DNA of 64,000 nt, from contig NZ_CP011492.1 of the NCBI RefSeq assembly GCF_001011035.1, positions 3,791,501-3,855,500 of the forward strand, read 5' to 3'. Under the pieces are notes generated by a model that saw only the letters and a list, made by a program, of their open reading frames with translations, was not told the origin of the DNA and ran no database searches. Shown in pieces: positions 1-64,000 of this stretch (position 1 is its first letter; each line of letters opens with the position of its first letter). The stretch is from Streptomyces sp. CNQ-509. GTDB taxonomy: Bacteria; Actinomycetota; Actinomycetes; Streptomycetales; Streptomycetaceae. A program made the translations under genes and the position numbers.

Positions 1-282
1 GATACGTGAGCCCGCGGCGAGTTCGCCGAGGGGAGTCCAGCCGTCGTACGTCAGGAACGGGTGGTTTGCCGTCGCCTCGATCTCCCGGCCCGAAGCGAGC
101 CGCAAGCGGAAGACCTCCTTGACCCCGCTGGAGAAGACGTGCGTCATCGTCCGTGGGACGACCCGGAGTTGCTCGTCCAGCGACCAGACCGGGATGTCCT
201 TCTCGCCGCGGGTGAGCAGCTCACCGATGGTGACCTCGCTGCCGGTGTCGGCTCGCAGAACGCGGGTCGACGCGGTGACGCA
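1..282 (-). mobile_element. Intein inserted in DnaB (N-terminal part only)
   Basis: After the DnaB sequence DLRESG the frame continues with CVTASTRVLRADTG, a standard intein block A with the nucleophilic Cys1. About 70 residues later comes ATANHPFLT, the block B pattern (TxxH). The 94 residues visible match no helicase sequence and are followed by the window edge, so it cannot be seen whether a homing endonuclease domain is present or whether the terminal HN plus Ser/Cys/Thr are intact. Inteins at this conserved helicase motif are known in other bacteria, for example the Synechocystis DnaB intein after RESG. If active, the protein splices itself out to give functional DnaB. Confidence 0.93.
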
Positions 283-1551
283 TCCCGATTCACGGAGGTC
301 AGAGACCATCGGCTTCTTGTCGGTGCGCTGTTCCGGGCCGCGGTTGAGCTGGGAGAGGGCGATCACCGGGACCTCCAGCTCCTTGGCCAGGAGCTTGAGG
401 TTCCGGGACATCTCCGAGACCTCCTGCTGGCGGCTCTCCGGGCGGCGGGAGCCGCCCGTCTGCATCAGTTGGAGGTAGTCGATGACGATCATCTGCAGGT
501 CGTTGCGCTGCTTCAGCCGACGGCACTTGGCGCGGATCTCCATCATCGACAGGTTCGGCGAGTCGTCGATGTAGAGCGGGGCGCCCGTCACCTCCGGCAT
601 CCGGCGGGCCAGGCGGGTCCAGTCGTCGTCGGTCATACTGCCGGAGCGCATGTGGTGGAGCGCCACGCGGGCCTCCGCGGAGAGCAGTCGCATCGCGATC
701 TCGTTGCGGCCCATCTCCAGCGAGAAGATGACGCTCGGCAGATTGTTCTTGATCGAACAGGCGCGGGCGAAGTCCAGGGCGAGCGTGGACTTCCCCATGG
801 CGGGGCGGGCGGCCACGACGATCATCTGGCCGGGGTGGAGGCCGTTGGTGAGGGAGTCGAGGTCGGTGAAGCCCGTGGGGACGCCGGACATCTGACCGCT
901 GCGGGAGCCGATGGCCTCGATCTCGTCGAGGGCGCCCTCCATGATCTCGCCGAGGGGGAGGTAGTCCTCCGCGGTGCGCTGTTCGGTGACGGCGTAGATC
1001 TCGGCCTGGGCGGAGTTGACGATGTCGTCGACCTCGCCGTCGGCCGCGTATCCCATCTGCGTGATCCGCGTGCCGGCCTCGACCAGGCGGCGCAGGATGG
1101 CGCGCTGGTGGACGATCTCGGCGTAGTACTCCGCGTTGGCGGCCGTGGGGACGGACTGGACGAGGGTGTGGAGGTAGGAGGCGCCGCCCACGCGGGCGAG
1201 CTCGCCGCGCTTGGTGAGCTCGGCGGAGACGGTGATGGGGTCGGCGGGCTCGCCGCGGGCGTAGAGGTCGAGGATCGCGGTGTAGACCGTCTCGTGCGCC
1301 GGGCGGTAGAAGTCGTGGCCCTTGAGGACCTCGACGACGTCGGCGATGGCGTCCTTCGACAGCAGCATGCCGCCGAGGACGGACTGCTCGGCGTCCAGAT
1401 CCTGCGGGGGTACGCGCTCGAAGGCGGCGGGGGCGCCGGGACCCCAGGGGTCATCCGGCGCGGGCTGGTCCGGCCGGCTGTGCCGGTCCTCGCGGCGCAG
1501 TGGACGGACGTCCCCGGGCATGGTGTCGACATAGTCCCCGTGCTCTGACAC
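1..1551 (-). CDS. dnaB: Replicative DNA helicase DnaB (partial, intein-containing)
   Basis: Hexameric helicase that unwinds DNA ahead of the fork. Only the first 517 codons are present; the gene leaves the window at base 1. The start is taken as GTG at 1551 because a GGAGG lies 11 bases upstream; an internal ATG at 1521 is possible. The N-terminal DnaB domain covers about residues 30-150, and the RecA-like core has a Walker A motif (ARPAMGKST, about residues 249-257). The sequence follows normal DnaB up to DLRESG, then switches to an intein beginning with Cys at 282. Long open frames on the opposite strand are GC-bias shadows. The neighbouring spacer holds DnaA boxes. Identification is firm; the missing 3' part must carry the rest of the intein and the C-extein. 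Confidence 0.96.
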   Translation of the reverse strand, partial: MSEHGDYVDTMPGDVRPLRREDRHSRPDQPAPDDPWGPGAPAAFERVPPQDLDAEQSVLGGMLLSKDAIADVVEVLKGHDFYRPAHETVYTAILDLYARGEPADPITVSAELTKRGELARVGGASYLHTLVQSVPTAANAEYYAEIVHQRAILRRLVEAGTRITQMGYAADGEVDDIVNSAQAEIYAVTEQRTAEDYLPLGEIMEGALDEIEAIGSRSGQMSGVPTGFTDLDSLTNGLHPGQMIVVAARPAMGKSTLALDFARACSIKNNLPSVIFSLEMGRNEIAMRLLSAEARVALHHMRSGSMTDDDWTRLARRMPEVTGAPLYIDDSPNLSMMEIRAKCRRLKQRNDLQMIVIDYLQLMQTGGSRRPESRQQEVSEMSRNLKLLAKELEVPVIALSQLNRGPEQRTDKKPMVSDLRESGCVTASTRVLRADTGSEVTIGELLTRGEKDIPVWSLDEQLRVVPRTMTHVFSSGVKEVFRLRLASGREIEATANHPFLTYDGWTPLGELAAGSRI

Positions 1552-2027
1552 GGCTGCCCCCACCTCCTCCCACCCGCCTCGCGACGGACCTCTCAGGGCG
1601 CCCCTCTTTCTTACGGCACACCGCTGACAAATCGCCCGCGGCGTTCCGCTTCCGGCGCGTCGGCCGGGCCCCCGGACCGCGGGGCGGCGGCGCCGCTGCC
1701 GGCAGGGGGGAGGGTCAACGGTAGGTCCGCGGCGGGCTGTCGCCAATTGCGCTATCCACAGGGGGTGTGGAAAGCCGCGCTCAACCTGTGGATTACTTGG
1801 GGAAAGCTGTGTACGAGCCGGGGGACAGCGCTGTGGACAAGCACACTATCGCTCCGCGATCACCCGTTTGACCTGCTGATTCTTCGTCCACCCCCGGTGG
1901 AGGAGAAAAACTTTCCCCGCGGGGCCGAGGTCGCGGCGCACGCCGCGCGTGATCACCCCGTACACGTCATCTTGTAAGTACCCACATCCTGTTGCGTCTG
2001 TTACCTGTGGACTATTAGATTTGCTGC
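1552..2027. promoter_or_regulatory. dnaB / MATE divergent spacer with DnaA-box cluster
   Basis: This 476-base spacer separates two divergent genes. It holds four DnaA-box-like sequences: 1752-1760 (CTATCCACA), 1787-1795 (minus strand TAATCCACA), 1832-1840 (minus strand TTGTCCACA, a perfect Streptomyces consensus) and 2006-2014 (minus strand TAGTCCACA). The last lies between a possible -35 (TTGCGT, 1992-1997) and -10 (TAGATT, 2016-2021) of the MATE gene. S. coelicolor is reported to carry off-origin DnaA-box clusters flanking oriC; whether this is the equivalent of one of them is inference. No gene is seen here. Confidence 0.65.
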
Positions 2028-3401
2028 ATGCACGACGTCCCCGCGACCACCGCCGCCGGCCAGGGCACGCCCGGCGAGCAGCGACGCCGTATCCGGCGGC
2101 GGCACGACCGCGAGATCGTCGCCCTCGCCGTCCCCGCCTTCGGCGCCCTCGTCGCCGAGCCGCTCTTCGTGCTCGCCGACAGCGCCATCGTCGGCCACCT
2201 CGGCACCCCGCATCTCGCCGGGCTCGGCGTCGCCGCCGCGCTCCTCACCACCGCCGTGAGCGTCTTCGTCTTCCTCGCCTACGCCACGACCGCCGCCGTC
2301 GCCCGCCGCGTCGGCGCCGGCGATCTGCGCTCCGCGATCCAGCAGGGCGTCGACGGCATCTGGCTCGCCGCGCTGCTCGGCGCCGTGCTCGTCGCGGTCA
2401 CCGTCCCCGCCGCGCCCAGGCTCGTCGGGCTCTTCGGCGCCTCCGACACCGCCGCGCCGTACGCGGTGACGTATCTGCGCATCAGCGCCTTCGGCATCCC
2501 CGCCATGCTCATCGTCTTCGCCGCCACCGGCGTGCTGCGCGGCTTGCAGGACACCCGCACGCCGCTGTACGTCGCCATCGGCGGCTTCACCGCCAACGCC
2601 GTGCTCAACATCGCCCTCGTCTACGGCGCCGGCCTCGGCATCGCCGGCTCCGCCTGGGGCACCGTGCTCGCCCAGTGGGGCATGGCCGCGGTCTACCTGG
2701 TCGTCGTCGTACGGGGCGCCCGCAAGCACGGCGCCGCGCTGCGCCCGCAGCCGGCCGGCATACGCGCCTCCGCACGGGCCGGGGTGCCGCTGCTCATCCG
2801 TACCCTCTCGCTGCGCGCCATCGGCCTCATCGCGACCGCGGTGGCCGCGGGACTCGGGGACGAGTCGGTCGCCGCGCACCAGGTGGTGCTGAGCATCTGG
2901 TCGCTGCTGGCGTTCGCGCTGGACGCGATAGCGATCGCCGGGCAGGCGATCATCGGCCGGTATCTGGGCGCGGGGGACGTGGACGGGGCGCGGGAGGCGT
3001 GCCGGCGGATGGTGCAGTGGGGGGTGGCGACCGGCGCGGTGCTGGGTGCGCTGGTGGTGGCCGCCCGGCCGCTGATCCTGCCCCTCTTCACGGACGACGC
3101 GCGGGTGCACGACGTGCTGCTGCCCGCGCTGCTGGTCGTCGCGGTGACGCAGCCGCTGGCGGGGGTGGTGTTCGTGCTCGACGGCGTGCTCATGGGCGCG
3201 GGCGACGGGCCGTATCTGGCCTGGGCGATGCTGCTCACGCTGGCCGTCTTCGCGCCCGTGGCGCTGGCGGTGCCGTCACTGGGCGGGGGGCTGACGGCCG
3301 TGTGGTGGTCGATGGGGCTGATGATGCTGACGCGGCTGGTGACGCTGTGGCTGCGGGCACGGTCCGGGCGGTGGCTGGTCACGGGCGCCGTCCGGGCGTA
3401 G
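2028..3401 (+). CDS. MATE family efflux transporter (DinF-like)
   Basis: Predicted 457-residue integral membrane exporter with about twelve hydrophobic segments, the usual length for the multidrug and toxic compound extrusion family, which couples drug or metabolite export to Na+ or H+ entry. The family pattern VADSAIVGHLGTPHLAGLG is present at about residues 48-66, and the arrangement fits the DinF-type branch. The start is ATG at 2028. There is no convincing ribosome binding site; a possible -10 ends six bases upstream, so a leaderless transcript is plausible. A strong hairpin follows the gene. Substrate unknown. Confidence 0.9.
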   Translation: MHDVPATTAAGQGTPGEQRRRIRRRHDREIVALAVPAFGALVAEPLFVLADSAIVGHLGTPHLAGLGVAAALLTTAVSVFVFLAYATTAAVARRVGAGDLRSAIQQGVDGIWLAALLGAVLVAVTVPAAPRLVGLFGASDTAAPYAVTYLRISAFGIPAMLIVFAATGVLRGLQDTRTPLYVAIGGFTANAVLNIALVYGAGLGIAGSAWGTVLAQWGMAAVYLVVVVRGARKHGAALRPQPAGIRASARAGVPLLIRTLSLRAIGLIATAVAAGLGDESVAAHQVVLSIWSLLAFALDAIAIAGQAIIGRYLGAGDVDGAREACRRMVQWGVATGAVLGALVVAARPLILPLFTDDARVHDVLLPALLVVAVTQPLAGVVFVLDGVLMGAGDGPYLAWAMLLTLAVFAPVALAVPSLGGGLTAVWWSMGLMMLTRLVTLWLRARSGRWLVTGAVRA

Positions 3402-3475
3402 CCCGGTACGAGTCCGGGCCGCGCGCAGCCCTCGTAGGGGCCCGGCCCGCGTGAGCCCGCCGTCCCGGTACGCGA

Positions 3476-3507
3476 ACGGGCCGCGCCCCCGCAAGGGCGC
3501 GGCCCGT
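3476..3507. terminator. Bidirectional terminator between MATE gene and rplI
   Basis: Perfect 13-bp inverted repeat (ACGGGCCGCGCCC at 3476-3488 and its complement at 3495-3507) with a 6-base loop, between two converging genes. It is GC-rich with little following T-tract, as is typical for terminators in high-GC actinobacteria. Confidence 0.8.
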
Positions 3508-3535
3508 CCTTCGTCCTACCCGTCGCCGAACGGCG

Positions 3536-3982
3536 TCAGCCGGCCACGACCTCGACGCCGACCTTCGCGTCGACCTCGGGATGCAGCCGTACGGACACCT
3601 GGTGGGCGCCGAGGCTCTTGATCGGCGCGGACAGCTCGATGCGCCGCTTGTCGACGTCCGGACCGCCGGCCTGCTTGATCGCCGTGGCGATGTCGGCCGG
3701 GGTGACGGCGCCGAAGAGCCGGCCGCTGGCGCCGGCCCGCGTGGACAGGCGCACCTGCACGCCCTCCAGCTCCGACTTGACGGCGTTGGCCTGCTCGACC
3801 GAGGCGATCTCGCGCAGCTTGCGGCCGCGGCGGATCTGCGCCACGTCCTTCTCCCCGCCGCGGGTCCAGCGGATCGCCAGCCCGTTGGGGATCAGGTAGT
3901 TGCGGGCGTACCCGTCCTTGACCTCGACGACATCGCCCGCGGCACCGAGGCCGGAGACCTCACCCTTGAGGATGATCTTCAT
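3536..3982 (-). CDS. rplI: 50S ribosomal protein L9
   Basis: 148-residue L9, the normal length. L9 binds 23S rRNA near the L1 stalk and limits frameshifting. The N-terminal rRNA-binding domain is visible ([25 protein letters not shown] at the very start, shown here only as the family hallmark MKIIL, then [13 protein letters not shown]). A long connecting helix separates it from the C-terminal domain, which ends near [12 protein letters not shown]. It is the last gene of the rpsF-ssb-rpsR-rplI operon, 19 bases after rpsR, and faces the MATE gene across a strong terminator. Confidence 0.97.
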
Positions 3983-4001
3983 GCTTGTCTCACCCTCCCA
4001 G

Positions 4002-4238
4002 TCAGCGCGCGGTCGAGGTGTAGGGCAGCAGCGCCATCTCCCGGCTGTTCTTCACGGCCGTGGCGACGTCACGCTGATGCTGGGTGCAGTTGCCGGTGAC
4101 CCGGCGGGCACGGATCTTGCCGCGGTCGGAGATGAACTTCCGCAGCAGGTTCGTGTCCTTGTAGTCGACGTAGGAGATCTTCTCCTTGCAGAAGACGCAA
4201 ACCTTCTTCTTCGGCTTGCGCGGAGGCGGCTTCGCCAT
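4002..4238 (-). CDS. rpsR: 30S ribosomal protein S18, zinc-binding (C+) form
   Basis: 78-residue S18 of the small-subunit platform, contacting S6. It carries a CxxC (CVFCKEK) near residue 15 and a further Cys and His in the NCTQHQ segment, consistent with a zinc-binding C+ type. Actinobacteria often hold a second, cysteine-free copy elsewhere under zinc-uptake (Zur) control; that copy is not in this window. It is 19 bases upstream of rplI and follows ssb in the operon. Confidence 0.97.
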
Positions 4239-4311
4239 GATGTCTCTTACTCCAGTGTGATCAAGAAGTGTGGTGTACGAGCACGCTCGTCACGCCCCGG
4301 GAAGCCCGGGA

Positions 4312-4917
4312 TCAGAACGGGGGCTCGTCCGAGTAACCGCCGCCCTGGCCGCCCTGGCCGCCGCCGGAGTTCCCACCCCAGCCGCCGCCCTGACCGCCCT
4401 GCTGACCGCCGCCCGACGTCGCCCACGGGTCGCCCTGCGGGCCGCCGCCGCCCTGACCGCCCTGGCCGCCGCCGGGGTTTCCGCCCCAGCCGCCGCCCTG
4501 GCCGCCCTGCTGGCCGCCGCCACCGCCGAAGCCGCCGCCCTGGCCGCCCCTGCCGGTGGTCTTGGTGACCTTGGCGGTGGCATACCGGAGCGCGGGGCCG
4601 ATCTCGTCGACCTCCAGCTCCACCACGGTCCGCTTCTCGCCCTGCTGGGTCTCGTACGAACGCTGGCGGAGCCGGCCCTGGGCAACCACGCGCGTGCCGC
4701 GCGTCAGCGACTCGGCGACGTTCTCCGCCGCCTGGCGCCAGATCGACGCGCGGAGGAACAGCGGGTCGCCGTCCTTCCACTCGTTGGTCTGCCGGTCGAA
4801 CGTCCGGGGGGTCGACGCGATCGTGAAGTTCGCGACGGCCGCGCCGGACGGCGTGAAGCGCAGCTCGGGGTCATCGGTCAGGTTTCCGACGACGGTGATG
4901 ACGGTCTCGCCTGCCAT
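4312..4917 (-). CDS. ssb: Single-stranded DNA-binding protein
   Basis: 201-residue SSB. The N-terminal OB fold (about 1-110) contains the characteristic [14 protein letters not shown] and [19 protein letters not shown] segments. A glycine/glutamine-rich linker of about 75 residues built of GGQGG and GGWGG repeats follows, and the protein ends with the acidic tip SDEPPF that recruits replication and repair partners. The linker is coded by imperfect tandem repeats, so length variation between strains is likely. It sits between rpsF and rpsR, the common bacterial arrangement coupling SSB to S6 and S18. Confidence 0.97.
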
Positions 4918-5088
4918 GTCTTGACCTCTCGCGGTTGCTGCCGGGTGGTGCGGTCTGGCTTGTCAGTGCTGTCAGTGCTGTCCAGTGCTGTGCGCACGGC
5001 CAGCGCTGTCGGTTCAGTCGGTCCGGTTACTCGTACGCGGTCCGTCCGTCGCCGGACGGGCCGTACGCGGTCTGCTCGTCGGTTGCGG

Positions 5089-5379
5089 TCAGTGGATTGC
5101 GGGGCGCAGGACCTTGGTCCGCAGCACCGACTCGTTGAGGTTCATCTGCCGGTCGAGCTCCTTGACGACATCGGCCTCGGCCTGGATGTCGATGACCGAG
5201 TAGATGCCCTCGGGCTTCTTCTTGATCTCGTAAGCGAGACGACGACGGCCCCAGGTGTCGACCTTCTCCACCTTGCCCTTGGCCTCACGGATCACGGACA
5301 GGAAGGACTCGATCAACGGGGAGACTGCACGCTCCTCGAGATCGGGGTCGAGGATGACCATCACCTCGTAGTGACGCAT
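5089..5379 (-). CDS. rpsF: 30S ribosomal protein S6
   Basis: 96-residue S6, which pairs with S18 on the 30S platform. The start is ATG at 5379, preceded by GGAGG; a longer open frame reaching 5607 is not supported because the protein from 5379 already starts at the family's usual [12 protein letters not shown]. It heads the operon with ssb, rpsR and rplI; the gap to ssb is 171 bases, longer than the other gaps, leaving room for a second promoter. Confidence 0.97.
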
Positions 5380-5674
5380 TGTGGAACCCACCTCCTCTGG
5401 ACTCGGCGGCCACGGTCTCTCCGTGGCAGGAGGTTCTTCATTGCGTCGCAACGGTAGCGCCCGGCACTGACAACCGCGGGGGCGGCGCCGGATGGGGCGC
5501 CGGTGCGGTGGGGTGGCCTGGGCAGACTCCGCTACAGACCGTACACAGTACCCGCAGCGGCCCTTCCGGTTGAAATCCGGCCACGATTCCCGGCAATCTG
5601 TACACATCGGGTGTGAGCGGCGTCACCTACGACTCTGGAGCCCGGCGCCGCCATACGGGCATGGAGGTGCCCTT
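5380..5674. other. Divergent spacer between rpsF and a membrane protein gene
   Basis: 295 bases without a supported gene. It should hold the promoter of the ribosomal protein operon on the minus strand and that of the small membrane protein on the plus strand. No convincing -10/-35 pair, riboswitch or repeat was recognised. Confidence 0.4.
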
Positions 5675-5980
5675 ATGCCTCAGGCAGTACAGCCCCCGCA
5701 GCGCAACATCGGCCTCTTCGCCAGCGACGGCGAATACCACGTCGCCCAGGACACGCTCCTGGCCATCACCCTCGCCGTCGGGGCGATCGCGCTCGTCCTG
5801 GCCCAGTGGCGCGGCCTGCACGTGCCGGCGACCTGGGCGGGACTGATCGGGATCGTCACCGGGGCGTGGGGACAGATGATCTCCGTGACCACCAGGGAGC
5901 GGTTCCTGATCCTCCTGGGGCTGGGGGCCTCCGGCCTCGGGTTCTTCCTGGCGATGGCGCGCGGGGGCTTCTCCCTCTGA
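5675..5980 (+). CDS. Small conserved membrane protein, function unknown
   Basis: 101-residue protein starting at ATG 5675 with GGAGGT six bases upstream. A soluble N-terminus of about 25 residues is followed by three hydrophobic segments (about residues 27-45, 50-68 and 77-95). Actinobacterial proteins of this size occur between rpsF and femX, so it is probably a core gene. Nothing in the sequence indicates a reaction. A longer upstream reading of the same frame to 5492 lacks a ribosome binding site and looks non-coding. Confidence 0.72.
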   Translation: MPQAVQPPQRNIGLFASDGEYHVAQDTLLAITLAVGAIALVLAQWRGLHVPATWAGLIGIVTGAWGQMISVTTRERFLILLGLGASGLGFFLAMARGGFSL

Positions 5981-6139
5981 TCCGTACGGCGCCGCCGCCC
6001 TACACCACCGGCGCTCTCCGTGTCTGCACGGCCCCGCCGCTTGGGCCTTCCCTCCTGGGGTGAGGTGCGCCCGCAGTAGGCTTCACCCGCGAGAAGCCTG
6101 CCGCAGTCGGCAACCCGCCGCAGCACGAGGAGCGCCGCC

Positions 6140-7258
6140 ATGAGCCTGACCCTGCAGCCCATCAGCCGCGAGCAGCATCTGGCGTACATCCGCAGTCTGC
6201 CCGCCGCGAGCCACTGCCAGATCCCGGCGTGGGCGGACGTGAAGTCCGAGTGGCGCGCGGAGAACCTGGGCTGGTTCGACGCCGACGGCCGGCAGGTGGG
6301 CGCGGCGCTGGTGCTGTACCGGCAGTTGCCGAAGGTGAAGCGGTATCTGGCGTATCTGCCGGAGGGGCCGGTCATCGACTGGTACGCGCCGAACCTCGAC
6401 GCGTGGCTCAACCCGATGCTGGCGCATCTGAAGAGCCAGGGCGCGTTCTCCGTGAAGATGGGCCCGCCGGTGATCATCCGCCGCTGGGAGGCGCCGACGA
6501 TCAAGGCGGGCATCGCCGACCCGGACGTCAAGCGACTGCGCGACGTCAACGCGGACGTCGTCGAGCCCCGGGCCTTCGAGGTCGCCGAGCGGCTGCGGCG
6601 GATGGGCTGGCAGCAGGGCGAGGACGGCGGTGCGGGCTTCGGCGACGTACAGCCGCGGTACGTCTTCCAGGTGCCGCTGGCGGGGCGGTCCCTGGACGAG
6701 ATCTTCAAGGGCTTCAACCAGCTCTGGCGGCGCAACGTGAAGAAGGCCGAGAAGGCCGGCGTCGAGGTGGTGCAGGGCGGTCTCGAGCACTTCGGCGAGT
6801 GGCAGCGGCTGTACGAGATCACGGCCGAGCGAGACAAGTTCCGGCCCCGGCCGCAGGGGTACTTCGAGCGCATGTGGAAGGTGCTCAACGCCGAGGAGCC
6901 GGGCCGCATGCGGCTGTACTTCGCGCTCTACCAGGGCGAGTGCCTGGCGGCGACGACGATGCTGACGGTGGGCGGGCACGTGTGGTACTCGTACGGTGCC
7001 TCCGCCAACCACGGGCGCGAGGTGCGCCCGTCGAACGCCATCCAGTGGCAGATGATGAAGGACGCGCACGCCGCCGGCGCGCACGTGTACGACCTGCGGG
7101 GCATCGGCGACGCGCTCGTCGACAGCGACCACCTCTTCGGGCTGATCCAGTTCAAGGTGGGCACGGGCGGGCAGGCGGCCGAATACCTGGGCGAGTGGGA
7201 CTACCCACTGAATAAGCTGCTCCACAAGGCTCTCGACATCTACATGTCCCGCCGCTGA
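6140..7258 (+). CDS. femX: FemX-type lipid II aminoacyl transferase
   Basis: 372-residue peptidoglycan-bridge-forming aminoacyltransferase (FemAB family, tandem GNAT folds), which uses aminoacyl-tRNA to add an amino acid to the lipid II stem peptide. Streptomyces have a single Gly bridge, and FemX is known there to add that Gly, so Gly is the inferred substrate. Segments supporting the family include the N-terminal SHCQIPAWADVKSEW, the basic NQLWRRNVKKAEKAGVEV and the C-terminal YDLRGIGDALVDSDHLFGL followed by FKVGTGG. Start ATG 6140. It precedes the racemase-like gene by 82 bases, probably co-transcribed. Confidence 0.88.
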   Translation: MSLTLQPISREQHLAYIRSLPAASHCQIPAWADVKSEWRAENLGWFDADGRQVGAALVLYRQLPKVKRYLAYLPEGPVIDWYAPNLDAWLNPMLAHLKSQGAFSVKMGPPVIIRRWEAPTIKAGIADPDVKRLRDVNADVVEPRAFEVAERLRRMGWQQGEDGGAGFGDVQPRYVFQVPLAGRSLDEIFKGFNQLWRRNVKKAEKAGVEVVQGGLEHFGEWQRLYEITAERDKFRPRPQGYFERMWKVLNAEEPGRMRLYFALYQGECLAATTMLTVGGHVWYSYGASANHGREVRPSNAIQWQMMKDAHAAGAHVYDLRGIGDALVDSDHLFGLIQFKVGTGGQAAEYLGEWDYPLNKLLHKALDIYMSRR

Positions 7259-7340
7259 CCACGGCGACTTCACGCGAAGCAGCGGACTTCACGCGAAGGA
7301 AAGAGCCCCCGACACCGCGAAGGAAGGTACATCGACCGCC

Positions 7341-8372
7341 ATGCCGCTCACCCTCTACGTCGATTCCGCGCGGTGGCGCGCACACCAGCAGCACATCCTG
7401 GAGCAGTTCCCCGGACTCGTCCCCGTCTGCAAGGGCAACGGGTACGGCTTCGGCCACGAGCGCCTGGCCGCGGAGGCCGGCCGGCTGGGGGCGAGTCCGC
7501 TGGCGGTCGGCACGGTGTACGAGGCGGCGCGGGCGCGCGACTTCGTCAGCGGCGACCTGCTCGTCCTCACCCCGTACCAGCTCACCGAGGAGCCCGTCCC
7601 GCTGCCGACGCGGGTGATCCGCACCGTCGCGTCGGTGGACGCGGTGGGGCGGCTGGTCGGGGCCCGGGTCGTCATCGAGGTGATGAGTTCGATGCGGCGG
7701 CACGGCGTGACGGAGGAGGAGCTGCCGAAGCTGGCGTCGCTGCTGTCGGACGTGACGCTGGAGGGCTTCGCGATCCACCTGCCGCTGGACCGCACGGACG
7801 GCTCCAGCGCGGTGGACGAGGTCATAGCGTGGATGGACCGGCTGCGCGCGGCCCGGCTGCCGCTGCACACGATGTACGTGAGCCATCTGCGGGCGGACGA
7901 GTTCGAGCAGTTGCAGCGGCAGTTCCCGCAGACGCGCTTCCGGGCGCGGATCGGCACCCGGCTGTGGCTGGGCGACCACGACGCGACGCACTACCGGGGC
8001 ACGGTGCTGGACGTCACGCGCGTGGCGAAGGGCGACCGCTTCGGCTACCGGCAGCAGAAGGTGTCGGGCGACGGCCACCTGGTGGTGGTCGCCGGCGGTA
8101 CGTCGCAGGGCGTCGGCCTGGAGGCGCCGAAGGCGATGCACGGGCTGGCGCCGCGGGCCAAGGGCGTGGCGCGGGCGGGGCTGGCGACGGTGAACCGGAA
8201 CCTGTCGCCGTTCGTGTGGGAAGGCAAGCAGCGGTGGTTCGCGGAGCCGCCGCACATGCAGGTGTCGATCCTGTACCTGCCGGCGGAGTCGTCGGCGCCG
8301 GTGCAGGGGGACGAGATGGTCGCGCATCTGCGGCACACGACGACGCAGCCGGACCGGGTGGTGGAGCGCTAG
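7341..8372 (+). CDS. Alanine-racemase-like PLP protein, atypical
   Basis: 343 residues with the fold-type III signature VCKGNGYGFG, placing the PLP-binding lysine at residue 31. In true alanine racemases the C-terminal domain has a catalytic Tyr in a GYADG-like motif; the corresponding stretch here reads VVVAGGTSQGVGL and lacks it, although the preceding LDVTRVAKGDRFGYR matches the racemase C-terminal domain. It is thus probably not a classical racemase. It is adjacent to femX and ends before a strong hairpin. A role in cell-wall amino acid handling is inference from context. Confidence 0.78.
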   Translation: MPLTLYVDSARWRAHQQHILEQFPGLVPVCKGNGYGFGHERLAAEAGRLGASPLAVGTVYEAARARDFVSGDLLVLTPYQLTEEPVPLPTRVIRTVASVDAVGRLVGARVVIEVMSSMRRHGVTEEELPKLASLLSDVTLEGFAIHLPLDRTDGSSAVDEVIAWMDRLRAARLPLHTMYVSHLRADEFEQLQRQFPQTRFRARIGTRLWLGDHDATHYRGTVLDVTRVAKGDRFGYRQQKVSGDGHLVVVAGGTSQGVGLEAPKAMHGLAPRAKGVARAGLATVNRNLSPFVWEGKQRWFAEPPHMQVSILYLPAESSAPVQGDEMVAHLRHTTTQPDRVVER

Positions 8373-8428
8373 CGGTTCGCCCACCGCGTACGGCACGGAG
8401 TGTGCCGCGTACGGCGTAGGACACACGA

Positions 8429-8456
8429 AGGGCCCGGAGCCGCGGCTCCGGGCCCT
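8429..8456. terminator. Terminator after racemase-like gene
   Basis: Inverted repeat AGGGCCCGGAGCC (8429-8441) and GGCTCCGGGCCCT (8444-8456) between the plus-strand racemase-like gene and the converging GT87 gene; likely bidirectional. Confidence 0.75.
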
Positions 8457-8527
8457 CGCTGGTGTCCGGAGCGGGACGGCCCGGCCTGACCAACCGCTCA
8501 GAATGCCCGGTCGGACGCTGTGCGATG

Positions 8528-10129
8528 TCACTCGACGGGGGACACCCGGCCCGCCTGCGCGCTACGTTCCACACCCCACCGCACGCGCATCGTGCCCGGC
8601 GCTCCGCCCGCTCCCGGGGCGCCCGGCGCACCCGGCCCGCCCCCGAAGCCCGGCCCGCCGTGCACGCCCGCCGCGTGCCGCCCGTGGCCTGCCTCGGCCA
8701 GCACCCGCACGTCCCGCGCCCGGTCCAGGACACCGCCGCCGGGGTCGTCGTCGCCGAGGCGGCGCACGGGATCGCGGTCCGGCATCACGATGTCCCGTAC
8801 GACCACGGCGCACAGGTACAGCGTGCCCAGCAGATGCGCGGCGATGGCCACGTGGTAGCCGTCCGGGGGCAGGCCCTTGGCGTCCTCGCCGCCGTTGGTG
8901 TAGGCGAGGTAGAGCCAGATGCCCATGTAGTACCCGACCTCGCAGCCCTGCCAGATGAGGAAGTCGCGCCAGCGCGGCCGGGCCAGGGCGGCGAGCGGGA
9001 TGAGCCAGAGCACGTACTGCGGCGAATAGACCTTGTTGGTGACGATGAACAGCGCCACGATCAGGAACGCGAGCTGCGCGAAGCGCGGGCGGCGCGGCGC
9101 GGCGAGCGCGAGGGCGCCGATGCCGAGGCAGCCGAGGACCATCAGGGCGGCGGCGTAGATGTTGGCGTCGTCCAGGGGCTCGCCGGAGCGCTGGGAGATG
9201 ATCAGCCAGAAGGAGCCGAAGTCGACGCCCCGCTCCTGGCTGAAGGTGTAGAACTTCGCCCAGCCGTCCGGCGCCCTGATCATCACGGGCAGGTTGACGA
9301 CGAGCCAGGCGCCGGCCGCGGCTGCGGTCGCGGTGGCGAACTGCCGTAGCCGCCCGGCACGCAGGCAGAGCAGCAGCAGGGGCCACAGCAGCAGCACGGG
9401 GTAGAGCTTGGCGGCGGTGGCGAGGCCGAGGAGCACGCCGGCGGCGACGGGGCGGCTGCGGGACCAGGCGAGCATCGCGGCGGCGGTGAGGGCGACGGCG
9501 AGCAGGTCCCAGTTGATCGTCGCCGTGAGCGCGAGCGCGGGGGCGAGGGCGACGAGGAGCGCGTCCCAGGGCCGGCGCCGGTGCGTACGGGCGACGCAGA
9601 CGGCGACGATCGCGACGCAGATCATCAGCATGCCGGCGTTGACGAGCCAGTAGACCTGCTCGCGGTGCACGAGGTCGTCGCCGCCGGGCGTGAGCCAGGA
9701 GGCGACCTCCATGAACAGCCCGGTCAGCACCGGGTACTCGAGGAACTCCATCCCGCCGGACGCCTCCGGCGGGATGCGGTCGAAGTACGGCGTGAGGTCG
9801 TCGGCGAAGCCGCGGCCCTGGTAGAGGTGCGGGATGTCGGAGTAGCAGGCGCGGGTGTACTGGGCGTTGGCGCCGGAGAACCAGGCGCCGTCGTAGCACG
9901 GGTACTTCTGCACCATGCCGAGCGCGAACATCCCGATCGCCACGAGCGCGATCACCCGCACCGGAGTCCACCAGGAGCCGCCGAGCAGCGCCCGGCGCCC
10001 GAGCGGGCCACCGAGAACCTCGCTGCCGCGGGCGGCGATCTCGTCGTGCCGGGTGGGGGGGACGGGCGGCTCGTCCGGCGCCGGGGCGGCGGCCGGCCGC
10101 CGGGCCGGGTCGTGGTCCACGCTCGTCAT
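8528..10129 (-). CDS. GT87 family polyprenyl-phosphate glycosyltransferase
   Basis: 533-residue multi-pass membrane protein with about ten hydrophobic segments and an extracytoplasmic region after the first helix containing YPCYDGAWFSG and a DIPHLYQGRG segment, as in DUF2029/GT87 actinobacterial mannosyltransferases, which use polyprenyl-phosphomannose. The C-terminal 60 residues are Gly/Pro/Ala-rich and poorly conserved. It follows the penicillin-binding protein gene on the same strand but a hairpin lies between, so separate transcription is likely. Acceptor unknown. Confidence 0.8.
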   Translation of the reverse strand: MTSVDHDPARRPAAAPAPDEPPVPPTRHDEIAARGSEVLGGPLGRRALLGGSWWTPVRVIALVAIGMFALGMVQKYPCYDGAWFSGANAQYTRACYSDIPHLYQGRGFADDLTPYFDRIPPEASGGMEFLEYPVLTGLFMEVASWLTPGGDDLVHREQVYWLVNAGMLMICVAIVAVCVARTHRRRPWDALLVALAPALALTATINWDLLAVALTAAAMLAWSRSRPVAAGVLLGLATAAKLYPVLLLWPLLLLCLRAGRLRQFATATAAAAGAWLVVNLPVMIRAPDGWAKFYTFSQERGVDFGSFWLIISQRSGEPLDDANIYAAALMVLGCLGIGALALAAPRRPRFAQLAFLIVALFIVTNKVYSPQYVLWLIPLAALARPRWRDFLIWQGCEVGYYMGIWLYLAYTNGGEDAKGLPPDGYHVAIAAHLLGTLYLCAVVVRDIVMPDRDPVRRLGDDDPGGGVLDRARDVRVLAEAGHGRHAAGVHGGPGFGGGPGAPGAPGAGGAPGTMRVRWGVERSAQAGRVSPVE

Positions 10130-10196
10130 GGGGCCATCCTGCCGTACGGGGGCGGGGCGCAGGCGGGCGTACGTGCACCGCGCCCGGTGGAACGGG

Positions 10197-10230
10197 CCGG
10201 CCCCGGCCGCGCAGAGGCGACCGGGGCCGG
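10197..10230. terminator. Terminator downstream of the PBP gene
   Basis: 10-bp perfect inverted repeat CCGGCCCCGG (10197-10206) and CCGGGGCCGG (10221-10230) with a 14-base loop, in the 153-base gap between the PBP stop and the GT87 start. Confidence 0.6.
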
Positions 10231-10282
10231 GGCTCCCGCGGGGCCGCTCAGGAGACGGAGGCCCGGGGCGGGGCGGCGGGCG

Positions 10283-12997
10283 TCAGGGGATCAGTCCTCC
10301 GCCGTCGTCGCCGCCGCTGCCTCCGTTGCCGTTGCCGCCGTTGGGCTGGCCGCCGGTGGTCGTCTCTCCTGTCGTCTCACCGGTCGTCGTCTCCCCGGTC
10401 GTCTCACCGGTCGTCGTCTCCCCGGTCGTCTCACCGCCGGGATCACCGCCGTTGGTGGCGCCGCCGGACTGGCACTCCAGGTCCCACGGCTCACACGTCT
10501 GGCTGGGCGGGGGCGACGTCGAGGGCGGCGGGCTGCTGGTGGGGTCGTCCGGCTCCTCGCTGGGCTCGCTCTCGGTCGGCTCGGGGTCGATCGACGACTG
10601 GGTGGGGCTGGGGACGCCGCCGCCGTCGACGATGTCGCCGAGCGGGTCGGGGACCGGGAACTCGATGACGTCCGTGCCCTTGAGGGCTTCCTTCATGTAG
10701 TTGGTCCAGATCTCGGTCGGGATCTGGCCACCGTGGATGGAGTCGAAGCCGCCGGTCCCGTTCATCGAGAGGAGTTCCTGCTTCTCGCTCCGCGGGTCGG
10801 TGCGGAAGAGGGTGACCGCCGTGGACAACTGCGGGGTGTAGCCGACCCACCACGCGGACTTGTTCTCGTCGGTGGTACCGGTCTTCCCCGCGGCCGGACG
10901 GCCCAGGTCCTTGGCGGCGGCGCCGGTGCCCTCGCCCAGCTCGCCGTACTCGCCGTTCACCACCTGCTCGTTGAGGATCTTGGTGACGTTGTCGGCGACG
11001 TTGGCGTCCATGCCGCGCTCGGTCGGATGGTCGTCGTACCCCGGCAGTTCGTCGCCTTTCTTGATCACCTTCGTCACCGAGTACGGCTCGATGTGCTCGC
11101 CGGAGGCCGCGAAGGTCGCGTAGGCGCTGGCCATGCGAATGGCGCTGGGGGTGGACGTACCGAGCGAGAACGAGGCGTCCAGATCCTCGCGCTTCGGCAT
11201 GGACTCCTCGAGGATGCCCGCCGACAAGGCGGTCTTCTGGACGTTCGACAGACCGACGTCGACGCCGAGCTGGACGAAGGGGGAGTTGATGGACAGCCCC
11301 ATCGCCTTCTCCAGCGTCACGTACCCGTAGGGGTAGTCGCTCTCGTTGACCTGTCTGAAGTCCTCACCGTCCGGGCCGGGCATGGGGTCGCCGTTCTGGT
11401 CCCGGATGATGATCTTATTGTTGCCGTTGTACTTGCTCTCGGGCGAGATCGGCTCGCCCTCGCTGCGGTACGTGCCGTTCTCGAAGGCGGACGCGAGGAC
11501 GAAGGGCTTCCAGGTGGAGCCCACGGGGACGCCGAGGGTGTCGGCGTTGTTGGTGAAGTGGTCGTTGTCGAAGCCCTCGCCGCCGTAGAGGGCGACGATC
11601 TTCCCCGTCGTCGGATCGACGGAGGCTCCGCCGAACTGGACGTACTTGTCCTTCTCCCGGGTCTTCGGGTCGAGGTACTCCTTGCGGGCGTCGTCGACCG
11701 CCTTCTCCATCTGCGCGACCTTCTTCTTGTCGAAGGTCGTGTAGATGCGGTAGCCGCCGCGCTCCAGCTCTTCCTTGCCGATGTTGGAGTTCTTCAGGAC
11801 GTATCTGTTGGCCGTCTCGATGAGATAGCCCTTCTGACCCGTCAGTCCCGCGCTGGGGTTGTACTTCTCGATCTCGGGGAACTTGTCGTACTTGGCCCGC
11901 TCGGCCGGTGACATCATCTTCTGGCCGTCCAGCTCGACCTCGGTCTGCCGGTCGAGGATCCACTCCCAGCGCTCCTCGGCGCGCTTGCGGTTGTCCTCCG
12001 GCGAGGCGCCCGGGACGGAGCCGCCCTGGGGGTCGTAGAGGTCGGGACCCTTGAGGACGGCGGCGAGGAAGGCGGACTGGTCGGGCTTGAGGTTCTCGGC
12101 GTCGACGCGGAAGTACGCCTGGGCGGCTGCCTGGATGCCGTAGGCGCCGCGGCCGTAGTACGCGGTGTTGAGGTAGCCGGCGAGGATCTCGTTCTTGTCG
12201 ACCTTCGCGCCCACCTTGATGGAGACGAACAGCTCCTTGACCTTGCGGGAGAGCGTCTGCGACTGGTCGTCGAGCATGGCGTTCTTCACGTACTGCTGCG
12301 TGATGGTCGAGCCGCTCTGGGTGGAGCCGCCGCCCGCCATGTTGATGACGGCGCGGGTGATGCCCTTGGGGTCGATGCCCGGGTCGGAGTAGAAGGTGGC
12401 GTTCTCCGCGGCGATGACCGCGTTCTGCATCTCCTTCGGGATGTCTTCCAGATCGACGATCTGGCGGTTCCTCTCACCGCCGTACGTCGCCATCTGGGTG
12501 CCGTCGGACCAGTAGTAGACATTGTTCTGGGCCCGGGCGGCGGCCGCGACGTCGGGCACGCTCACCAGCATGTAGCCGAGGAAGAAGAGCCCGACGAGTG
12601 CGCCGAACCCGAGCACGCACATCCCCATGACCTGCTTCCAGGAGGGGAGCCAGCGGCGCAGGCCGGTGTGGTTGGAGCGGGGGTAGTCGATGAAGCGCTT
12701 CCGCGGCGGCGGCTCGGGGCGGCGCCTGCGGCGCGGGCCGTCGTAGCCGCCGGCGGCGGAGTGGCTGCGGCCGTGCCCGGCGGCCGCTCCGGCCGCCGCA
12801 CCCGCACCGGCTCCGGCACCCGCATCGTAGGCGGTGTTCCCGTCGGGGGCTCTCCTTCTGCCACCGCCGCCTCCGGCGGCCCGGCGGCCGGCCGAGACGC
12901 CCCCGTCCGCGCCGGGCGTCCCGCGGCGGCCGGAGTGCGCGCCGTGACGGCCTCCTCCGCGGCCGCTGTTCGGCGGCTTGCGACGGTGCTCGCTCAT
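10283..12997 (-). CDS. Class A penicillin-binding protein (bifunctional)
   Basis: 904-residue peptidoglycan glycosyltransferase/transpeptidase. Basic, Gly/Arg-rich cytoplasmic N-terminus (1-120), one membrane helix (about 121-145), GT51 domain with the AENATFYSDPGID motif and GGSTQSGSTITQQ, then a transpeptidase domain with SxxK (GSTWKPF), SxN (SINSPF) and KTGT (GKTGTTDE). The C-terminal tail of about 130 residues is Pro/Ser-rich and ends in TTGE repeats. GAGGAG precedes ATG 12997. In S. coelicolor a PBP lies at the same position upstream of the ino1 locus. A polymerase of new wall near the growing tip is the likely role. Confidence 0.95.
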   Translation of the reverse strand: MSEHRRKPPNSGRGGGRHGAHSGRRGTPGADGGVSAGRRAAGGGGGRRRAPDGNTAYDAGAGAGAGAAAGAAAGHGRSHSAAGGYDGPRRRRRPEPPPRKRFIDYPRSNHTGLRRWLPSWKQVMGMCVLGFGALVGLFFLGYMLVSVPDVAAAARAQNNVYYWSDGTQMATYGGERNRQIVDLEDIPKEMQNAVIAAENATFYSDPGIDPKGITRAVINMAGGGSTQSGSTITQQYVKNAMLDDQSQTLSRKVKELFVSIKVGAKVDKNEILAGYLNTAYYGRGAYGIQAAAQAYFRVDAENLKPDQSAFLAAVLKGPDLYDPQGGSVPGASPEDNRKRAEERWEWILDRQTEVELDGQKMMSPAERAKYDKFPEIEKYNPSAGLTGQKGYLIETANRYVLKNSNIGKEELERGGYRIYTTFDKKKVAQMEKAVDDARKEYLDPKTREKDKYVQFGGASVDPTTGKIVALYGGEGFDNDHFTNNADTLGVPVGSTWKPFVLASAFENGTYRSEGEPISPESKYNGNNKIIIRDQNGDPMPGPDGEDFRQVNESDYPYGYVTLEKAMGLSINSPFVQLGVDVGLSNVQKTALSAGILEESMPKREDLDASFSLGTSTPSAIRMASAYATFAASGEHIEPYSVTKVIKKGDELPGYDDHPTERGMDANVADNVTKILNEQVVNGEYGELGEGTGAAAKDLGRPAAGKTGTTDENKSAWWVGYTPQLSTAVTLFRTDPRSEKQELLSMNGTGGFDSIHGGQIPTEIWTNYMKEALKGTDVIEFPVPDPLGDIVDGGGVPSPTQSSIDPEPTESEPSEEPDDPTSSPPPSTSPPPSQTCEPWDLECQSGGATNGGDPGGETTGETTTGETTGETTTGETTGETTTGGQPNGGNGNGGSGGDDGGGLIP
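10370..10435 (-). repeat. Tandem repeat coding the TTGE tail of the PBP
   Basis: About 27-base units (containing CCGGTCGTCGTCTCC and CCGGTCGTCTCA) repeat with near identity, coding alternating TGET and TGETT units in the extracellular tail of the PBP. Such near-perfect repeats are prone to slippage. Confidence 0.75.
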
Positions 12998-13301
12998 GAA
13001 GGGACTACTCCTCGAACAGGTGGCATCGCCTGTGGGCGTTTTCTGTCAGCCGGTCCCCCCGATGCACGACCGGTTCTCTGTCCTCTGGCAACCAGCCGCA
13101 CTGTACCGAGGACGAAGACGTCCGCATGCGGCTCCCGGTTCCCTTCGGACAGCATGCGGAACAGAGTACGCACCGGCGTTGCCCGCTTTGCGCCGGGTAT
13201 TACGCGCTTTACCGGACACTTCGGCGCGCCCGGTCAAGCCGATGTGACGCCGTTCACAGAACCCTCACTTGCTGCTGCCCGAGCACCGCCCTATCGTTTA
13301 G
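12998..13301. other. Spacer upstream of PBP gene
   Basis: About 300 bases between the divergent PBP and PadR genes, ahead of the PadR operator. It should contain the PBP promoter on the minus strand; I recognise no clear promoter, repeat or small gene in it. Confidence 0.4.
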
Positions 13302-13320
13302 ATGTATCGAGTCGATACAT
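13302..13320. promoter_or_regulatory. Palindromic operator, likely of the adjacent PadR protein
   Basis: Perfect 9-bp inverted repeat ATGTATCGA-G-TCGATACAT, followed by two copies of GCGACACATCGG between 13323 and 13348. It lies 76 bases ahead of the padR start. PadR regulators bind such ATGTAT/ATACAT palindromes and usually repress their own gene, so autoregulation is the natural inference. Confidence 0.72.
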
Positions 13321-13395
13321 CCGCGCGACACATCGGTGCGACACATCGGCCCGGTATACCCGAGCGGGACATCCGCGGCACGGAAGGAGGCGGCG

Positions 13396-14058
13396 ATGAG
13401 CAGGCGCTCAGGCATCCTGGAATTCGCCATCCTCGGTCTGCTCCGCGAGTCCCCCATGCACGGCTACGAGCTGCGCAAGCGGCTCAACAGCTCACTGGGG
13501 GTGTTCCGCGCGTTCAGCTACGGCAGCCTCTATCCCTGTCTGAAGACTCTCGTCGCACAGGGATGGCTGACGGAGGAGACCGCTCCTGCACCCCAGGACG
13601 GTCCCGCCGTACCGCTGGCGGGCCGGCGCGCCAAGATCGTCTACCGGCTGACGGCCGAGGGCAAGGAGCACTTCGAGGAACTGCTCGCCCAAACCGGGCC
13701 CGAGGCGTGGGAGGACGAGCACTTCGGCGTCCGCTTCGCCTTCTTCGGCCAGACGTCGCGTGACGTACGGGTCCGCGTGCTCGAAGGCCGGCGCAGCCGG
13801 CTGGAGGAGCGCCTGGACAAGATGAGGACGTCGCTGGCGCGCACGCGCGAGCGACTCGACGACTACACCCTGGAGCTGCAGCGGCACGGGATGGAGTCCG
13901 TCGAGCGCGAGGTGCGCTGGCTGACCGAGCTGATCGAGAGCGAACGGGCGGGGCGCGACGAGCGCCCTTCGGGGAACGCCGGTTCGGCAGAGACGGGCGG
14001 CCTGCCCCGTGACCGGGACAGCACCCGGCCGGATCCGTCCGACGACACCGCCATCTGA
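13396..14058 (+). CDS. PadR family transcriptional regulator
   Basis: 220 residues from ATG 13396, chosen because AAGGAGG lies eight bases upstream; the open frame extends further up but would cross the operator. The winged-helix PadR domain occupies about 1-100 ([37 protein letters not shown]), followed by a Vir-type C-terminal helical dimerisation region and a disordered acidic tail. It sits 47 bases ahead of ino1 and may be co-transcribed with or regulate it. The ligand cannot be read from the sequence. Confidence 0.92.
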
Positions 14059-14105
14059 GGCCCTGCCCTGGCACGGCCTCAACGAAGAACAGGGAGCAAC
14101 CGTCA

Positions 14106-15188
14106 ATGGGTTCGGTTCGTGTAGCCATCGTCGGCGTGGGCAACTGCGCCGCGTCCCTCGTGCAGGGCGTCGAGTTCTACAAGGACGCCGCCCCGGGCAG
14201 CCGGGTGCCCGGGCTGATGCATGTCCAGTTCGGGGACTACCACATCCGTGACGTCGAGTTCGTCGCGGCGTTCGACGTCGACTCCAAGAAGGTCGGCCTC
14301 GACCTGGCCGACGCCATCGGGGCGAGCGAGAACAACACCATCAAGATCTGTGACGTGCCCAACAGCGGCGTGACCGTGCAGCGCGGCCACACGCTCGACG
14401 GCCTCGGGCGCTACTACCGCGAGACGATCGAGGAGTCCGCCGAGGAGCCCGTCGACGTCGTGCAGGTGCTGCGGGACCGGCAGGTCGATGTGCTGGTCTG
14501 CTACCTGCCGGTGGGCTCGGAGGACGCCGCGAAGTTCTACGCGCAGTGCGCCATCGACGCCGGCGTGGGCTTCGTCAACGCGCTGCCGGTGTTCATCGCG
14601 GGCACCAAGGAGTGGGCGGACAAGTTCACCGCGGCCGGCGTGCCGATCGTCGGCGACGACATCAAGTCGCAGGTCGGCGCCACCATCACGCACCGCGTCA
14701 TGGCGAAGCTCTTCGAGGACCGGGGCGTCATCCTGGACCGTACGATGCAGCTCAACGTCGGCGGCAACATGGACTTCAAGAACATGCTGGAGCGTGACCG
14801 GCTGGAGTCCAAGAAGATCTCCAAGACCCAGGCCGTCACGTCCCAGATCCCCGACCGCGACCTGGGCGAGCACAACGTGCACATCGGCCCGTCTGACTAC
14901 GTCGCCTGGCTGGACGACCGCAAGTGGGCGTACGTGCGGCTGGAGGGCCGCGCCTTCGGCGAGGTGCCGCTCAACCTGGAGTACAAGCTGGAAGTCTGGG
15001 ACTCCCCGAACTCCGCGGGCATCATCATCGACGCGCTGCGCGCCGCGAAGATCGCCAAGGACCGCGGCATCGGCGGCCCGGTGCTCTCCGCGTCCTCGTA
15101 CTTCATGAAGTCCCCGCCCGTGCAGTACTTCGACGACGAGGCGCGGGAGAACGTGGAGAAGTTCATCCGCGGTGAAGTCGAGCGCTGA
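14106..15188 (+). CDS. ino1: Inositol-3-phosphate synthase
   Basis: 360-residue NAD-dependent enzyme converting glucose 6-phosphate to 1L-myo-inositol 1-phosphate, precursor of phosphatidylinositol and mycothiol in actinobacteria. The Rossmann motif [13 protein letters not shown] is near the start, and the actinobacterial/archaeal short form is recognised by [15 protein letters not shown] and [12 protein letters not shown]. The start is ATG 14106 after AGGGAGC. A 16-bp hairpin closes the unit. PadR immediately upstream suggests joint regulation. Confidence 0.95.
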
Positions 15189-15220
15189 GCGCCACTCCAC
15201 CGCCGACGACTCGCCGTCTT

Positions 15221-15252
15221 CAGGGGCCCCGGGCTGCAGCCCGGGGCCCCTG
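15221..15252. terminator. Strong hairpin terminator after ino1
   Basis: A 32-base perfect palindrome centred at 15236/15237 whose left arm is CAGGGGCCCCGGGCTG. It lies 32 bases after the ino1 stop and ends six bases before the MFS start, so it isolates the MFS gene or sits in its leader. Confidence 0.78.
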
Positions 15253-15257
15253 GGCAT

Positions 15258-16607
15258 GTGATGCTGAACGCCATGCCCGTTGTCCGCGACCTCCGCAGTC
15301 TGCTGCGGCTGCACGGCTTCCGCCGGCTGCTGGCCGTACGGCTGCTCTCCCAGGGCGCCGACGGCGTCTACCAGGTGGCGCTCGCCGCGTACGTGGTCTT
15401 CTCCCCCGAGCGGCAGACCTCGCCGGCCGCCATCGCCTCCGCGATGGCGGTGCTGCTGCTGCCGTACTCGCTCGTCGGCCCCTTCGCGGGCGTGCTGCTG
15501 GACCGCTGGCGGCGCCGGCAGGTGCTGCTCTACGGGAACCTGCTGCGCGCCGTCTTCGCCGCGGGCACGGCGGCGCTGCTGCTGGCCGGGGTGCCGGACT
15601 GGCTGTTCTATCTGTCCGCGCTCTCCGTCACCGCCGTCAACCGCTTCGTGCTCTCCGGGCTCTCCGCCGCGCTGCCGCGTGTGGTGGACACCGAGGAGCA
15701 ACTCGTGGTCGGCAACTCCCTGTCACCGACCGCGGGCACGCTGGCCGCCACGGCCGGCGGTGGCGTCGCCTTCCTCGTCGGGCTGGCCGGGCCCAAGGGG
15801 GGCACGGCGGACGCGCTGACGGTGCTGGTCGGCTCGGGGCTCTATCTTTGCGCGGCGGTGGCGTCGCTGCGGATGGCGCCGGGGGCGCTGGGGCCGGACC
15901 CGGAACTGGTGCTGCCGCGCATAAGGGCGGCGGTCGCCAGCACCGCCCGCGGGCTCGTCGCGGGGGTACGGCATCTGCGTGAGCGGCGCGAGGCGGCGCA
16001 GGCGCTGTCCGCCATGGCCCTGATGCGCTTCTGCTTCGGTGCCCTGACGGTGATGCTGCTGATGCTCTGCCGCTACGCCTGGTCCGACGGCGAGGACGAC
16101 GGCATGGCGCTGCTCGGTGTGGCCGTCGGGCTGTCGGGGGTGGGGTTCTTCGTCGCGGCGGTGGTGACGCCGTCGCTGGTGACACGGCTGGGCCGGTCCG
16201 GCTGGATGACGCTGTGCGCGGCGCTGGCGGCGGTGCTGACGCCGGTACTGGCGCTCTCCTTCGCGCCGGGGCCGATGCTGGTCGCGGCGTTCGTCCTCGG
16301 CGTGACCACGCAGGGCGTCAAGATCACGACGGACACGGTGGTGCAGTCGTCGGTGGACGACGCATACCGCGGCCGGGTCTTCTCCCTCTACGACATGCTC
16401 TTCAACGTCGCCTTCGTGGGGGCCGCGGCCGCAGCTTCGGCGCTGCTGCCCGCGGACGGGCGCTCGGCGCTGCTGGTGGCGGGAGTCTCGGTGATCTTCG
16501 CGGTCATCGCCTTGTCGATGTTTCACGTGAAACACGTGCCCGTGGAACAGGAGCACCCGCCGGTCCTGGAGGGCGGCGCCGAGCCCCATGTTTCACGTGA
16601 AACGTGA
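15258..16607 (+). CDS. MFS transporter whose 3' end carries two parS sites
   Basis: About 449-residue major facilitator protein with twelve predicted helices and the loop motif GVLLDRWRRRQV. Possible starts are ATG 15258, 15261 or 15273; none has a strong ribosome binding site, so the exact N-terminus is uncertain. The last 30 residues are not transporter-like: they include MFHVKH and end HVSRET because two parS palindromes (16519-16534 and 16589-16604) are read as codons, the second ending at the stop codon. It converges on cca. Substrate unknown. Confidence 0.88.
   Translation: MMLNAMPVVRDLRSLLRLHGFRRLLAVRLLSQGADGVYQVALAAYVVFSPERQTSPAAIASAMAVLLLPYSLVGPFAGVLLDRWRRRQVLLYGNLLRAVFAAGTAALLLAGVPDWLFYLSALSVTAVNRFVLSGLSAALPRVVDTEEQLVVGNSLSPTAGTLAATAGGGVAFLVGLAGPKGGTADALTVLVGSGLYLCAAVASLRMAPGALGPDPELVLPRIRAAVASTARGLVAGVRHLRERREAAQALSAMALMRFCFGALTVMLLMLCRYAWSDGEDDGMALLGVAVGLSGVGFFVAAVVTPSLVTRLGRSGWMTLCAALAAVLTPVLALSFAPGPMLVAAFVLGVTTQGVKITTDTVVQSSVDDAYRGRVFSLYDMLFNVAFVGAAAAASALLPADGRSALLVAGVSVIFAVIALSMFHVKHVPVEQEHPPVLEGGAEPHVSRET
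16519..16534. promoter_or_regulatory. parS centromere site 1
   Basis: TGTTTCACGTGAAACA, exact match to the 16-bp parS palindrome bound by ParB. It is inside the MFS coding sequence, read as FHVKH. Confidence 0.95.
16589..16604. promoter_or_regulatory. parS centromere site 2
   Basis: TGTTTCACGTGAAACG, one mismatch to the 16-bp parS consensus, perfect 14-bp core. It overlaps the final codons of the MFS gene, 70 bases from site 1. Confidence 0.92.
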
Positions 16608-16647
16608 GACCCACGCGGGTGCGCTGCCGCTGTTCTGGTACGCCGCC

Positions 16648-16667
16648 GGCCTACGGACCCGTAGGCC
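16648..16667. terminator. Hairpin between converging MFS and cca genes
   Basis: GGCCTACGG (16648-16656) and CCGTAGGCC (16659-16667) form a short perfect stem touching the cca stop codon; probably a shared terminator. Confidence 0.5.
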
Positions 16668-18128
16668 CTACGCCGGCGGGTTCTGCTCCGCCCACCACGC
16701 GCGCAGCGCCTCGACCGCCGCCTCGTGGCCCATCGGCCCGTGCTCCAGCCGCAGCTCCAGCATGTGCCGGTACGCGCCGCCGACCGCCGGCCCGGGGCCG
16801 ATGCCGAGGATCTTCATGATCTCGTTGCCGTCGAGGTCGGGACGGATCGCGTCCAGCTCCTCCTGCGCCTGCAGCCGGGCGATGCGCTCCTCCAGCCCGT
16901 CGTACGCCCGCTGCAGGGCCAGCGCCTTGCGCTTGTTGCGCGTGGTGCAGTCGGAGCGGGTCAGCTTGTGCAGCCGCTCCAGCAGCGGCCCGGCGTCGCG
17001 CACATAGCGGCGCACGGCGGAGTCGGTCCACTCGCCGGTGCCGTAGCCGTGGAAGCGCAGGTGCAGCTCGACCAGGCGGGAGACGTCCTTGATCTGGTCG
17101 TTGGGGTACTTCAGCTTCGTCATCCGGGCCTTGGTCATCTTGGCGCCCACCACCTCGTGGTGGTGGAACGAGACCCGGCCGTCCTTCTCGAAGCGGCGCG
17201 TGCGCGGCTTGCCGATGTCGTGGAGGAGCGCCGCGAGGCGCAGCACCAGGTCGGGCCCGCTCTCCTCCAGCGCGATGGCCTGCTCCAGCACGATCAGGGA
17301 GTGCTCGTAGACGTCCTTGTGCCGGTGGTGCTCGTCGCGCTCCAGCCGCAGCGCGGGCAGCTCGGGCAGCACGTGCCCGGCCAGCCCGGTGTCCACGAGG
17401 AGGTGCAGACCCAGGCGCGGGCGGGGGGCCAGGAGGAGCTTGTTCAGCTCGTCCCTCACCCGCTCGGCGGACACGATCTCGATGCGCGCGGCCATGTCCG
17501 TCATCGCCGCGACGACCTCCGGCGCCACCTCGAAGCCCAACTGGGCCGCGAACCGTGCGGCCCGCATCATCCGCAGCGGGTCGTCGCCGAAGGACTCCTC
17601 CGGGGTGCCGGGGGTGCGGAGCACCCGGGCCGCCAGGTCGTCCAGACCGCCGTGCGGGTCGACGAACTCCTTCTCCGGCAGCGCCACGGCCATCGCGTTG
17701 ACCGTGAAGTCGCGGCGGACGAGGTCCTCCTCGATGGAGTCGCCGTACGACACCTCGGGCTTGCGGGACGTCCGGTCGTACGCCTCGGAGCGGTACGTCG
17801 TGATCTCGATCTGCAGCTCGCCCTTGCGGCAGCCGACGGTGCCGAACGCGATGCCCACCTCCCACACCGCGTCGGCCCAGGGGCGGACGATGTCGAGCAC
17901 CCGCTCGGGGCGGGCGTCGGTGGTGAAGTCGAGATCGTTGCCGAGCCGGCCGAGCAGCGCGTCCCGGACGGAGCCGCCTACGAGCGCCAGCCGGGCGCCG
18001 GCGTCCTGGAAGCGGTGCGCCAAGTCGTCGGCGACGGGGGAGACGCGCAGCAGCTCGCTGACGGCGCTGCGCTGGGCACGGCTGAGCGTGGCCTGCTGGG
18101 TTCGGTGGTCTTCGCGGGCATTCGGCAC
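16668..18128 (-). CDS. cca: CCA tRNA nucleotidyltransferase
   Basis: 486 residues from GTG 18128; the frame stays open to 18251 but the added N-terminus is unlike the family. The enzyme adds or repairs the 3' CCA of tRNA. Head domain with GGSVRDALLG and the paired acidic residues of NDLDFTTDA, the RRDFTVNAMA motif, then an HD domain (ALLHDIGKPRTR; FHHHEVVGAKM). This HD-containing arrangement is typical of actinobacterial enzymes. A poly(A) polymerase of the same superfamily is the alternative, but the genomic position matches the actinobacterial cca. Confidence 0.93.
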   Translation of the reverse strand: MPNAREDHRTQQATLSRAQRSAVSELLRVSPVADDLAHRFQDAGARLALVGGSVRDALLGRLGNDLDFTTDARPERVLDIVRPWADAVWEVGIAFGTVGCRKGELQIEITTYRSEAYDRTSRKPEVSYGDSIEEDLVRRDFTVNAMAVALPEKEFVDPHGGLDDLAARVLRTPGTPEESFGDDPLRMMRAARFAAQLGFEVAPEVVAAMTDMAARIEIVSAERVRDELNKLLLAPRPRLGLHLLVDTGLAGHVLPELPALRLERDEHHRHKDVYEHSLIVLEQAIALEESGPDLVLRLAALLHDIGKPRTRRFEKDGRVSFHHHEVVGAKMTKARMTKLKYPNDQIKDVSRLVELHLRFHGYGTGEWTDSAVRRYVRDAGPLLERLHKLTRSDCTTRNKRKALALQRAYDGLEERIARLQAQEELDAIRPDLDGNEIMKILGIGPGPAVGGAYRHMLELRLEHGPMGHEAAVEALRAWWAEQNPPA

Positions 18129-18324
18129 AACAGAACAGGGTACGGCCCGTGCGCCGCGGGACCGCAACTGGCCACCCTCCGCGGCCTCTCCGTTCGGCCC
18201 GGGTGCCGATCGGGTGGCGGAGCGCCCGGAGGTTGACGCGGTCCCCGCCACCCGGCGTCCCGTACCTCGTTACCATCGGGGTCCAAGGCAGGCGGCACAA
18301 GGCCGCGGGCCGGGCACGAGGACT

Positions 18325-20757
18325 ATGAGGACGGGCGAGCGCGTGGCCGAGCTGGCACATTTGACCGGGTCCCCGGGCGGCTCTCCCGCCCGTCCCCCGG
18401 CCCACCGGCGGCTGCTGACCGCCCTGCTGCTCGTGGCGCTGCTGCTGCCGGCCGCACTGGTGCAGATCCCGACGGCGGGCACGGCCCACGCGCAGCCGTC
18501 CGGCTCCCGCTCGGTGAACGTGTCCGTGGACTATCTGAACCCCTCCGTCCCCTCCGGGGGCGACGATCTGACGGTCTCCGGCAAGGTCACCAACAAGACC
18601 GACGCCAAGATCACCGACCCGCATGTCTCCCTGCGCCTCAGCGGCCCGCTGACGAGCCGCAGCGAGGTCACCCAGGCCACCGAGCGCACGGGCTGGCTCT
18701 CGGACTACGACGGGACGGAGATCGACGGCCCCGGCACCGAGGAGCTGAAGACCCTGGCTCCCGGGATGAGCCGCGACTTCAGCATCACGATCCCCGTGAA
18801 CCGGCTGCCGCTGGACGCGCCCGGCGTCTACCAGCTCGCGGTCTCCCTCAGCGGCACCTCCGCCGCCGCCGGTTACGAGCAGGTGCTCGGCATCGAGCAC
18901 ACCTTCCTCCCCTGGCAGCCCGACGACCTGTCGACCAAGACCCGGCTCACCTTCGTCTGGCCCGTCATCGCCACCCCCCAGCTCACCGCGCGCACCGAGC
19001 CGGACGAGCAGCAGACACAGACGCCGGTGCTCGCCAGCGACCGGCTGCTGGAGCAGATGGAGCCCGGCGGCCGGCTGCAGCAGATGGTCGCGCTCGGCGA
19101 GGAGTTGCCCGTGACCTGGGTCATCGACCCGGACCTGCTGGCCACGGCGTCCGCGATGACGGAGGCGTACAACGTGGTGGACGAGGACGGCGAGACCGTC
19201 CCCGGCAAGGGCCAGGACACCGCACGGCAGTGGCTGGCCGACCTGCGGAACGCCGTGAAGGGCCGCGAGGTCGTCGCGCTCCCCTTCGGCGACCCCGACC
19301 TGGCCGCCATCGCCCATCGCGGCCGCAAGGTCTCCGGCACCCTCGATCAGCTCGGTGACGCCACCACTCTGGCCCGTACGACCGTCGAGTCGGAGCTCCA
19401 CCTGGAGCCGGAGACCGACCTCGCCTGGCCGGCGGAGGGCGCGATCGACAAGCGCATCGTCGGCGTCGCGGGCGCGGCCGGGGCGCAGTGGATCCTCGCC
19501 CGCAGCGACAGCATGACCGAGAGCGGCCTGTCGTATACGCCGACCGCGGCCCGCCCCATCGGCGGCGGCCGGAAGGCGCTGGTGGCCGACGCACAGCTCT
19601 CCCGGGCCTTCGAGGGGGACATGAGCCGGGCGGAGACCTACTCCCTGGCCATCCAGGAGTACCTGGCCCAGACCCTCGTGACGACGCTACAGCAGCCCAA
19701 TCTGCAGCGCAGCATCGTGGTCGCGCCGCAGCGCACACCCACGCTCGGCCAGGTGCAGGCGATGGCCGAGGCACTCGGCGGCCTCGACACCAGCACGTGG
19801 ATGACGCCGCTGAACCTCAGCAGCGCCGCGGTGGAGCCGGCGGACCCGGGCGCCAACCGGGCGGTGCCGAGCACCGGGGCGTATCCGAAGAAGCTGCGGA
19901 AGCAGGAGATCCCGCGCGCGGCCTTCGAGCGGATCCTCGACACCCGGCAGCACCTCGACAACTTCTCCGTCATCCTCGACAACAGCCTCCGGGTCACCGT
20001 TCCCTTCGGCAACGCGCTGCTGCGCGAGATGTCCACGCAGTGGCGCGGGCGGAAGACGGAGGCGGAGGCGTTCCGGCGGGAGGTACAGGGCTACCTGGAG
20101 GACCTCACCTCGCAGGTGCAGCTCATCGACAAGTCGGACCTCACGCTGTCCGGCAACAGCGGCACGATCCCGGTGACGGTGCAGAACAACCTCCTGCAGA
20201 ACGTCCGCGGGCTGGAGCTGCGGCTGACGTCGGACGTGCCCAGCCGGCTGCGGATCGAGGAGGAGCGGCAGTCCATCGAGGTGGCGGGCGGCCACAGCAC
20301 CTCGGTGAAGTTCGAGGCGTCCGCGCGGGCCAGCGGCCCGGTGACCATCACCGCCCAGCTCTACACCGCGGACGGCAGGCCCTTCGGTGCAAAGAAGACC
20401 TTCCAGGTGGAGGTGACGTCCATCACCTCCACGGTGCTGCTCGTCATCGGCGCCGGGATCCTGCTGCTCGTCCTTGCCGGGGTACGCATGTACTCGCAGC
20501 GCAAGCGCGCCGCCCGGACCGCGGAGACGGGCGAAGAGGCGGACGGGAACAGGGACGAGGACGCAAACGGGCACGGGGGCGGCGGCACCGGCGGTGCCGG
20601 GAGCCCGGAGGACTCGGCGGATCCCGGTAGCGACGGCGATACCGGGGAAGCCGACAAGGAGGCACACGGAACGCACCACACCGGGGGCGACCGCGCCGAC
20701 GACACCGACACCGAAAGCGGTGCCCGGTCGGGTGCCAGTGAGAGAGTGGAGCGGTGA
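18325..20757 (+). CDS. DUF6049-type secreted/membrane-anchored protein
   Basis: 810 residues from ATG 18325 (GAGG five bases upstream); GTG 18342 is an alternative. A signal-like helix spans about 28-48, then a large extracytoplasmic region, one membrane helix at about 700-722 (TVLLVIGAGILLLVLAGV), and a short acidic, Gly-rich cytoplasmic tail of about 85 residues. Genes of this family regularly lie just ahead of murJ in actinobacteria, and the 48-base gap here suggests one operon. The ectodomain begins with an immunoglobulin-like segment (VNVSVDYLNPSVPSGGDDL). Function unknown; a role with MurJ in wall assembly is inference. Confidence 0.85.
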   Translation: MRTGERVAELAHLTGSPGGSPARPPAHRRLLTALLLVALLLPAALVQIPTAGTAHAQPSGSRSVNVSVDYLNPSVPSGGDDLTVSGKVTNKTDAKITDPHVSLRLSGPLTSRSEVTQATERTGWLSDYDGTEIDGPGTEELKTLAPGMSRDFSITIPVNRLPLDAPGVYQLAVSLSGTSAAAGYEQVLGIEHTFLPWQPDDLSTKTRLTFVWPVIATPQLTARTEPDEQQTQTPVLASDRLLEQMEPGGRLQQMVALGEELPVTWVIDPDLLATASAMTEAYNVVDEDGETVPGKGQDTARQWLADLRNAVKGREVVALPFGDPDLAAIAHRGRKVSGTLDQLGDATTLARTTVESELHLEPETDLAWPAEGAIDKRIVGVAGAAGAQWILARSDSMTESGLSYTPTAARPIGGGRKALVADAQLSRAFEGDMSRAETYSLAIQEYLAQTLVTTLQQPNLQRSIVVAPQRTPTLGQVQAMAEALGGLDTSTWMTPLNLSSAAVEPADPGANRAVPSTGAYPKKLRKQEIPRAAFERILDTRQHLDNFSVILDNSLRVTVPFGNALLREMSTQWRGRKTEAEAFRREVQGYLEDLTSQVQLIDKSDLTLSGNSGTIPVTVQNNLLQNVRGLELRLTSDVPSRLRIEEERQSIEVAGGHSTSVKFEASARASGPVTITAQLYTADGRPFGAKKTFQVEVTSITSTVLLVIGAGILLLVLAGVRMYSQRKRAARTAETGEEADGNRDEDANGHGGGGTGGAGSPEDSADPGSDGDTGEADKEAHGTHHTGGDRADDTDTESGARSGASERVER

Positions 20758-20799
20758 GAACGACCAGGCCGTTTCCAGGCCGGCCATGACCCTTGTGGG

Positions 20800-23607
20800 G
20801 TGTCGATGAACGCGCCGTACGACGGTGACCGCAGTCAGGGCACCGGCGATCCCGCGAACCTTCCGCCCGCCGGGTCGCCTCCGCCTGCCCACCCGCAGTC
20901 CCCGGCCGATCAGCAGAACGCCGATCCGTACGCGCCCGACCCCTACGCGCAGCCCCTCCAGGACCCGTACGCGCAGTACCCGCAGGAGCACTACGCCCCG
21001 CCGGCCGCCGACCCGTACGGCCAGGGAGGTCCGGGCCACTACGGACACCCCGCCGCTGCCGACCCCTACGCCCAGCACCCGCCCCAGGCCCACCCGGGGA
21101 CACAGGACCCCTACGCACAGCCCGGCCAGCAGGGTCAGCACGCACAGCCCGGCCAGCACGGCGGGCAGCCCCACTACGGGCAGCCGCAACCGCCGCAGCA
21201 CGGTGGCCCTCCGCAGCAGGCCCACCCCGATCAGTACGGCCCCCCCACGCCCCCCGCGTACCAGGGGCAGCCCGGCGGCCAGCACGCGCCCGACCCGTAC
21301 GGCAGGCAGGGCCAGGACCCCTACGGCCGGCCCGCCGACCCGTACGCCGCCGGCCCGCAGCCCTCCGCCCCCCAGGCGCCGCACGACCCCCGCTCCCCGT
21401 ACCAGCAGAGCGACCCCCGGGCCCCGCACTACCCGCAGCAGCCGCACCACCCCCAGGGCGGGCAGCCGCAGCACCCGCACGCCGACCCCCGGGACCCGTA
21501 CGCCCAGACCGCCGCCCAGGGCGCGCCCGGCCCGTCAGCGCCCTACTCCCACGACCCGTACCTCCAGGACGCCTACGCGCCCGACCCGTACCAGCAGCGC
21601 GCCGACCCCCTCGGCGACGCGTTCTACGACCACGCCGCCCACCCCCCGCCGCCCGCGGGCAGCCGGCCCGCCGCCCAGCCGCCGTACCAGCAGCCGCCCT
21701 CACCGCACTACCGCACGGACCCCCGGCAGTGGGCCGACCCGCCCGCGCCCGAACCCGACGGACCCACCCGGCACCTGCGCTACGGCGACGAGACCACCCA
21801 GTTCGTCGGCATGGACGACCTCGTCACCGGGGCCGGCCGACCGGCGCAGCCGGAGCCGGACGCCTTCGCCCACCTCTTCCGCGACCAGCGCGCCCCGCAG
21901 CCGCCGCCGGGCCTCCAGCCGCAGCCCGCGGCGGCGCCCGCGCCCGTACCGCCGCAGCGCCGCGGCGGCCGCGTCGCGAGCCTGGCGCGCTCCAGCGCCG
22001 TCATGGCCGCCGGCACCCTCGTCTCGCGCATCACGGGGTTCCTGCGCACGCTGGTGATCTCCGCGGCCCTGGGCGTCGCGGTCCTCGGCGACACCTACAC
22101 CGTCGCGTACACGCTGCCGACGATGATCTACATCCTCACCATCGGCGGCGGCCTCAACTCCGTCTTCGTCCCGCAGCTCGTGCGCGCGATGAAGAACGAC
22201 CCCGACGGCGGCATCGCCTACGCGAACCGGCTGCTGACCCTCGTCTCGGTGATCCTCGGCGGGATGGTCCTCATCGCGGTGTTCGCCGCCCCGCTGCTCA
22301 TCCGCGCGATGTCGGTGAAGATCGCCGACAACCCGCACTCCAACGAGGTCGCGATCACCTTCGCGCAGTACTGCCTGCCCACCATCTTCTTCATGGGCAT
22401 CCACGTGGTGATGGGGCAGATCCTCAACGCACGCGGCAGCTTCGGCCCGATGATGTGGACGCCGGTCCTCAACAACATCGTCATCATCGCCACCTTCGGC
22501 CTCTTCCTCTGGGTCTACGGCACCTCCGACTCCTCGGCGATGGACGAGACCACCATCCCGGCGGAGGGCGTGCGGCTCCTCGGCGTCGGCACGCTCCTGG
22601 GCCTCGTGGTGCAGTCGCTGGCGATGATCCCGTACCTGCGGCAGACGGGCTTCAGGATCCGGCCGCGCTTCGACTGGAAGGGCCACGGCCTCGGCAAGGC
22701 GGCCAAGCTCGCCAAGTGGACCTTCCTCTTCGTCCTCGCCAACCAGGCCGGCATGCTCGTCGTCACGCAGCTCGCCACCTGGGCCGGCGAGTCCGCCGCC
22801 GAGGTGGGCCACAAGGGCACCGGCATCATGGCCTTCCAGAACGCGCTGCTGATCTGGCAGATGCCGCAGGCGATCATCACGGTGTCGGTGATGGCCGCGA
22901 TGCTGCCGCGCATCTCCCGGGCGGCCTCCGACGGCGACCCCAACGCGGTGCGCGACGACATCTCGCACGGCCTGCGCACCTCGGCCGTCGCCATCGTGCC
23001 GATCGCCTTCGCGCTCGTCGCGCTCGGCATCCCGATGTGCACCCTGCTCTTCGCCGCGGTCGGCAGCGACGCCGCCACCTCGATCGGGTACGTCCTGATG
23101 GCCTTCGGCCTCGGGCTGATCCCCTTCTCCGTGCAGTACGTCGTCCTGCGCGGCTTCTACGCCTACGAGGACACCCGCACGCCCTTCTACAACACCCTGA
23201 TCGTCGCCGCGGTCTTCGCGACCGGCTCGGCGATCTCCTTCCTCCTCCTCCCCGACCGGCACGCGGTCATCGGCATGGCCGCCTGCTACGGCGTCGCCTA
23301 CGTGGTCGGCGTCGGCGTCGCCTGGCGGCGGCTGAAGCAGCGGATGGGGACCAACGACCTCGACGGCGCCCACGTCGTCCGCACGTACGCCCGCCTCATC
23401 GGCGCCAGCATCCCGGCGGCGCTCGCCGGCGGCGCGGCCGCGTGGGCCGTGACGGACAAGCTCGGGGAGGGCGTCACGGGGTCCCTCGCGGCGCTCGTCG
23501 TCGGCTCGCTCGTCCTCGGCGCGATCTTCTACGTGGCCGCCCGGCGGATGCGGATCCAGGAGCTGAACGCGATGATGGGGATGGTCCGCGGCCGCCTCGG
23601 CCGGTAA
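20800..23607 (+). CDS. murJ: Lipid II flippase MurJ with a long Pro/Gln/Tyr-rich N-terminus
   Basis: About 935 residues; either GTG 20800 or ATG 20806 can start it. Residues 1-385 are low complexity, made of repeated DPYA, DPYGQ, HPQ and PPQ units, with no predicted fold. The MOP-superfamily flippase core starts near 388 (SLARSSAVMAAGTLVSRITG) with about fourteen helices to the C-terminus. It moves lipid II across the membrane. The next gene codes for a pseudokinase; in mycobacteria the two are fused in one MviN protein whose phosphorylated pseudokinase domain recruits FhaA. Here the partner is separate. Confidence 0.93.
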   Translation: MSMNAPYDGDRSQGTGDPANLPPAGSPPPAHPQSPADQQNADPYAPDPYAQPLQDPYAQYPQEHYAPPAADPYGQGGPGHYGHPAAADPYAQHPPQAHPGTQDPYAQPGQQGQHAQPGQHGGQPHYGQPQPPQHGGPPQQAHPDQYGPPTPPAYQGQPGGQHAPDPYGRQGQDPYGRPADPYAAGPQPSAPQAPHDPRSPYQQSDPRAPHYPQQPHHPQGGQPQHPHADPRDPYAQTAAQGAPGPSAPYSHDPYLQDAYAPDPYQQRADPLGDAFYDHAAHPPPPAGSRPAAQPPYQQPPSPHYRTDPRQWADPPAPEPDGPTRHLRYGDETTQFVGMDDLVTGAGRPAQPEPDAFAHLFRDQRAPQPPPGLQPQPAAAPAPVPPQRRGGRVASLARSSAVMAAGTLVSRITGFLRTLVISAALGVAVLGDTYTVAYTLPTMIYILTIGGGLNSVFVPQLVRAMKNDPDGGIAYANRLLTLVSVILGGMVLIAVFAAPLLIRAMSVKIADNPHSNEVAITFAQYCLPTIFFMGIHVVMGQILNARGSFGPMMWTPVLNNIVIIATFGLFLWVYGTSDSSAMDETTIPAEGVRLLGVGTLLGLVVQSLAMIPYLRQTGFRIRPRFDWKGHGLGKAAKLAKWTFLFVLANQAGMLVVTQLATWAGESAAEVGHKGTGIMAFQNALLIWQMPQAIITVSVMAAMLPRISRAASDGDPNAVRDDISHGLRTSAVAIVPIAFALVALGIPMCTLLFAAVGSDAATSIGYVLMAFGLGLIPFSVQYVVLRGFYAYEDTRTPFYNTLIVAAVFATGSAISFLLLPDRHAVIGMAACYGVAYVVGVGVAWRRLKQRMGTNDLDGAHVVRTYARLIGASIPAALAGGAAAWAVTDKLGEGVTGSLAALVVGSLVLGAIFYVAARRMRIQELNAMMGMVRGRLGR
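20920..21650 (+). repeat. Degenerate DPYA-type coding repeat in murJ
   Basis: The segment codes about twenty Asp-Pro-Tyr-(Ala/Gly) units interspersed with Gln/Pro/His-rich spacers. DNA repeats of the form GACCCGTACGC recur along it. It makes an intrinsically disordered cytoplasmic extension ahead of the flippase. Confidence 0.75.
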
Positions 23608-23718
23608 CCGGGGGCACAACCTTCCGTCATCGCCGTGTGTCGTGGATGACGTGAGGCTGTAGGCACAATTGTCATGGCGCGGCTGCACGACACGAGAGTT
23701 GGGGAGGCAGGAACGGCG

Positions 23719-25503
23719 GTGGCGGAACGGAGCACGGCAGCCGTCGACGGCTCGGCGGACGACCGCAGCGATGCGGCCGACACGACTGAGGCGGCGGACA
23801 CGGAAGACCCAACGGGCGCCACGGAGGCGCCCGCTGCCGGGGCCCGTGCCGCGGCAGCCCCCGACTCCGGCGCCGCGGCAGCCGCCGCGGAGCCGCCCGC
23901 ACCGGACTCCTCGGCAGGAAAGCCGCCCGCGCCCGAGGGACCGCCGCGGGCCGGCGTTCCGGTCGCCGACATGCACAGCGGCCACAAGCTCGCCGACCGC
24001 TACCGGCTGGAGGAGTGCGTCACCCGCCTCGACGGCTTCAGCAGTTGGCGCGCGGTCGACGAGAAACTCCGCCGCGCCGTCGGCATCCACGTCCTGGCCG
24101 CCGGGCACGACCACGCCGAGGCCGTCCTCGACGCCGCCCGCGCCGCGGCCCTCATCGGCGACCCGCGCTTCGTCCAGATCCTCGACGCCGTCGAGGAGGA
24201 CGACGTCGTCTACGTGGTCCACGAATGGCTCCCCGACGCCACCGAGTTGTCCACGCTGCTCGCCGGCGGCGCGCCCATGGAGCCGCACGAGGCGTACGAG
24301 CTCGTCACGCAGGTCTCCCAGGCGCTGGCCGCCGCCCACCGCAAGGACCTCGCGCACCTGAGGCTCACCCCGTCGGCCGTGCTGCGGACGGGCAGCGGGC
24401 AGTGGCGCATCCGCGGGCTCTCCATCCACGCGGCGCTGCACGGCACCGAGGCGGACGACCCGCAGCGCACCGACACCGAGGCCGTCGGCGCGCTGCTGTA
24501 CGCCGCGCTGACGGGCCGCTGGCCGTACGAGGGGGACGCCTACGGGCTTGTCGGGCTGCCCAAGCACGTGGGCCTCATCGCGCCGGAGAAGGTGCGCGCG
24601 GGGGTGCACCGCGGGCTCTCGGAGCTGGCGATGCGCGCGCTCGCGGCCGGCTCCCCCGCCGCCGCGGAGCACCCGCGGCCGTGCACGACGCCCGCGGAGC
24701 TGAGCGCCGCCTGCGCCGAGCTGCCGCGCATCCGCCCACCGGAGCCGCAGTTCCCGCGGTCCGCGCCGTACCAGCAGACGACGTACCAGCAGGGCTACGC
24801 GCAGAGCGGCGGCCGCCCCGGGCCCGCCGCGCGCCCCGTCGCCGCCGTGCCACCGCCCGCCCCGCCCACGCTGCCGGGGCGGACCGGGAAGGCCGTGAAG
24901 TGGTGCGTGTCCGTGCTGCTGATCGTCGCGCTCGCCCTCGGCAGTTGGCAGCTCGCCGACGCCCTCATCAACCACGACGGCCGCGGCGGCGACACCGGCA
25001 ATTCGGCGGCCCAGCCCGGCGGCGGGGGCGGGGGATCCGGCGGCGGCCGCGAGGGCGGCAAGCCGGTGGAGATCGAGAGCGCCCGGGACTTCGACCCGTA
25101 CGGCACCGGCAGCGAGTCCCCGAGCAGCGTGCCCGCGGCCTACGACTCCGACCCGTCGAGCTACTGGGAGACCAAGTGGTACACCAGCGCGGTCTTCGGG
25201 AACCTCAAGGAAGGCGTCGGGCTGGTCCTGGATCTCGGTGAGCCCCAGCGCGTCGGCAGCGTGAAGGTGTCCCTCATCGGCGACAGCAAGCTGACGGCCA
25301 TGGCCACCCCGCAGGAAACCGGGTCGATGCCGACGGACCTCTCCGGCTTCGAGGAGTTCGACGCGGCGGACGGCACCAATCTGACGCTCAAGCCCACCAA
25401 GCCGGTCGTCACCCAGTACGTTCTGCTGTGGCTCACGGAGATTCCGCCGTCGAACGAGGGCAACTTCCGTGGCAAGATCTCCGACATCCAGGTTCGGAGC
25501 TGA
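23719..25503 (+). CDS. MurJ-associated pseudokinase with discoidin-like C-terminal domain
   Basis: 594 residues from GTG 23719 (GGAGG eleven bases upstream); ATG 23674 is less likely. After an acidic Ala-rich leader, a protein kinase fold runs from LADRYRLEE (about 95) to about 340. Catalytic residues are absent: the VAIK lysine position reads VGIHV, the HRD loop reads AHLRLTPSAV and the DFG position reads RGLSIH. A membrane helix at about 393-412 separates it from an extracytoplasmic F5/8-type (discoidin-like) domain starting near ARDFDPYGTGSE. The layout equals the C-terminal half of mycobacterial MviN, so it probably acts as a phospho-regulated partner of MurJ. Confidence 0.88.
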   Translation: MAERSTAAVDGSADDRSDAADTTEAADTEDPTGATEAPAAGARAAAAPDSGAAAAAAEPPAPDSSAGKPPAPEGPPRAGVPVADMHSGHKLADRYRLEECVTRLDGFSSWRAVDEKLRRAVGIHVLAAGHDHAEAVLDAARAAALIGDPRFVQILDAVEEDDVVYVVHEWLPDATELSTLLAGGAPMEPHEAYELVTQVSQALAAAHRKDLAHLRLTPSAVLRTGSGQWRIRGLSIHAALHGTEADDPQRTDTEAVGALLYAALTGRWPYEGDAYGLVGLPKHVGLIAPEKVRAGVHRGLSELAMRALAAGSPAAAEHPRPCTTPAELSAACAELPRIRPPEPQFPRSAPYQQTTYQQGYAQSGGRPGPAARPVAAVPPPAPPTLPGRTGKAVKWCVSVLLIVALALGSWQLADALINHDGRGGDTGNSAAQPGGGGGGSGGGREGGKPVEIESARDFDPYGTGSESPSSVPAAYDSDPSSYWETKWYTSAVFGNLKEGVGLVLDLGEPQRVGSVKVSLIGDSKLTAMATPQETGSMPTDLSGFEEFDAADGTNLTLKPTKPVVTQYVLLWLTEIPPSNEGNFRGKISDIQVRS

Positions 25504-25537
25504 GCGCGCAGTACTCGATCAGGGGGAGGGGTCGGCG

Positions 25538-26224
25538 TTGGAGAACGCCAGCGGCGGCGACGTCGACGACCGCACACTCCTCGCCCGCCATGTCTCCGGT
25601 GAGGACCCGTACGCCTTCGCCGAGATCGTCCGGCGTCACCGGGACCGGCTGTGGGCCGTGGCGCTCCGCACCCTCGGCGACCGCGAGGAGGCCGCGGACG
25701 CGGTGCAGGACGCGCTGCTCTCCGCCTTCCGCGCGGCGCACACCTTCCGCGGCCAGTCCGCCGTCACCACCTGGCTGCACCGCATCACCGTGAACGCCTG
25801 CCTGGACCGGGCCCGCAAGGCCGCCAGCCGCCGCGCGGCACCGGTCGCGGACACCGAGCACTTCGAGCAGTTGCTGGAGCCGGAGGAGTCCGCCGAGGCG
25901 CCCGCGGAGCGGGAGGACACCGGCCGGGAGCTGCGCGAGGCGCTGGCGACCCTGCCCGTGGAGCAGCGGGCCGCCCTGGTGCTCGTCGACATGGCGGGCT
26001 ATCCCGTCGCGGAGGCCGCCGACATCCTCGGCGTTCCCGCGGGTACCGTGAAGAGTCGCTGCGCCCGCGGCCGTGCCCGTCTCCTCCCTCTCGTACGTCA
26101 TCTGCGGCTGTCCGCCGCCGACTCCGGGGCGGGCGGACGGAACCCGGCGCAGGGGACATCCGTCCCACCGACGGCAGAGCAGCACGACGTACGCGCGGCG
26201 AAGGGTGGAGGTGAGAAGCCATGA
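25538..26224 (+). CDS. sigM: ECF sigma factor SigM
   Basis: 228 residues from TTG 25538, chosen since GGGAGGGG lies just upstream and the upstream frame overlaps the preceding gene. Region 2 (FAEIVRRHRDRLWAVALRTL; AADAVQDALLSAFRAAHTF) and region 4 (LPVEQRAALVLVDMAGYPV; GVPAGTVKSR) are clear. It overlaps its anti-sigma factor by four bases (ATGA). In Streptomyces and mycobacteria a SigM gene sits in this position between the murJ locus and trxBA. Envelope or redox stress response is inferred from family and neighbours. Confidence 0.92.
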   Translation: MENASGGDVDDRTLLARHVSGEDPYAFAEIVRRHRDRLWAVALRTLGDREEAADAVQDALLSAFRAAHTFRGQSAVTTWLHRITVNACLDRARKAASRRAAPVADTEHFEQLLEPEESAEAPAEREDTGRELREALATLPVEQRAALVLVDMAGYPVAEAADILGVPAGTVKSRCARGRARLLPLVRHLRLSAADSGAGGRNPAQGTSVPPTAEQHDVRAAKGGGEKP

Positions 26225-27177
26225 CGCAGCCCCCGCGGTCCTCCGGCGCCGACGACGGGCACCCGGAGGTCGAAGAACTGGCCGACCTCGCCGAGGGCCT
26301 GACCTCCCCCGCCCGCACGCAGCAGCTCCACCGCCATCTCGACGAGTGCGCCACCTGCCGTGAGACCCGGGACGCCCTCGACGGCGTACGCGGGCTCCTC
26401 GGCAGCCTCCCGGAGCCCGCCCCGATGCCTGCCGAGATCGCGGGGCGTATCGATGCCGCACTGGCGGCCGAGGCGCGCTACGACGCCGATGTGTCCGCCG
26501 TCGATGTTTCACGTGAAACCGCGCCGCCGGAGACCCATGTGCCCGCGCCGCGCGAGTCTGTTTCACGTGAAACACGATCCCGCCGCTCGCACCGCCGGCC
26601 CGCCGCACACCGTGCGGACGCCACCGGCCCCGGCCGGCCCGCCCGGCGCTGGCCGCGCGTCCTCCTCGGCGCCGCCGGGGCGGCCGCGCTCGTCGCACTC
26701 ACCGTCGTCCTCTTCCAGCTCCCGGAGAGCGGAGGCAACGACGACAGCGCCGCAGACATGACGGCCAACCAAGAGCAGTCCCAGGGGAACGCCCCGAAGG
26801 TCGCGCCGAGCGCCGGCAGCCAGGGGCCGCTGGGCGCCGACTCACTGGAGACCCGCGTCCTCGGCATGCTCCAGCAGCCCGAGCGACGCGAGGGCGGCGG
26901 CGCCGGCGAGGGCACGGCCGACACCGGCGACGACCCGCTCGTCGCCGAGGGGGACGACCCCCAGGTGCCCGAGTGCGTACGGGCCGCCCTCAACCGATCC
27001 GAAGCGCCACTCGCGGCCGGGACCGACACGTACGAGGGATCCCCCGCCTACGTCGTCGTGCTGCCGCACCCCGGCGACGCTCAGCGAGTGGACGCCTACG
27101 TGGTGGATTCTTCCTGCGCAGCCTCCCCGGACCAGCCGGGCGAGATTCTGCACAGCGACACCTTCCAGCGACCCTGA
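26221..27177 (+). CDS. Membrane-anchored anti-sigma factor of SigM, containing two parS sites
   Basis: 318 residues. The N-terminal anti-sigma domain has the zinc-binding-type H-x3-C-x2-C motif (HLDECATC, about residues 40-47). A disordered linker precedes one membrane helix at about 142-163 (LLGAAGAAALVALTVVLF) and an extracytoplasmic C-terminus. It is translationally coupled to sigM. Two parS palindromes are embedded in the linker, giving two copies of VSRET; this linker is where a coding cost would be least. Signal and release mechanism cannot be deduced. Confidence 0.88.
   Translation: MTQPPRSSGADDGHPEVEELADLAEGLTSPARTQQLHRHLDECATCRETRDALDGVRGLLGSLPEPAPMPAEIAGRIDAALAAEARYDADVSAVDVSRETAPPETHVPAPRESVSRETRSRRSHRRPAAHRADATGPGRPARRWPRVLLGAAGAAALVALTVVLFQLPESGGNDDSAADMTANQEQSQGNAPKVAPSAGSQGPLGADSLETRVLGMLQQPERREGGGAGEGTADTGDDPLVAEGDDPQVPECVRAALNRSEAPLAAGTDTYEGSPAYVVVLPHPGDAQRVDAYVVDSSCAASPDQPGEILHSDTFQRP
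26505..26520. promoter_or_regulatory. parS centromere site 3
   Basis: TGTTTCACGTGAAACC, perfect 14-bp core with one end mismatch, inside the anti-sigma gene (read as DVSRET). Confidence 0.92.
26559..26574. promoter_or_regulatory. parS centromere site 4
   Basis: TGTTTCACGTGAAACA, exact parS consensus, inside the anti-sigma gene, 54 bases from site 3. Confidence 0.95.
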
Positions 27178-27196
27178 GCCGCGCCCACCCGCCCGC

Positions 27197-27223
27197 GGGA
27201 ATGTCCGGCCCGTAGGATCCGTT
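27197..27223 (+). promoter_or_regulatory. SigR-type promoter for trxBA
   Basis: GGGAAT at 27197-27202, an 18-base spacer, and GTT at 27221-27223. This matches the GGGAAT-N18-GTT consensus of the thiol-oxidative-stress sigma factor SigR, which is known to drive trxBA in Streptomyces. It lies 75 bases ahead of the trxB start. Confidence 0.82.
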
Positions 27224-27297
27224 GGGTGGGTGAGAGGGACAGGACGCAAGCGTTTCCCCACCCCTTCAGGCAGCCGGTCGTAGACAAGGAAGAGTCC

Positions 27298-28275
27298 GTG
27301 AGCGACGTTCGCAACGTGATCATCATCGGCTCGGGGCCGGCGGGCTATACCGCCGCGCTGTACACCGCCCGCGCCGCGCTGCAGCCGCTGGTCTTCGAAG
27401 GCGCCGTCACCGCGGGTGGCGCGCTCATGAACACCACGGACGTGGAGAACTTCCCGGGGTTCCGTGACGGGATCATGGGCCCGGATCTGATGGACAACAT
27501 GCGGGCACAGGCGGAGCGCTTCGGCGCCGAGCTCGTGCCCGACGACGTGGTGTCCGTGGACCTCACCGGCGACATCAAGACCGTCACCGACACCGCGGGC
27601 ACAGTGCACCGAGCGCGGACCGTGATCGTCTCCACCGGATCGCAGCACCGCAAGCTGGGGCTGCCCCGGGAGGACGAGCTTTCCGGCCGGGGCATCTCGT
27701 GGTGTGCCACCTGTGACGGCTTCTTCTTCCGCGAGCAGGACATCGTGGTCGTCGGCGGTGGCGACACCGCGATGGAGGAGGCCACGTTCCTCTCCCGCTT
27801 CGCCAAGAGCGTCACGGTCGTCCACCGCCGGGACAGCCTGCGCGCCAGCAAGGCGATGCAGGAGCGGGCCTTCGCGGACCCGAAGATCTCGTTCATCTGG
27901 GACAGCGAGGTCGCCGCCATCCAGGGCGGCGACAAGCTCTCCGGTCTGACCCTCAGGAACACCAAGACCGGCGAGGAGTCCGAGATCGCGGTCACGGGTC
28001 TCTTCATCGCCATCGGGCACGACCCGCGCACGGAGCTGTTCAAGGGGCAGTTGGAGCTCGACGGGGAGGGTTACCTCACGGTCGACGCCCCCTCCACCCG
28101 CACCAACCTCCCCGGGGTCTTCGCATCGGGCGACGTTGTCGACCACACCTACCGCCAGGCGATCACCGCCGCCGGGACGGGTTGCTCTTCGGCGCTGGAC
28201 GCCGAGCGCTACCTCGCCGCAATCGCCGACAAGGAGAAGTCGGCGGAGCCGGAGAAGGTCGCAGACGCCGTCTGA
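27298..28275 (+). CDS. trxB: Thioredoxin reductase
   Basis: 325-residue FAD/NADPH enzyme that reduces thioredoxin. GTG 27298 is used because AAGGAAGAG lies upstream and the family start ([18 protein letters not shown]) follows closely; the frame opens further upstream only as non-coding leader. The FAD motif GSGPAG, redox-active WCATCDG and NADPH motif [10 protein letters not shown] are present. Behind a SigR-type promoter and 42 bases ahead of trxA. Confidence 0.97.
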
Positions 28276-28317
28276 GACCCAGCAGCCATCAACGCACAAC
28301 GACGTAAGGAGTACGCC

Positions 28318-28647
28318 ATGGCCGGTGCCACGGTGACCGCAACCGATGCGGACTTCGAGGAGAAGGTCCTCAAGAGCGACAAGCCCGTACTGGTCGACTT
28401 CTGGGCTGCCTGGTGCGGCCCGTGCCGCCAGATCGCTCCGTCGCTGGAGGCCATCGCCGCGGAGAACCCCGAGAAGATCACCATCGTCAAGCTCAACATC
28501 GACGAGAACCCGGCGACGGCCGCGAAGTACGGGATTATGTCGATCCCGACGATGAACGTCTACCAGGGCGGCGAGGTCGTGAAGACCATCGTCGGCGCCA
28601 AGCCGAAGACCGCCCTGGAGCGCGACCTCAGCGAGTTCATCGGCTGA
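28318..28647 (+). CDS. trxA: Thioredoxin
   Basis: 109 residues, full length, with the WCGPC active site at about residues 36-40 and the cis-proline segment SIPTMNVYQGG. It accepts electrons from TrxB and reduces protein disulfides. ATG 28318 follows AAGGAG. It is the last gene of the unit; a parS site and a strong terminator follow. Confidence 0.98.
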   Translation: MAGATVTATDADFEEKVLKSDKPVLVDFWAAWCGPCRQIAPSLEAIAAENPEKITIVKLNIDENPATAAKYGIMSIPTMNVYQGGEVVKTIVGAKPKTALERDLSEFIG

Positions 28648-28659
28648 CGAAGCGAACCT

Positions 28660-28675
28660 CGTTTCACGTGAAACG
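28660..28675. promoter_or_regulatory. parS centromere site 5
   Basis: CGTTTCACGTGAAACG, perfect 14-bp core and itself fully palindromic, in the non-coding gap after trxA. A half site (TGTGAAAC) lies ten bases further on. Confidence 0.92.
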
Positions 28676-28710
28676 TGCGCGTGGCGTGTGAAACGCCGCC
28701 GTGGGAGCCG

Positions 28711-28741
28711 AAGGGCCCGTCCCCGTGAGGGACGGGCCCTT
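28711..28741. terminator. Bidirectional terminator between trxA and GNAT gene
   Basis: AAGGGCCCGTCCC (28711-28723) and GGGACGGGCCCTT (28729-28741) make a perfect 13-bp stem with a 5-base loop between converging genes. Confidence 0.85.
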
Positions 28742-28761
28742 CGTCGTGCCGGGACGCGGAG

Positions 28762-29379
28762 TCAGAGCGGACGCAGCACCGGATCCTTGCGTGCGCCGCC
28801 GAGCAGCTTGTCGAGCGCCAGCTCCACGTCCTCCTTCCAGGAGATCGCGGAGCGCAGCTCCAACCGCATCCGGGGATGGCGGTGGTGGGGGCGTACGGTC
28901 TTGAAGCCGACCGCCACCAGATGGTCCGCCGGCAGCACGCACGCGGGCTCCTTCCAGGCCGCGTCCCCGAACGCCTCGACGGCTTTGACGCCCCGGCGCA
29001 GCAGATCCTTCGCGACCGTCTGGACGAGGGTCCGGCCCAGGCCCTGCCCCTGATATCCCGGGTTCAGCCACGCGGTCATGAGCTGGACGGCGTCCGCCGA
29101 CACCGGGCTCGTCGGGAAGGCGAGGGAGCGGGGCACGTAGGCGGGCGGGGCGTACATCACGAACCCGGCCGGCACATCGTCGACGTAGAGGACCCGGCCG
29201 CAGGAGCCCCACTCCAGCAGGACGGAGGAGATCCAGGCCTCCTTCTCCCGCTCCGGGTGCCCGGACTTGACGGCGGCTTCACCGCTGACGGGATCCAGCT
29301 CCCAGAAGACGCACGAGCGGCACCGCCGGGGAAAGTCCGGGAGATTGTCCAGGGTGAGCGGTACGAGCCTTCGCCCCAT
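28762..29379 (-). CDS. GNAT family N-acetyltransferase
   Basis: 205 residues from ATG 29379. The acetyl-CoA-binding motif of the GNAT fold is visible at about residues 108-117 (NPGYQGQGLGRTL). An N-terminal segment has two cysteines (RRCRSCVFWE), the pattern of actinobacterial acetyltransferases located beside parB. The gene lies downstream of parAB on the same strand but is separated from it by a hairpin. Substrate unknown. Confidence 0.85.
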   Translation of the reverse strand: MGRRLVPLTLDNLPDFPRRCRSCVFWELDPVSGEAAVKSGHPEREKEAWISSVLLEWGSCGRVLYVDDVPAGFVMYAPPAYVPRSLAFPTSPVSADAVQLMTAWLNPGYQGQGLGRTLVQTVAKDLLRRGVKAVEAFGDAAWKEPACVLPADHLVAVGFKTVRPHHRHPRMRLELRSAISWKEDVELALDKLLGGARKDPVLRPL

Positions 29380-29448
29380 GCAGCCCGATCCTCTCCTTCA
29401 CCGGCATCCCCCTCGATACCCGTATGCATCGTATCCGGAGACGACAAA

Positions 29449-29477
29449 ACAGGCCGCGGATTCCCTCCGCGGCCTGT
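29449..29477. terminator. Terminator after parAB
   Basis: ACAGGCCGCGG (29449-29459) and CCGCGGCCTGT (29467-29477), a perfect 11-bp stem with a 7-base loop, 23 bases beyond the parB stop. Confidence 0.75.
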
Positions 29478-29499
29478 CTCGTGAAATCGAGGGGAGGGG

Positions 29500-30600
29500 T
29501 CACTCGTCCTCGTCGGCGTCCTCGTCGCTCAGCTTCTTCTCCAGCACCCTGCCCTCGCCGGGAGCCATCGATCCGAGGATGCGCTCCAGATCCTCTATCG
29601 AGGCGAACTCGACGACGATCTTTCCCTTCTTCTGCCCCAGGTCGACCTTCACCCGGGTCTCGAAGCGGTCGGAGAGCCGGGACGCCAGATCGGTCAGCGC
29701 CGGAGACATCCGGTTGCCCGCACGCGGCGCCTTCGGCCGGCGCCCGGTCTTGGGCTCCGACGCCATCAGGGTCACGATCTCCTCGACGGCCCGCACCGAC
29801 AGCCCCTCGGCCACGATGCGGTGCGCCAGCCGGTCCTGCTCGCTGGCGTCCTCCACGGAGAGCAGCGCCCGCGCATGGCCCGCCGAGATCACCCCGGCCG
29901 CCACCCGTCGCTGCACGGGCGGCGAGAGCCGCAGCAGCCGCAGCGTGTTGGAGACCTGCGGACGGGAGCGGCCGATCCGGTCGGCGAGCTGGTCGTGCGT
30001 GCACTCGAAGTCCCGCAGCAACTGGTCGTAGGCGGCCGCCTCTTCCAGCGGGTTGAGCTGTGCTCGATGCAGGTTTTCGAGCAGTGCGTCCAGGAGGAGC
30101 TTCTCGTCGTCCGTGGCGCGGACGATCGCGGGAATCCGCTCCATGCCCGCCTCGCGGCAGGCACGCCAGCGGCGCTCACCCATGACCAGCTCATAGCGGT
30201 CCGAGCCCAGCCGGCGGACGACGACCGGCTGGAGGAGCCCGACCTCCTGGATGGAGGTGACCAGTTCGGCGAGGGAATCCTCGTCGAACACCTCGCGGGG
30301 CTGCCGCGGGTTCGGCGTGATGGCGTCCAGCGGAACCTCGGCGAAGTGCGCACCGGCCACTTCGCCGCTGTCCGCGGCACCCTCGACGGCCGGCGGCGCC
30401 TCGTAGGCGTGCTCCGGCGGCACCTGCTCCTCGTATCCCTGTGGCTCGGGCTGCGGCGCCCGCTCCGACACTATGACGGGCACCGCTCCCGGCGACATGG
30501 TGGCGCCACCGACCAGCGGTCCCGAGTCATCGGCGGGAGTGGGAGCGGCGGGGATCAGCGCCCCCAGCCCGCGACCCAGCCCTCTGCGTCGTTCCGTCAC
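29500..30600 (-). CDS. parB: Chromosome partitioning protein ParB
   Basis: 366 residues from GTG 30600. ParB binds parS, uses CTP to slide and load on flanking DNA, and organises the origin region. After the typical start ([16 protein letters not shown]) come the N-terminal CTP-binding domain with GERRWRA, a helix-turn-helix ([20 protein letters not shown]) and the C-terminal dimerisation segment. It overlaps parA by four bases (GTGA), so the pair is translationally coupled. Seven cognate parS sites are in the window. Confidence 0.97.
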
Positions 30601-31640
30601 TGAGCCCCTCCGTCGTGCCGCTCGTGATGAGCTTCGCCCTGTCTGGGCATACCGCGCAGGGCCATCTCGCGGGCCGCCTCCAGATAGGAGAGCGAGCCGC
30701 TCGACCCCGGATCGTAGGTGAGGACCGTCTGCCCGTAGCTCGGTGCCTCCGAGATGCGCACCGAGCGCGGGATGCTGGTCCTCAGCACCTCGTTGCCGAA
30801 GTGGCCGCGGACCTCGTCCGCCACCTGGGAGGCCAGGCGCGTCCTCCCGTCGTACATCGTGAGGAGGATCGTCGACACATGGAGCCGGGGGTTGAGATGC
30901 CCGCGCACCAGGTCGACGTTGTGGAGCAGTTGTCCCAGCCCTTCCAGCGCGTAGTACTCGCACTGGATGGGGATGAGCACCTCGTTGCCCGCCACCATGG
31001 CGTTGACGGTCAACAGGCCGAGCGAGGGCGGGCAGTCGATGAAGATGTAGTCCAACGGCTGCTCGTAGGCGTCGATCGCCCGCTTCAGCCGGCTCTCCCG
31101 CGCCACCAGCGAGACCAACTCGATCTCCGCGCCCGCGAGATCGATCGTCGCCGGCGCACAGAACAGCCCCTCGACATCGGGAACCGGCTGCACCACCTCG
31201 GCCAGCGGCTTGGCCTCCACCAGCACGTCGTAAACCGACGGCACCTCCGCGTGGTGGTCGACGCCCAGTGCGGTCGAGGCATTGCCCTGCGGGTCGAGGT
31301 CGATGACCAGCACCCGGGCCCCGTGCAGGGCCAGTGATGCCGCCAGGTTGACCGTGGTGGTGGTCTTGCCGACCCCGCCCTTCTGGTTGGCGACGACCAT
31401 CACACGGGTCTGCTCAGGGCGTGGCAGACCCTGACCGGCCCGCCCGAGCGCCTCTACGGCGAGTTGAGCGGCACGGCCGATCGGAGTGTCGTCCATCGGA
31501 GGCGGTGTTTCACGTGAAACATCCGCCGATTCGGAGCGGGGACCGGGGACCGGATCGGCCATCGGCCCCGCGACATTGGCGTCGGACCGCAAGGATTCAC
31601 TCTCCTCGACTTCAGACTCGCACTGCACAGAGCCTGCCAT
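30597..31640 (-). CDS. parA: Chromosome partitioning ATPase ParA
   Basis: 347 residues from ATG 31640, with alternatives downstream; the open frame extends to 31802 but would read through a parS site and a DnaA-box pair. The Walker A deviant motif KGGVGKTTT, switch region DLDPQGNAS and [10 protein letters not shown] identify ParA. It moves ParB-bound origins along the nucleoid and in Streptomyces hyphae. The disordered N-terminal 100 residues contain DVSRET, encoded by a parS site. Confidence 0.95.
31506..31521. promoter_or_regulatory. parS centromere site 6
   Basis: TGTTTCACGTGAAACA, exact consensus, within the N-terminal codons of parA (read as DVSRET). Confidence 0.95.
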
Positions 31641-31675
31641 GCTTTCGGGGTCGCGAACCAGCGAGGCCCGTTCTC

Positions 31676-31699
31676 CTGTGGATGATTCCTTATCCACAG
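31676..31699. promoter_or_regulatory. Paired DnaA boxes just upstream of parA
   Basis: CTGTGGAT (31676-31683) and ATCCACAG (31692-31699) form a perfect 8-bp inverted repeat with an 8-base spacer. The right half is the perfect box TTATCCACA (31690-31698); the left one, read on the minus strand, is TCATCCACA. It lies between the parA start and a parS site. A DnaA-binding role is inferred from sequence match only. Confidence 0.62.
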
Positions 31700-31761
31700 C
31701 CGGCTCGCGGGCCTCTGCGGCACCGCGTCCTCGGCTGAGGATCCCGGGGAGCAACGAACGA

Positions 31762-31777
31762 TGTTTCACGTGAAACA
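31762..31777. promoter_or_regulatory. parS centromere site 7
   Basis: TGTTTCACGTGAAACA, exact consensus, in the spacer between rsmG and parA, 122 bases ahead of the parA start. Confidence 0.95.
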
Positions 31778-31876
31778 CGATGCACAGCCCCGCGGGTACC
31801 ACCGCAGCGACACTCCGGTGTATGTACGGTAGGCGGCTTTAATGGACCGAACGGCCCTCTTTCGGATACGAGCAGA

Positions 31877-32605
31877 CTAACGGCGTCGGCCGTGCCCGCC
31901 GCGACCGCCCTTGCGAGCGGCGCGGGCCCGCTTGGCGGCGAAGCGTACGCCTCCGGGACTCTCGCCCACCACGGCCCGTACGACGGTCGCCGGCGGGTCC
32001 ACCACATCGGCTCCGACCTGCACGATCTCGGTCTCCGTGACGCCGAGCTTGTGCAGCGCGGCCTTCGAGGCACGCAGTTCTTCTTCGGCGCTCTCACCCT
32101 TGAGCGCCAGCATCTCGCCGTACGGGCGCAGCAGCGGAACGCCCCAGCCGGCCAGCCGGTCCAGCGGGGCGACCGCCCGCGCGGTGACCACATGAACCGG
32201 CTCCAGCGTGCCGAGGACCTCCTCGGCCCGGCCGCGGACGACGGTCACCTGCTGCTCCAGCCCCAGCAACTCGGTGACCTCCTGCAGAAACCGGGTGCGC
32301 CGCAGCAACGGCTCCAGCAGCGTGATCCGCAGGTCGGGACGGACGAGGGCCAGCGGGATGCCCGGCAGGCCGGCGCCCGAGCCGACGTCGCAGACCGCGA
32401 CGCCGTCGGGCACCACTTCGGCGAGCACCGCGCAGTTCAGCAGGTGCCGCTCCCACAGCCGGGGGACCTCCCGCGGGCCGATCAGCCCGCGGGTCACCGC
32501 CGTGTCGGCCAGCAGCTCGGCGTAGCGCACCGCGTCCGGAAGGGCACCGCCGAAGACCTTGTCGGCGGCTTCCGGCGCCGGCGGAAGATCCGCTACTTCG
32601 GACAC
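31877..32605 (-). CDS. rsmG: 16S rRNA (guanine-N7) methyltransferase RsmG
   Basis: 242 residues from GTG 32605, with GAGAGGA upstream; a longer frame to 32683 would run into the jag end region. RsmG methylates a guanine (G527 in E. coli) in the 530 loop of 16S rRNA; its loss gives low-level streptomycin resistance and is known to activate antibiotic production in S. coelicolor. SAM-binding motif CDVGSGAGLPGIPLAL and a basic C-terminal tail (RARAARKGGRGG) are visible. Confidence 0.96.
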   Translation of the reverse strand: MSEVADLPPAPEAADKVFGGALPDAVRYAELLADTAVTRGLIGPREVPRLWERHLLNCAVLAEVVPDGVAVCDVGSGAGLPGIPLALVRPDLRITLLEPLLRRTRFLQEVTELLGLEQQVTVVRGRAEEVLGTLEPVHVVTARAVAPLDRLAGWGVPLLRPYGEMLALKGESAEEELRASKAALHKLGVTETEIVQVGADVVDPPATVVRAVVGESPGGVRFAAKRARAARKGGRGGHGRRR

Positions 32606-32714
32606 GGGAACGTCCTCTCGCTGGAGCACGGGCGGGCGGGCGACGGCGGGTGGCAGGGGAGCAGTCTGGGCCGGTCCGAACAACCGGCCCAGGGGTGGAG
32701 CGACGACGTTCCGG

Positions 32715-33272
32715 TCAGGCCGGGAGCACGACCACGCGCCGCTCGGGCTCCTCGCCCTCCGACTCGCTGCGCAGCCCGGCGGCCTTCACCGCGTCGTGCA
32801 CCACCTTGCGCTCGAACGGGGACATCGGCCGCAGCTTCTCCGGCTCGCCGCTCTCCTTGACCCGCTCGACGGCCTCGGTGCCCAGCTCGGTCAGCTCCGC
32901 GCGCTTGCGTGCGCGGAACCCCGCGATGTCCAGCATCAGCCGGCTGCGGTCGCCCGTCTCCCGGTGCACGGCCAGCCGGGTCAGCTCCTGCAGCGCCTCC
33001 AGCACCTCGCCTTCGCGCCCCACCAGCTTCTGCAAATGGCGGTCCGACGATCCTTCGCCGATGATCGACACCGAGGCCCGGCCGCCCTCGACGTCCATGT
33101 CGATGTCGCCATCCAGGTCCGCGATGTCGAGCAGCTCCTCCAGATAGTCGGCGGCGATCTCGCCTTCCTGCTCCAGGCGCGTCAGGACGTCCTCGGCCGA
33201 GGCCTCGGGCTGCTCGGGCTGGGCCTCGGTGTCCGAACCGGTTTCGCCGGTCGTGGACGCGGTGTCCGTCAC
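32715..33272 (-). CDS. jag: Jag/KhpB RNA-binding protein (KH and R3H)
   Basis: 185 residues. Acidic N-terminus, then a KH domain (SIIGEGSSDRHLQKLVGREGEVL; about 75-125) and a C-terminal R3H domain (RLMLDIAGFRARKRAELT; DAVKAAGLRSESEGEEPERR). Always linked to yidC and rnpA; probably an RNA chaperone connected to membrane protein insertion and division. 14 bases downstream of yidC in one operon. Confidence 0.95.
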   Translation of the reverse strand: MTDTASTTGETGSDTEAQPEQPEASAEDVLTRLEQEGEIAADYLEELLDIADLDGDIDMDVEGGRASVSIIGEGSSDRHLQKLVGREGEVLEALQELTRLAVHRETGDRSRLMLDIAGFRARKRAELTELGTEAVERVKESGEPEKLRPMSPFERKVVHDAVKAAGLRSESEGEEPERRVVVLPA

Positions 33273-33286
33273 GTGGGGACTCCTTC

Positions 33287-34558
33287 TTACTTCTTCGACG
33301 GGTGCTTGGGCCGCTGCGGCCCCTTGCGCTGACCGGACTTCGCGTTACGGGCGTTGCCACCCGCACCGCCGCGGCCGGATGAGCCGCCCGCCTTCTTCTT
33401 CGCGGCGCTCGACGCGGGCTTCTTGTCCTCGGGTTCCGCGGCGCCGTCCGCGTCCTCCTGCCGCTGGCCGGAGCCGCCGGACTGGGCGTGGCTGCGGCGC
33501 TGGGACTTCGACTGCCGCTTCGGCTGCTGCCGCCGGCTGGGGTCGCCGCTGCCGGGCTTGGCGTCCGCCAGCGGCGTCTCGCTCTTGACGATGGTGCCGT
33601 CCGCCTGAGGGAGCAGGTCGTGCTTGGCGAGCGCGGAGACGAACTTCCGCTCGTCCTCGTTGCGGTCCTTGCCCTTGGCGACCATCTGCTTGACGACGTA
33701 GCGGTCGCGGCGGCCGCGCACGCCGCCGCGGTCGATGACGTGCTTCTGCATGCGCTCCAGCAGGTGCGCGTAGGACTTGCTGCCCGGGGTGGGGTTCCGC
33801 TTGATCACGTACATCTGCTGGCCCATGGACCAGACGTTGGTGGTCAGCCAGTAGATGAGGACGCCGACCGGGAAGTTGATGCCGAAGACGGCGAACATGA
33901 CCGGGAAGATGTACATCAGCATCTTCTGCTGCTGCATGAACGGCGTCTTGACCGTGAGGTCGACGTTCTTCGTCATGAGCTGGCGCTGCGTGTAGAACTG
34001 CGACCCCGACATCAGCACGATCATGATGACGGTGACGACCCGCACGTCGGCGAGCGTGGCGCCGAGGCTCTCCACCTTGCCGGCGCTGTCCATGAACTTC
34101 GCCGCGATCGGGGCACCGAAGACGTGGGCCTGCCGGGCCTCCGCGACCTGCGTGGCGTTGAGGACGCCGACCTCGTGGTTACCGGCGATCTTGTTCAGCA
34201 CCTGGAAGAGCGCCAGGAAGAAGGGCGACTGGGCGAGGATCGGAAGACAGCTCGAGAGCGGGTTGGTACCCGTCTCCCGGTACAGCTTCATCATCTCCTC
34301 GGACTGGCGCTGCTTGTCGCTCTTGTAGCGCTCCTGGATCGCCTTCATCTTCGGCTGGAGCACCTGCATGTTCCGCGTCGCCTTGATCTGCTTCACGAAG
34401 AGCGGGATCAGCGCGATCCGGATGACGACCACCAGCGCCACGATGGACAGCCCCCATGCCCAGCCGCTGGCCGGGTCGAAGACCAGGCTGAACAGCGAGT
34501 GGAACTGGACGATGATCCAGGAAACGGCGATATAGAGAGGTTTGAGGACCGTGTCCAC
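33287..34558 (-). CDS. yidC: Membrane protein insertase YidC
   Basis: 423 residues, the Oxa1/YidC/Alb3 insertase. The helices start near residue 8 and the conserved core includes [20 protein letters not shown] and [20 protein letters not shown]. After the last helix ([20 protein letters not shown]) comes an unusually long basic, Lys/Ser/Gly-rich tail of about 150 residues, as in other actinobacteria, which may contact the ribosome. Two bases downstream of yidD. Confidence 0.97.
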
Positions 34559-34561
34559 GAA

Positions 34562-34846
34562 TCAGGCTCCTTGGGCCTTGGGCTGCGTCTTGCCCAGCCG
34601 GCTGCGCAGCCGCTGGTGCCAGACCGGATGCTTACGGGGCGGAACGTGATCGACCCCGCCGAGCGACCACGGGTTGCAGCGCAGGATGCGCCAGGCGGTC
34701 AGGCCCGTGCCTTTGACCGCACCGTGCAGCCTGATCGCCTCATAGCCGTAGTGCGAGCACGACGGGTAGTACTTGCAGACCGGCCCCAGCAGCGGGCTGA
34801 TGGTCCACTGGTACAGCTTGATCAACCAAAGCAGCGGATACTTCAT
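34562..34846 (-). CDS. yidD: Membrane protein insertion efficiency factor YidD
   Basis: 94 residues with the diagnostic [19 protein letters not shown] and [14 protein letters not shown] segments. A membrane-associated helper of YidC. Its ATG overlaps the rnpA stop by four bases. Confidence 0.96.
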
Positions 34847-35217
34847 CGCGGCGCCCTTCCCAGCAACCGCCCCAGCGCTGCGTCCAGGTCATCGCGCAGC
34901 CGGTCGTAGCCGGCCTCCGCGGCGCCGGGCAGCGCCCGTACGACCACCAGGCTACCTGCGGGCAGCAGATCCAACCGATCCCGTAGGAGATGACGCAGGC
35001 GACGCTTGACGAGGTTGCGCGCGACCGCCGGTCCGACGGCCCTGCTGACGACGAAACCCGCACGCGTCGGGGAGGCGTCCTCCCCGGCGGCATGCGGGTC
35101 TCCGCCGCTGTTCAGATGGACGACGAGCAGCGGGCGGCCGGCCCGTCGTCCGCGGCGTACCGCTCGGGCGAAGTCCTCGCGCCGCCGCAGCCGGTGCTCA
35201 GCGGGCAACACGAGCAC
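34843..35217 (-). CDS. rnpA: Ribonuclease P protein component
   Basis: 124 residues; binds the RNase P RNA and helps 5' maturation of tRNA. The start ([20 protein letters not shown]) and the RNR-type motif ([15 protein letters not shown]) are characteristic. ATG 35217 is nine bases after the rpmH stop; the pair forms the universal rpmH-rnpA unit next to dnaA. Confidence 0.97.
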
Positions 35218-35226
35218 ACCAAGAGG

Positions 35227-35364
35227 TCAGGCGGACAGGCGTGCGCGGCCCTTGGTGCGACGGGCCGTGATGATGGCACGGCCGGCGCGGGTACGCATAC
35301 GCAGCCGGAAGCCGTGCGTCTTGGCACGCTTGCGGTTGTTCGGCTGGAAAGTGCGCTTGCTCAC
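35227..35364 (-). CDS. rpmH: 50S ribosomal protein L34
   Basis: 45-residue basic protein starting GTG 35364: the frame reads [19 protein letters not shown] and ends [10 protein letters not shown], a textbook L34. CTCCTGG on the plus strand gives a ribosome binding site (CCAGGAG) upstream. It is the first gene of the leftward rpmH-rnpA-yidD-yidC-jag-rsmG unit, divergent from dnaA. Confidence 0.97.
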
Positions 35365-35734
35365 TCGGGGGCTCCAGGAGATTCGTCACGGGTGGTTAGG
35401 CGCCGAACGGCTGCCACCGTGCGCCCTCGAGCCGGCTCGTCATCGCCCGACACGTGACATGATCACTGTCGCGGCCTGAGACTGATCGGAGGCAGGCGGC
35501 AGCAGCCGTCGACATCTCGACCTCGACACGGTACGCGGGCGGCCGCCGTCCGGTCAAACCCGCCCTGTGCGGCCGACACGCCACAGGACACTGTGCACAG
35601 CCTGTGGACAGCGACTTGAATGGGGCAGCTCGGCGTGACTACCGTGGCTGGACTTCCGACCCTTGCGCGGATCCATCCCACCCGTCCCGAGATCACACCT
35701 TCGTGACCTGCCGTGACCTGAAAGAGCGTGCCCC
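35365..35734. promoter_or_regulatory. rpmH-dnaA divergent regulatory region
   Basis: 370 bases with promoters for both sides. One DnaA-box match on the minus strand (CTGTCCACA, 35603-35611) and the related TGTGCACAG at 35592-35600 lie about 125-145 bases ahead of dnaA, suiting DnaA autoregulation as known in Streptomyces. No small gene is seen. Confidence 0.6.
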
Positions 35735-37681
35735 GTGGCCGACCTGCCTGCCGATCTCGCTGCAGTGTGGCCACGCGTGCTCGAGCGACTACTCGCGGAC
35801 GAACAGGGCGTCGAAGCCAAGGACCACCGCTGGCTGCGCGACTGCCAGCCGCTCGTCCTCGTGGCCGGGACCGCGGTGCTGGCCGTGCCCAACGAGTACG
35901 CGAAGGGCGTTTTCGAGGGCCGTCTCGCCTCCAAGATCACCGATGCGCTGAGCCACGCCTGCCGCCAGCCCATCGGCCTGGCCGTCACCGTCAGCCCCGG
36001 TGAGCCGGAGTCGAAGCCGCAGCAGGGCCCGCCGGCGCAGCCGGGCCCCGAGTCGGGCGGGCACGGCCCGCACGTACCCCATTCCCCGCAGGCTCCGCAG
36101 CCGCCGGCGCACGAGCAGGCCGCGCACCCCGGCGCCCCGCACCTGCCGCTGCCGCACACCGCCGCGCAGCCCACGCATCAGAGCCACCAGCCGCCGCACC
36201 AGAGCCACGGCGGGCCGCTGCCCGAGCCGCCGTACGACGCGTACAGCCGCCCGGCGCCCGGGGACGACCGCCTCCCCACCGCCGCCCCGACGTACCCCGA
36301 GTACGCGCAGCCGCGCCCGGCGCCGGCCGCCTGGCCCCGCGCCGACCACCACCCGGGCCCGCCCGGCACCCAGCCGGACACCTCGGCGGGGCCCGACGGC
36401 ACGGACTTCTACCCGGCCCACGACCACCTCGCGCAGCGCCCCGCCCACGACCGGTACGCGCACCCCGGCGGGCACACGGGCGGGCACACGGGCGGGCACA
36501 CGGGCGGGCACACGGGCGGGCACAGCCCCTCCGGCGCCCCGATCCCGCCCCTGGTGCAGGCCATGGGGAACGTCGAGCTGCCCGCGCCCAGCGGCGCGCC
36601 CGGCCCGCTCGCCGCCCAGCCCGCCCCGGCGACGGGACCGGGCGAGCCGACCGCGCGGCTGAACCCGAAGTACCTCTTCGACACCTTCGTCATCGGCGCC
36701 TCCAACCGCTTCGCGCACGCCGCGGCGGTCGCCGTCGCCGAGGCCCCGGCCAAGGCGTACAACCCGCTGTTCATCTACGGCGAGTCCGGCCTGGGCAAGA
36801 CGCACCTGCTGCACGCCATCGGCCACTACGCCCGGAGCCTCTACCCCGGCACCCGGGTGCGGTACGTGAGCTCCGAGGAGTTCACCAACGAGTTCATCAA
36901 TTCCATCCGCGACGGCAAGGCGGACACGTTCCGCAAGCGCTACCGCGACATGGACATCCTCCTGGTCGACGACGTCCAGTTCCTGGCGAGCAAGGAGTCG
37001 ACGCAGGAGGAGTTCTTCCACACCTTCAACACCCTGCACAACGCCAACAAGCAGATCGTGCTCTCCAGCGACCGGCCGCCCAAGCAACTGATCACCCTGG
37101 AGGACCGGCTCCGCAACCGCTTCGAGTGGGGCCTGATCACCGACGTGCAGCCGCCGGAGCTGGAGACCCGGATCGCGATCCTGCGGAAGAAGGCGGTCCA
37201 GGAGCAGTTGAACGCACCGCCGGAGGTGCTGGAGTTCATCGCCTCCCGGATCTCCCGCAACATCCGTGAGCTGGAGGGCGCCCTGATCCGGGTCACGGCC
37301 TTCGCCTCGCTCAATCGGCAGCCGGTGGACCTCGGGCTCACCGAGATCGTGCTGAAGGACCTCATCCCCGGCGGCGAGGACACGGCCCCGGAGATCACCG
37401 CCGCCGCGATCATGGCCGCCACCGCCGACTACTTCGGGCTGACGGTGGAGGATCTCTGCGGTTCCTCCCGCAGCCGCGTGCTGGTCACCGCGCGCCAGAT
37501 CGCCATGTACCTGTGCCGGGAGCTGACGGACCTCTCCCTGCCGAAGATCGGCGCCCAGTTCGGCAACCGGGACCACACCACCGTGATGCACGCGGACCGC
37601 AAGATCCGTGCGCTGATGGCCGAGCGGCGCTCGATCTACAACCAGGTCACCGAGCTGACCAACCGCATCAAGAACAGCTAG
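35735..37681 (+). CDS. dnaA: Chromosomal replication initiator DnaA
   Basis: 648 residues from GTG 35735. Domain I occupies about 1-90; domain II is very long (about 90-305), Pro/His/Gln-rich, and includes GGHT repeats. Domain III is the AAA+ ATPase with Walker A (GESGLGKTH), Walker B (ILLVDDVQF) and the sensor NRFEWGLI stretch. Domain IV has the DnaA signature [14 protein letters not shown] for box binding. The length and long domain II are typical of Streptomyces DnaA. Confidence 0.98.
36467..36526 (+). repeat. 12-base tandem repeat in dnaA domain II
   Basis: Four perfect copies of GGCGGGCACACG plus a fifth ending in AGC, coding (GGHT)4-GGHS. In-frame expansion or contraction by slippage would change only the disordered linker. 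Confidence 0.9.
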
Positions 37682-38618
37682 CGGCCCCGCCGCCGGTCCG
37701 TACGTCCCCCACCGCGCCCCGCGCCGCTCCACCGCGCCGCTCCACCGTGCCCCGCGCCGCTCCACGGCGCCTCGCGGGCTCCCACGCGTCCCCGGCAGCC
37801 GGTTCTGCACAGGGCTTCCGCACGCGTCCGGCCGCATCCGCACGCCCCCCGGCACGTACCCGAACAGCCGAGCCCCCGCGCCGTGTTCGATTCCAGGCCC
37901 TGACCAGGCGCTTCTCCACACCTCGGCGGCTTTTCCGCCGTCCACACCCTGGGGATCGGCGAGTTACCCACGGGCGGGTGTGGACGCAGTCTGGACAACT
38001 CGCGTCCGCGCAGCTCATGGGGGTGTGGATTTGTGGGTGAGCGTTGCCCACACCCTGTGGACACCGTCCGCCGGTCCGATCGGCGCCGAGCGCTGTCCAC
38101 CGCGGAAGACCACTCACCCACAGAAAACCCCGCTCTGTACACAGCCTGTCCACAAGTTTGTCCACTGTTCGGCAACGCAACGCGCCCCTTCACCAGGTCG
38201 AGTGAAAGCCGTCACACCGAGAAGCAGGATTGGCTGTGCAGAAACCCGGGTAACTCTGGGGACGGAGCTGTGGCTAAGTGGCCCCCGCCTGTGAACGGCC
38301 TGTGTACAGCCGCGCATCGTCCACAGGAACAGCGGGTTATCCACTCTTCGTCCCCAACCCGCCTGTGGGCAAAATTCGCGGGCTGACCTGCGCAGACAAG
38401 GTTTTCCACGGTTTCCACAAGCCCTACTACTACCTCTACACGTAGCTAGCTCGGAATCCGCTTCGAAGCGGGGCCTGTGCACAAGTGCGGTCGACGGCCT
38501 CCAGGAGCGGCAGCGACGAGTTGACCCCGACCTGCCCCCTGTGTCGGTGCCGTGCGTCAGACTGGTCCCCCACACCAACCGAGCCGGCAAGGGCCGAGAG
38601 CACCAGGAGGCGGTCTCC
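37682..38618. other. oriC: Chromosomal replication origin oriC
   Basis: A 937-base non-coding region between dnaA and dnaN. About seventeen DnaA-box-like nonamers occur between 37912 and 38484: plus strand at 37912, 37938, 38044, 38093, 38114, 38146, 38158, 38317, 38337 and 38411; minus strand at 37979, 37990, 38024, 38032, 38056, 38364 and 38476. None is an exact TTGTCCACA or TTATCCACA; the best differ by one base (for example CTGTCCACA 38146, TTGTCCACT 38158). Streptomyces oriC is known to contain about nineteen degenerate boxes. The first 230 bases are box-free and GC-rich. Confidence 0.93.
38411..38445. promoter_or_regulatory. Candidate DnaA-trio unwinding element
   Basis: A DnaA box (GTTTCCACA, 38411-38419) is followed by a short GC spacer and by CTACTACTACCTCTA (38424-38438). 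Read 3' to 5' on the complementary strand this is GAT-GAT-GAT-GGA-GAT, matching the 3'-[G/A]A[T/A]-5' DnaA-trio pattern of the bacterial basal unwinding system. The order box, GC-rich spacer, trios is the known arrangement. Confidence 0.62.
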
Positions 38619-39758
38619 GTGAAGATCCGGGTGGAGCGCGACGTACTCGCGGAGGCAGTGGCGTGGGCAGCGCGCAGCCTCCCGGCCCGGCCGCCCGCGC
38701 CGGTGCTCGCGGGACTGCTGCTGAAGGCCGACGGCGCGGACGGCGGGACGCTCAGCCTCTCCGGCTTCGACTACGAGGTCTCCGCCCGCGTCTCCGTGGA
38801 GGCGGACGTGGAGGAGGACGGCAAGGTCCTCGTCTCCGGGCGGCTGCTCGCCGACATCTCGCGCGCACTTCCCAACAGACCTGTGGAGATCTCCACCGAC
38901 GGCGTCCGGGTCACCGTGGTCTGCGGCTCCTCGCGGTTCACACTCCACACCCTGCCTGTGGAGGAGTATCCGGCGCTGCCCGAGATGCCGACCGCGACCG
39001 GCACGGTCTCCGGCGAGGTCTTCGCCGCCGCCGTCTCGCAGGTCGCCATCGCAGCCGGCCGGGACGACACCCTGCCGGTGCTCACGGGCGTGCGCATCGA
39101 GATCGAGGGCGACACGGTCACGCTGGCCTCCACGGACCGGTACCGCTTCGCGGTCCGCGAGTTCCTGTGGAAGCCGGAGACCGCCGATGCCTCCTCGGTG
39201 GCGCTCGTCCCCGCCAAGACGCTGCTGGACACGGCCAAGTCGCTGACCAGCGGCGACATCGTGACGCTCGCGCTGTCGGGCGCCGGCGCGGGCGAGGGCC
39301 TGATCGGCTTCGAGGGCGCCGGCCGGCGGACGACGACGCGGCTGATCGAGGGCGACCTGCCGAAGTACCGCACGCTGTTCCCCACGGAGTTCAACTCGGT
39401 GGCGGTCATCGAGACCCCGCCGTTCGTCGAGGCCGTCAAGCGCGTGGCGCTCGTGGCCGAGCGGAACACGCCGGTGCGGCTGAGCTTCGAGCAGGGCGTG
39501 CTGACCCTGGAGGCGGGGTCGAGCGACGATGCACAGGCTGTGGAAAGGGTGGACGCACAGTTGGAGGGCGACGACATCTCGATCGCCTTCAACCCGCTCT
39601 TCCTCCTCGACGGGCTGAGCGCGATCGACTCTCCCGCCGCGCAGCTCTCGTTCACGACGTCGACGAAGCCGGCGCTGCTCAGCGGCAAGCCCGCGCTCGA
39701 CGCCGAGGCGGACGAGGCGTACAAGTACCTGATCATGCCCGTGCGGCTGAGCGGCTGA
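38619..39758 (+). CDS. dnaN: DNA polymerase III beta sliding clamp
   Basis: 379 residues from GTG 38619, eight bases after CAGGAGG; the frame is open upstream to 38541 only through oriC sequence. Three repeated clamp domains give the ring that holds the polymerase. Start VKIRVERDVLAEAVAWAARS and end KYLIMPVRLSG are family-typical. First gene downstream of oriC; gnd follows after 54 bases. Confidence 0.97.
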   Translation: MKIRVERDVLAEAVAWAARSLPARPPAPVLAGLLLKADGADGGTLSLSGFDYEVSARVSVEADVEEDGKVLVSGRLLADISRALPNRPVEISTDGVRVTVVCGSSRFTLHTLPVEEYPALPEMPTATGTVSGEVFAAAVSQVAIAAGRDDTLPVLTGVRIEIEGDTVTLASTDRYRFAVREFLWKPETADASSVALVPAKTLLDTAKSLTSGDIVTLALSGAGAGEGLIGFEGAGRRTTTRLIEGDLPKYRTLFPTEFNSVAVIETPPFVEAVKRVALVAERNTPVRLSFEQGVLTLEAGSSDDAQAVERVDAQLEGDDISIAFNPLFLLDGLSAIDSPAAQLSFTTSTKPALLSGKPALDAEADEAYKYLIMPVRLSG

Positions 39759-39812
39759 GGCCCGGCGTAGGCTCGGACCCGATAGGACGCACAGGCGGAC
39801 GAAGGGGCAGTG

Positions 39813-40691
39813 ATGGAGCTCGGTCTTGTGGGTCTCGGCCGGATGGGCGGGAACATGCGTGAGCGCATCCGGCGCGCGGGCCACACCGTCGTGGGGTACG
39901 ACCACAACCCGGACAGGGCCGATGTCCACAGCCTGCGGGAGCTTGTGGACGCACTGCCCGCCCCCCGTGTGGTGTGGGTGATGGTGCCCGCGGGCGCGGC
40001 CACGCAGTCGACCGTCGACGAGCTGGCCGAGCTGCTGGAGCCCGGCGACGTGCTCGTGGACGGTGGCAACTCGCGCTGGACGGACGACGAGAAGCACGCC
40101 GTGGAGCTGGGGGCGAAGGGCATCGGCTTCGTGGACTGCGGTGTCTCCGGGGGCGTGTGGGGCCTGGAGAACGGCTATGCGCTGATGTACGGCGGCGACG
40201 CCGAGCACGTGGCGCGGGTGCAGCCCGTCTTCGACGCGCTGAAGCCGGAGGGCGAGTACGGCGCCGTCCACGCCGGCAAGGTCGGCGCGGGGCACTTCGC
40301 GAAGATGGTCCACAACGGCATCGAGTACGCGATGATGCAGGCCTTCGCCGAGGGCTGGGAGCTGCTGGAGGCCGCCGACTCGGTCACCGACGTGCGCGAG
40401 GTCTTCCGCTCCTGGCAGGAGGGCACGGTCATCCGCTCCTGGCTGCTAGACCTGGCGGTCCGGGCGCTGGACGACGACGAGCACCTGGGCAAGCTCCGCG
40501 GGTACGCGGAGGACTCCGGCGAGGGCCGGTGGACGGTGGAGGCGGCGATCGACCACGCGGTGCCGCTGCCGGCGATAACGGCGTCGCTCTTCGCCCGGTT
40601 CGCCTCGCGCCAGGACGACTCGCCGCAGATGAAGATGATCGCCGCGCTGCGGAACCAGTTCGGCGGCCACGCGGTCAAGGAGGAGAAGTAG
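39813..40691 (+). CDS. gnd: 6-phosphogluconate dehydrogenase, short form
   Basis: 292 residues from ATG 39813 (GTG 39810 also possible). N-terminal Rossmann motif LGLVGLGRMGGNMRERI, substrate motif DCGVSGGVWGLENGY and KMVHNGIEYAMMQ are diagnostic. It decarboxylates 6-phosphogluconate to ribulose 5-phosphate. It is of the roughly 300-residue type that lacks the long C-terminal domain of the E. coli enzyme. Its conserved place between dnaN and recF is an actinobacterial trait. Confidence 0.94.
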   Translation: MELGLVGLGRMGGNMRERIRRAGHTVVGYDHNPDRADVHSLRELVDALPAPRVVWVMVPAGAATQSTVDELAELLEPGDVLVDGGNSRWTDDEKHAVELGAKGIGFVDCGVSGGVWGLENGYALMYGGDAEHVARVQPVFDALKPEGEYGAVHAGKVGAGHFAKMVHNGIEYAMMQAFAEGWELLEAADSVTDVREVFRSWQEGTVIRSWLLDLAVRALDDDEHLGKLRGYAEDSGEGRWTVEAAIDHAVPLPAITASLFARFASRQDDSPQMKMIAALRNQFGGHAVKEEK

Positions 40692-40702
40692 CTCTGCCGG
40701 GC

Positions 40703-40722
40703 GGCCGGCGGGAGCGCCGGCC
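40703..40722. terminator. Short hairpin after gnd
   Basis: GGCCGGCG (40703-40710) and CGCCGGCC (40715-40722), a perfect 8-bp stem with GGAG loop, 11 bases after the gnd stop. Confidence 0.5.
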
Positions 40723-40787
40723 CGCTGTTCGCCCAAGCTGAATCGAAGCTGAATCGGCCGAGTGCCTGGGGAGGTCGGCGTCGGGCC

Positions 40788-41921
40788 ATGCACGTGTCTC
40801 ATCTCTCGCTGGCCGACTTCCGTTCGTACGAGCAGGCGGAGGTGCCCCTCGACCCGGGGGTGACGGCCTTCGTCGGGCCGAACGGCCAGGGCAAGACGAA
40901 CCTGGTCGAGGCGGTCGGCTATCTCGCGACCCTGGGCAGCCACCGGGTGTCCGCGGACGCGCCGCTGGTGCGCATGGGCGCGGCGCGTGCGGTGGTCCGG
41001 GCCGCGGTGACGCAGGACGGCCGGCAGCAGCTCGTGGAGCTGGAGCTGAACCCGGGCAAGGCGAACCGGGCGCGGCTGAACCGCTCCTCGCAGGTGCGGC
41101 CGCGCGATCTGCTGGGCGTGCTGCGTTCCGTGCTCTTCGCGCCGGAGGACCTGGCGCTGGTCAAGGGCGACCCGGACCAGCGGCGCCGCTTCCTCGACGA
41201 GCTGATCACGGCGCGGGCGCCGCGGCTGGCGGGAGTGCGCAGCGACTACGACCGGGTGCTCAAGCAGCGCAACACGCTGCTGAAGACGGCCGCGATGGCG
41301 CGGCGGCACGGCGGGCGGCAGCTCGACCTGTCGACGCTGGACGTCTGGGACCAGCATCTGGCACGGGCCGGGGCGGAGCTGCTGGCGCAGCGGCTGGAGC
41401 TGATCGCGGTGCTGCAGCCGCTGGTGGACAAGGCGTACGAGCAGGTGGCGCCGGGCGGCGGGCCGACGGCGTTCGAGTACAGGTCGCCGGCGGGCGGGCG
41501 GTTCGCGGAGGCGCGTACGCGCGAGGAGTTCGCGGGCCTGCTGCTGGAGGCGATGGCGGAGGCGCGGAAGCAGGAGATCGAGCGGGGCGTGACGCTGGTC
41601 GGTCCGCACCGCGACGATCTGGTGCTGAAGCTGGGCGAGTTGCCGGCGAAGGGCTATGCGTCGCACGGGGAGTCGTGGTCGTACGCGCTGGCGCTGCGGC
41701 TCGCGTCGTACGAGCTGCTGCGCGGCGAGGGTGGCGGGGAGCCGGTGCTGGTGCTGGACGACGTGTTCGCGGAGCTGGACGCGCGGCGGCGGGAGCGGCT
41801 GGCGGAGCTGGTGGCGCCCGGCGAGCAGGTGCTCGTGACGGCGGCGGTGGCGGAGGACGTGCCGGAGGTGCTGGCGGGGGCGCGGTTCACGGTGGCCGAC
41901 GGGCGGGTGGAGCGCGGATGA
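40788..41921 (+). CDS. recF: DNA replication and repair protein RecF
   Basis: 377 residues; SMC-like ATPase that helps RecA load at gaps. Walker A (GPNGQGKTN, about residues 30-38), the [14 protein letters not shown] segment and Walker B with signature region ([27 protein letters not shown]) are intact. Its stop overlaps the next start (ATGA at 41918-41921). Confidence 0.97.
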
Positions 41922-42502
41922 GCGAGGAGCCCGTACGCCCCGGGGGCGCCCGCCAGGACCCGTCCGCGGACTCCGGGGCCGCGGAGTCCCCCGCCGCTCC
42001 CGAGCCCTCCGGGGTCGACCTGGCGCGTGTGGCCCTGCGGGCGGCGCGGGCGGAGGCCCGGGCGCGGGGGGCGGCGGCGCAGCAGCGCCGGCAGGCCCGC
42101 CGCGGCGGCGGGCTGCGCTCGGGCGCCCGCGCCGACGGCCGCGATCCGCTGCCGCTGGGTGCCGCGGTGAGCAGGCTGATCACCGAGCGCGGCTGGGAGG
42201 CGCCGGCGGCGGTGGGCGGCGTGATGGGCCGCTGGCCGCAGCTCGTCGGTCCCGAGGTGGCGCAGCACTGCGCGCCCGAGCGGTACGACGAGCAGGAGCG
42301 GGTGCTCGTGGTGGCGTGCGACTCCACGGCGTGGGCGACGCAGTTGCGGCTGCTGGCGCCGCAGTTGGTGGCGCGGCTCAACGAGGAGCTGGGCCACGGC
42401 ACCGTGAAGCTGATCAAAGTGGTGGGTCCCGGCGGCGGCGGGCGGCGCTTCGGGCCGCTGCGGGCGCCGGGGAGCCAGGGGCCCGGGGACACGTACGGGT
42501 AG
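41918..42502 (+). CDS. DUF721/DciA-like protein
   Basis: 194 residues from ATG 41918, translationally coupled to recF; an open frame further upstream lies inside recF and is not coding. The conserved DUF721 core is in the C-terminal half ([40 protein letters not shown]). Family members include DciA, a loader or interactor of the replicative helicase in bacteria without DnaC, so a role in DnaB loading is plausible here. Basic Arg/Ala-rich N-terminus. Confidence 0.9.
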
Positions 42503-44924
<2,422 letters not shown>

Positions 44925-44934
44925 GTCGGCCCCG

Positions 44935-44956
44935 CCCGGGCGGCCTCCCGCCCGGG
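44935..44956. terminator. Hairpin between gyrB and gyrA
   Basis: CCCGGGCGG (44935-44943) and CCGCCCGGG (44948-44956), 9-bp stem, CCTC loop, followed by TTT. It could be an attenuator or partial terminator in the 105-base gap. Confidence 0.55.
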
Positions 44957-45029
44957 TTTCCCGGGGCTCCCCGCCCGGGTGCGACCGACCGCCTTCGAGA
45001 CCTCTTCGAAAAGGTAGAAAAGACCCGCA

Positions 45030-47657
<2,628 letters not shown>

Positions 47658-47660
47658 GTC

Positions 47661-48425
47661 GTGAGTGGAGCCACGGGTGCCGGCGCCGGGCCGGCGAGGG
47701 CGGAGGGGTACGCCCAGCCGAACCCCCCGCCGGGTCCGGACGACGCCGGCGGCGGGCACGGCGGCCGGCGCGGGCGCAGACGCGGTGCCTCCGGCGCCGG
47801 GGGCGCGGAGGACCCGCAGGGGCACGCGTATCCGTACGCCGCCGCCCCCGAGGGCCCGATGCCCCCGCCGTCGACGGCCCCCGCCGCCCCGCCGGCGCCG
47901 CACCAGCCGCCGCAGGCGTACACCCCGCCGGGCGGCGTGGCCGGCGGCCACGCCGCGGGGCACACGGCGGGGCACGGCGGTCAGGCGTACGAGCAGGCGC
48001 AGCAGACGGCCGCCGGGGTACGCAGGTCGCGTACCGGCGCCAGGACCGTCCCGCGCACCCGCAAGGCGCGGCTGCGGATCGCGAAGGCCGACCCGTGGTC
48101 GGTGATGAAGGTCAGCTTCCTGCTCTCCATCGCGCTCGGCATCTGCACGATCGTGGCGGTGACGGTGCTGTGGATGGTGCTGGACGCGATGGGCGTCTTC
48201 AGCACGGTCGGCGGCACGATCAGCGAGGCCACCGGTTCGGACGACTCGGCCGGCTTCGACCTGGAGTCGTTCCTGTCGCTGCCCCGGGTGGCCGGCTTCA
48301 CGGCGGTGGTGGCGCTGATCGACGTGGTCCTCGCCACGGCGCTGGCGACGCTGGGCGCGTTCATCTACAACCTCTCCGCGGGCTTCGTCGGGGGCATCGA
48401 GGTCACGCTGGCGGAGGACGAGTAG
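47661..48425 (+). CDS. DUF3566 membrane protein
   Basis: 254 residues starting at GTG 47661, three bases after gyrA. The first 130 residues are Gly/Pro/His-rich and disordered (with GGHAAGHTAGHGG repeats); the C-terminal DUF3566 domain starts at KARLRIAKADPWSVMK and has two membrane helices (about 145-170 and 205-240). A protein of this family directly follows gyrA in most actinobacteria, including mycobacteria. Function unknown. Confidence 0.9.
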   Translation: MSGATGAGAGPARAEGYAQPNPPPGPDDAGGGHGGRRGRRRGASGAGGAEDPQGHAYPYAAAPEGPMPPPSTAPAAPPAPHQPPQAYTPPGGVAGGHAAGHTAGHGGQAYEQAQQTAAGVRRSRTGARTVPRTRKARLRIAKADPWSVMKVSFLLSIALGICTIVAVTVLWMVLDAMGVFSTVGGTISEATGSDDSAGFDLESFLSLPRVAGFTAVVALIDVVLATALATLGAFIYNLSAGFVGGIEVTLAEDE

Positions 48426-48494
48426 CGCCCGCCGGGTAACGCCCGCTATCGATTTGGGCCGCGGCTCGGCGGTGGGGTAATCTCTGTGCAGCGC

Positions 48495-48568
48495 GCGGCT
48501 ATAGCTCAGTCGGTTAGAGCGCATCCCTGATAAGGATGAGGCCCCAGGTTCAAGTCCTGGTAGCCGCA
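48495..48568 (+). tRNA. tRNA-Ile (anticodon GAT)
   Basis: 74 nucleotides. Acceptor stem GCGGCTA/TAGCCGC, D loop with AGCTCAGTCGGTTAGAGC, anticodon stem CATCC/GGATG around CTGATAA (GAT at 48529-48531), T loop GGTTCAAGTCC. The following bases are CC, then G, so the terminal CCA is not fully encoded and depends on the cca enzyme. A tRNA-Ala commonly follows at this locus in actinobacteria but is absent here. Confidence 0.97.
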
Positions 48569-48578
48569 CCGGAAATGG

Positions 48579-48615
48579 CGAAGGGCGCCTCCTTGTGACG
48601 AGGGGGCGCCCTTCG
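48579..48615 (+). terminator. Terminator after tRNA-Ile
   Basis: CGAAGGGCGCC near 48579-48589 pairs with GGCGCCCTTCG at 48605-48615, followed by GCTTTGTC. It also faces the remnant MFS gene. Confidence 0.8.
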
Positions 48616-48635
48616 GCTTTGTCATGCCGCCGGGC

Positions 48636-49109
48636 TCACGCGGCCACGGACCCGGAGACCGGTCGCGTCTGCTTGCCCGGGCGGGGGAGGAAGGGGACCA
48701 GGAGCATCGAGGCGGCGGTGATGAGGCCCGCGGCCAGGAAGGCGCGGGCGTAGCCGTCCTCGGGGGCGCCGTGGCCCGCGGAGGCGACCGCGCCGAGGAT
48801 CGCCAGGCCCGGCACCGCGCCGATCTGGCGCGAGGTGTTGACCAGGCCCGAGACGCCGCCGGCGTCCCGCTCGCCGACGCCCGACGTGGAGACGTCCGTG
48901 AGGAGCGCCAGCAGGACGGCCTGGCCCGCGGCCATCGGGAGGGCCGGGCCGAGGATCGCGGAGAGGAAGGCGCCGTCCGCGTCCATGGCCGCCGCCTGCC
49001 AGAGGAAACCGGCGCCCGTGAGCAGCCCGCCGGTGACCGTCATCGCCTCCCAGCTCGCACCCCGGCTCTCGGCCCGCTTCGGCAGCCGCACGATTGCGCG
49101 CAGCGCGCT
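48636..49109 (-). pseudogene. MFS (DHA2 type) transporter, 3' fragment
   Basis: About 158 codons of the C-terminal third of an EmrB/QacA-type exporter are readable on the minus strand, ending with a normal stop at 48636. The family motif GVGERDAGGVSGLVNTSRQIG and three or four helices are present, but the usual first ten helices are missing. The frame ends upstream exactly at an inverted-repeat element (49110). The amino-terminal 20 residues of the readable frame do not resemble the family, so a frameshift near the junction is also likely. Not functional as a transporter. Confidence 0.8.
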
Positions 49110-49212
49110 GGGGGAGTCTGGCACGCACGCTCGCTGCGTTGTCGGGATCGGCCGAAGAGGCCCCCTATGCGGTCAGCCCTCCGCCTTGCGATCGCACGCA
49201 CCAGCCTCCCCC
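49110..49212. repeat. Imperfect terminal-inverted-repeat element, MITE-like
   Basis: About 103 bases bounded by GGGGGAGTCTGGCACGCACG on the left and, read on the minus strand, GGGGGAGGCTGGTGCGTGCG on the right; the similarity continues for about 30 bases at roughly 75% identity. It carries no gene and abuts the break in the MFS fragment. It could be a non-autonomous transposable element or an RNA hairpin; target-site duplication is not evident. Confidence 0.55.
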
Positions 49213-49289
49213 TACGCCCCGGAGGGCGTGGGCGGTGCCCCCTGCCCCGCCCCCCCTGCGGGCGAACGACGCGAGATGGAAGACAGACC

Positions 49290-50318
49290 CTAGCTCTTCC
49301 GAGCCAGGGGCCCTGTCCCGTGCGGCGGCTGGTCCAGGGGACGCACGGCGATGGCGATCTTGCCACGGGGGCGTCTGCGGCCCTCGCTGGTAGAGCCGCC
49401 TTCCAGCAGCGTGTGCGCCTGTGCGATGTCGGCCAGCGGTAGCACGGCGCCGATCACCGGTCGGAGTTCTCCCTGGTCGACCAGTCGGCCGAGGGCCTCG
49501 AGCTTCGCCCGGCCGGGGCTGACGAAGACGAAGTGGTAGGTCGCGTTCACGCCCCACGCGGCGAGCAGGTTCTGAGGTTCGGAGTTGTCGACGATGGACA
49601 CCACGCGGCCTCGGTCGGCGAGGACTTCCGGGCTGCGGGTGAGGGTGTCCCCGCCTACGGTGTCCAGTACGACGTCGACCCCGCCCATCGCGCGGACCTG
49701 TGGCACGTAGTCACCGGTCGAGAAGTCAATCGCGAGGTCGGCGCCGAGTTCGGTGACGAACTCGTGATCCCTGGCCCGCGCGGTGGTCACCACCTCGGCC
49801 CCGAGCGCGCTGGCGACCTGGACGGCGACCGAGCCGGCCCCGCCCGCTCCACCGTGCACCAGGACGCGCTCCCCGGCCCGCAACCCGGCGCGTTCGACCA
49901 GTGCTTCCCACACCGTCACGCCCACAAGCGCGAGACCGGCAGCCTCGACGTGCGACAAGCGCGCGGGCTTGCGGGCGACCAGAGCCTGGTCGACTACGTG
50001 GAACTCGGCATAGGTTCCCTGCCCGGCGAACACCGGCGCCAGGTACCAGACCTCGTCGCCCTGCCGGAAGTCGTCCGCCCCGGGTCCGGTCCCGGCCACC
50101 ACGCCAGACACGTCGTTGCCGATGACCGCGGGCAGCGCCACCTGGTCTCGGTAGTCGCCGCGCCGGGTCTGCAGGTCGAGGGGGTTCACGGAGGTGGCCA
50201 TCACACGTACCAGCACCTGGCCGGGCCCCGGAGTGGGCCGTGGCAGCTCTCGGGTGGCGAACGCGGTGTCCGCGCCACCGAAGCGGACGAGTTCCATCAC
50301 ACGCATCGAGGTTGACAT
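49290..50318 (-). CDS. Zinc-free NAD(P)H:quinone oxidoreductase (MDR family)
   Basis: 342 residues. Medium-chain dehydrogenase/reductase fold with the GroES-like N-terminus (VNPLDLQTRRGDYRDQVALP; VIGNDVSGVV) and nucleotide motif VHGGAGGAGSVAVQVASALG. The zinc-ligand cysteines of alcohol dehydrogenases are absent, so a quinone or enone reductase is likely. ATG 50318. Divergent from an arsR gene 57 bases away with a palindromic operator between; the pair looks like a self-contained stress module. Confidence 0.9.
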   Translation of the reverse strand: MSTSMRVMELVRFGGADTAFATRELPRPTPGPGQVLVRVMATSVNPLDLQTRRGDYRDQVALPAVIGNDVSGVVAGTGPGADDFRQGDEVWYLAPVFAGQGTYAEFHVVDQALVARKPARLSHVEAAGLALVGVTVWEALVERAGLRAGERVLVHGGAGGAGSVAVQVASALGAEVVTTARARDHEFVTELGADLAIDFSTGDYVPQVRAMGGVDVVLDTVGGDTLTRSPEVLADRGRVVSIVDNSEPQNLLAAWGVNATYHFVFVSPGRAKLEALGRLVDQGELRPVIGAVLPLADIAQAHTLLEGGSTSEGRRRPRGKIAIAVRPLDQPPHGTGPLARKS

Positions 50319-50320
50319 GC

Positions 50321-50337
50321 GTCAATCTTAGATTGAC
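50321..50337. promoter_or_regulatory. Operator between oxidoreductase and arsR genes
   Basis: GTCAATC-TTA-GATTGAC, a perfect 7-bp inverted repeat with 3-base centre, two bases ahead of the oxidoreductase start codon. A related half (TTGACAT, 50312-50318) overlaps that start codon. The surrounding 50 bases are markedly AT-rich. Binding by the adjacent ArsR protein is inference. Confidence 0.72.
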
Positions 50338-50375
50338 ATATTCCAAATCACCAATGCATCTGTTATGATGGGCGC

Positions 50376-50684
50376 GTGTTCTCGGAGGAGGAGTTGCTGG
50401 CTGTGTTCCGGGCCCTGTCCAACCCGGCCCGCCGCCAGATGCTGGTGTGGCTCAAGGAGCCGATGAGCTTCCCCGGCCAGGATCCCGACGACGTCGAGAT
50501 TGGCGTCTGCGTGACCGACGTCCGGCAACGTGCAGGTCTGAGCCAGCCGACCACCTCGCAGTACCTCGCGATGCTGCGGCAAGCGGGGTTGGTGGTCGCC
50601 ACCCGGCGGGGGAAGTGGACCTACTACCGCCGCGACGAGGCGAACATAGCCCGCCTCGTGGAGACCCTGCGCGACGTCTTTTAG
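50376..50684 (+). CDS. ArsR family repressor
   Basis: 102 residues from GTG 50376. Winged helix-turn-helix: FRALSNPARRQMLVWL, then DVRQRAGLSQPTTSQYLAML and the wing RRGKWTYYRRDE. A single Cys precedes the recognition helix (IGVCVTDV), not the CxC metal motif of classical ArsR, so redox or electrophile sensing by cysteine modification is as likely as metal sensing. Divergent from the oxidoreductase. Confidence 0.9.
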   Translation: MFSEEELLAVFRALSNPARRQMLVWLKEPMSFPGQDPDDVEIGVCVTDVRQRAGLSQPTTSQYLAMLRQAGLVVATRRGKWTYYRRDEANIARLVETLRDVF

Positions 50685-50880
50685 GCCGTGTCGAAAGTGG
50701 ATCTTGAGCTGTACGGAAAGTGTCGGTACACGGTGCCCAGGCCCACCTGAGCGCGGCCGGCGATGGCACGTATGGGTGCGTTCACACCCTGCTCAACGAA
50801 CACCTGGGCCGCACCCGTCAGGAGAACCTGACGGGTGCGCTGAGCTCCGGCCTCCCGGGCGCCTCCTGGTAATCCCCTCC
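50681..50880 (-). pseudogene. TetR family regulator, N-terminal remnant
   Basis: On the minus strand the frame reads RTRQVLLTGAAQVFVEQGV, then RAIAGRAQVGLGTVYRHFP, which is an unmistakable TetR helix-turn-helix. It then becomes unrelated (YSSRSTFDTA) and stops at 50681. No start codon precedes it: an in-frame stop lies just upstream. The ligand-binding domain is entirely missing. This is a decayed fragment, adding to the evidence for rearrangement here. Confidence 0.75.
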
Positions 50881-51039
50881 CTGCTCAGGGCACGGGACTA
50901 CTGCATGATCGGGTGACAGGGGGGTTTATGCAGCTGGAGCGATCCTGGTGCCGCGGTCCCGAGCCCGGCTCCGGTGTCGTTTGCGCTGTGTATCATCGGG
51001 CTTCGTAGTCGAATGTCTCTGGAAGGACGAGGTAGCGCG

Positions 51040-51174
51040 GTGAAGAAGCTGTTCCTGATCGCATTGGCCGCTCTGGGCGGGCTTCTCGTGTACCGCCAGA
51101 TCCAGGCGGATCGCGCCGAGCAAGACCTGTGGACGGAGGCCACCGACTCGGTGCCCTCCTCTTCGGGCGTCTGA
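51040..51174 (+). CDS. DLW-39 family small protein
   Basis: 44 residues from GTG 51040 (GAGG eight bases upstream). One hydrophobic segment (KKLFLIALAALGGLLVYRQI) then RAEQDLWTEATDSVPSSSGV, the conserved DLW-containing pattern of this actinobacterial family. It usually lies close to gyrA and the tRNA genes, so in this genome it marks the right-hand edge of the accessory patch. Function unknown. Confidence 0.86.
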   Translation: MKKLFLIALAALGGLLVYRQIQADRAEQDLWTEATDSVPSSSGV

Positions 51175-51220
51175 GACGCGAGAGTTCCGAGCAGAGCCGC
51201 CCGTTCCGGGCAGGCCCCCG

Positions 51221-51261
51221 GGCCCCGGCCCCGCCGCTCGCGCGGCAGTGCGGCCGGGGCC
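51221..51261 (+). terminator. Terminator after DLW-39 gene
   Basis: GGCCCCGGCC (51221-51230) pairs with GGCCGGGGCC (51252-51261); the loop itself contains a smaller CCGC/GCGG hairpin. Confidence 0.65.
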
Positions 51262-51373
51262 TCGGCATGACCGGAGCGCTGTTGCACGACCGTGACGCAC
51301 GCCCCCTGTTATTTGCTACTGCACACGCTTTACGGTGCATGAGCACATGGCAGAGAACGAGGGGGGACATGTC

Positions 51374-53374
51374 ATGGAACGACCACCACGCGGCCGCCCG
51401 CGACGGCCCGCGTACGCCGGCGTGGCAGCGGTGCTCGCCGCCGCGCTGACCGCGGGACCGCTCTCCGCGGCGACCGCCGCACCCGCCGCACCGGGAACGC
51501 CCGGCGCGCCCGCCGCGCCCGCGCCGACCGGCGGCGGCCTGGTGATGGTGCTGGACTCCTCCGGCTCCATGGCCGACGACGACGGCTCCGGCGCCACCCG
51601 GATCGAGTCCGCCCGCGCGGCCGTCGGCACCGTCGTCGACGCCTTGCCCGACGGCTACCCGACCGGCCTGCGCGTCTACGGCGCCGACCGCGCCGGCGGC
51701 TGCACCGACACCCGCCTCGCCGTGCCCGTCGCGGCGCTGGACCGGGACCGCATCAAGGGCGCCGTAGCAGATGTGAAGCCGAAGGGCGACACCCCCATCG
51801 GCCACGCGCTCCGGCAGGCCGCCCGGGACCTCCCCGAGCGCCCGCCCGGCGCCCTCGGCCATCGCTCCCTCCTCCTCGTCTCGGACGGCGAGGACACCTG
51901 CGGCACCCCCGACCCCTGCGAGGTCGCGGCGCGACTCGGCGAGACCGGCGGCGCCTTCGGCGCCCTGCGCATCGACACGGTCGGCTTCCAGGTCGGCGGC
52001 AAGGCCCGCGACGAGCTGAAGTGCATCGCGGAGAAGGGACACGGCGCGTACTACGACGCCCCCGACGCCGACGCGCTCGCCCGCCAGCTCCAGCGCGCGG
52101 CCCGCCTCTCGGCCGACGGGTACCGCTTCCGCGGCGACCCGGTCGAGGGCGGCCTCGGCCGCGGCGGCGCCGCGGACGTCCGGCCCGGCCAGTATCTCGA
52201 CAGCATCGGCGCGGGCGAGACCAAGTGGTACGCCGCCGAGCTGGACGCCGCCTCCGCCGCCGACTTCGGCGTCACCGCCGTGCCGCAGCCGGGTGTGCCC
52301 GTCGCGTACGGCGACGGCATCGAGCTGGAGCTGCACGCCACCGAGGGCAACGGCACCCGGTGCGACGCCAGGGACGGGCACTTCGAGCAGGACGAGGGCG
52401 CGCAGCCGCTGACCGCCGCGGTCAGCCGCATCCCCAGCGCCGAGGGCGGCGAGCCCTGCGACGCCGCCGGCCGCTATCTCCTCAGCGTCCACCGCACGAG
52501 CGCCGCCGGCTCCGACCGGGCCCGCTGGCCGCTGGAGCTGGCCGTCGGCCGGGAGGAGCCGCTGCGCGCCGGCGTCACGCCCGCGCAGTCCGAGACGGAC
52601 TACGGCCCGGCCGGCGCCGAGGGCGCCGAACTGCCCACCGCGGACCCAGAGGACATCACCGGCGGTACGGGCTTCAACGACGCGAAGGCGATCGGCCCCG
52701 GCGTCTGGCGCGACGAACTGCTGCCCGCGCAGACGCGCTTCTACAAGGTCGTCGTCGGCTGGGGCCAGCAGCTCCGCTACCGCGTCGAGTTCGCCAACGA
52801 GCCCACGCTCGACGGCGCCGCCGGGACCTCCAGCTTCGCCGCCACCGACCTCTACTCGCCCGGCCGCGCCGTCGTCGGCGAAGGCCCGTTCAGCAGCAGC
52901 CGGAGCTACTACGGTGAGCCCGTCGCCGCCGACCTCGGTACGGTGCCGGTCAGTTGGACGAACCGCTACGAGACCGCCGCGGAGGTCGTGCCCGTGCGCC
53001 GCGGCGGTGCGTACTACCTGTCGGTCTCGCTGGGTCCCGACGCCGCGCGCTTCGCGCGGAACACGGCCATCGGCGTCGTGCTCCGCGTCGACGTGCTGGG
53101 CGAGGAGAAGTCGGGGCCGCGGCACGGGGCGCCTGCCGTCGCCGGTGACGGGAGCGGCGGCGCGAACGGCGAGGACGGCGGGAGGGATGCGCGGGCCGGG
53201 GCGGAGGGGGAATCATCGGACTCCGTCCTGCCGCTCGCCGGCGGGATCGCGGGCGGGGTGCTGCTCGTCGGCGCGGGGGCCGCGTTCGTGATCGTACGGA
53301 ACCGGAAGCGGCGGCCCGCGGGTGAAGCGCCCGCGGAAGCGGCGGCAGGCAACGGCGTAAGGGGTGGATGGTGA
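51374..53374 (+). CDS. Secreted VWA-domain protein with C-terminal membrane anchor
   Basis: 666 residues from ATG 51374, since GAGGGG precedes it by nine bases; GTG 51335 is an alternative. Signal peptide (about 1-36), VWA domain with an intact MIDAS motif (LDSSGSM; TPIGHA; SDGEDTC), two beta-rich modules (around YGDGIELEL at 312 and GGTGFNDAKAI at 429), a disordered linker, one helix at about 619-642 and a short basic tail. The next gene codes a paralogue of its modules and overlaps its stop (ATGGTGA). Probably a surface adhesion or sensing protein; partner unknown. Confidence 0.87.
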   Translation: MERPPRGRPRRPAYAGVAAVLAAALTAGPLSAATAAPAAPGTPGAPAAPAPTGGGLVMVLDSSGSMADDDGSGATRIESARAAVGTVVDALPDGYPTGLRVYGADRAGGCTDTRLAVPVAALDRDRIKGAVADVKPKGDTPIGHALRQAARDLPERPPGALGHRSLLLVSDGEDTCGTPDPCEVAARLGETGGAFGALRIDTVGFQVGGKARDELKCIAEKGHGAYYDAPDADALARQLQRAARLSADGYRFRGDPVEGGLGRGGAADVRPGQYLDSIGAGETKWYAAELDAASAADFGVTAVPQPGVPVAYGDGIELELHATEGNGTRCDARDGHFEQDEGAQPLTAAVSRIPSAEGGEPCDAAGRYLLSVHRTSAAGSDRARWPLELAVGREEPLRAGVTPAQSETDYGPAGAEGAELPTADPEDITGGTGFNDAKAIGPGVWRDELLPAQTRFYKVVVGWGQQLRYRVEFANEPTLDGAAGTSSFAATDLYSPGRAVVGEGPFSSSRSYYGEPVAADLGTVPVSWTNRYETAAEVVPVRRGGAYYLSVSLGPDAARFARNTAIGVVLRVDVLGEEKSGPRHGAPAVAGDGSGGANGEDGGRDARAGAEGESSDSVLPLAGGIAGGVLLVGAGAAFVIVRNRKRRPAGEAPAEAAAGNGVRGGW

Positions 53375-54858
53375 GGACGCGAACGATGGCGGGGCCGGCC
53401 GCGGCGCTGGCGGTGGCCGCGCTGGCGGCGCAGGCCGCGCTCCCGGCGGCGGCTCCGGCCGCGGCGGCGGCCGGCCGGCAGGGCGCGGCGCCGGTGAACT
53501 CGCCGGTCGACGCCGGCGAGTACCGGACGGCGGAGGACGCCGAGCCCATCGAGGGCGCCGCGAGCAGCACCGGCGGCGAGAAGGTGGAGGCCGGCAAGAC
53601 CTACACCGACTCCCTCGCCCCCGGCGACGAGCTGTACTACAGCGTCACGCTCGACGCGAAGTCCCACGCCTGGATATCCGCCGTGGCCGCGCCGAAGCCG
53701 GGCACCAAGGTCGCGTACGGCGACGGCATCGAGCTGGAGCTGGAGAGCAAGGGCGGCGACCGGTGCAGCAGCTCCGACGTCGACTTCGCCGCCGACGGCG
53801 CGGCCCGGCCGATCGCCGACTACGTCGGGCGCGTCGTCCAGCCCGGCGGCGCCTGCCAGGAGGCCGGCGTCTACCACCTCATCGTCACCCGCGTCAGCGA
53901 CGCGACCTCCAGCCCGGCGGAGTGGCCGCTGGAGCTGCGCTTCATGGCGGAGCCGCCGCTGGCGAAGGCCGGGCCGACGACCCCGCCGGACCCGCAGTCG
54001 ATCCCCACCGAGGCCCCGCCGCCGCCGACCGGCAAGGCCGAGCCGCGCAAGGGCGGCACCGGGTTCAACGACGCGGTCGCCATCGACCACGGCGTGTGGA
54101 CGGACGAGATCCGGCCGGGCGCCACGCACTTCTACCGGGTGCCGCTCGACTGGGGCCAGCAGCTCTTCCTGCAGACCGAGTTCGGCACGACGCGGGTGAG
54201 CGACGAGACGGCGTTCGCCTCCAACGGGGTGCGCGTCGACTTCTACAACCCCGCCCGCGGGTTCGTCGCCGACGAGAACGAGACGTACTTCGGCGACGAC
54301 CCCGCGGCGATCCCCGCCGTGGCCCCGCCGGTGGCGTACGAGAACCGCTACGCGTCCTACAGCCGTGAACTCGGCAACGTCGGCTTCGCGGGCTGGTACT
54401 ACCTCGCCGTCAGCGTCTCCGAGGAGGTCGGGGAGTTCGCGGACGGGCCGGTGCCGGTGGAGCTGCGGACGACCGTCAAGGGCGAGCCCGAGGAGGGCCC
54501 GGCGTACGACGGGGACGCGGCGGCGGCCGGCTTCGGGGTGACGGACGACGACCGCGACACGGCGGCGGAGGGCACGGCGGCCGGCGCGGAGAGCGACGGG
54601 GACGGTGCCGGGAAGAAGATCCTGGCGATCGCCGGGATCGGCGCGGGCGTGGTCCTGCTGGCGGGTCTGGGCCTGTGGACGCTGCTGGCACGGCGCCGGG
54701 CGGTGCCGGGCGCGGCGGGCGGCCCGCAGGTGGCGGGCGCGGACACGCAGACGGCGCCCGGGGCGTACGGGAGCGGAGCCGGCGGTCCGGCGTACGGCGA
54801 GCGGCCGTACGGGGACGGGCACCCGCCGCTGCCGCCGCAGCAGAACTGGCGGCAGTAG
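53368..54858 (+). CDS. Membrane-anchored surface protein, paralogue of the VWA protein's modules
   Basis: 496 residues (ATG 53368 or GTG 53371), overlapping the upstream gene by seven bases. Signal peptide (1-33), two modules matching those of the VWA protein in order (YGDGIELEL near 116; GGTGFNDAVAI near 229, then HFYRVPLDWGQQLF), one membrane helix at about 417-442, and a Gly/Pro-rich cytoplasmic tail. No VWA domain. The pair looks like one arising from duplication and loss or gain of VWA. Converges on a kinase gene 36 bases away. Confidence 0.83.
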   Translation: MVRTRTMAGPAAALAVAALAAQAALPAAAPAAAAAGRQGAAPVNSPVDAGEYRTAEDAEPIEGAASSTGGEKVEAGKTYTDSLAPGDELYYSVTLDAKSHAWISAVAAPKPGTKVAYGDGIELELESKGGDRCSSSDVDFAADGAARPIADYVGRVVQPGGACQEAGVYHLIVTRVSDATSSPAEWPLELRFMAEPPLAKAGPTTPPDPQSIPTEAPPPPTGKAEPRKGGTGFNDAVAIDHGVWTDEIRPGATHFYRVPLDWGQQLFLQTEFGTTRVSDETAFASNGVRVDFYNPARGFVADENETYFGDDPAAIPAVAPPVAYENRYASYSRELGNVGFAGWYYLAVSVSEEVGEFADGPVPVELRTTVKGEPEEGPAYDGDAAAAGFGVTDDDRDTAAEGTAAGAESDGDGAGKKILAIAGIGAGVVLLAGLGLWTLLARRRAVPGAAGGPQVAGADTQTAPGAYGSGAGGPAYGERPYGDGHPPLPPQQNWRQ

Positions 54859-54894
54859 GGGAAGCCGCCCAGCGGGACCGCGGGCGTACGGGCG

Positions 54895-56301
54895 TCAGCC
54901 CGACACCAGCGCCCAGACGCCGGCCGCCATCAGCAGCACCGCGAGCACCGCGACCGGGATCGCCACCTTCGCCGGCGGTCCCGGTCGCCGTTGCGGCACC
55001 GCGGCGCCGGGCCGGGGCTGCGGCGGCTGGGACCGCGGCTGCGGCCGGGCCGTCGTGTACGGGGCGGTGGGCGTCGGCGGCTGCGACGCGGCGGGTGGCG
55101 CGATGCCGTAGCTGGTCGCCTCGGCCGGGTCGCCGGGGCCGGGCGGGCCCGCCGCGGGCGGGTGCGCGGTGCCGGGCCCCGCCGTGCCCGGCTCGGGCGC
55201 GGCGGCCGCGGGCGGGGGTACGTATCCGGCGCCGCCCGGCGGCGCGTACGCGGGCCCCGCCGGGCCCGCGGCGCCGGCGTCACCGGCCGGCCCCGTACCC
55301 GTACCGGGACCGAAACCGGCACCGGGACCGGGCCCCGCACCGGCACCAGGGCCGAGACCCGCACCGGCACCAAGTCCCGGACCCGGCCCCGGCGCGGCCT
55401 CCGCCGCCCTTTCCTGCGCTCGCTCGGGACCTCGCGGCCCGAACCCCACCGGCAGCGGCCCGAGCTGGTCGAAGACCTCCACCGGCTCCTCCGCCGGATC
55501 CAGCTCCGGCAGCAGCTCCGCCGCCTCCGCCAGCGCCTTCCGCGTACCCGTCGCGGTGCGGAACCGCATCTCCGGATCCGGCTGCAGCAGGCTCGCGAGC
55601 ACCTGCCACAGCGGCTCCGGCACGTCCTTCGGGGCCGGCGGCACGCCGTTCTTCAGATACATCTCCACCAGCGCCTGGCTGTCCGGACGCTCCCCGGTCA
55701 GCAGGTACAGCGCCAGCAGACCCACCGCGAACAGGTCCGCGGGAAAGTCGGGCTCGGCGCCCAGCATCTGCTCGGGCGCGAAGTAACCGGGCGTCCCGAC
55801 GACGAAGTTGGTGTCGGTCAGCCGCGGCTCGCCCTTGCGCATGGAGATGCCGAAGTCGGAGAGCCGGAGGTGCGGCCGGCCGGTGCCGGTCGCCTCCAGC
55901 AACACGTTCGCCGGCTTGATGTCGCGGTGCACGACGTTCTCGCCGTGCACCGCGGCCAGGCCGGCGAGCAGTTGGTCGAGCAGCAGGCAGACGAACCGCG
56001 GCGGGAGCGGTCCGTAGTCGCCGATCAGATGGGCCAGTGAGCCGCCGCCCACCAGATCCATCGTGAAGAGCACCTTGTCGTCGTCGGCCGCCCAACTGGC
56101 GGGTGCCAGCACGTGCGGGTGGTCGATGCGCACCGCCTGCTCGCGGACGAAGCGCAGCAGCGTGTGCGCGTCGCTCTGCTGCAGCACCTTGGCCGCCACA
56201 TAGCGCCGTCGCCGGTGATCCCAGGCGCGCCAGACCGCGCCCACCCCGCCCCGGCCGATCGGATCGATCAGCTCGTACCGCCCAGCGAAGACCTCACCCA
56301 T
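54895..56301 (-). CDS. Membrane Ser/Thr protein kinase (PknB-like)
   Basis: 468 residues. Kinase domain about 8-265 with GRGGVGAV, the lysine in VAAKVL, the catalytic loop VHRDIKPANVLL, DFG (SDFGIS) and GTPGYFAPEQ, all intact, so it should be active. A Gly/Pro/Ala-rich linker of about 170 residues follows and one helix at the extreme C-terminus (VAIPVAVLAVLLMAAGVWAL) with almost no ectodomain; it therefore cannot sense outside ligands like PASTA kinases. ATG 56301. Substrates unknown; the adjacent HTH protein and MurJ pseudokinase are candidates. Confidence 0.92.
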   Translation of the reverse strand: MGEVFAGRYELIDPIGRGGVGAVWRAWDHRRRRYVAAKVLQQSDAHTLLRFVREQAVRIDHPHVLAPASWAADDDKVLFTMDLVGGGSLAHLIGDYGPLPPRFVCLLLDQLLAGLAAVHGENVVHRDIKPANVLLEATGTGRPHLRLSDFGISMRKGEPRLTDTNFVVGTPGYFAPEQMLGAEPDFPADLFAVGLLALYLLTGERPDSQALVEMYLKNGVPPAPKDVPEPLWQVLASLLQPDPEMRFRTATGTRKALAEAAELLPELDPAEEPVEVFDQLGPLPVGFGPRGPERAQERAAEAAPGPGPGLGAGAGLGPGAGAGPGPGAGFGPGTGTGPAGDAGAAGPAGPAYAPPGGAGYVPPPAAAAPEPGTAGPGTAHPPAAGPPGPGDPAEATSYGIAPPAASQPPTPTAPYTTARPQPRSQPPQPRPGAAVPQRRPGPPAKVAIPVAVLAVLLMAAGVWALVSG

Positions 56302-56347
56302 GCTGCTGCGCCCGCCCCTTGTACGGCTTCGTTAGTAATTCACCCGG

Positions 56348-56893
56348 TTATGACTGATGTGCTTCGTAATGTGCTACGGCATCGGCGGTGCGCCCGGCGC
56401 CGTACACCCGGAGGAACTCTGCCAGCTCCGGCTGCGTCGGCGCGAGCCTGTCCGCCGCGTCGATGATGTCGCCGGCGGCGGCCACCGAGCGCAGCAGGGA
56501 CTGGATCTCCCGTACGACCCGGCGCACCGTCGTCGATCCGGTCGACGACTGCGTCTGCGCCGTCCCGAGCACCGCGCCTCCCGCGCTCTTGCGGATCCCC
56601 TCCATCCGTTCCGCCGCCTCCGCCGCGGACACGCTGCCGCTCGTCACCTCGGCGGCCAACTCCTGCAACGCCTGTACGCGCTGTACCACCGACGGATTGC
56701 CGATCTTCGCCCGCTGCCCGCTCATGAGCTGCGACAGCATCGGCGCCGAGATGCCGAGCACGGCGGCCAGCCGTGCCTGGTTCAGGCCGAGATCGTCGAT
56801 CAGCCGCCGGAACAGCACGCCCAGCGGTTCGCCATACCAGCTTCGCTGTAGTTCTCGTGCGCGTTCGCTGGTGTCCTGCCGTGGAGCTCCCAT
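56348..56893 (-). CDS. XRE-like helix-turn-helix DNA-binding protein
   Basis: 181 residues from ATG 56893 (GGGAGG eight bases upstream); the frame runs on upstream but unsupported. An HTH is visible at about 32-55 (LNQARLAAVLGISAPMLSQLM), followed by coiled helices and a C-terminal segment. It lies 46 bases ahead of the kinase gene on the same strand and is probably co-transcribed, suggesting a target or regulator of it. Homologous pairs recur in Streptomyces. Binding sites unknown. Confidence 0.83.
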   Translation of the reverse strand: MGAPRQDTSERARELQRSWYGEPLGVLFRRLIDDLGLNQARLAAVLGISAPMLSQLMSGQRAKIGNPSVVQRVQALQELAAEVTSGSVSAAEAAERMEGIRKSAGGAVLGTAQTQSSTGSTTVRRVVREIQSLLRSVAAAGDIIDAADRLAPTQPELAEFLRVYGAGRTADAVAHYEAHQS

Positions 56894-57060
56894 GCCGTGC
56901 GGCCTCCCCAGATGTCCCCGAGTCCAGATTCGCGCTTGCGAACTGCATCCTACGGAGCGGGACCGCCCCCAGACAGACCTCGGGGAGGTGAGATAACCGG
57001 GACGCGTTCTTCCACGTCCGCGACGGTCTACGCGTGCCACTCCGGGCACCCGCCGGGGGC

Positions 57061-57924
57061 TCAGGACAGCTCGGGCGGCGGGGTGCGCTCCTCGTCGACG
57101 CGGTCCACGCGCTCCAGCTCACCCCAGACGACGTAGCGGTGCCGGGAGGTGTACATCGGGGTGCACGTGGTGAGCGTGATGTACCGTCCGGGCTTCGTCT
57201 TCCCGGACTCCTCCGGGGTCTTGTCCAGCACGGCGGTGTTGTACTTCGACGTCTCGGAGAGCACGGCGTACGTCTTGTAGACGTACCAGCGGTCCTTCGT
57301 CTCGAAGACGATCGGGTCGCCCTCCTCTATGCGGTGGATGTCGTGGAACTTCGCGCCGTGCCCGTCGCGGTGGGCGGCGAGCGTGAAGTTGCCGCGGCGG
57401 TCCCAGGGCATGGCCGACTTCTTCGGCTCGGTGTAGTAGCCGGCGACGCCCTTGTTCAGGTCGTCGGTCGCCGTGCCCTTGCGGACGAGGATGTTCTCCT
57501 CCATCGCGGGCACGTGCAGGAAGCCGATGCCGCCCTTGAGGTCGCCGATGTCCACGGGGCGGGGCTTGCCGTCGTCCGGGGTGTTCTCCCAGGAGTCGCG
57601 GAGGTCGTCGGTCATGCGGCCGGCTTCGCGGTTGGCCTGGACGTTGGTCCAGTACAGGGAGTAGACGACGAAGAGGGCCATCAGGACGCCGACGGTGATC
57701 AGCACCTCGCCGAAGAGGCTGACGGCCCCGGCGAGGAGACCGCGGCGGCGGGGCCGGGGCGGGGCCGCTTCTCCGGCTTCTTCCTCCGCGGCCGTTTCCC
57801 CGTCGTCCCGTACGGGCCCGGCCGCTTCTTCCCCGGCGTCCTCCGGCTCCCGGGCCTTCGGCGCAGCCTCTCCCGCGGCCTCCGCTGCGGGTCTGCTCTC
57901 CCGCTCATCGTCCGTCGCTGCCAC
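57061..57924 (-). CDS. srtE: Class E sortase (short form)
   Basis: 287 residues. Acidic Ala/Glu-rich cytoplasmic N-terminus, one membrane helix at about 68-95, then the sortase beta-barrel: catalytic His in LAAHRDGHG, catalytic Cys in TLTTCTP and Arg in YTSRHRYVVW. Class E sortases of Streptomyces anchor LAXTG proteins such as chaplins. No sorting substrate is in this window. It follows the larger sortase by 47 bases. Confidence 0.93.
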   Translation of the reverse strand: MAATDDERESRPAAEAAGEAAPKAREPEDAGEEAAGPVRDDGETAAEEEAGEAAPPRPRRRGLLAGAVSLFGEVLITVGVLMALFVVYSLYWTNVQANREAGRMTDDLRDSWENTPDDGKPRPVDIGDLKGGIGFLHVPAMEENILVRKGTATDDLNKGVAGYYTEPKKSAMPWDRRGNFTLAAHRDGHGAKFHDIHRIEEGDPIVFETKDRWYVYKTYAVLSETSKYNTAVLDKTPEESGKTKPGRYITLTTCTPMYTSRHRYVVWGELERVDRVDEERTPPPELS

Positions 57925-57971
57925 CGCTTCCCCGTCCGTTCCGTCCGCCGGCCTCCGGCCGCCCGTACCGC

Positions 57972-60452
57972 TCAGTCCATGAGCGCGTCGGGCTTGCCCT
58001 CGCTGCGCGGACGCTCCTCGATCATCTTGCCCCAGACAATAAGCCGATATTTGGACGTGTACTCAGGCGTGCAGGTCGTTAGTGTGACGTAGCGCCCCGG
58101 CTCGGTGAATCCGGACCCCTCGGGCACCGGGTCGATGACATCGGTGTTCGACGGCGAAGTCGACGGGAGCGTGCTGGCCACCTCGTAGATGTAGTACGTG
58201 TCCTTGGTCTCGACGATGATCTCCTCGCCCTTCTCCAGCCGGTTGATGTACCGGAAGGGCTCGCCGTGGGTGTTGCGGTGCCCGGCGACCGCGAAGTTCC
58301 CCTTCTCGTCCCACGGCATCGCGGTCTTGAGGTCGCCCTCCGAGTAGTGGCCGAGGAGGCCGCGGTCCAGGACCTTCTGCTTGTCGATGCCCTGCGCGAC
58401 CGGGCGGTTCACGTCCAGCGACGGGATGTGCATGATCGCGAAGCCCTCGCCGGCCTCGAACGCCCCCGGGTCGCGGGCGTTCTCCTTGCCCGCGCCGTCG
58501 CCGCGCTTCCACTGCTCCTCCAGTTGCCGGGCCTCCTGCCGGGACTCGCGGTCGGCCAGGACGTTGGTCCACCAGAGCTGGTACACGACGAAGAGGAGCA
58601 TCAGCACGCCCAGGGTGATGAACGCCTCGCCGGTGATGCGGCTGATCAGCACGGTGCGCTGCTGCTTGGCGGCGCGGGCGGCCTTGCGGGCGGACATCCG
58701 GGTGCCCAGCGCGCGGGCGACGTTCAGGGACATCGTCTGAACGGTGCGGTCGTCGCGGTCGCCCCGTCCCTCGCGGACGTCGTCGCCCATGCCGCGGCGG
58801 CGGGTGGCGGGGGCGGTGCCCCAGGTGAGGCGCTGGTCGCCGTTCGCGGGCTGGTCGGGGGCGGGGGCCGGCGGCTGCACCCGGGTCCGTGGCTGCACCG
58901 CGGTCTGGGCCTGGGCGTGCGGCTGGGCTGCTGCCGGGGCCTGCGCCGGGTCGGCTGCGGCGGGGCCGCCGGCGTGGGCGGCGGCGGAGAGGTCGCCCCA
59001 GGGGGAGGGGTCGCGGTGCGCCGAGGGGTCGGCGCCGACGGCTGCACCTGAGGCGGCGGCGCTCGCCGGGGCGGCGCCGCCGGCGTGCCGGCCCTGGGCG
59101 GGCACGGTGTACGGCTGTTGCTGCTCCTCGACCGCGGGCCGCCCGGCGTGACGCCGCGGGGAGGGCTGGGGGGCGGCGGGCGGGTCGAGCGGATCGGTGA
59201 GGGGGTCGCCGGTCCCGGCCCGGCGGCGGCCGGTCGGGGGTGCCGGGTCGAGGGGGTCGGTCAGCGGGTCGCCGGTCGCCGCCGGGTAGGAGGCGCCGAG
59301 GGGGTCGGCGGGGGCCTGGTCGTAGCCGAGGAGCTGCGGGTCGTACGCCGCCGGGCCCTGCGGGTCGTACGCGGAGGTGCTCTGCCCGTACGCGGCCGCC
59401 TGCGGCGCCTCCGCGTACGGCGACGGGTGGCCCGCGTCGTACGACGACATCGGGTACTGCGCCGCGGTCCCCTCCTGCGGCACGATCGCCGTCTGGCCGG
59501 CCGGCGCATCGGTGTGCGCGGGGTACGCCGGGGGCGCGTGGGCGCCGGGGGCGGCGCGGTCGTCCGGGTGGTGGGCGTGCGGGGCGGGGTCCGGGTCGGG
59601 CGCGTAGCCGCCGGGGTGGTGGTCGCCCGGGTGAGGGCCGTCGTGGGGCGGCGGATCGTTTCGCGGGGTGCCGTGCGCGGGGGGCGCGTAGGCGGCCGGG
59701 GCGGCGTTCGGGTCGCGGCCGTCCGGCGGGGTGTGCGGGCGGAACCAGCGCGAGACCGCCGAGGTCGGCGACTCGGGCCGCTCCAGCGGCCGCGGTCGCG
59801 GTCCTTCCACGGCAGCGGGCTCCTGCCGCGGCACCTGCGGCTGCGGGTAGGCGGTCTGCGGATGCCGGGGCCGCGGGTGCTCGCCCTGCGAGGGCTGCCG
59901 CGTGAAGGGATCCTGCCCCTGCGGCGGCAGTGCGCCCTGCTCCGGCCGCGGCCCCGCGTCCGCGCTGCGCGGCGGCGGCAGGGGGTCGCCGCGGAGCGGG
60001 TTGCGGTGGGCGTACTCCGGCAGGTGGCCCTGCTCCAGCGGATCCTGTCCGCCGGCGCCGTAGCTCCCGCGCCCCCGGCCCCGGCCGCCCTGTCCCTGTT
60101 CGTACGTCCCGGAGCCGCCCTCGGCGCCCGCGCCGTAACCGGCGGGCCCCGGCCCCGTACCGGAGCCGAACCCCGGCCGCGTACCGGACGATCCGGCACC
60201 CGCGCCGGACATCCCGGCGCCCTGCCCGCGGCCCCCCGCACCGGGGCCCGCACGCCCGCCCGCTCCCGACGTGTCCCGGCGCGGCAGCGGCGGCCGGCCG
60301 CCGGACTGCGGGTCGGTGAGCGGGTCCGCGGCGTCGTCCGCCGGCCGGCCGGGGGCGCTTGAGTCGTGGAAGCCGCGGTAACGCGCTTCGCGCCCCGGCT
60401 CGCGCTCCTCCGCGCGCCCCGGTGCGTTGTCGTCCGGCCGGGTGTCGGTCAC
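57972..60452 (-). CDS. srtE: Class E sortase with a 595-residue disordered N-terminus
   Basis: 826 residues, about three times a normal sortase. Residues 1-595 are Pro/Gly/Gln/Ala-rich with repeated DPLTDPLDP units and no hydrophobic stretch. One membrane helix at about 600-625 (TLGVLMLLFVVYQLWWTNVL) is followed by a full sortase domain: His in VAGHRNTHG, Cys in TLTTCTP, Arg in YTSKYRLIVW. By topology the long region is cytoplasmic. It overlaps the upstream amidotransferase by four bases and precedes a shorter sortase paralogue. Confidence 0.92.
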   Translation of the reverse strand: MTDTRPDDNAPGRAEEREPGREARYRGFHDSSAPGRPADDAADPLTDPQSGGRPPLPRRDTSGAGGRAGPGAGGRGQGAGMSGAGAGSSGTRPGFGSGTGPGPAGYGAGAEGGSGTYEQGQGGRGRGRGSYGAGGQDPLEQGHLPEYAHRNPLRGDPLPPPRSADAGPRPEQGALPPQGQDPFTRQPSQGEHPRPRHPQTAYPQPQVPRQEPAAVEGPRPRPLERPESPTSAVSRWFRPHTPPDGRDPNAAPAAYAPPAHGTPRNDPPPHDGPHPGDHHPGGYAPDPDPAPHAHHPDDRAAPGAHAPPAYPAHTDAPAGQTAIVPQEGTAAQYPMSSYDAGHPSPYAEAPQAAAYGQSTSAYDPQGPAAYDPQLLGYDQAPADPLGASYPAATGDPLTDPLDPAPPTGRRRAGTGDPLTDPLDPPAAPQPSPRRHAGRPAVEEQQQPYTVPAQGRHAGGAAPASAAASGAAVGADPSAHRDPSPWGDLSAAAHAGGPAAADPAQAPAAAQPHAQAQTAVQPRTRVQPPAPAPDQPANGDQRLTWGTAPATRRRGMGDDVREGRGDRDDRTVQTMSLNVARALGTRMSARKAARAAKQQRTVLISRITGEAFITLGVLMLLFVVYQLWWTNVLADRESRQEARQLEEQWKRGDGAGKENARDPGAFEAGEGFAIMHIPSLDVNRPVAQGIDKQKVLDRGLLGHYSEGDLKTAMPWDEKGNFAVAGHRNTHGEPFRYINRLEKGEEIIVETKDTYYIYEVASTLPSTSPSNTDVIDPVPEGSGFTEPGRYVTLTTCTPEYTSKYRLIVWGKMIEERPRSEGKPDALMD

Positions 60453-61198
60453 CCCGCTGTCCCGGCCGCCCCGCCGCCCGCGGGCGCCAACCCGCCCACG
60501 GGCGCCACGTCAGGTGCCGGCCCTTGTGCCGGGCCCGTCACCGGCCCGCCCGTCACCGGCGCCAGCCCCGCCGACCGCTCGACGGCACCGGCGTCGCCGC
60601 ACTCGACCAGCCAGTTCGCCAGCATCCGGTGGCCCCACTCCGTCAGCACCGACTCCGGGTGGAACTGCACGCCCTCCACCGGCAGATCGCGGTGGCGCAG
60701 CCCCATCACCAGGCCGCTGTCCGTCTCCGCCGTGACCGCCAGTTCGTCGGGCAGCGACTCGCGCTCGACGGCCAGCGAGTGGTACCGCGTCGCCGTGAAC
60801 GGCGACGGCAGCCCGGCGAACACGCCCGCGCCGCCGTGCGTCACCGGCGAGGTCTTGCCGTGCAGCAACTCCGGCGCCCGGCCGACCACACCGCCGTACG
60901 CGACCGCCATCGACTGCAGTCCGAGGCAGACCCCGAACACCGGCAGCCCCCGCTCCGCGCAGTGCCGCACCATGTCGACGCACACCCCCGCCTGCTCCGG
61001 GGTCCCGGGCCCGGGGGAGAGCAGCACGCCGTCGAAGCCTCCCTCGCCCGCCTTCGGCGAGGTGGGGCCCACGGCGTGCCGCGGCGTCACCTCGTCGTTG
61101 CGCAGCACCTCGCACGAGGCGTCGAGCTGGCACAGGTACTGGACCAGGTTGAAGACGAAGCTGTCGTAGTTGTCCACGACCAGAATGCGCGCGCTCAT
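60449..61198 (-). CDS. pabA: Class I glutamine amidotransferase (PabA/TrpG type)
   Basis: 249 residues. Provides ammonia from glutamine to a chorismate-using synthase (4-amino-4-deoxychorismate or anthranilate synthase). Catalytic triad visible: Cys in VFGVCLGLQ, His and Glu in GVQFHPES; oxyanion motif LSPGPGTP. The C-terminal 50 residues are Gly/Pro/Ala-rich. No large subunit is adjacent. Start and stop overlap neighbours on both sides (61195-61198 and 60449-60452), so it is in one coupled unit with a small membrane protein and the sortases. Confidence 0.9.
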   Translation of the reverse strand: MSARILVVDNYDSFVFNLVQYLCQLDASCEVLRNDEVTPRHAVGPTSPKAGEGGFDGVLLSPGPGTPEQAGVCVDMVRHCAERGLPVFGVCLGLQSMAVAYGGVVGRAPELLHGKTSPVTHGGAGVFAGLPSPFTATRYHSLAVERESLPDELAVTAETDSGLVMGLRHRDLPVEGVQFHPESVLTEWGHRMLANWLVECGDAGAVERSAGLAPVTGGPVTGPAQGPAPDVAPVGGLAPAGGGAAGTAG

Positions 61199-61368
61199 CG
61201 CCGGGCGGCTCCCTCGTCGACGGTGACGTCGTTGAACGGCAGCAGCGGCTCGGCCCAGGGGAACACGTACTGGAAGAGGAGGAAGACGATGCCGAGGACG
61301 AGGATGAGCGAGATCAGCGCCCGTACCAGCGCGTTGCCCGGCAGATGCCGCCAGATCCAGCCGTACAT
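61195..61368 (-). CDS. Small single-helix membrane protein
   Basis: 57 residues from ATG 61368 (GAAGAGGGA upstream). MYGWIWRHLPGN then one long hydrophobic helix (LISLILVLGIVFLLFQYVFPW) and an acidic end. Its stop overlaps the pabA start (ATGA). A conserved small protein in this position occurs in Streptomyces; function unknown. Confidence 0.8.
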   Translation of the reverse strand: MYGWIWRHLPGNALVRALISLILVLGIVFLLFQYVFPWAEPLLPFNDVTVDEGAARR

Positions 61369-61559
61369 GCGTCCCTCTTCGCCGATCTTCGCCGTTGTCC
61401 CTGCGTTGCCTCGCACTGCCCTCGCGGGGCCCGTCCGCGGCCCGCGTGCGGCCGTGCGCCGCTGCCGAATTCGTCCGTACGAGTCACCAGACTAACGACC
61501 CGTGCCCCACGAAGCGGCGGGCTTCGCCCGCGCCACCGGCCGGGGGGACGTGGGAGTGG

Positions 61560-62309
61560 TCACTCCACGGGGCGGGCGTGGTGCAGGCCGACGGTGCCGG
61601 AGTAGCCGGGGAGCGTCACGGAATCGTGCCGGTCGACCTCGTAGCCGAGGCCGTACGCCTCGACGTAGCGCAGATAGTTCTGCACCGCGGGCTCGGCGTC
61701 CAGGGCGGCCTGGAGGTCCTGCCGGTCGCCGACCGCGGTGATCTTGTACGGGGGTGAGTACACCCGGCCCTGGAGGATCAGGGTGTTGCCGACGCAGCGC
61801 ACCGCGCTGGTGGAGATGAGCCGCTGGTCCATGACCCGGATGCCCTCCGCGCCGCCCGCCCACAGGGCGTTGACGACGGCCTGGAGATCCTGCTGGTGCA
61901 CGACGAGGGTGTCCGGCGTGGGGTCCGGCACCCCGGGGATGAGCGCGGTGGCGTCCGGCGGGGCGTCGGTGAGCGTCACGGTGAGCCCGGCGCCGTCGAC
62001 CTCGGTGGCCCCGGCCGCCCGCTCCGCCTCCCGCAACTCCTTGCGGGGGGTGGAGCCGGCGCCGTGGTCGCGCTCGGCGAGGGAGTCGACGTCCTCGCGG
62101 AGGGAGGCGTTGCCGCCGTCGAGGCGCTGGTTGGCACGGTCGCGCTCGTAGATGAGGTCGGTGAGGCGGAGCATGGAGTCGTCGGTGCGCAGGTTGGTGC
62201 CCTGCGCGGTGTTGAAGCTGGTCCAGAAGATCAGCCCGGCGAGGGCGAAGGCGGCGAAGGTGAACAGCCGTGCGGGCCTGATACGGAGCCGCCGTGCGGA
62301 ATTGGTCAC
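61560..62309 (-). CDS. DUF881 family protein
   Basis: 249 residues with one N-terminal membrane helix (about 13-32), a coiled-coil segment (about 40-95), and the extracytoplasmic DUF881 domain ([45 protein letters not shown]). Family members occur beside crgA and division genes in actinobacteria. Divergent from crgA with a 128-base gap. Function not established. Confidence 0.92.
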
Positions 62310-62437
62310 CGTACCCTTGTCTCCTTACCCCCGGTGGAAGGACTACGCTAACGGACACGCCCGGGGAAGGAGCCGCCCCCGCGGCTCGGGGCCTCCCCGA
62401 CAGGCCCGCAACCGCAGCGTCGACAGGAGAGTCTCTC

Positions 62438-62695
62438 GTGCCGAAGTCACGGATCCGTAAGAAGGCCGATTACACCCCGCCGCCGGCGAAGTCGGGCGAG
62501 TTCAAGCTGTCAGGCACCGGCAGGAGCTGGGTGGCACCGCTGATGCTGGCGTTGTTCGTCATCGGACTCGCCTGGATCGTCGTGTTCTACGTCACCACCG
62601 GGGACCTGCCGCTCGAATCGATCGGCAACTGGAACATCGTGGTCGGCTTCGGCTTCATCCTCGCGGGGTTCGTCGTCTCCACGCAGTGGAAGTAG
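62438..62695 (+). CDS. crgA: Cell division protein CrgA
   Basis: 85 residues from GTG 62438 (AGGAGA upstream). N-terminal [15 protein letters not shown], two membrane helices (about 30-50 and 63-82). CrgA coordinates growth and septation in Streptomyces hyphae and interacts with FtsZ and peptidoglycan synthases in mycobacteria. Normal length. Confidence 0.96.
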
Positions 62696-63006
62696 CTGCC
62701 GGACTCCCCCTCGCGGCCCCCGCGGGCAGAGTTATCCACAGGTCATCCACATGCTGTGCAGAAAGCAGAAGATCTGTGGATAACCTCAGCGGCGTTGACG
62801 CCGGTCCGACCGCGGTACACCGTCCGGACCAGCGGTGATTCCGCGACCTGCCAAGGAAAACGCAGGGGCGTTCGATAGCGAACGGCTGTCCCCACGGTAC
62901 GCACAGGATCGCTGACTACCTGTGGACAACTTCGGGCGTGGCTGCTTGCCCCACCCCTCTCAACGCGGCTGCGGCCCGGAGGTTACGTGGCCCGCCGCGG
63001 CGGGCG
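62696..63006. promoter_or_regulatory. DnaA-box cluster after crgA
   Basis: 311 non-coding bases between converging crgA and rhomboid genes. DnaA boxes: 62732-62740 TTATCCACA (perfect E. coli type), 62743-62751 TCATCCACA, 62775-62783 minus strand TTATCCACA (perfect), 62921-62929 minus strand TTGTCCACA (perfect Streptomyces type). Three perfect boxes within 200 bases, about 24.5 kb from oriC, indicate a high-affinity DnaA-binding site. S. coelicolor has been reported to hold such clusters around oriC. Confidence 0.72.
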
Positions 63007-63906
63007 CTACGTCAGTTGCAGGGTGCGGATCACGACCACCGCGACGATCGCCAGCAGCGCCGCCGCCGCCACCGCCCGCTGCACCAGGACCCGCTTGTCG
63101 CGGGGCGCGTGCACGAACCCGTACGCCACGGCCGTGCCGATCACCAGCCCGCCGATGTGGCCCTGCCAGGCGATGCCCGACCAGGTGAAGGTGAAGACCA
63201 GGTTGATCGCCAGCAGCACCAGTACGGGCCGCATGTCGTAGTTCATCCGGCGCATCAGCACCGCGGTGGCGCCGAAGAGGCCGAAGATGGCGCCGGAGGC
63301 GCCGAGCGCGGCGTCGTTGGGCGCGGCGACCAGATAGAACAGCGCGCTGCCGCCGAGGCCGGAGAGCACGTAGAGCGTGACGAACCGCAGCCGGCCGAGC
63401 GCGGCCTCCAGCGGCGGCCCGAGGAACCACAGCGCCAGCATGTTCAGCGCGATGTGGGCGACTTCCTCGTGCAGGAAGACGGAACTGAGCAGCCGGTAGT
63501 ACTGGCCCTCCGCGACGCCTTCGAGCGACCCGCCGAAGGAGAAGATCGCCTTCCCGACGAGGAGCATCGGGTCGCTGACCCGGTCGCCGCCGGTGAGCAC
63601 GGCGAGGAAGACCGCGAGGTTGAGACCGAGGATGATCTTGGTGATGAGCCGCGGGTCCTCCGACATGACGCCGCCCGCGAGCGTACGGGGCGCGGAGGCG
63701 CCCGGCGCGGCACCCGTACCCGAGCCGCCGCGGACGCACTCGGGGCACTGGAAGCCGACCGACGCGCTTATCATGCACTCCGGGCAGATGGGCCGGTCGC
63801 AGCGGACGCAGCGCACGCCGGTCTCGCGGTCCGGGTGCCGGTAGCAGCCGGGCAGCCCGCTGTCCCCGGCCGGTCTCTCCGCCCCTCCCGGCGCCTGGTC
63901 CGTCAT
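63007..63906 (-). CDS. Rhomboid family intramembrane serine protease
   Basis: 299 residues. An N-terminal B-box-like zinc segment (CYRHPDRETGVRCVRCDRPIC; ECMISASVGFQCPEC) precedes six to seven membrane helices. Catalytic Ser in GASGAIFGLFG (about residue 203) and His in the HIGG segment (about 248) are intact, with HIALNMLALWFLG in the preceding helix. It cleaves membrane proteins in the bilayer; substrate unknown. Converges on crgA. Confidence 0.93.
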   Translation of the reverse strand: MTDQAPGGAERPAGDSGLPGCYRHPDRETGVRCVRCDRPICPECMISASVGFQCPECVRGGSGTGAAPGASAPRTLAGGVMSEDPRLITKIILGLNLAVFLAVLTGGDRVSDPMLLVGKAIFSFGGSLEGVAEGQYYRLLSSVFLHEEVAHIALNMLALWFLGPPLEAALGRLRFVTLYVLSGLGGSALFYLVAAPNDAALGASGAIFGLFGATAVLMRRMNYDMRPVLVLLAINLVFTFTWSGIAWQGHIGGLVIGTAVAYGFVHAPRDKRVLVQRAVAAAALLAIVAVVVIRTLQLT

Positions 63907-63951
63907 TGCACCGCGTCCCCTCTGGTTCTCCGCACGGCCCCGCCCCGCACT

Positions 63952-63991
63952 CCCGCCCGTCGACTCACCTGCTGGTGGTACGACGGGCGGG
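63952..63991. terminator. Inverted repeat upstream of rhomboid gene
   Basis: CCCGCCCGTCG (63952-63962) and CGACGGGCGGG (63981-63991), a perfect 11-bp stem with an 18-base loop. It probably terminates a gene lying beyond the right edge. Confidence 0.55.
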
Positions 63992-64000
63992 GCGCTCAGG

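What the first reader, a model, noticed from the sequence alone, without database searches (positions are those of the whole stretch)
1..282. Intein in the DnaB helicase, cut by the window edge
The DnaB frame runs normally to DLRESG and then reads CVTASTRVLRADTG and, about 70 residues on, ATANHPFLT: intein blocks A and B. Inteins at this helicase motif are known (Synechocystis DnaB), but a replication-essential gene in a Streptomyces-like chromosome next to oriC depending on protein splicing is unusual. Seen: the two blocks. Inferred: active splicing.
Basis: partly seen in the sequence, partly recalled or inferred. Interest (0 to 1): 0.72.

Follow-up and report, generated by a model that had tools for sequence, protein, structure and literature searches.

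The report
Mobile intein in Streptomyces DnaB helicase
The chromosome's only copy of the replicative helicase gene carries a complete self-splicing protein insert with its own homing endonuclease; it is real, but it is an ordinary member of an insert family already known at this exact spot in mycobacteria and cyanobacteria and widespread in actinobacteria.

Summary
Confirmed, and ordinary. The window is cut inside dnaB. The host genome supplies the rest: one 906-codon frame with a 423-aa intein (window -986..282), starting C and ending HN|S, with blocks A, B, F, G and two intact LAGLIDADG motifs. The C-extein SIEQDAD...MAQT follows, so neither refuting outcome occurred. Full length matches NCBIfam PRK07773.1 far above cut-off. 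AlphaFold gives a Hint domain plus LAGLIDADG endonuclease (pLDDT 92), closest in the splicing part to the Synechocystis DnaB intein. It is the class-1 "dnaB site a" intein, the site of M. smegmatis DnaBi2. It is rare in Streptomyces (6 of 393 species sampled) but common across actinobacteria. Relative to S. aculeolatus, the intein has fewer silent differences than its host gene, suggesting recent homing. Splicing and cutting are inferred, not shown.

A side result is more novel than the finding. In another actinobacterial genus, relatives of this intein have become free-standing genes, usually just downstream of an intein-free dnaB. They have lost splicing residues but keep both endonuclease motifs under purifying selection, resembling yeast WHO elements. 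My paper searches found no bacterial report, but that library is partial.

The parts
283..1551 (-). dnaB N-extein (residues 1-423), P-loop site (ARPAMGKST) uninterrupted
1..282 (-). N-terminal 94 residues of the 423-aa intein; the rest lies left of the window (L004:4014-5000, window -986..0), followed by the 60-aa C-extein (L004:3834-4013)
241..282 (-). splicing block A, CVTASTRVLRADTG; Cys1 is the inferred first nucleophile, invariant in 84 relatives
49..75 (-). splicing block B, ATANHPFLT (TxxH); His74 invariant in 84 relatives

Best explanation
A class-1 intein of 423 aa carrying a LAGLIDADG homing endonuclease sits in the single dnaB gene at the 'site a' position (DLRESG|S, helicase motif H4). 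Mechanism, inferred from the family: the precursor is translated; Cys1 attacks the Gly-Cys bond (N-S shift); Ser+1 of the C-extein takes over the N-extein; Asn423, helped by His422, cyclises; the 483-aa DnaB is joined seamlessly. The freed intein can act as an endonuclease that cuts intein-free dnaB alleles at the same site, so that repair copies the intein in.
For: Uninterrupted 906-aa frame with exact N- and C-exteins. Pfam Intein_splicing and LAGLIDADG_3 above cut-off; NCBIfam PRK07773.1 1304.6 bits against a cut-off of 780 over residues 43-905. Cys1, His74, His422, Asn423 invariant in 84 inteins, and the +1 residue Ser in all 83 relatives checked; these residues were not part of the search patterns. 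AlphaFold mean pLDDT 91.8, pTM 0.90; PDB matches: endonuclease-bearing inteins TliVMA Z 33.2 and PI-PfuI Z 25.4, Synechocystis DnaB intein Z 25.1 at 0.9 A over 136 residues, 45% identity. Purifying selection on splicing and endonuclease parts. Empty alleles keep DLRESG|SIEQDAD. Compared with S. aculeolatus, 24 of 334 silent sites differ in the intein but 61 of 366 in the extein, p 1.2e-4, whereas in five other pairs the intein differs more. The site-a intein of M. smegmatis DnaB is class 1, carries the endonuclease and splices fast (PMC6195587).
Against: No experiment here shows splicing or DNA cutting. The linker at residues 290-370 evolves fast and is modelled least confidently. In the host-gene tree, intein-bearing Streptomycetaceae largely cluster, so part of the distribution is inheritance with loss rather than transfer. 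The reduced silent divergence rests on one species pair.
Confidence: 0.97

Rival explanations
1. The intein splices but its endonuclease is dead or dormant, so it is now simply inherited.
For: Host-gene tree shows mainly clustered occupancy; shorter, reduced site-a inteins of 300 and 345 aa exist in two other Streptomyces genomes.
Against: Both LAGLIDADG motifs intact with their Asp residues, endonuclease part under purifying selection, and reduced silent divergence from S. aculeolatus.
Confidence: 0.25
2. The intein is kept as a switch: slow or stress-sensitive splicing holds back active DnaB and hence replication.
For: The P-loop intein DnaBi1 of M. smegmatis is redox-inhibited (PMC6195587).
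Against: In the same paper the site-a intein DnaBi2, which shares the site and class of this one, spliced fast and did not respond to the stressors; most Streptomyces do without.
Confidence: 0.08
3. Sequencing or assembly artefact, or a pseudogene copy of dnaB.
For: None found.
Against: Same intein in independent genomes at 97%, 90% and 76% identity; single contig, single gene copy, no stop.
Confidence: 0.005

Closest known systems
DnaBi2 of Mycobacterium smegmatis and the M. tuberculosis DnaB intein (dnaB site a; PMC6195587)
   Same: Insertion in motif H4, Cys1, class 1 chemistry, endonuclease present, Ser+1.
   Different: Different genus; this dnaB has only the site-a intein, while M. smegmatis also has one in the P-loop. 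No direct alignment to those two proteins was made.
Synechocystis DnaB intein (PDB 1mi8)
   Same: Splicing domain superposes at 0.9 A over 136 residues with 45% identity; same insertion point from memory.
   Different: The solved chain lacks the endonuclease; the host is cyanobacterial.
NCBIfam NF005852 (PRK07773.1) replicative DNA helicase
   Same: Full-length match through exteins and intein, 1304.6 bits.
   Different: The family is named for the helicase; the intein is not mentioned in the name.
S. aculeolatus DSM 41644 dnaB intein (L055)
   Same: 97% identical intein, same site.
   Different: Silent divergence of the exteins is about twice that of the intein.

Membership tests
Class 1 intein | Nucleophile (Cys/Ser) at residue 1 | tested here: met
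   Cys1, invariant in 84 relatives
Class 1 intein | Block B TxxH | tested here: met
   TANH at residues 71-74
Class 1 intein | C-terminal HN and Ser/Thr/Cys at +1 | tested here: met
   VHN|S
Class 1 intein | Hint fold | tested here: met
   Predicted model, Z 17-25 to solved inteins
Class 1 intein | Splices in vivo or in vitro | not testable with these tools
   Needs protein work
Class 3 intein (as M. smegmatis DnaBi1) | No nucleophile at residue 1 | tested here: not met
   Residue 1 is Cys
LAGLIDADG homing endonuclease | Two LAGLIDADG motifs with acidic residues | tested here: met
   HLLGDG and LRHLWATDG; PF14528 E 2e-25
LAGLIDADG homing endonuclease | Cuts the intein-free allele | not testable with these tools
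   Indirect only: silent-site divergence and local codon footprint
dnaB site a intein | Insertion between DLRESG and SIEQDAD | tested here: met
   Junctions read directly; the same point in Streptomyces empty alleles and in actinobacterial relatives
NCBIfam NF005852 | Score above curated cut-off 780 | tested here: met
   1304.6 bits over residues 43-905

The most novel reading that the evidence does not exclude
Not about the window itself but about its intein family: in another actinobacterial genus, dnaB site-a inteins have more than once left the reading frame and become free-standing endonuclease genes, mostly just downstream of an intein-free dnaB. They would spread without protein splicing, by cutting site a and replacing the 3' end of dnaB together with the gene, a bacterial counterpart of yeast WHO elements. 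Intein-free dnaB alleles there would carry recoded, cut-resistant sites.
Probability: 0.3. Interest if true: 0.65.

Novelty: new member of a known kind. Interest (0 to 1): 0.22.

Why it matters
By itself it adds one more actinobacterial DnaB intein; it shows that at least a few Streptomyces replicate with a helicase that must be spliced, and offers a genus where most species lack the intein for testing homing and cost. The side lead matters more: if the free-standing genes next to dnaB still cut site a, bacteria have a homing route that needs no splicing, so far described in yeasts (PMC7282813).

Tried and rejected
(1) Frame shift or ordinary DnaB in another frame: rejected, single open frame to the C-extein. 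(2) A second dnaB making splicing dispensable: the only other matches are in a DnaB N-terminal-domain protein. (3) Class 3 mechanism: rejected by Cys1. (4) Phage or plasmid source: phage matches are at most 49% identical over part of the intein or 25% over all; the best plasmid match is a 2.66-Mb Nocardia farcinica replicon at 57%; viral contigs reach 47%. None is a recent donor. (5) Co-conversion tract near the intein: DNA identity to S. aculeolatus shows no sharp step at the borders; only the silent-site comparison shows a difference. (6) In one search the neighbour-gene comparisons for loci that do not contain those genes are spurious and were not used.

Full report
What is there. The window (G000:C1:3791501-3855500 of an 8.04-Mb single-contig genome) begins inside dnaB, which lies on the minus strand. 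Window 283-1551 encodes DnaB up to DLRESG; window 1-282 encodes the start of an intein. The genome search gave the rest (L004, window position + 5000). The gene is one 906-codon frame, L004:3831-6551 minus: N-extein 423 aa, intein 423 aa (L004:4014-5282, window -986..282), C-extein 60 aa.

What it is. Pfam finds DnaB, DnaB_C, Intein_splicing and LAGLIDADG_3, all above cut-off. NCBIfam PRK07773.1 matches residues 43-905 with 1304.6 bits against a cut-off of 780. Splice residues Cys1, His74, His422 and Asn423 are invariant in 84 homologues, and the +1 residue is Ser in the 83 relatives checked; both LAGLIDADG Asp positions are 98-99% conserved (the endonuclease motif RHLWATDG was one of the search patterns, so its conservation is partly by selection of the sample). 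AlphaFold on a 40-sequence alignment gave pLDDT 91.8. Against solved structures the whole model matches the endonuclease-bearing inteins TliVMA (Z 33.2, 380 residues) and PI-PfuI (Z 25.4), and its splicing part the Synechocystis DnaB intein (Z 25.1, 0.9 A, 45% identity).

Placing it. In M. smegmatis, DnaBi2 lies at site a in motif H4, is class 1, carries the endonuclease and splices fast, while DnaBi1 sits in the P-loop (site b), is class 3 and redox sensitive (PMC6195587). The window intein has the features of DnaBi2; its P-loop is uninterrupted. I therefore file it as a dnaB-a intein. The regulatory story told for DnaBi1 does not carry over.

Distribution. In 393 Streptomyces genomes, 15 have a match to the intein; those confirmed inside DnaB at site a are 6 (G000, G105, G298, G073 full length; G045 and G297 of 300 and 345 aa). 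In 395 genomes of the class, 50 genomes in 28 of 137 genera have a strong match, most but not all in long DnaB-sized frames. In the host-gene tree of Streptomycetaceae the carriers largely group together (2 changes, weak backbone). Against S. aculeolatus, silent differences are 24/334 in the intein and 61/366 in the extein (Fisher p 1.2e-4), while in the five other pairs the intein is the more divergent part. I read this as recent exchange of the intein between these lineages; it is one pair only.

A footprint at the site. In Streptomyces empty alleles the third codon position is G or C in 98-100% of codons +1 to +8 after site a; in the 12 intein-bearing Streptomycetaceae it is 77-81%. Ser+1 is an AGY codon in 30 of 82 actinobacterial intein alleles and in none of 29 empty Streptomyces ones, a switch that needs two base changes. 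The alleles are related and these empty ones come from one genus, so the counts are not independent events; empty alleles of genus g4 (below) do include AGY.

A side lead that goes further. Some of the class-wide matches were not inside dnaB. In genus g4 (a group without a name in the tool; centre G395) and in G405 of another family, the homologue is a free-standing gene. In six of the seven intact cases its open frame begins 0-115 bases after the stop of a dnaB whose site a is empty; in G614 it is about 5 kb away. In L145, L146 and L149 it is even in the same frame, with one stop between. All seven have lost Cys1, the terminal Asn and, in six, the block B His, but all keep both LAGLIDADG motifs with their Asp. 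Two further copies are broken (G812, G821). The tree needs three changes for the free-standing state, with two forced by well-supported branches (quick tree, one very long branch). Within pairs, the endonuclease part is 76-85% identical with dN/dS 0.08-0.12, while the former splicing part is 37-60% identical (silent sites are near saturation). So splicing decayed and the endonuclease part is still selected. In the same genus about 35 of 148 genomes keep the intein in a dnaB-sized frame (judged by open-frame length), and site a is a local divergence hotspot: intein-empty pairs with 96% identity upstream have 73% within 10 codons of the site and 88% downstream (four pairs). Very rare codons (TTA, CTA, ATA, AGA, AGG) reach 14% and 7% at codons -8 to -5 in the free-standing and empty groups against about 0-2% over most of the gene. 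Several empty alleles have Ala at +1, which should not support this splicing chemistry (inference). This resembles yeast WHO elements, intein-like genes that sit downstream of FBA1, do not splice, and replace the 3' end of FBA1, making it resistant (PMC7282813). One WHO feature, a duplicated 3' fragment after the gene, was not looked for, and carriers did not stand out from other alleles in the divergence of the 3' part as a whole. The four paper searches on this found no bacterial case, but the library is partial.

Verdict. The finding as given is correct and ordinary: a new member of a well-known intein family in an essential gene. The free-standing derivatives deserve their own study.

Noticed in passing
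L145, L146, L149, L181, L182, L184 (and L180, ~5 kb away); broken copies in L183, L185: Free-standing LAGLIDADG genes derived from the dnaB-a intein, next to an intein-free dnaB; splice residues lost, endonuclease motifs kept and under purifying selection. WHO-like layout.
   Followed up: partly
L188-L255, dnaB site a: Intein-free dnaB alleles in genus g4 are often recoded around site a with rare codons, and several have Ala instead of Ser at +1; possible cut-resistant alleles.
   Followed up: partly
L006, L056, L058-L061 (P-loop, ARPAMGK): A second intein at the P-loop of dnaB; the same site holds two unlike types in Streptomycetaceae, one starting ALALDTPLP (no nucleophile at residue 1) and one starting C. 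The Cys type in G073 is 37% identical to the site-a intein.
   Followed up: partly
L076 and L105: Contigs labelled Candidatus Eisenbacteria carry the dnaB-a intein; the intein is about 60% identical to Streptomycetaceae though exteins are only about 47-50% identical, suggesting transfer between phyla or wrong binning.
   Followed up: partly
L042 and L045: Short inteins without endonuclease in the dnaB P-loop of two Streptomyces genomes whose site a is empty.
   Followed up: no
37912-38484: Cluster of DnaA-box-like sites, probably oriC; the window has 23 matches against 4.5 expected.
   Followed up: no
1752-2014: Four DnaA-box-like sites (TTGTCCACA type) in the region upstream of dnaB.
   Followed up: no
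62732-62929: A second small group of DnaA-box-like sites near the right end of the window.
   Followed up: no
G000:C1:4404240-4405187 (L003:1300-2418): A 372-aa protein with the DnaB N-terminal domain, two matched stretches, no helicase domain found.
   Followed up: partly
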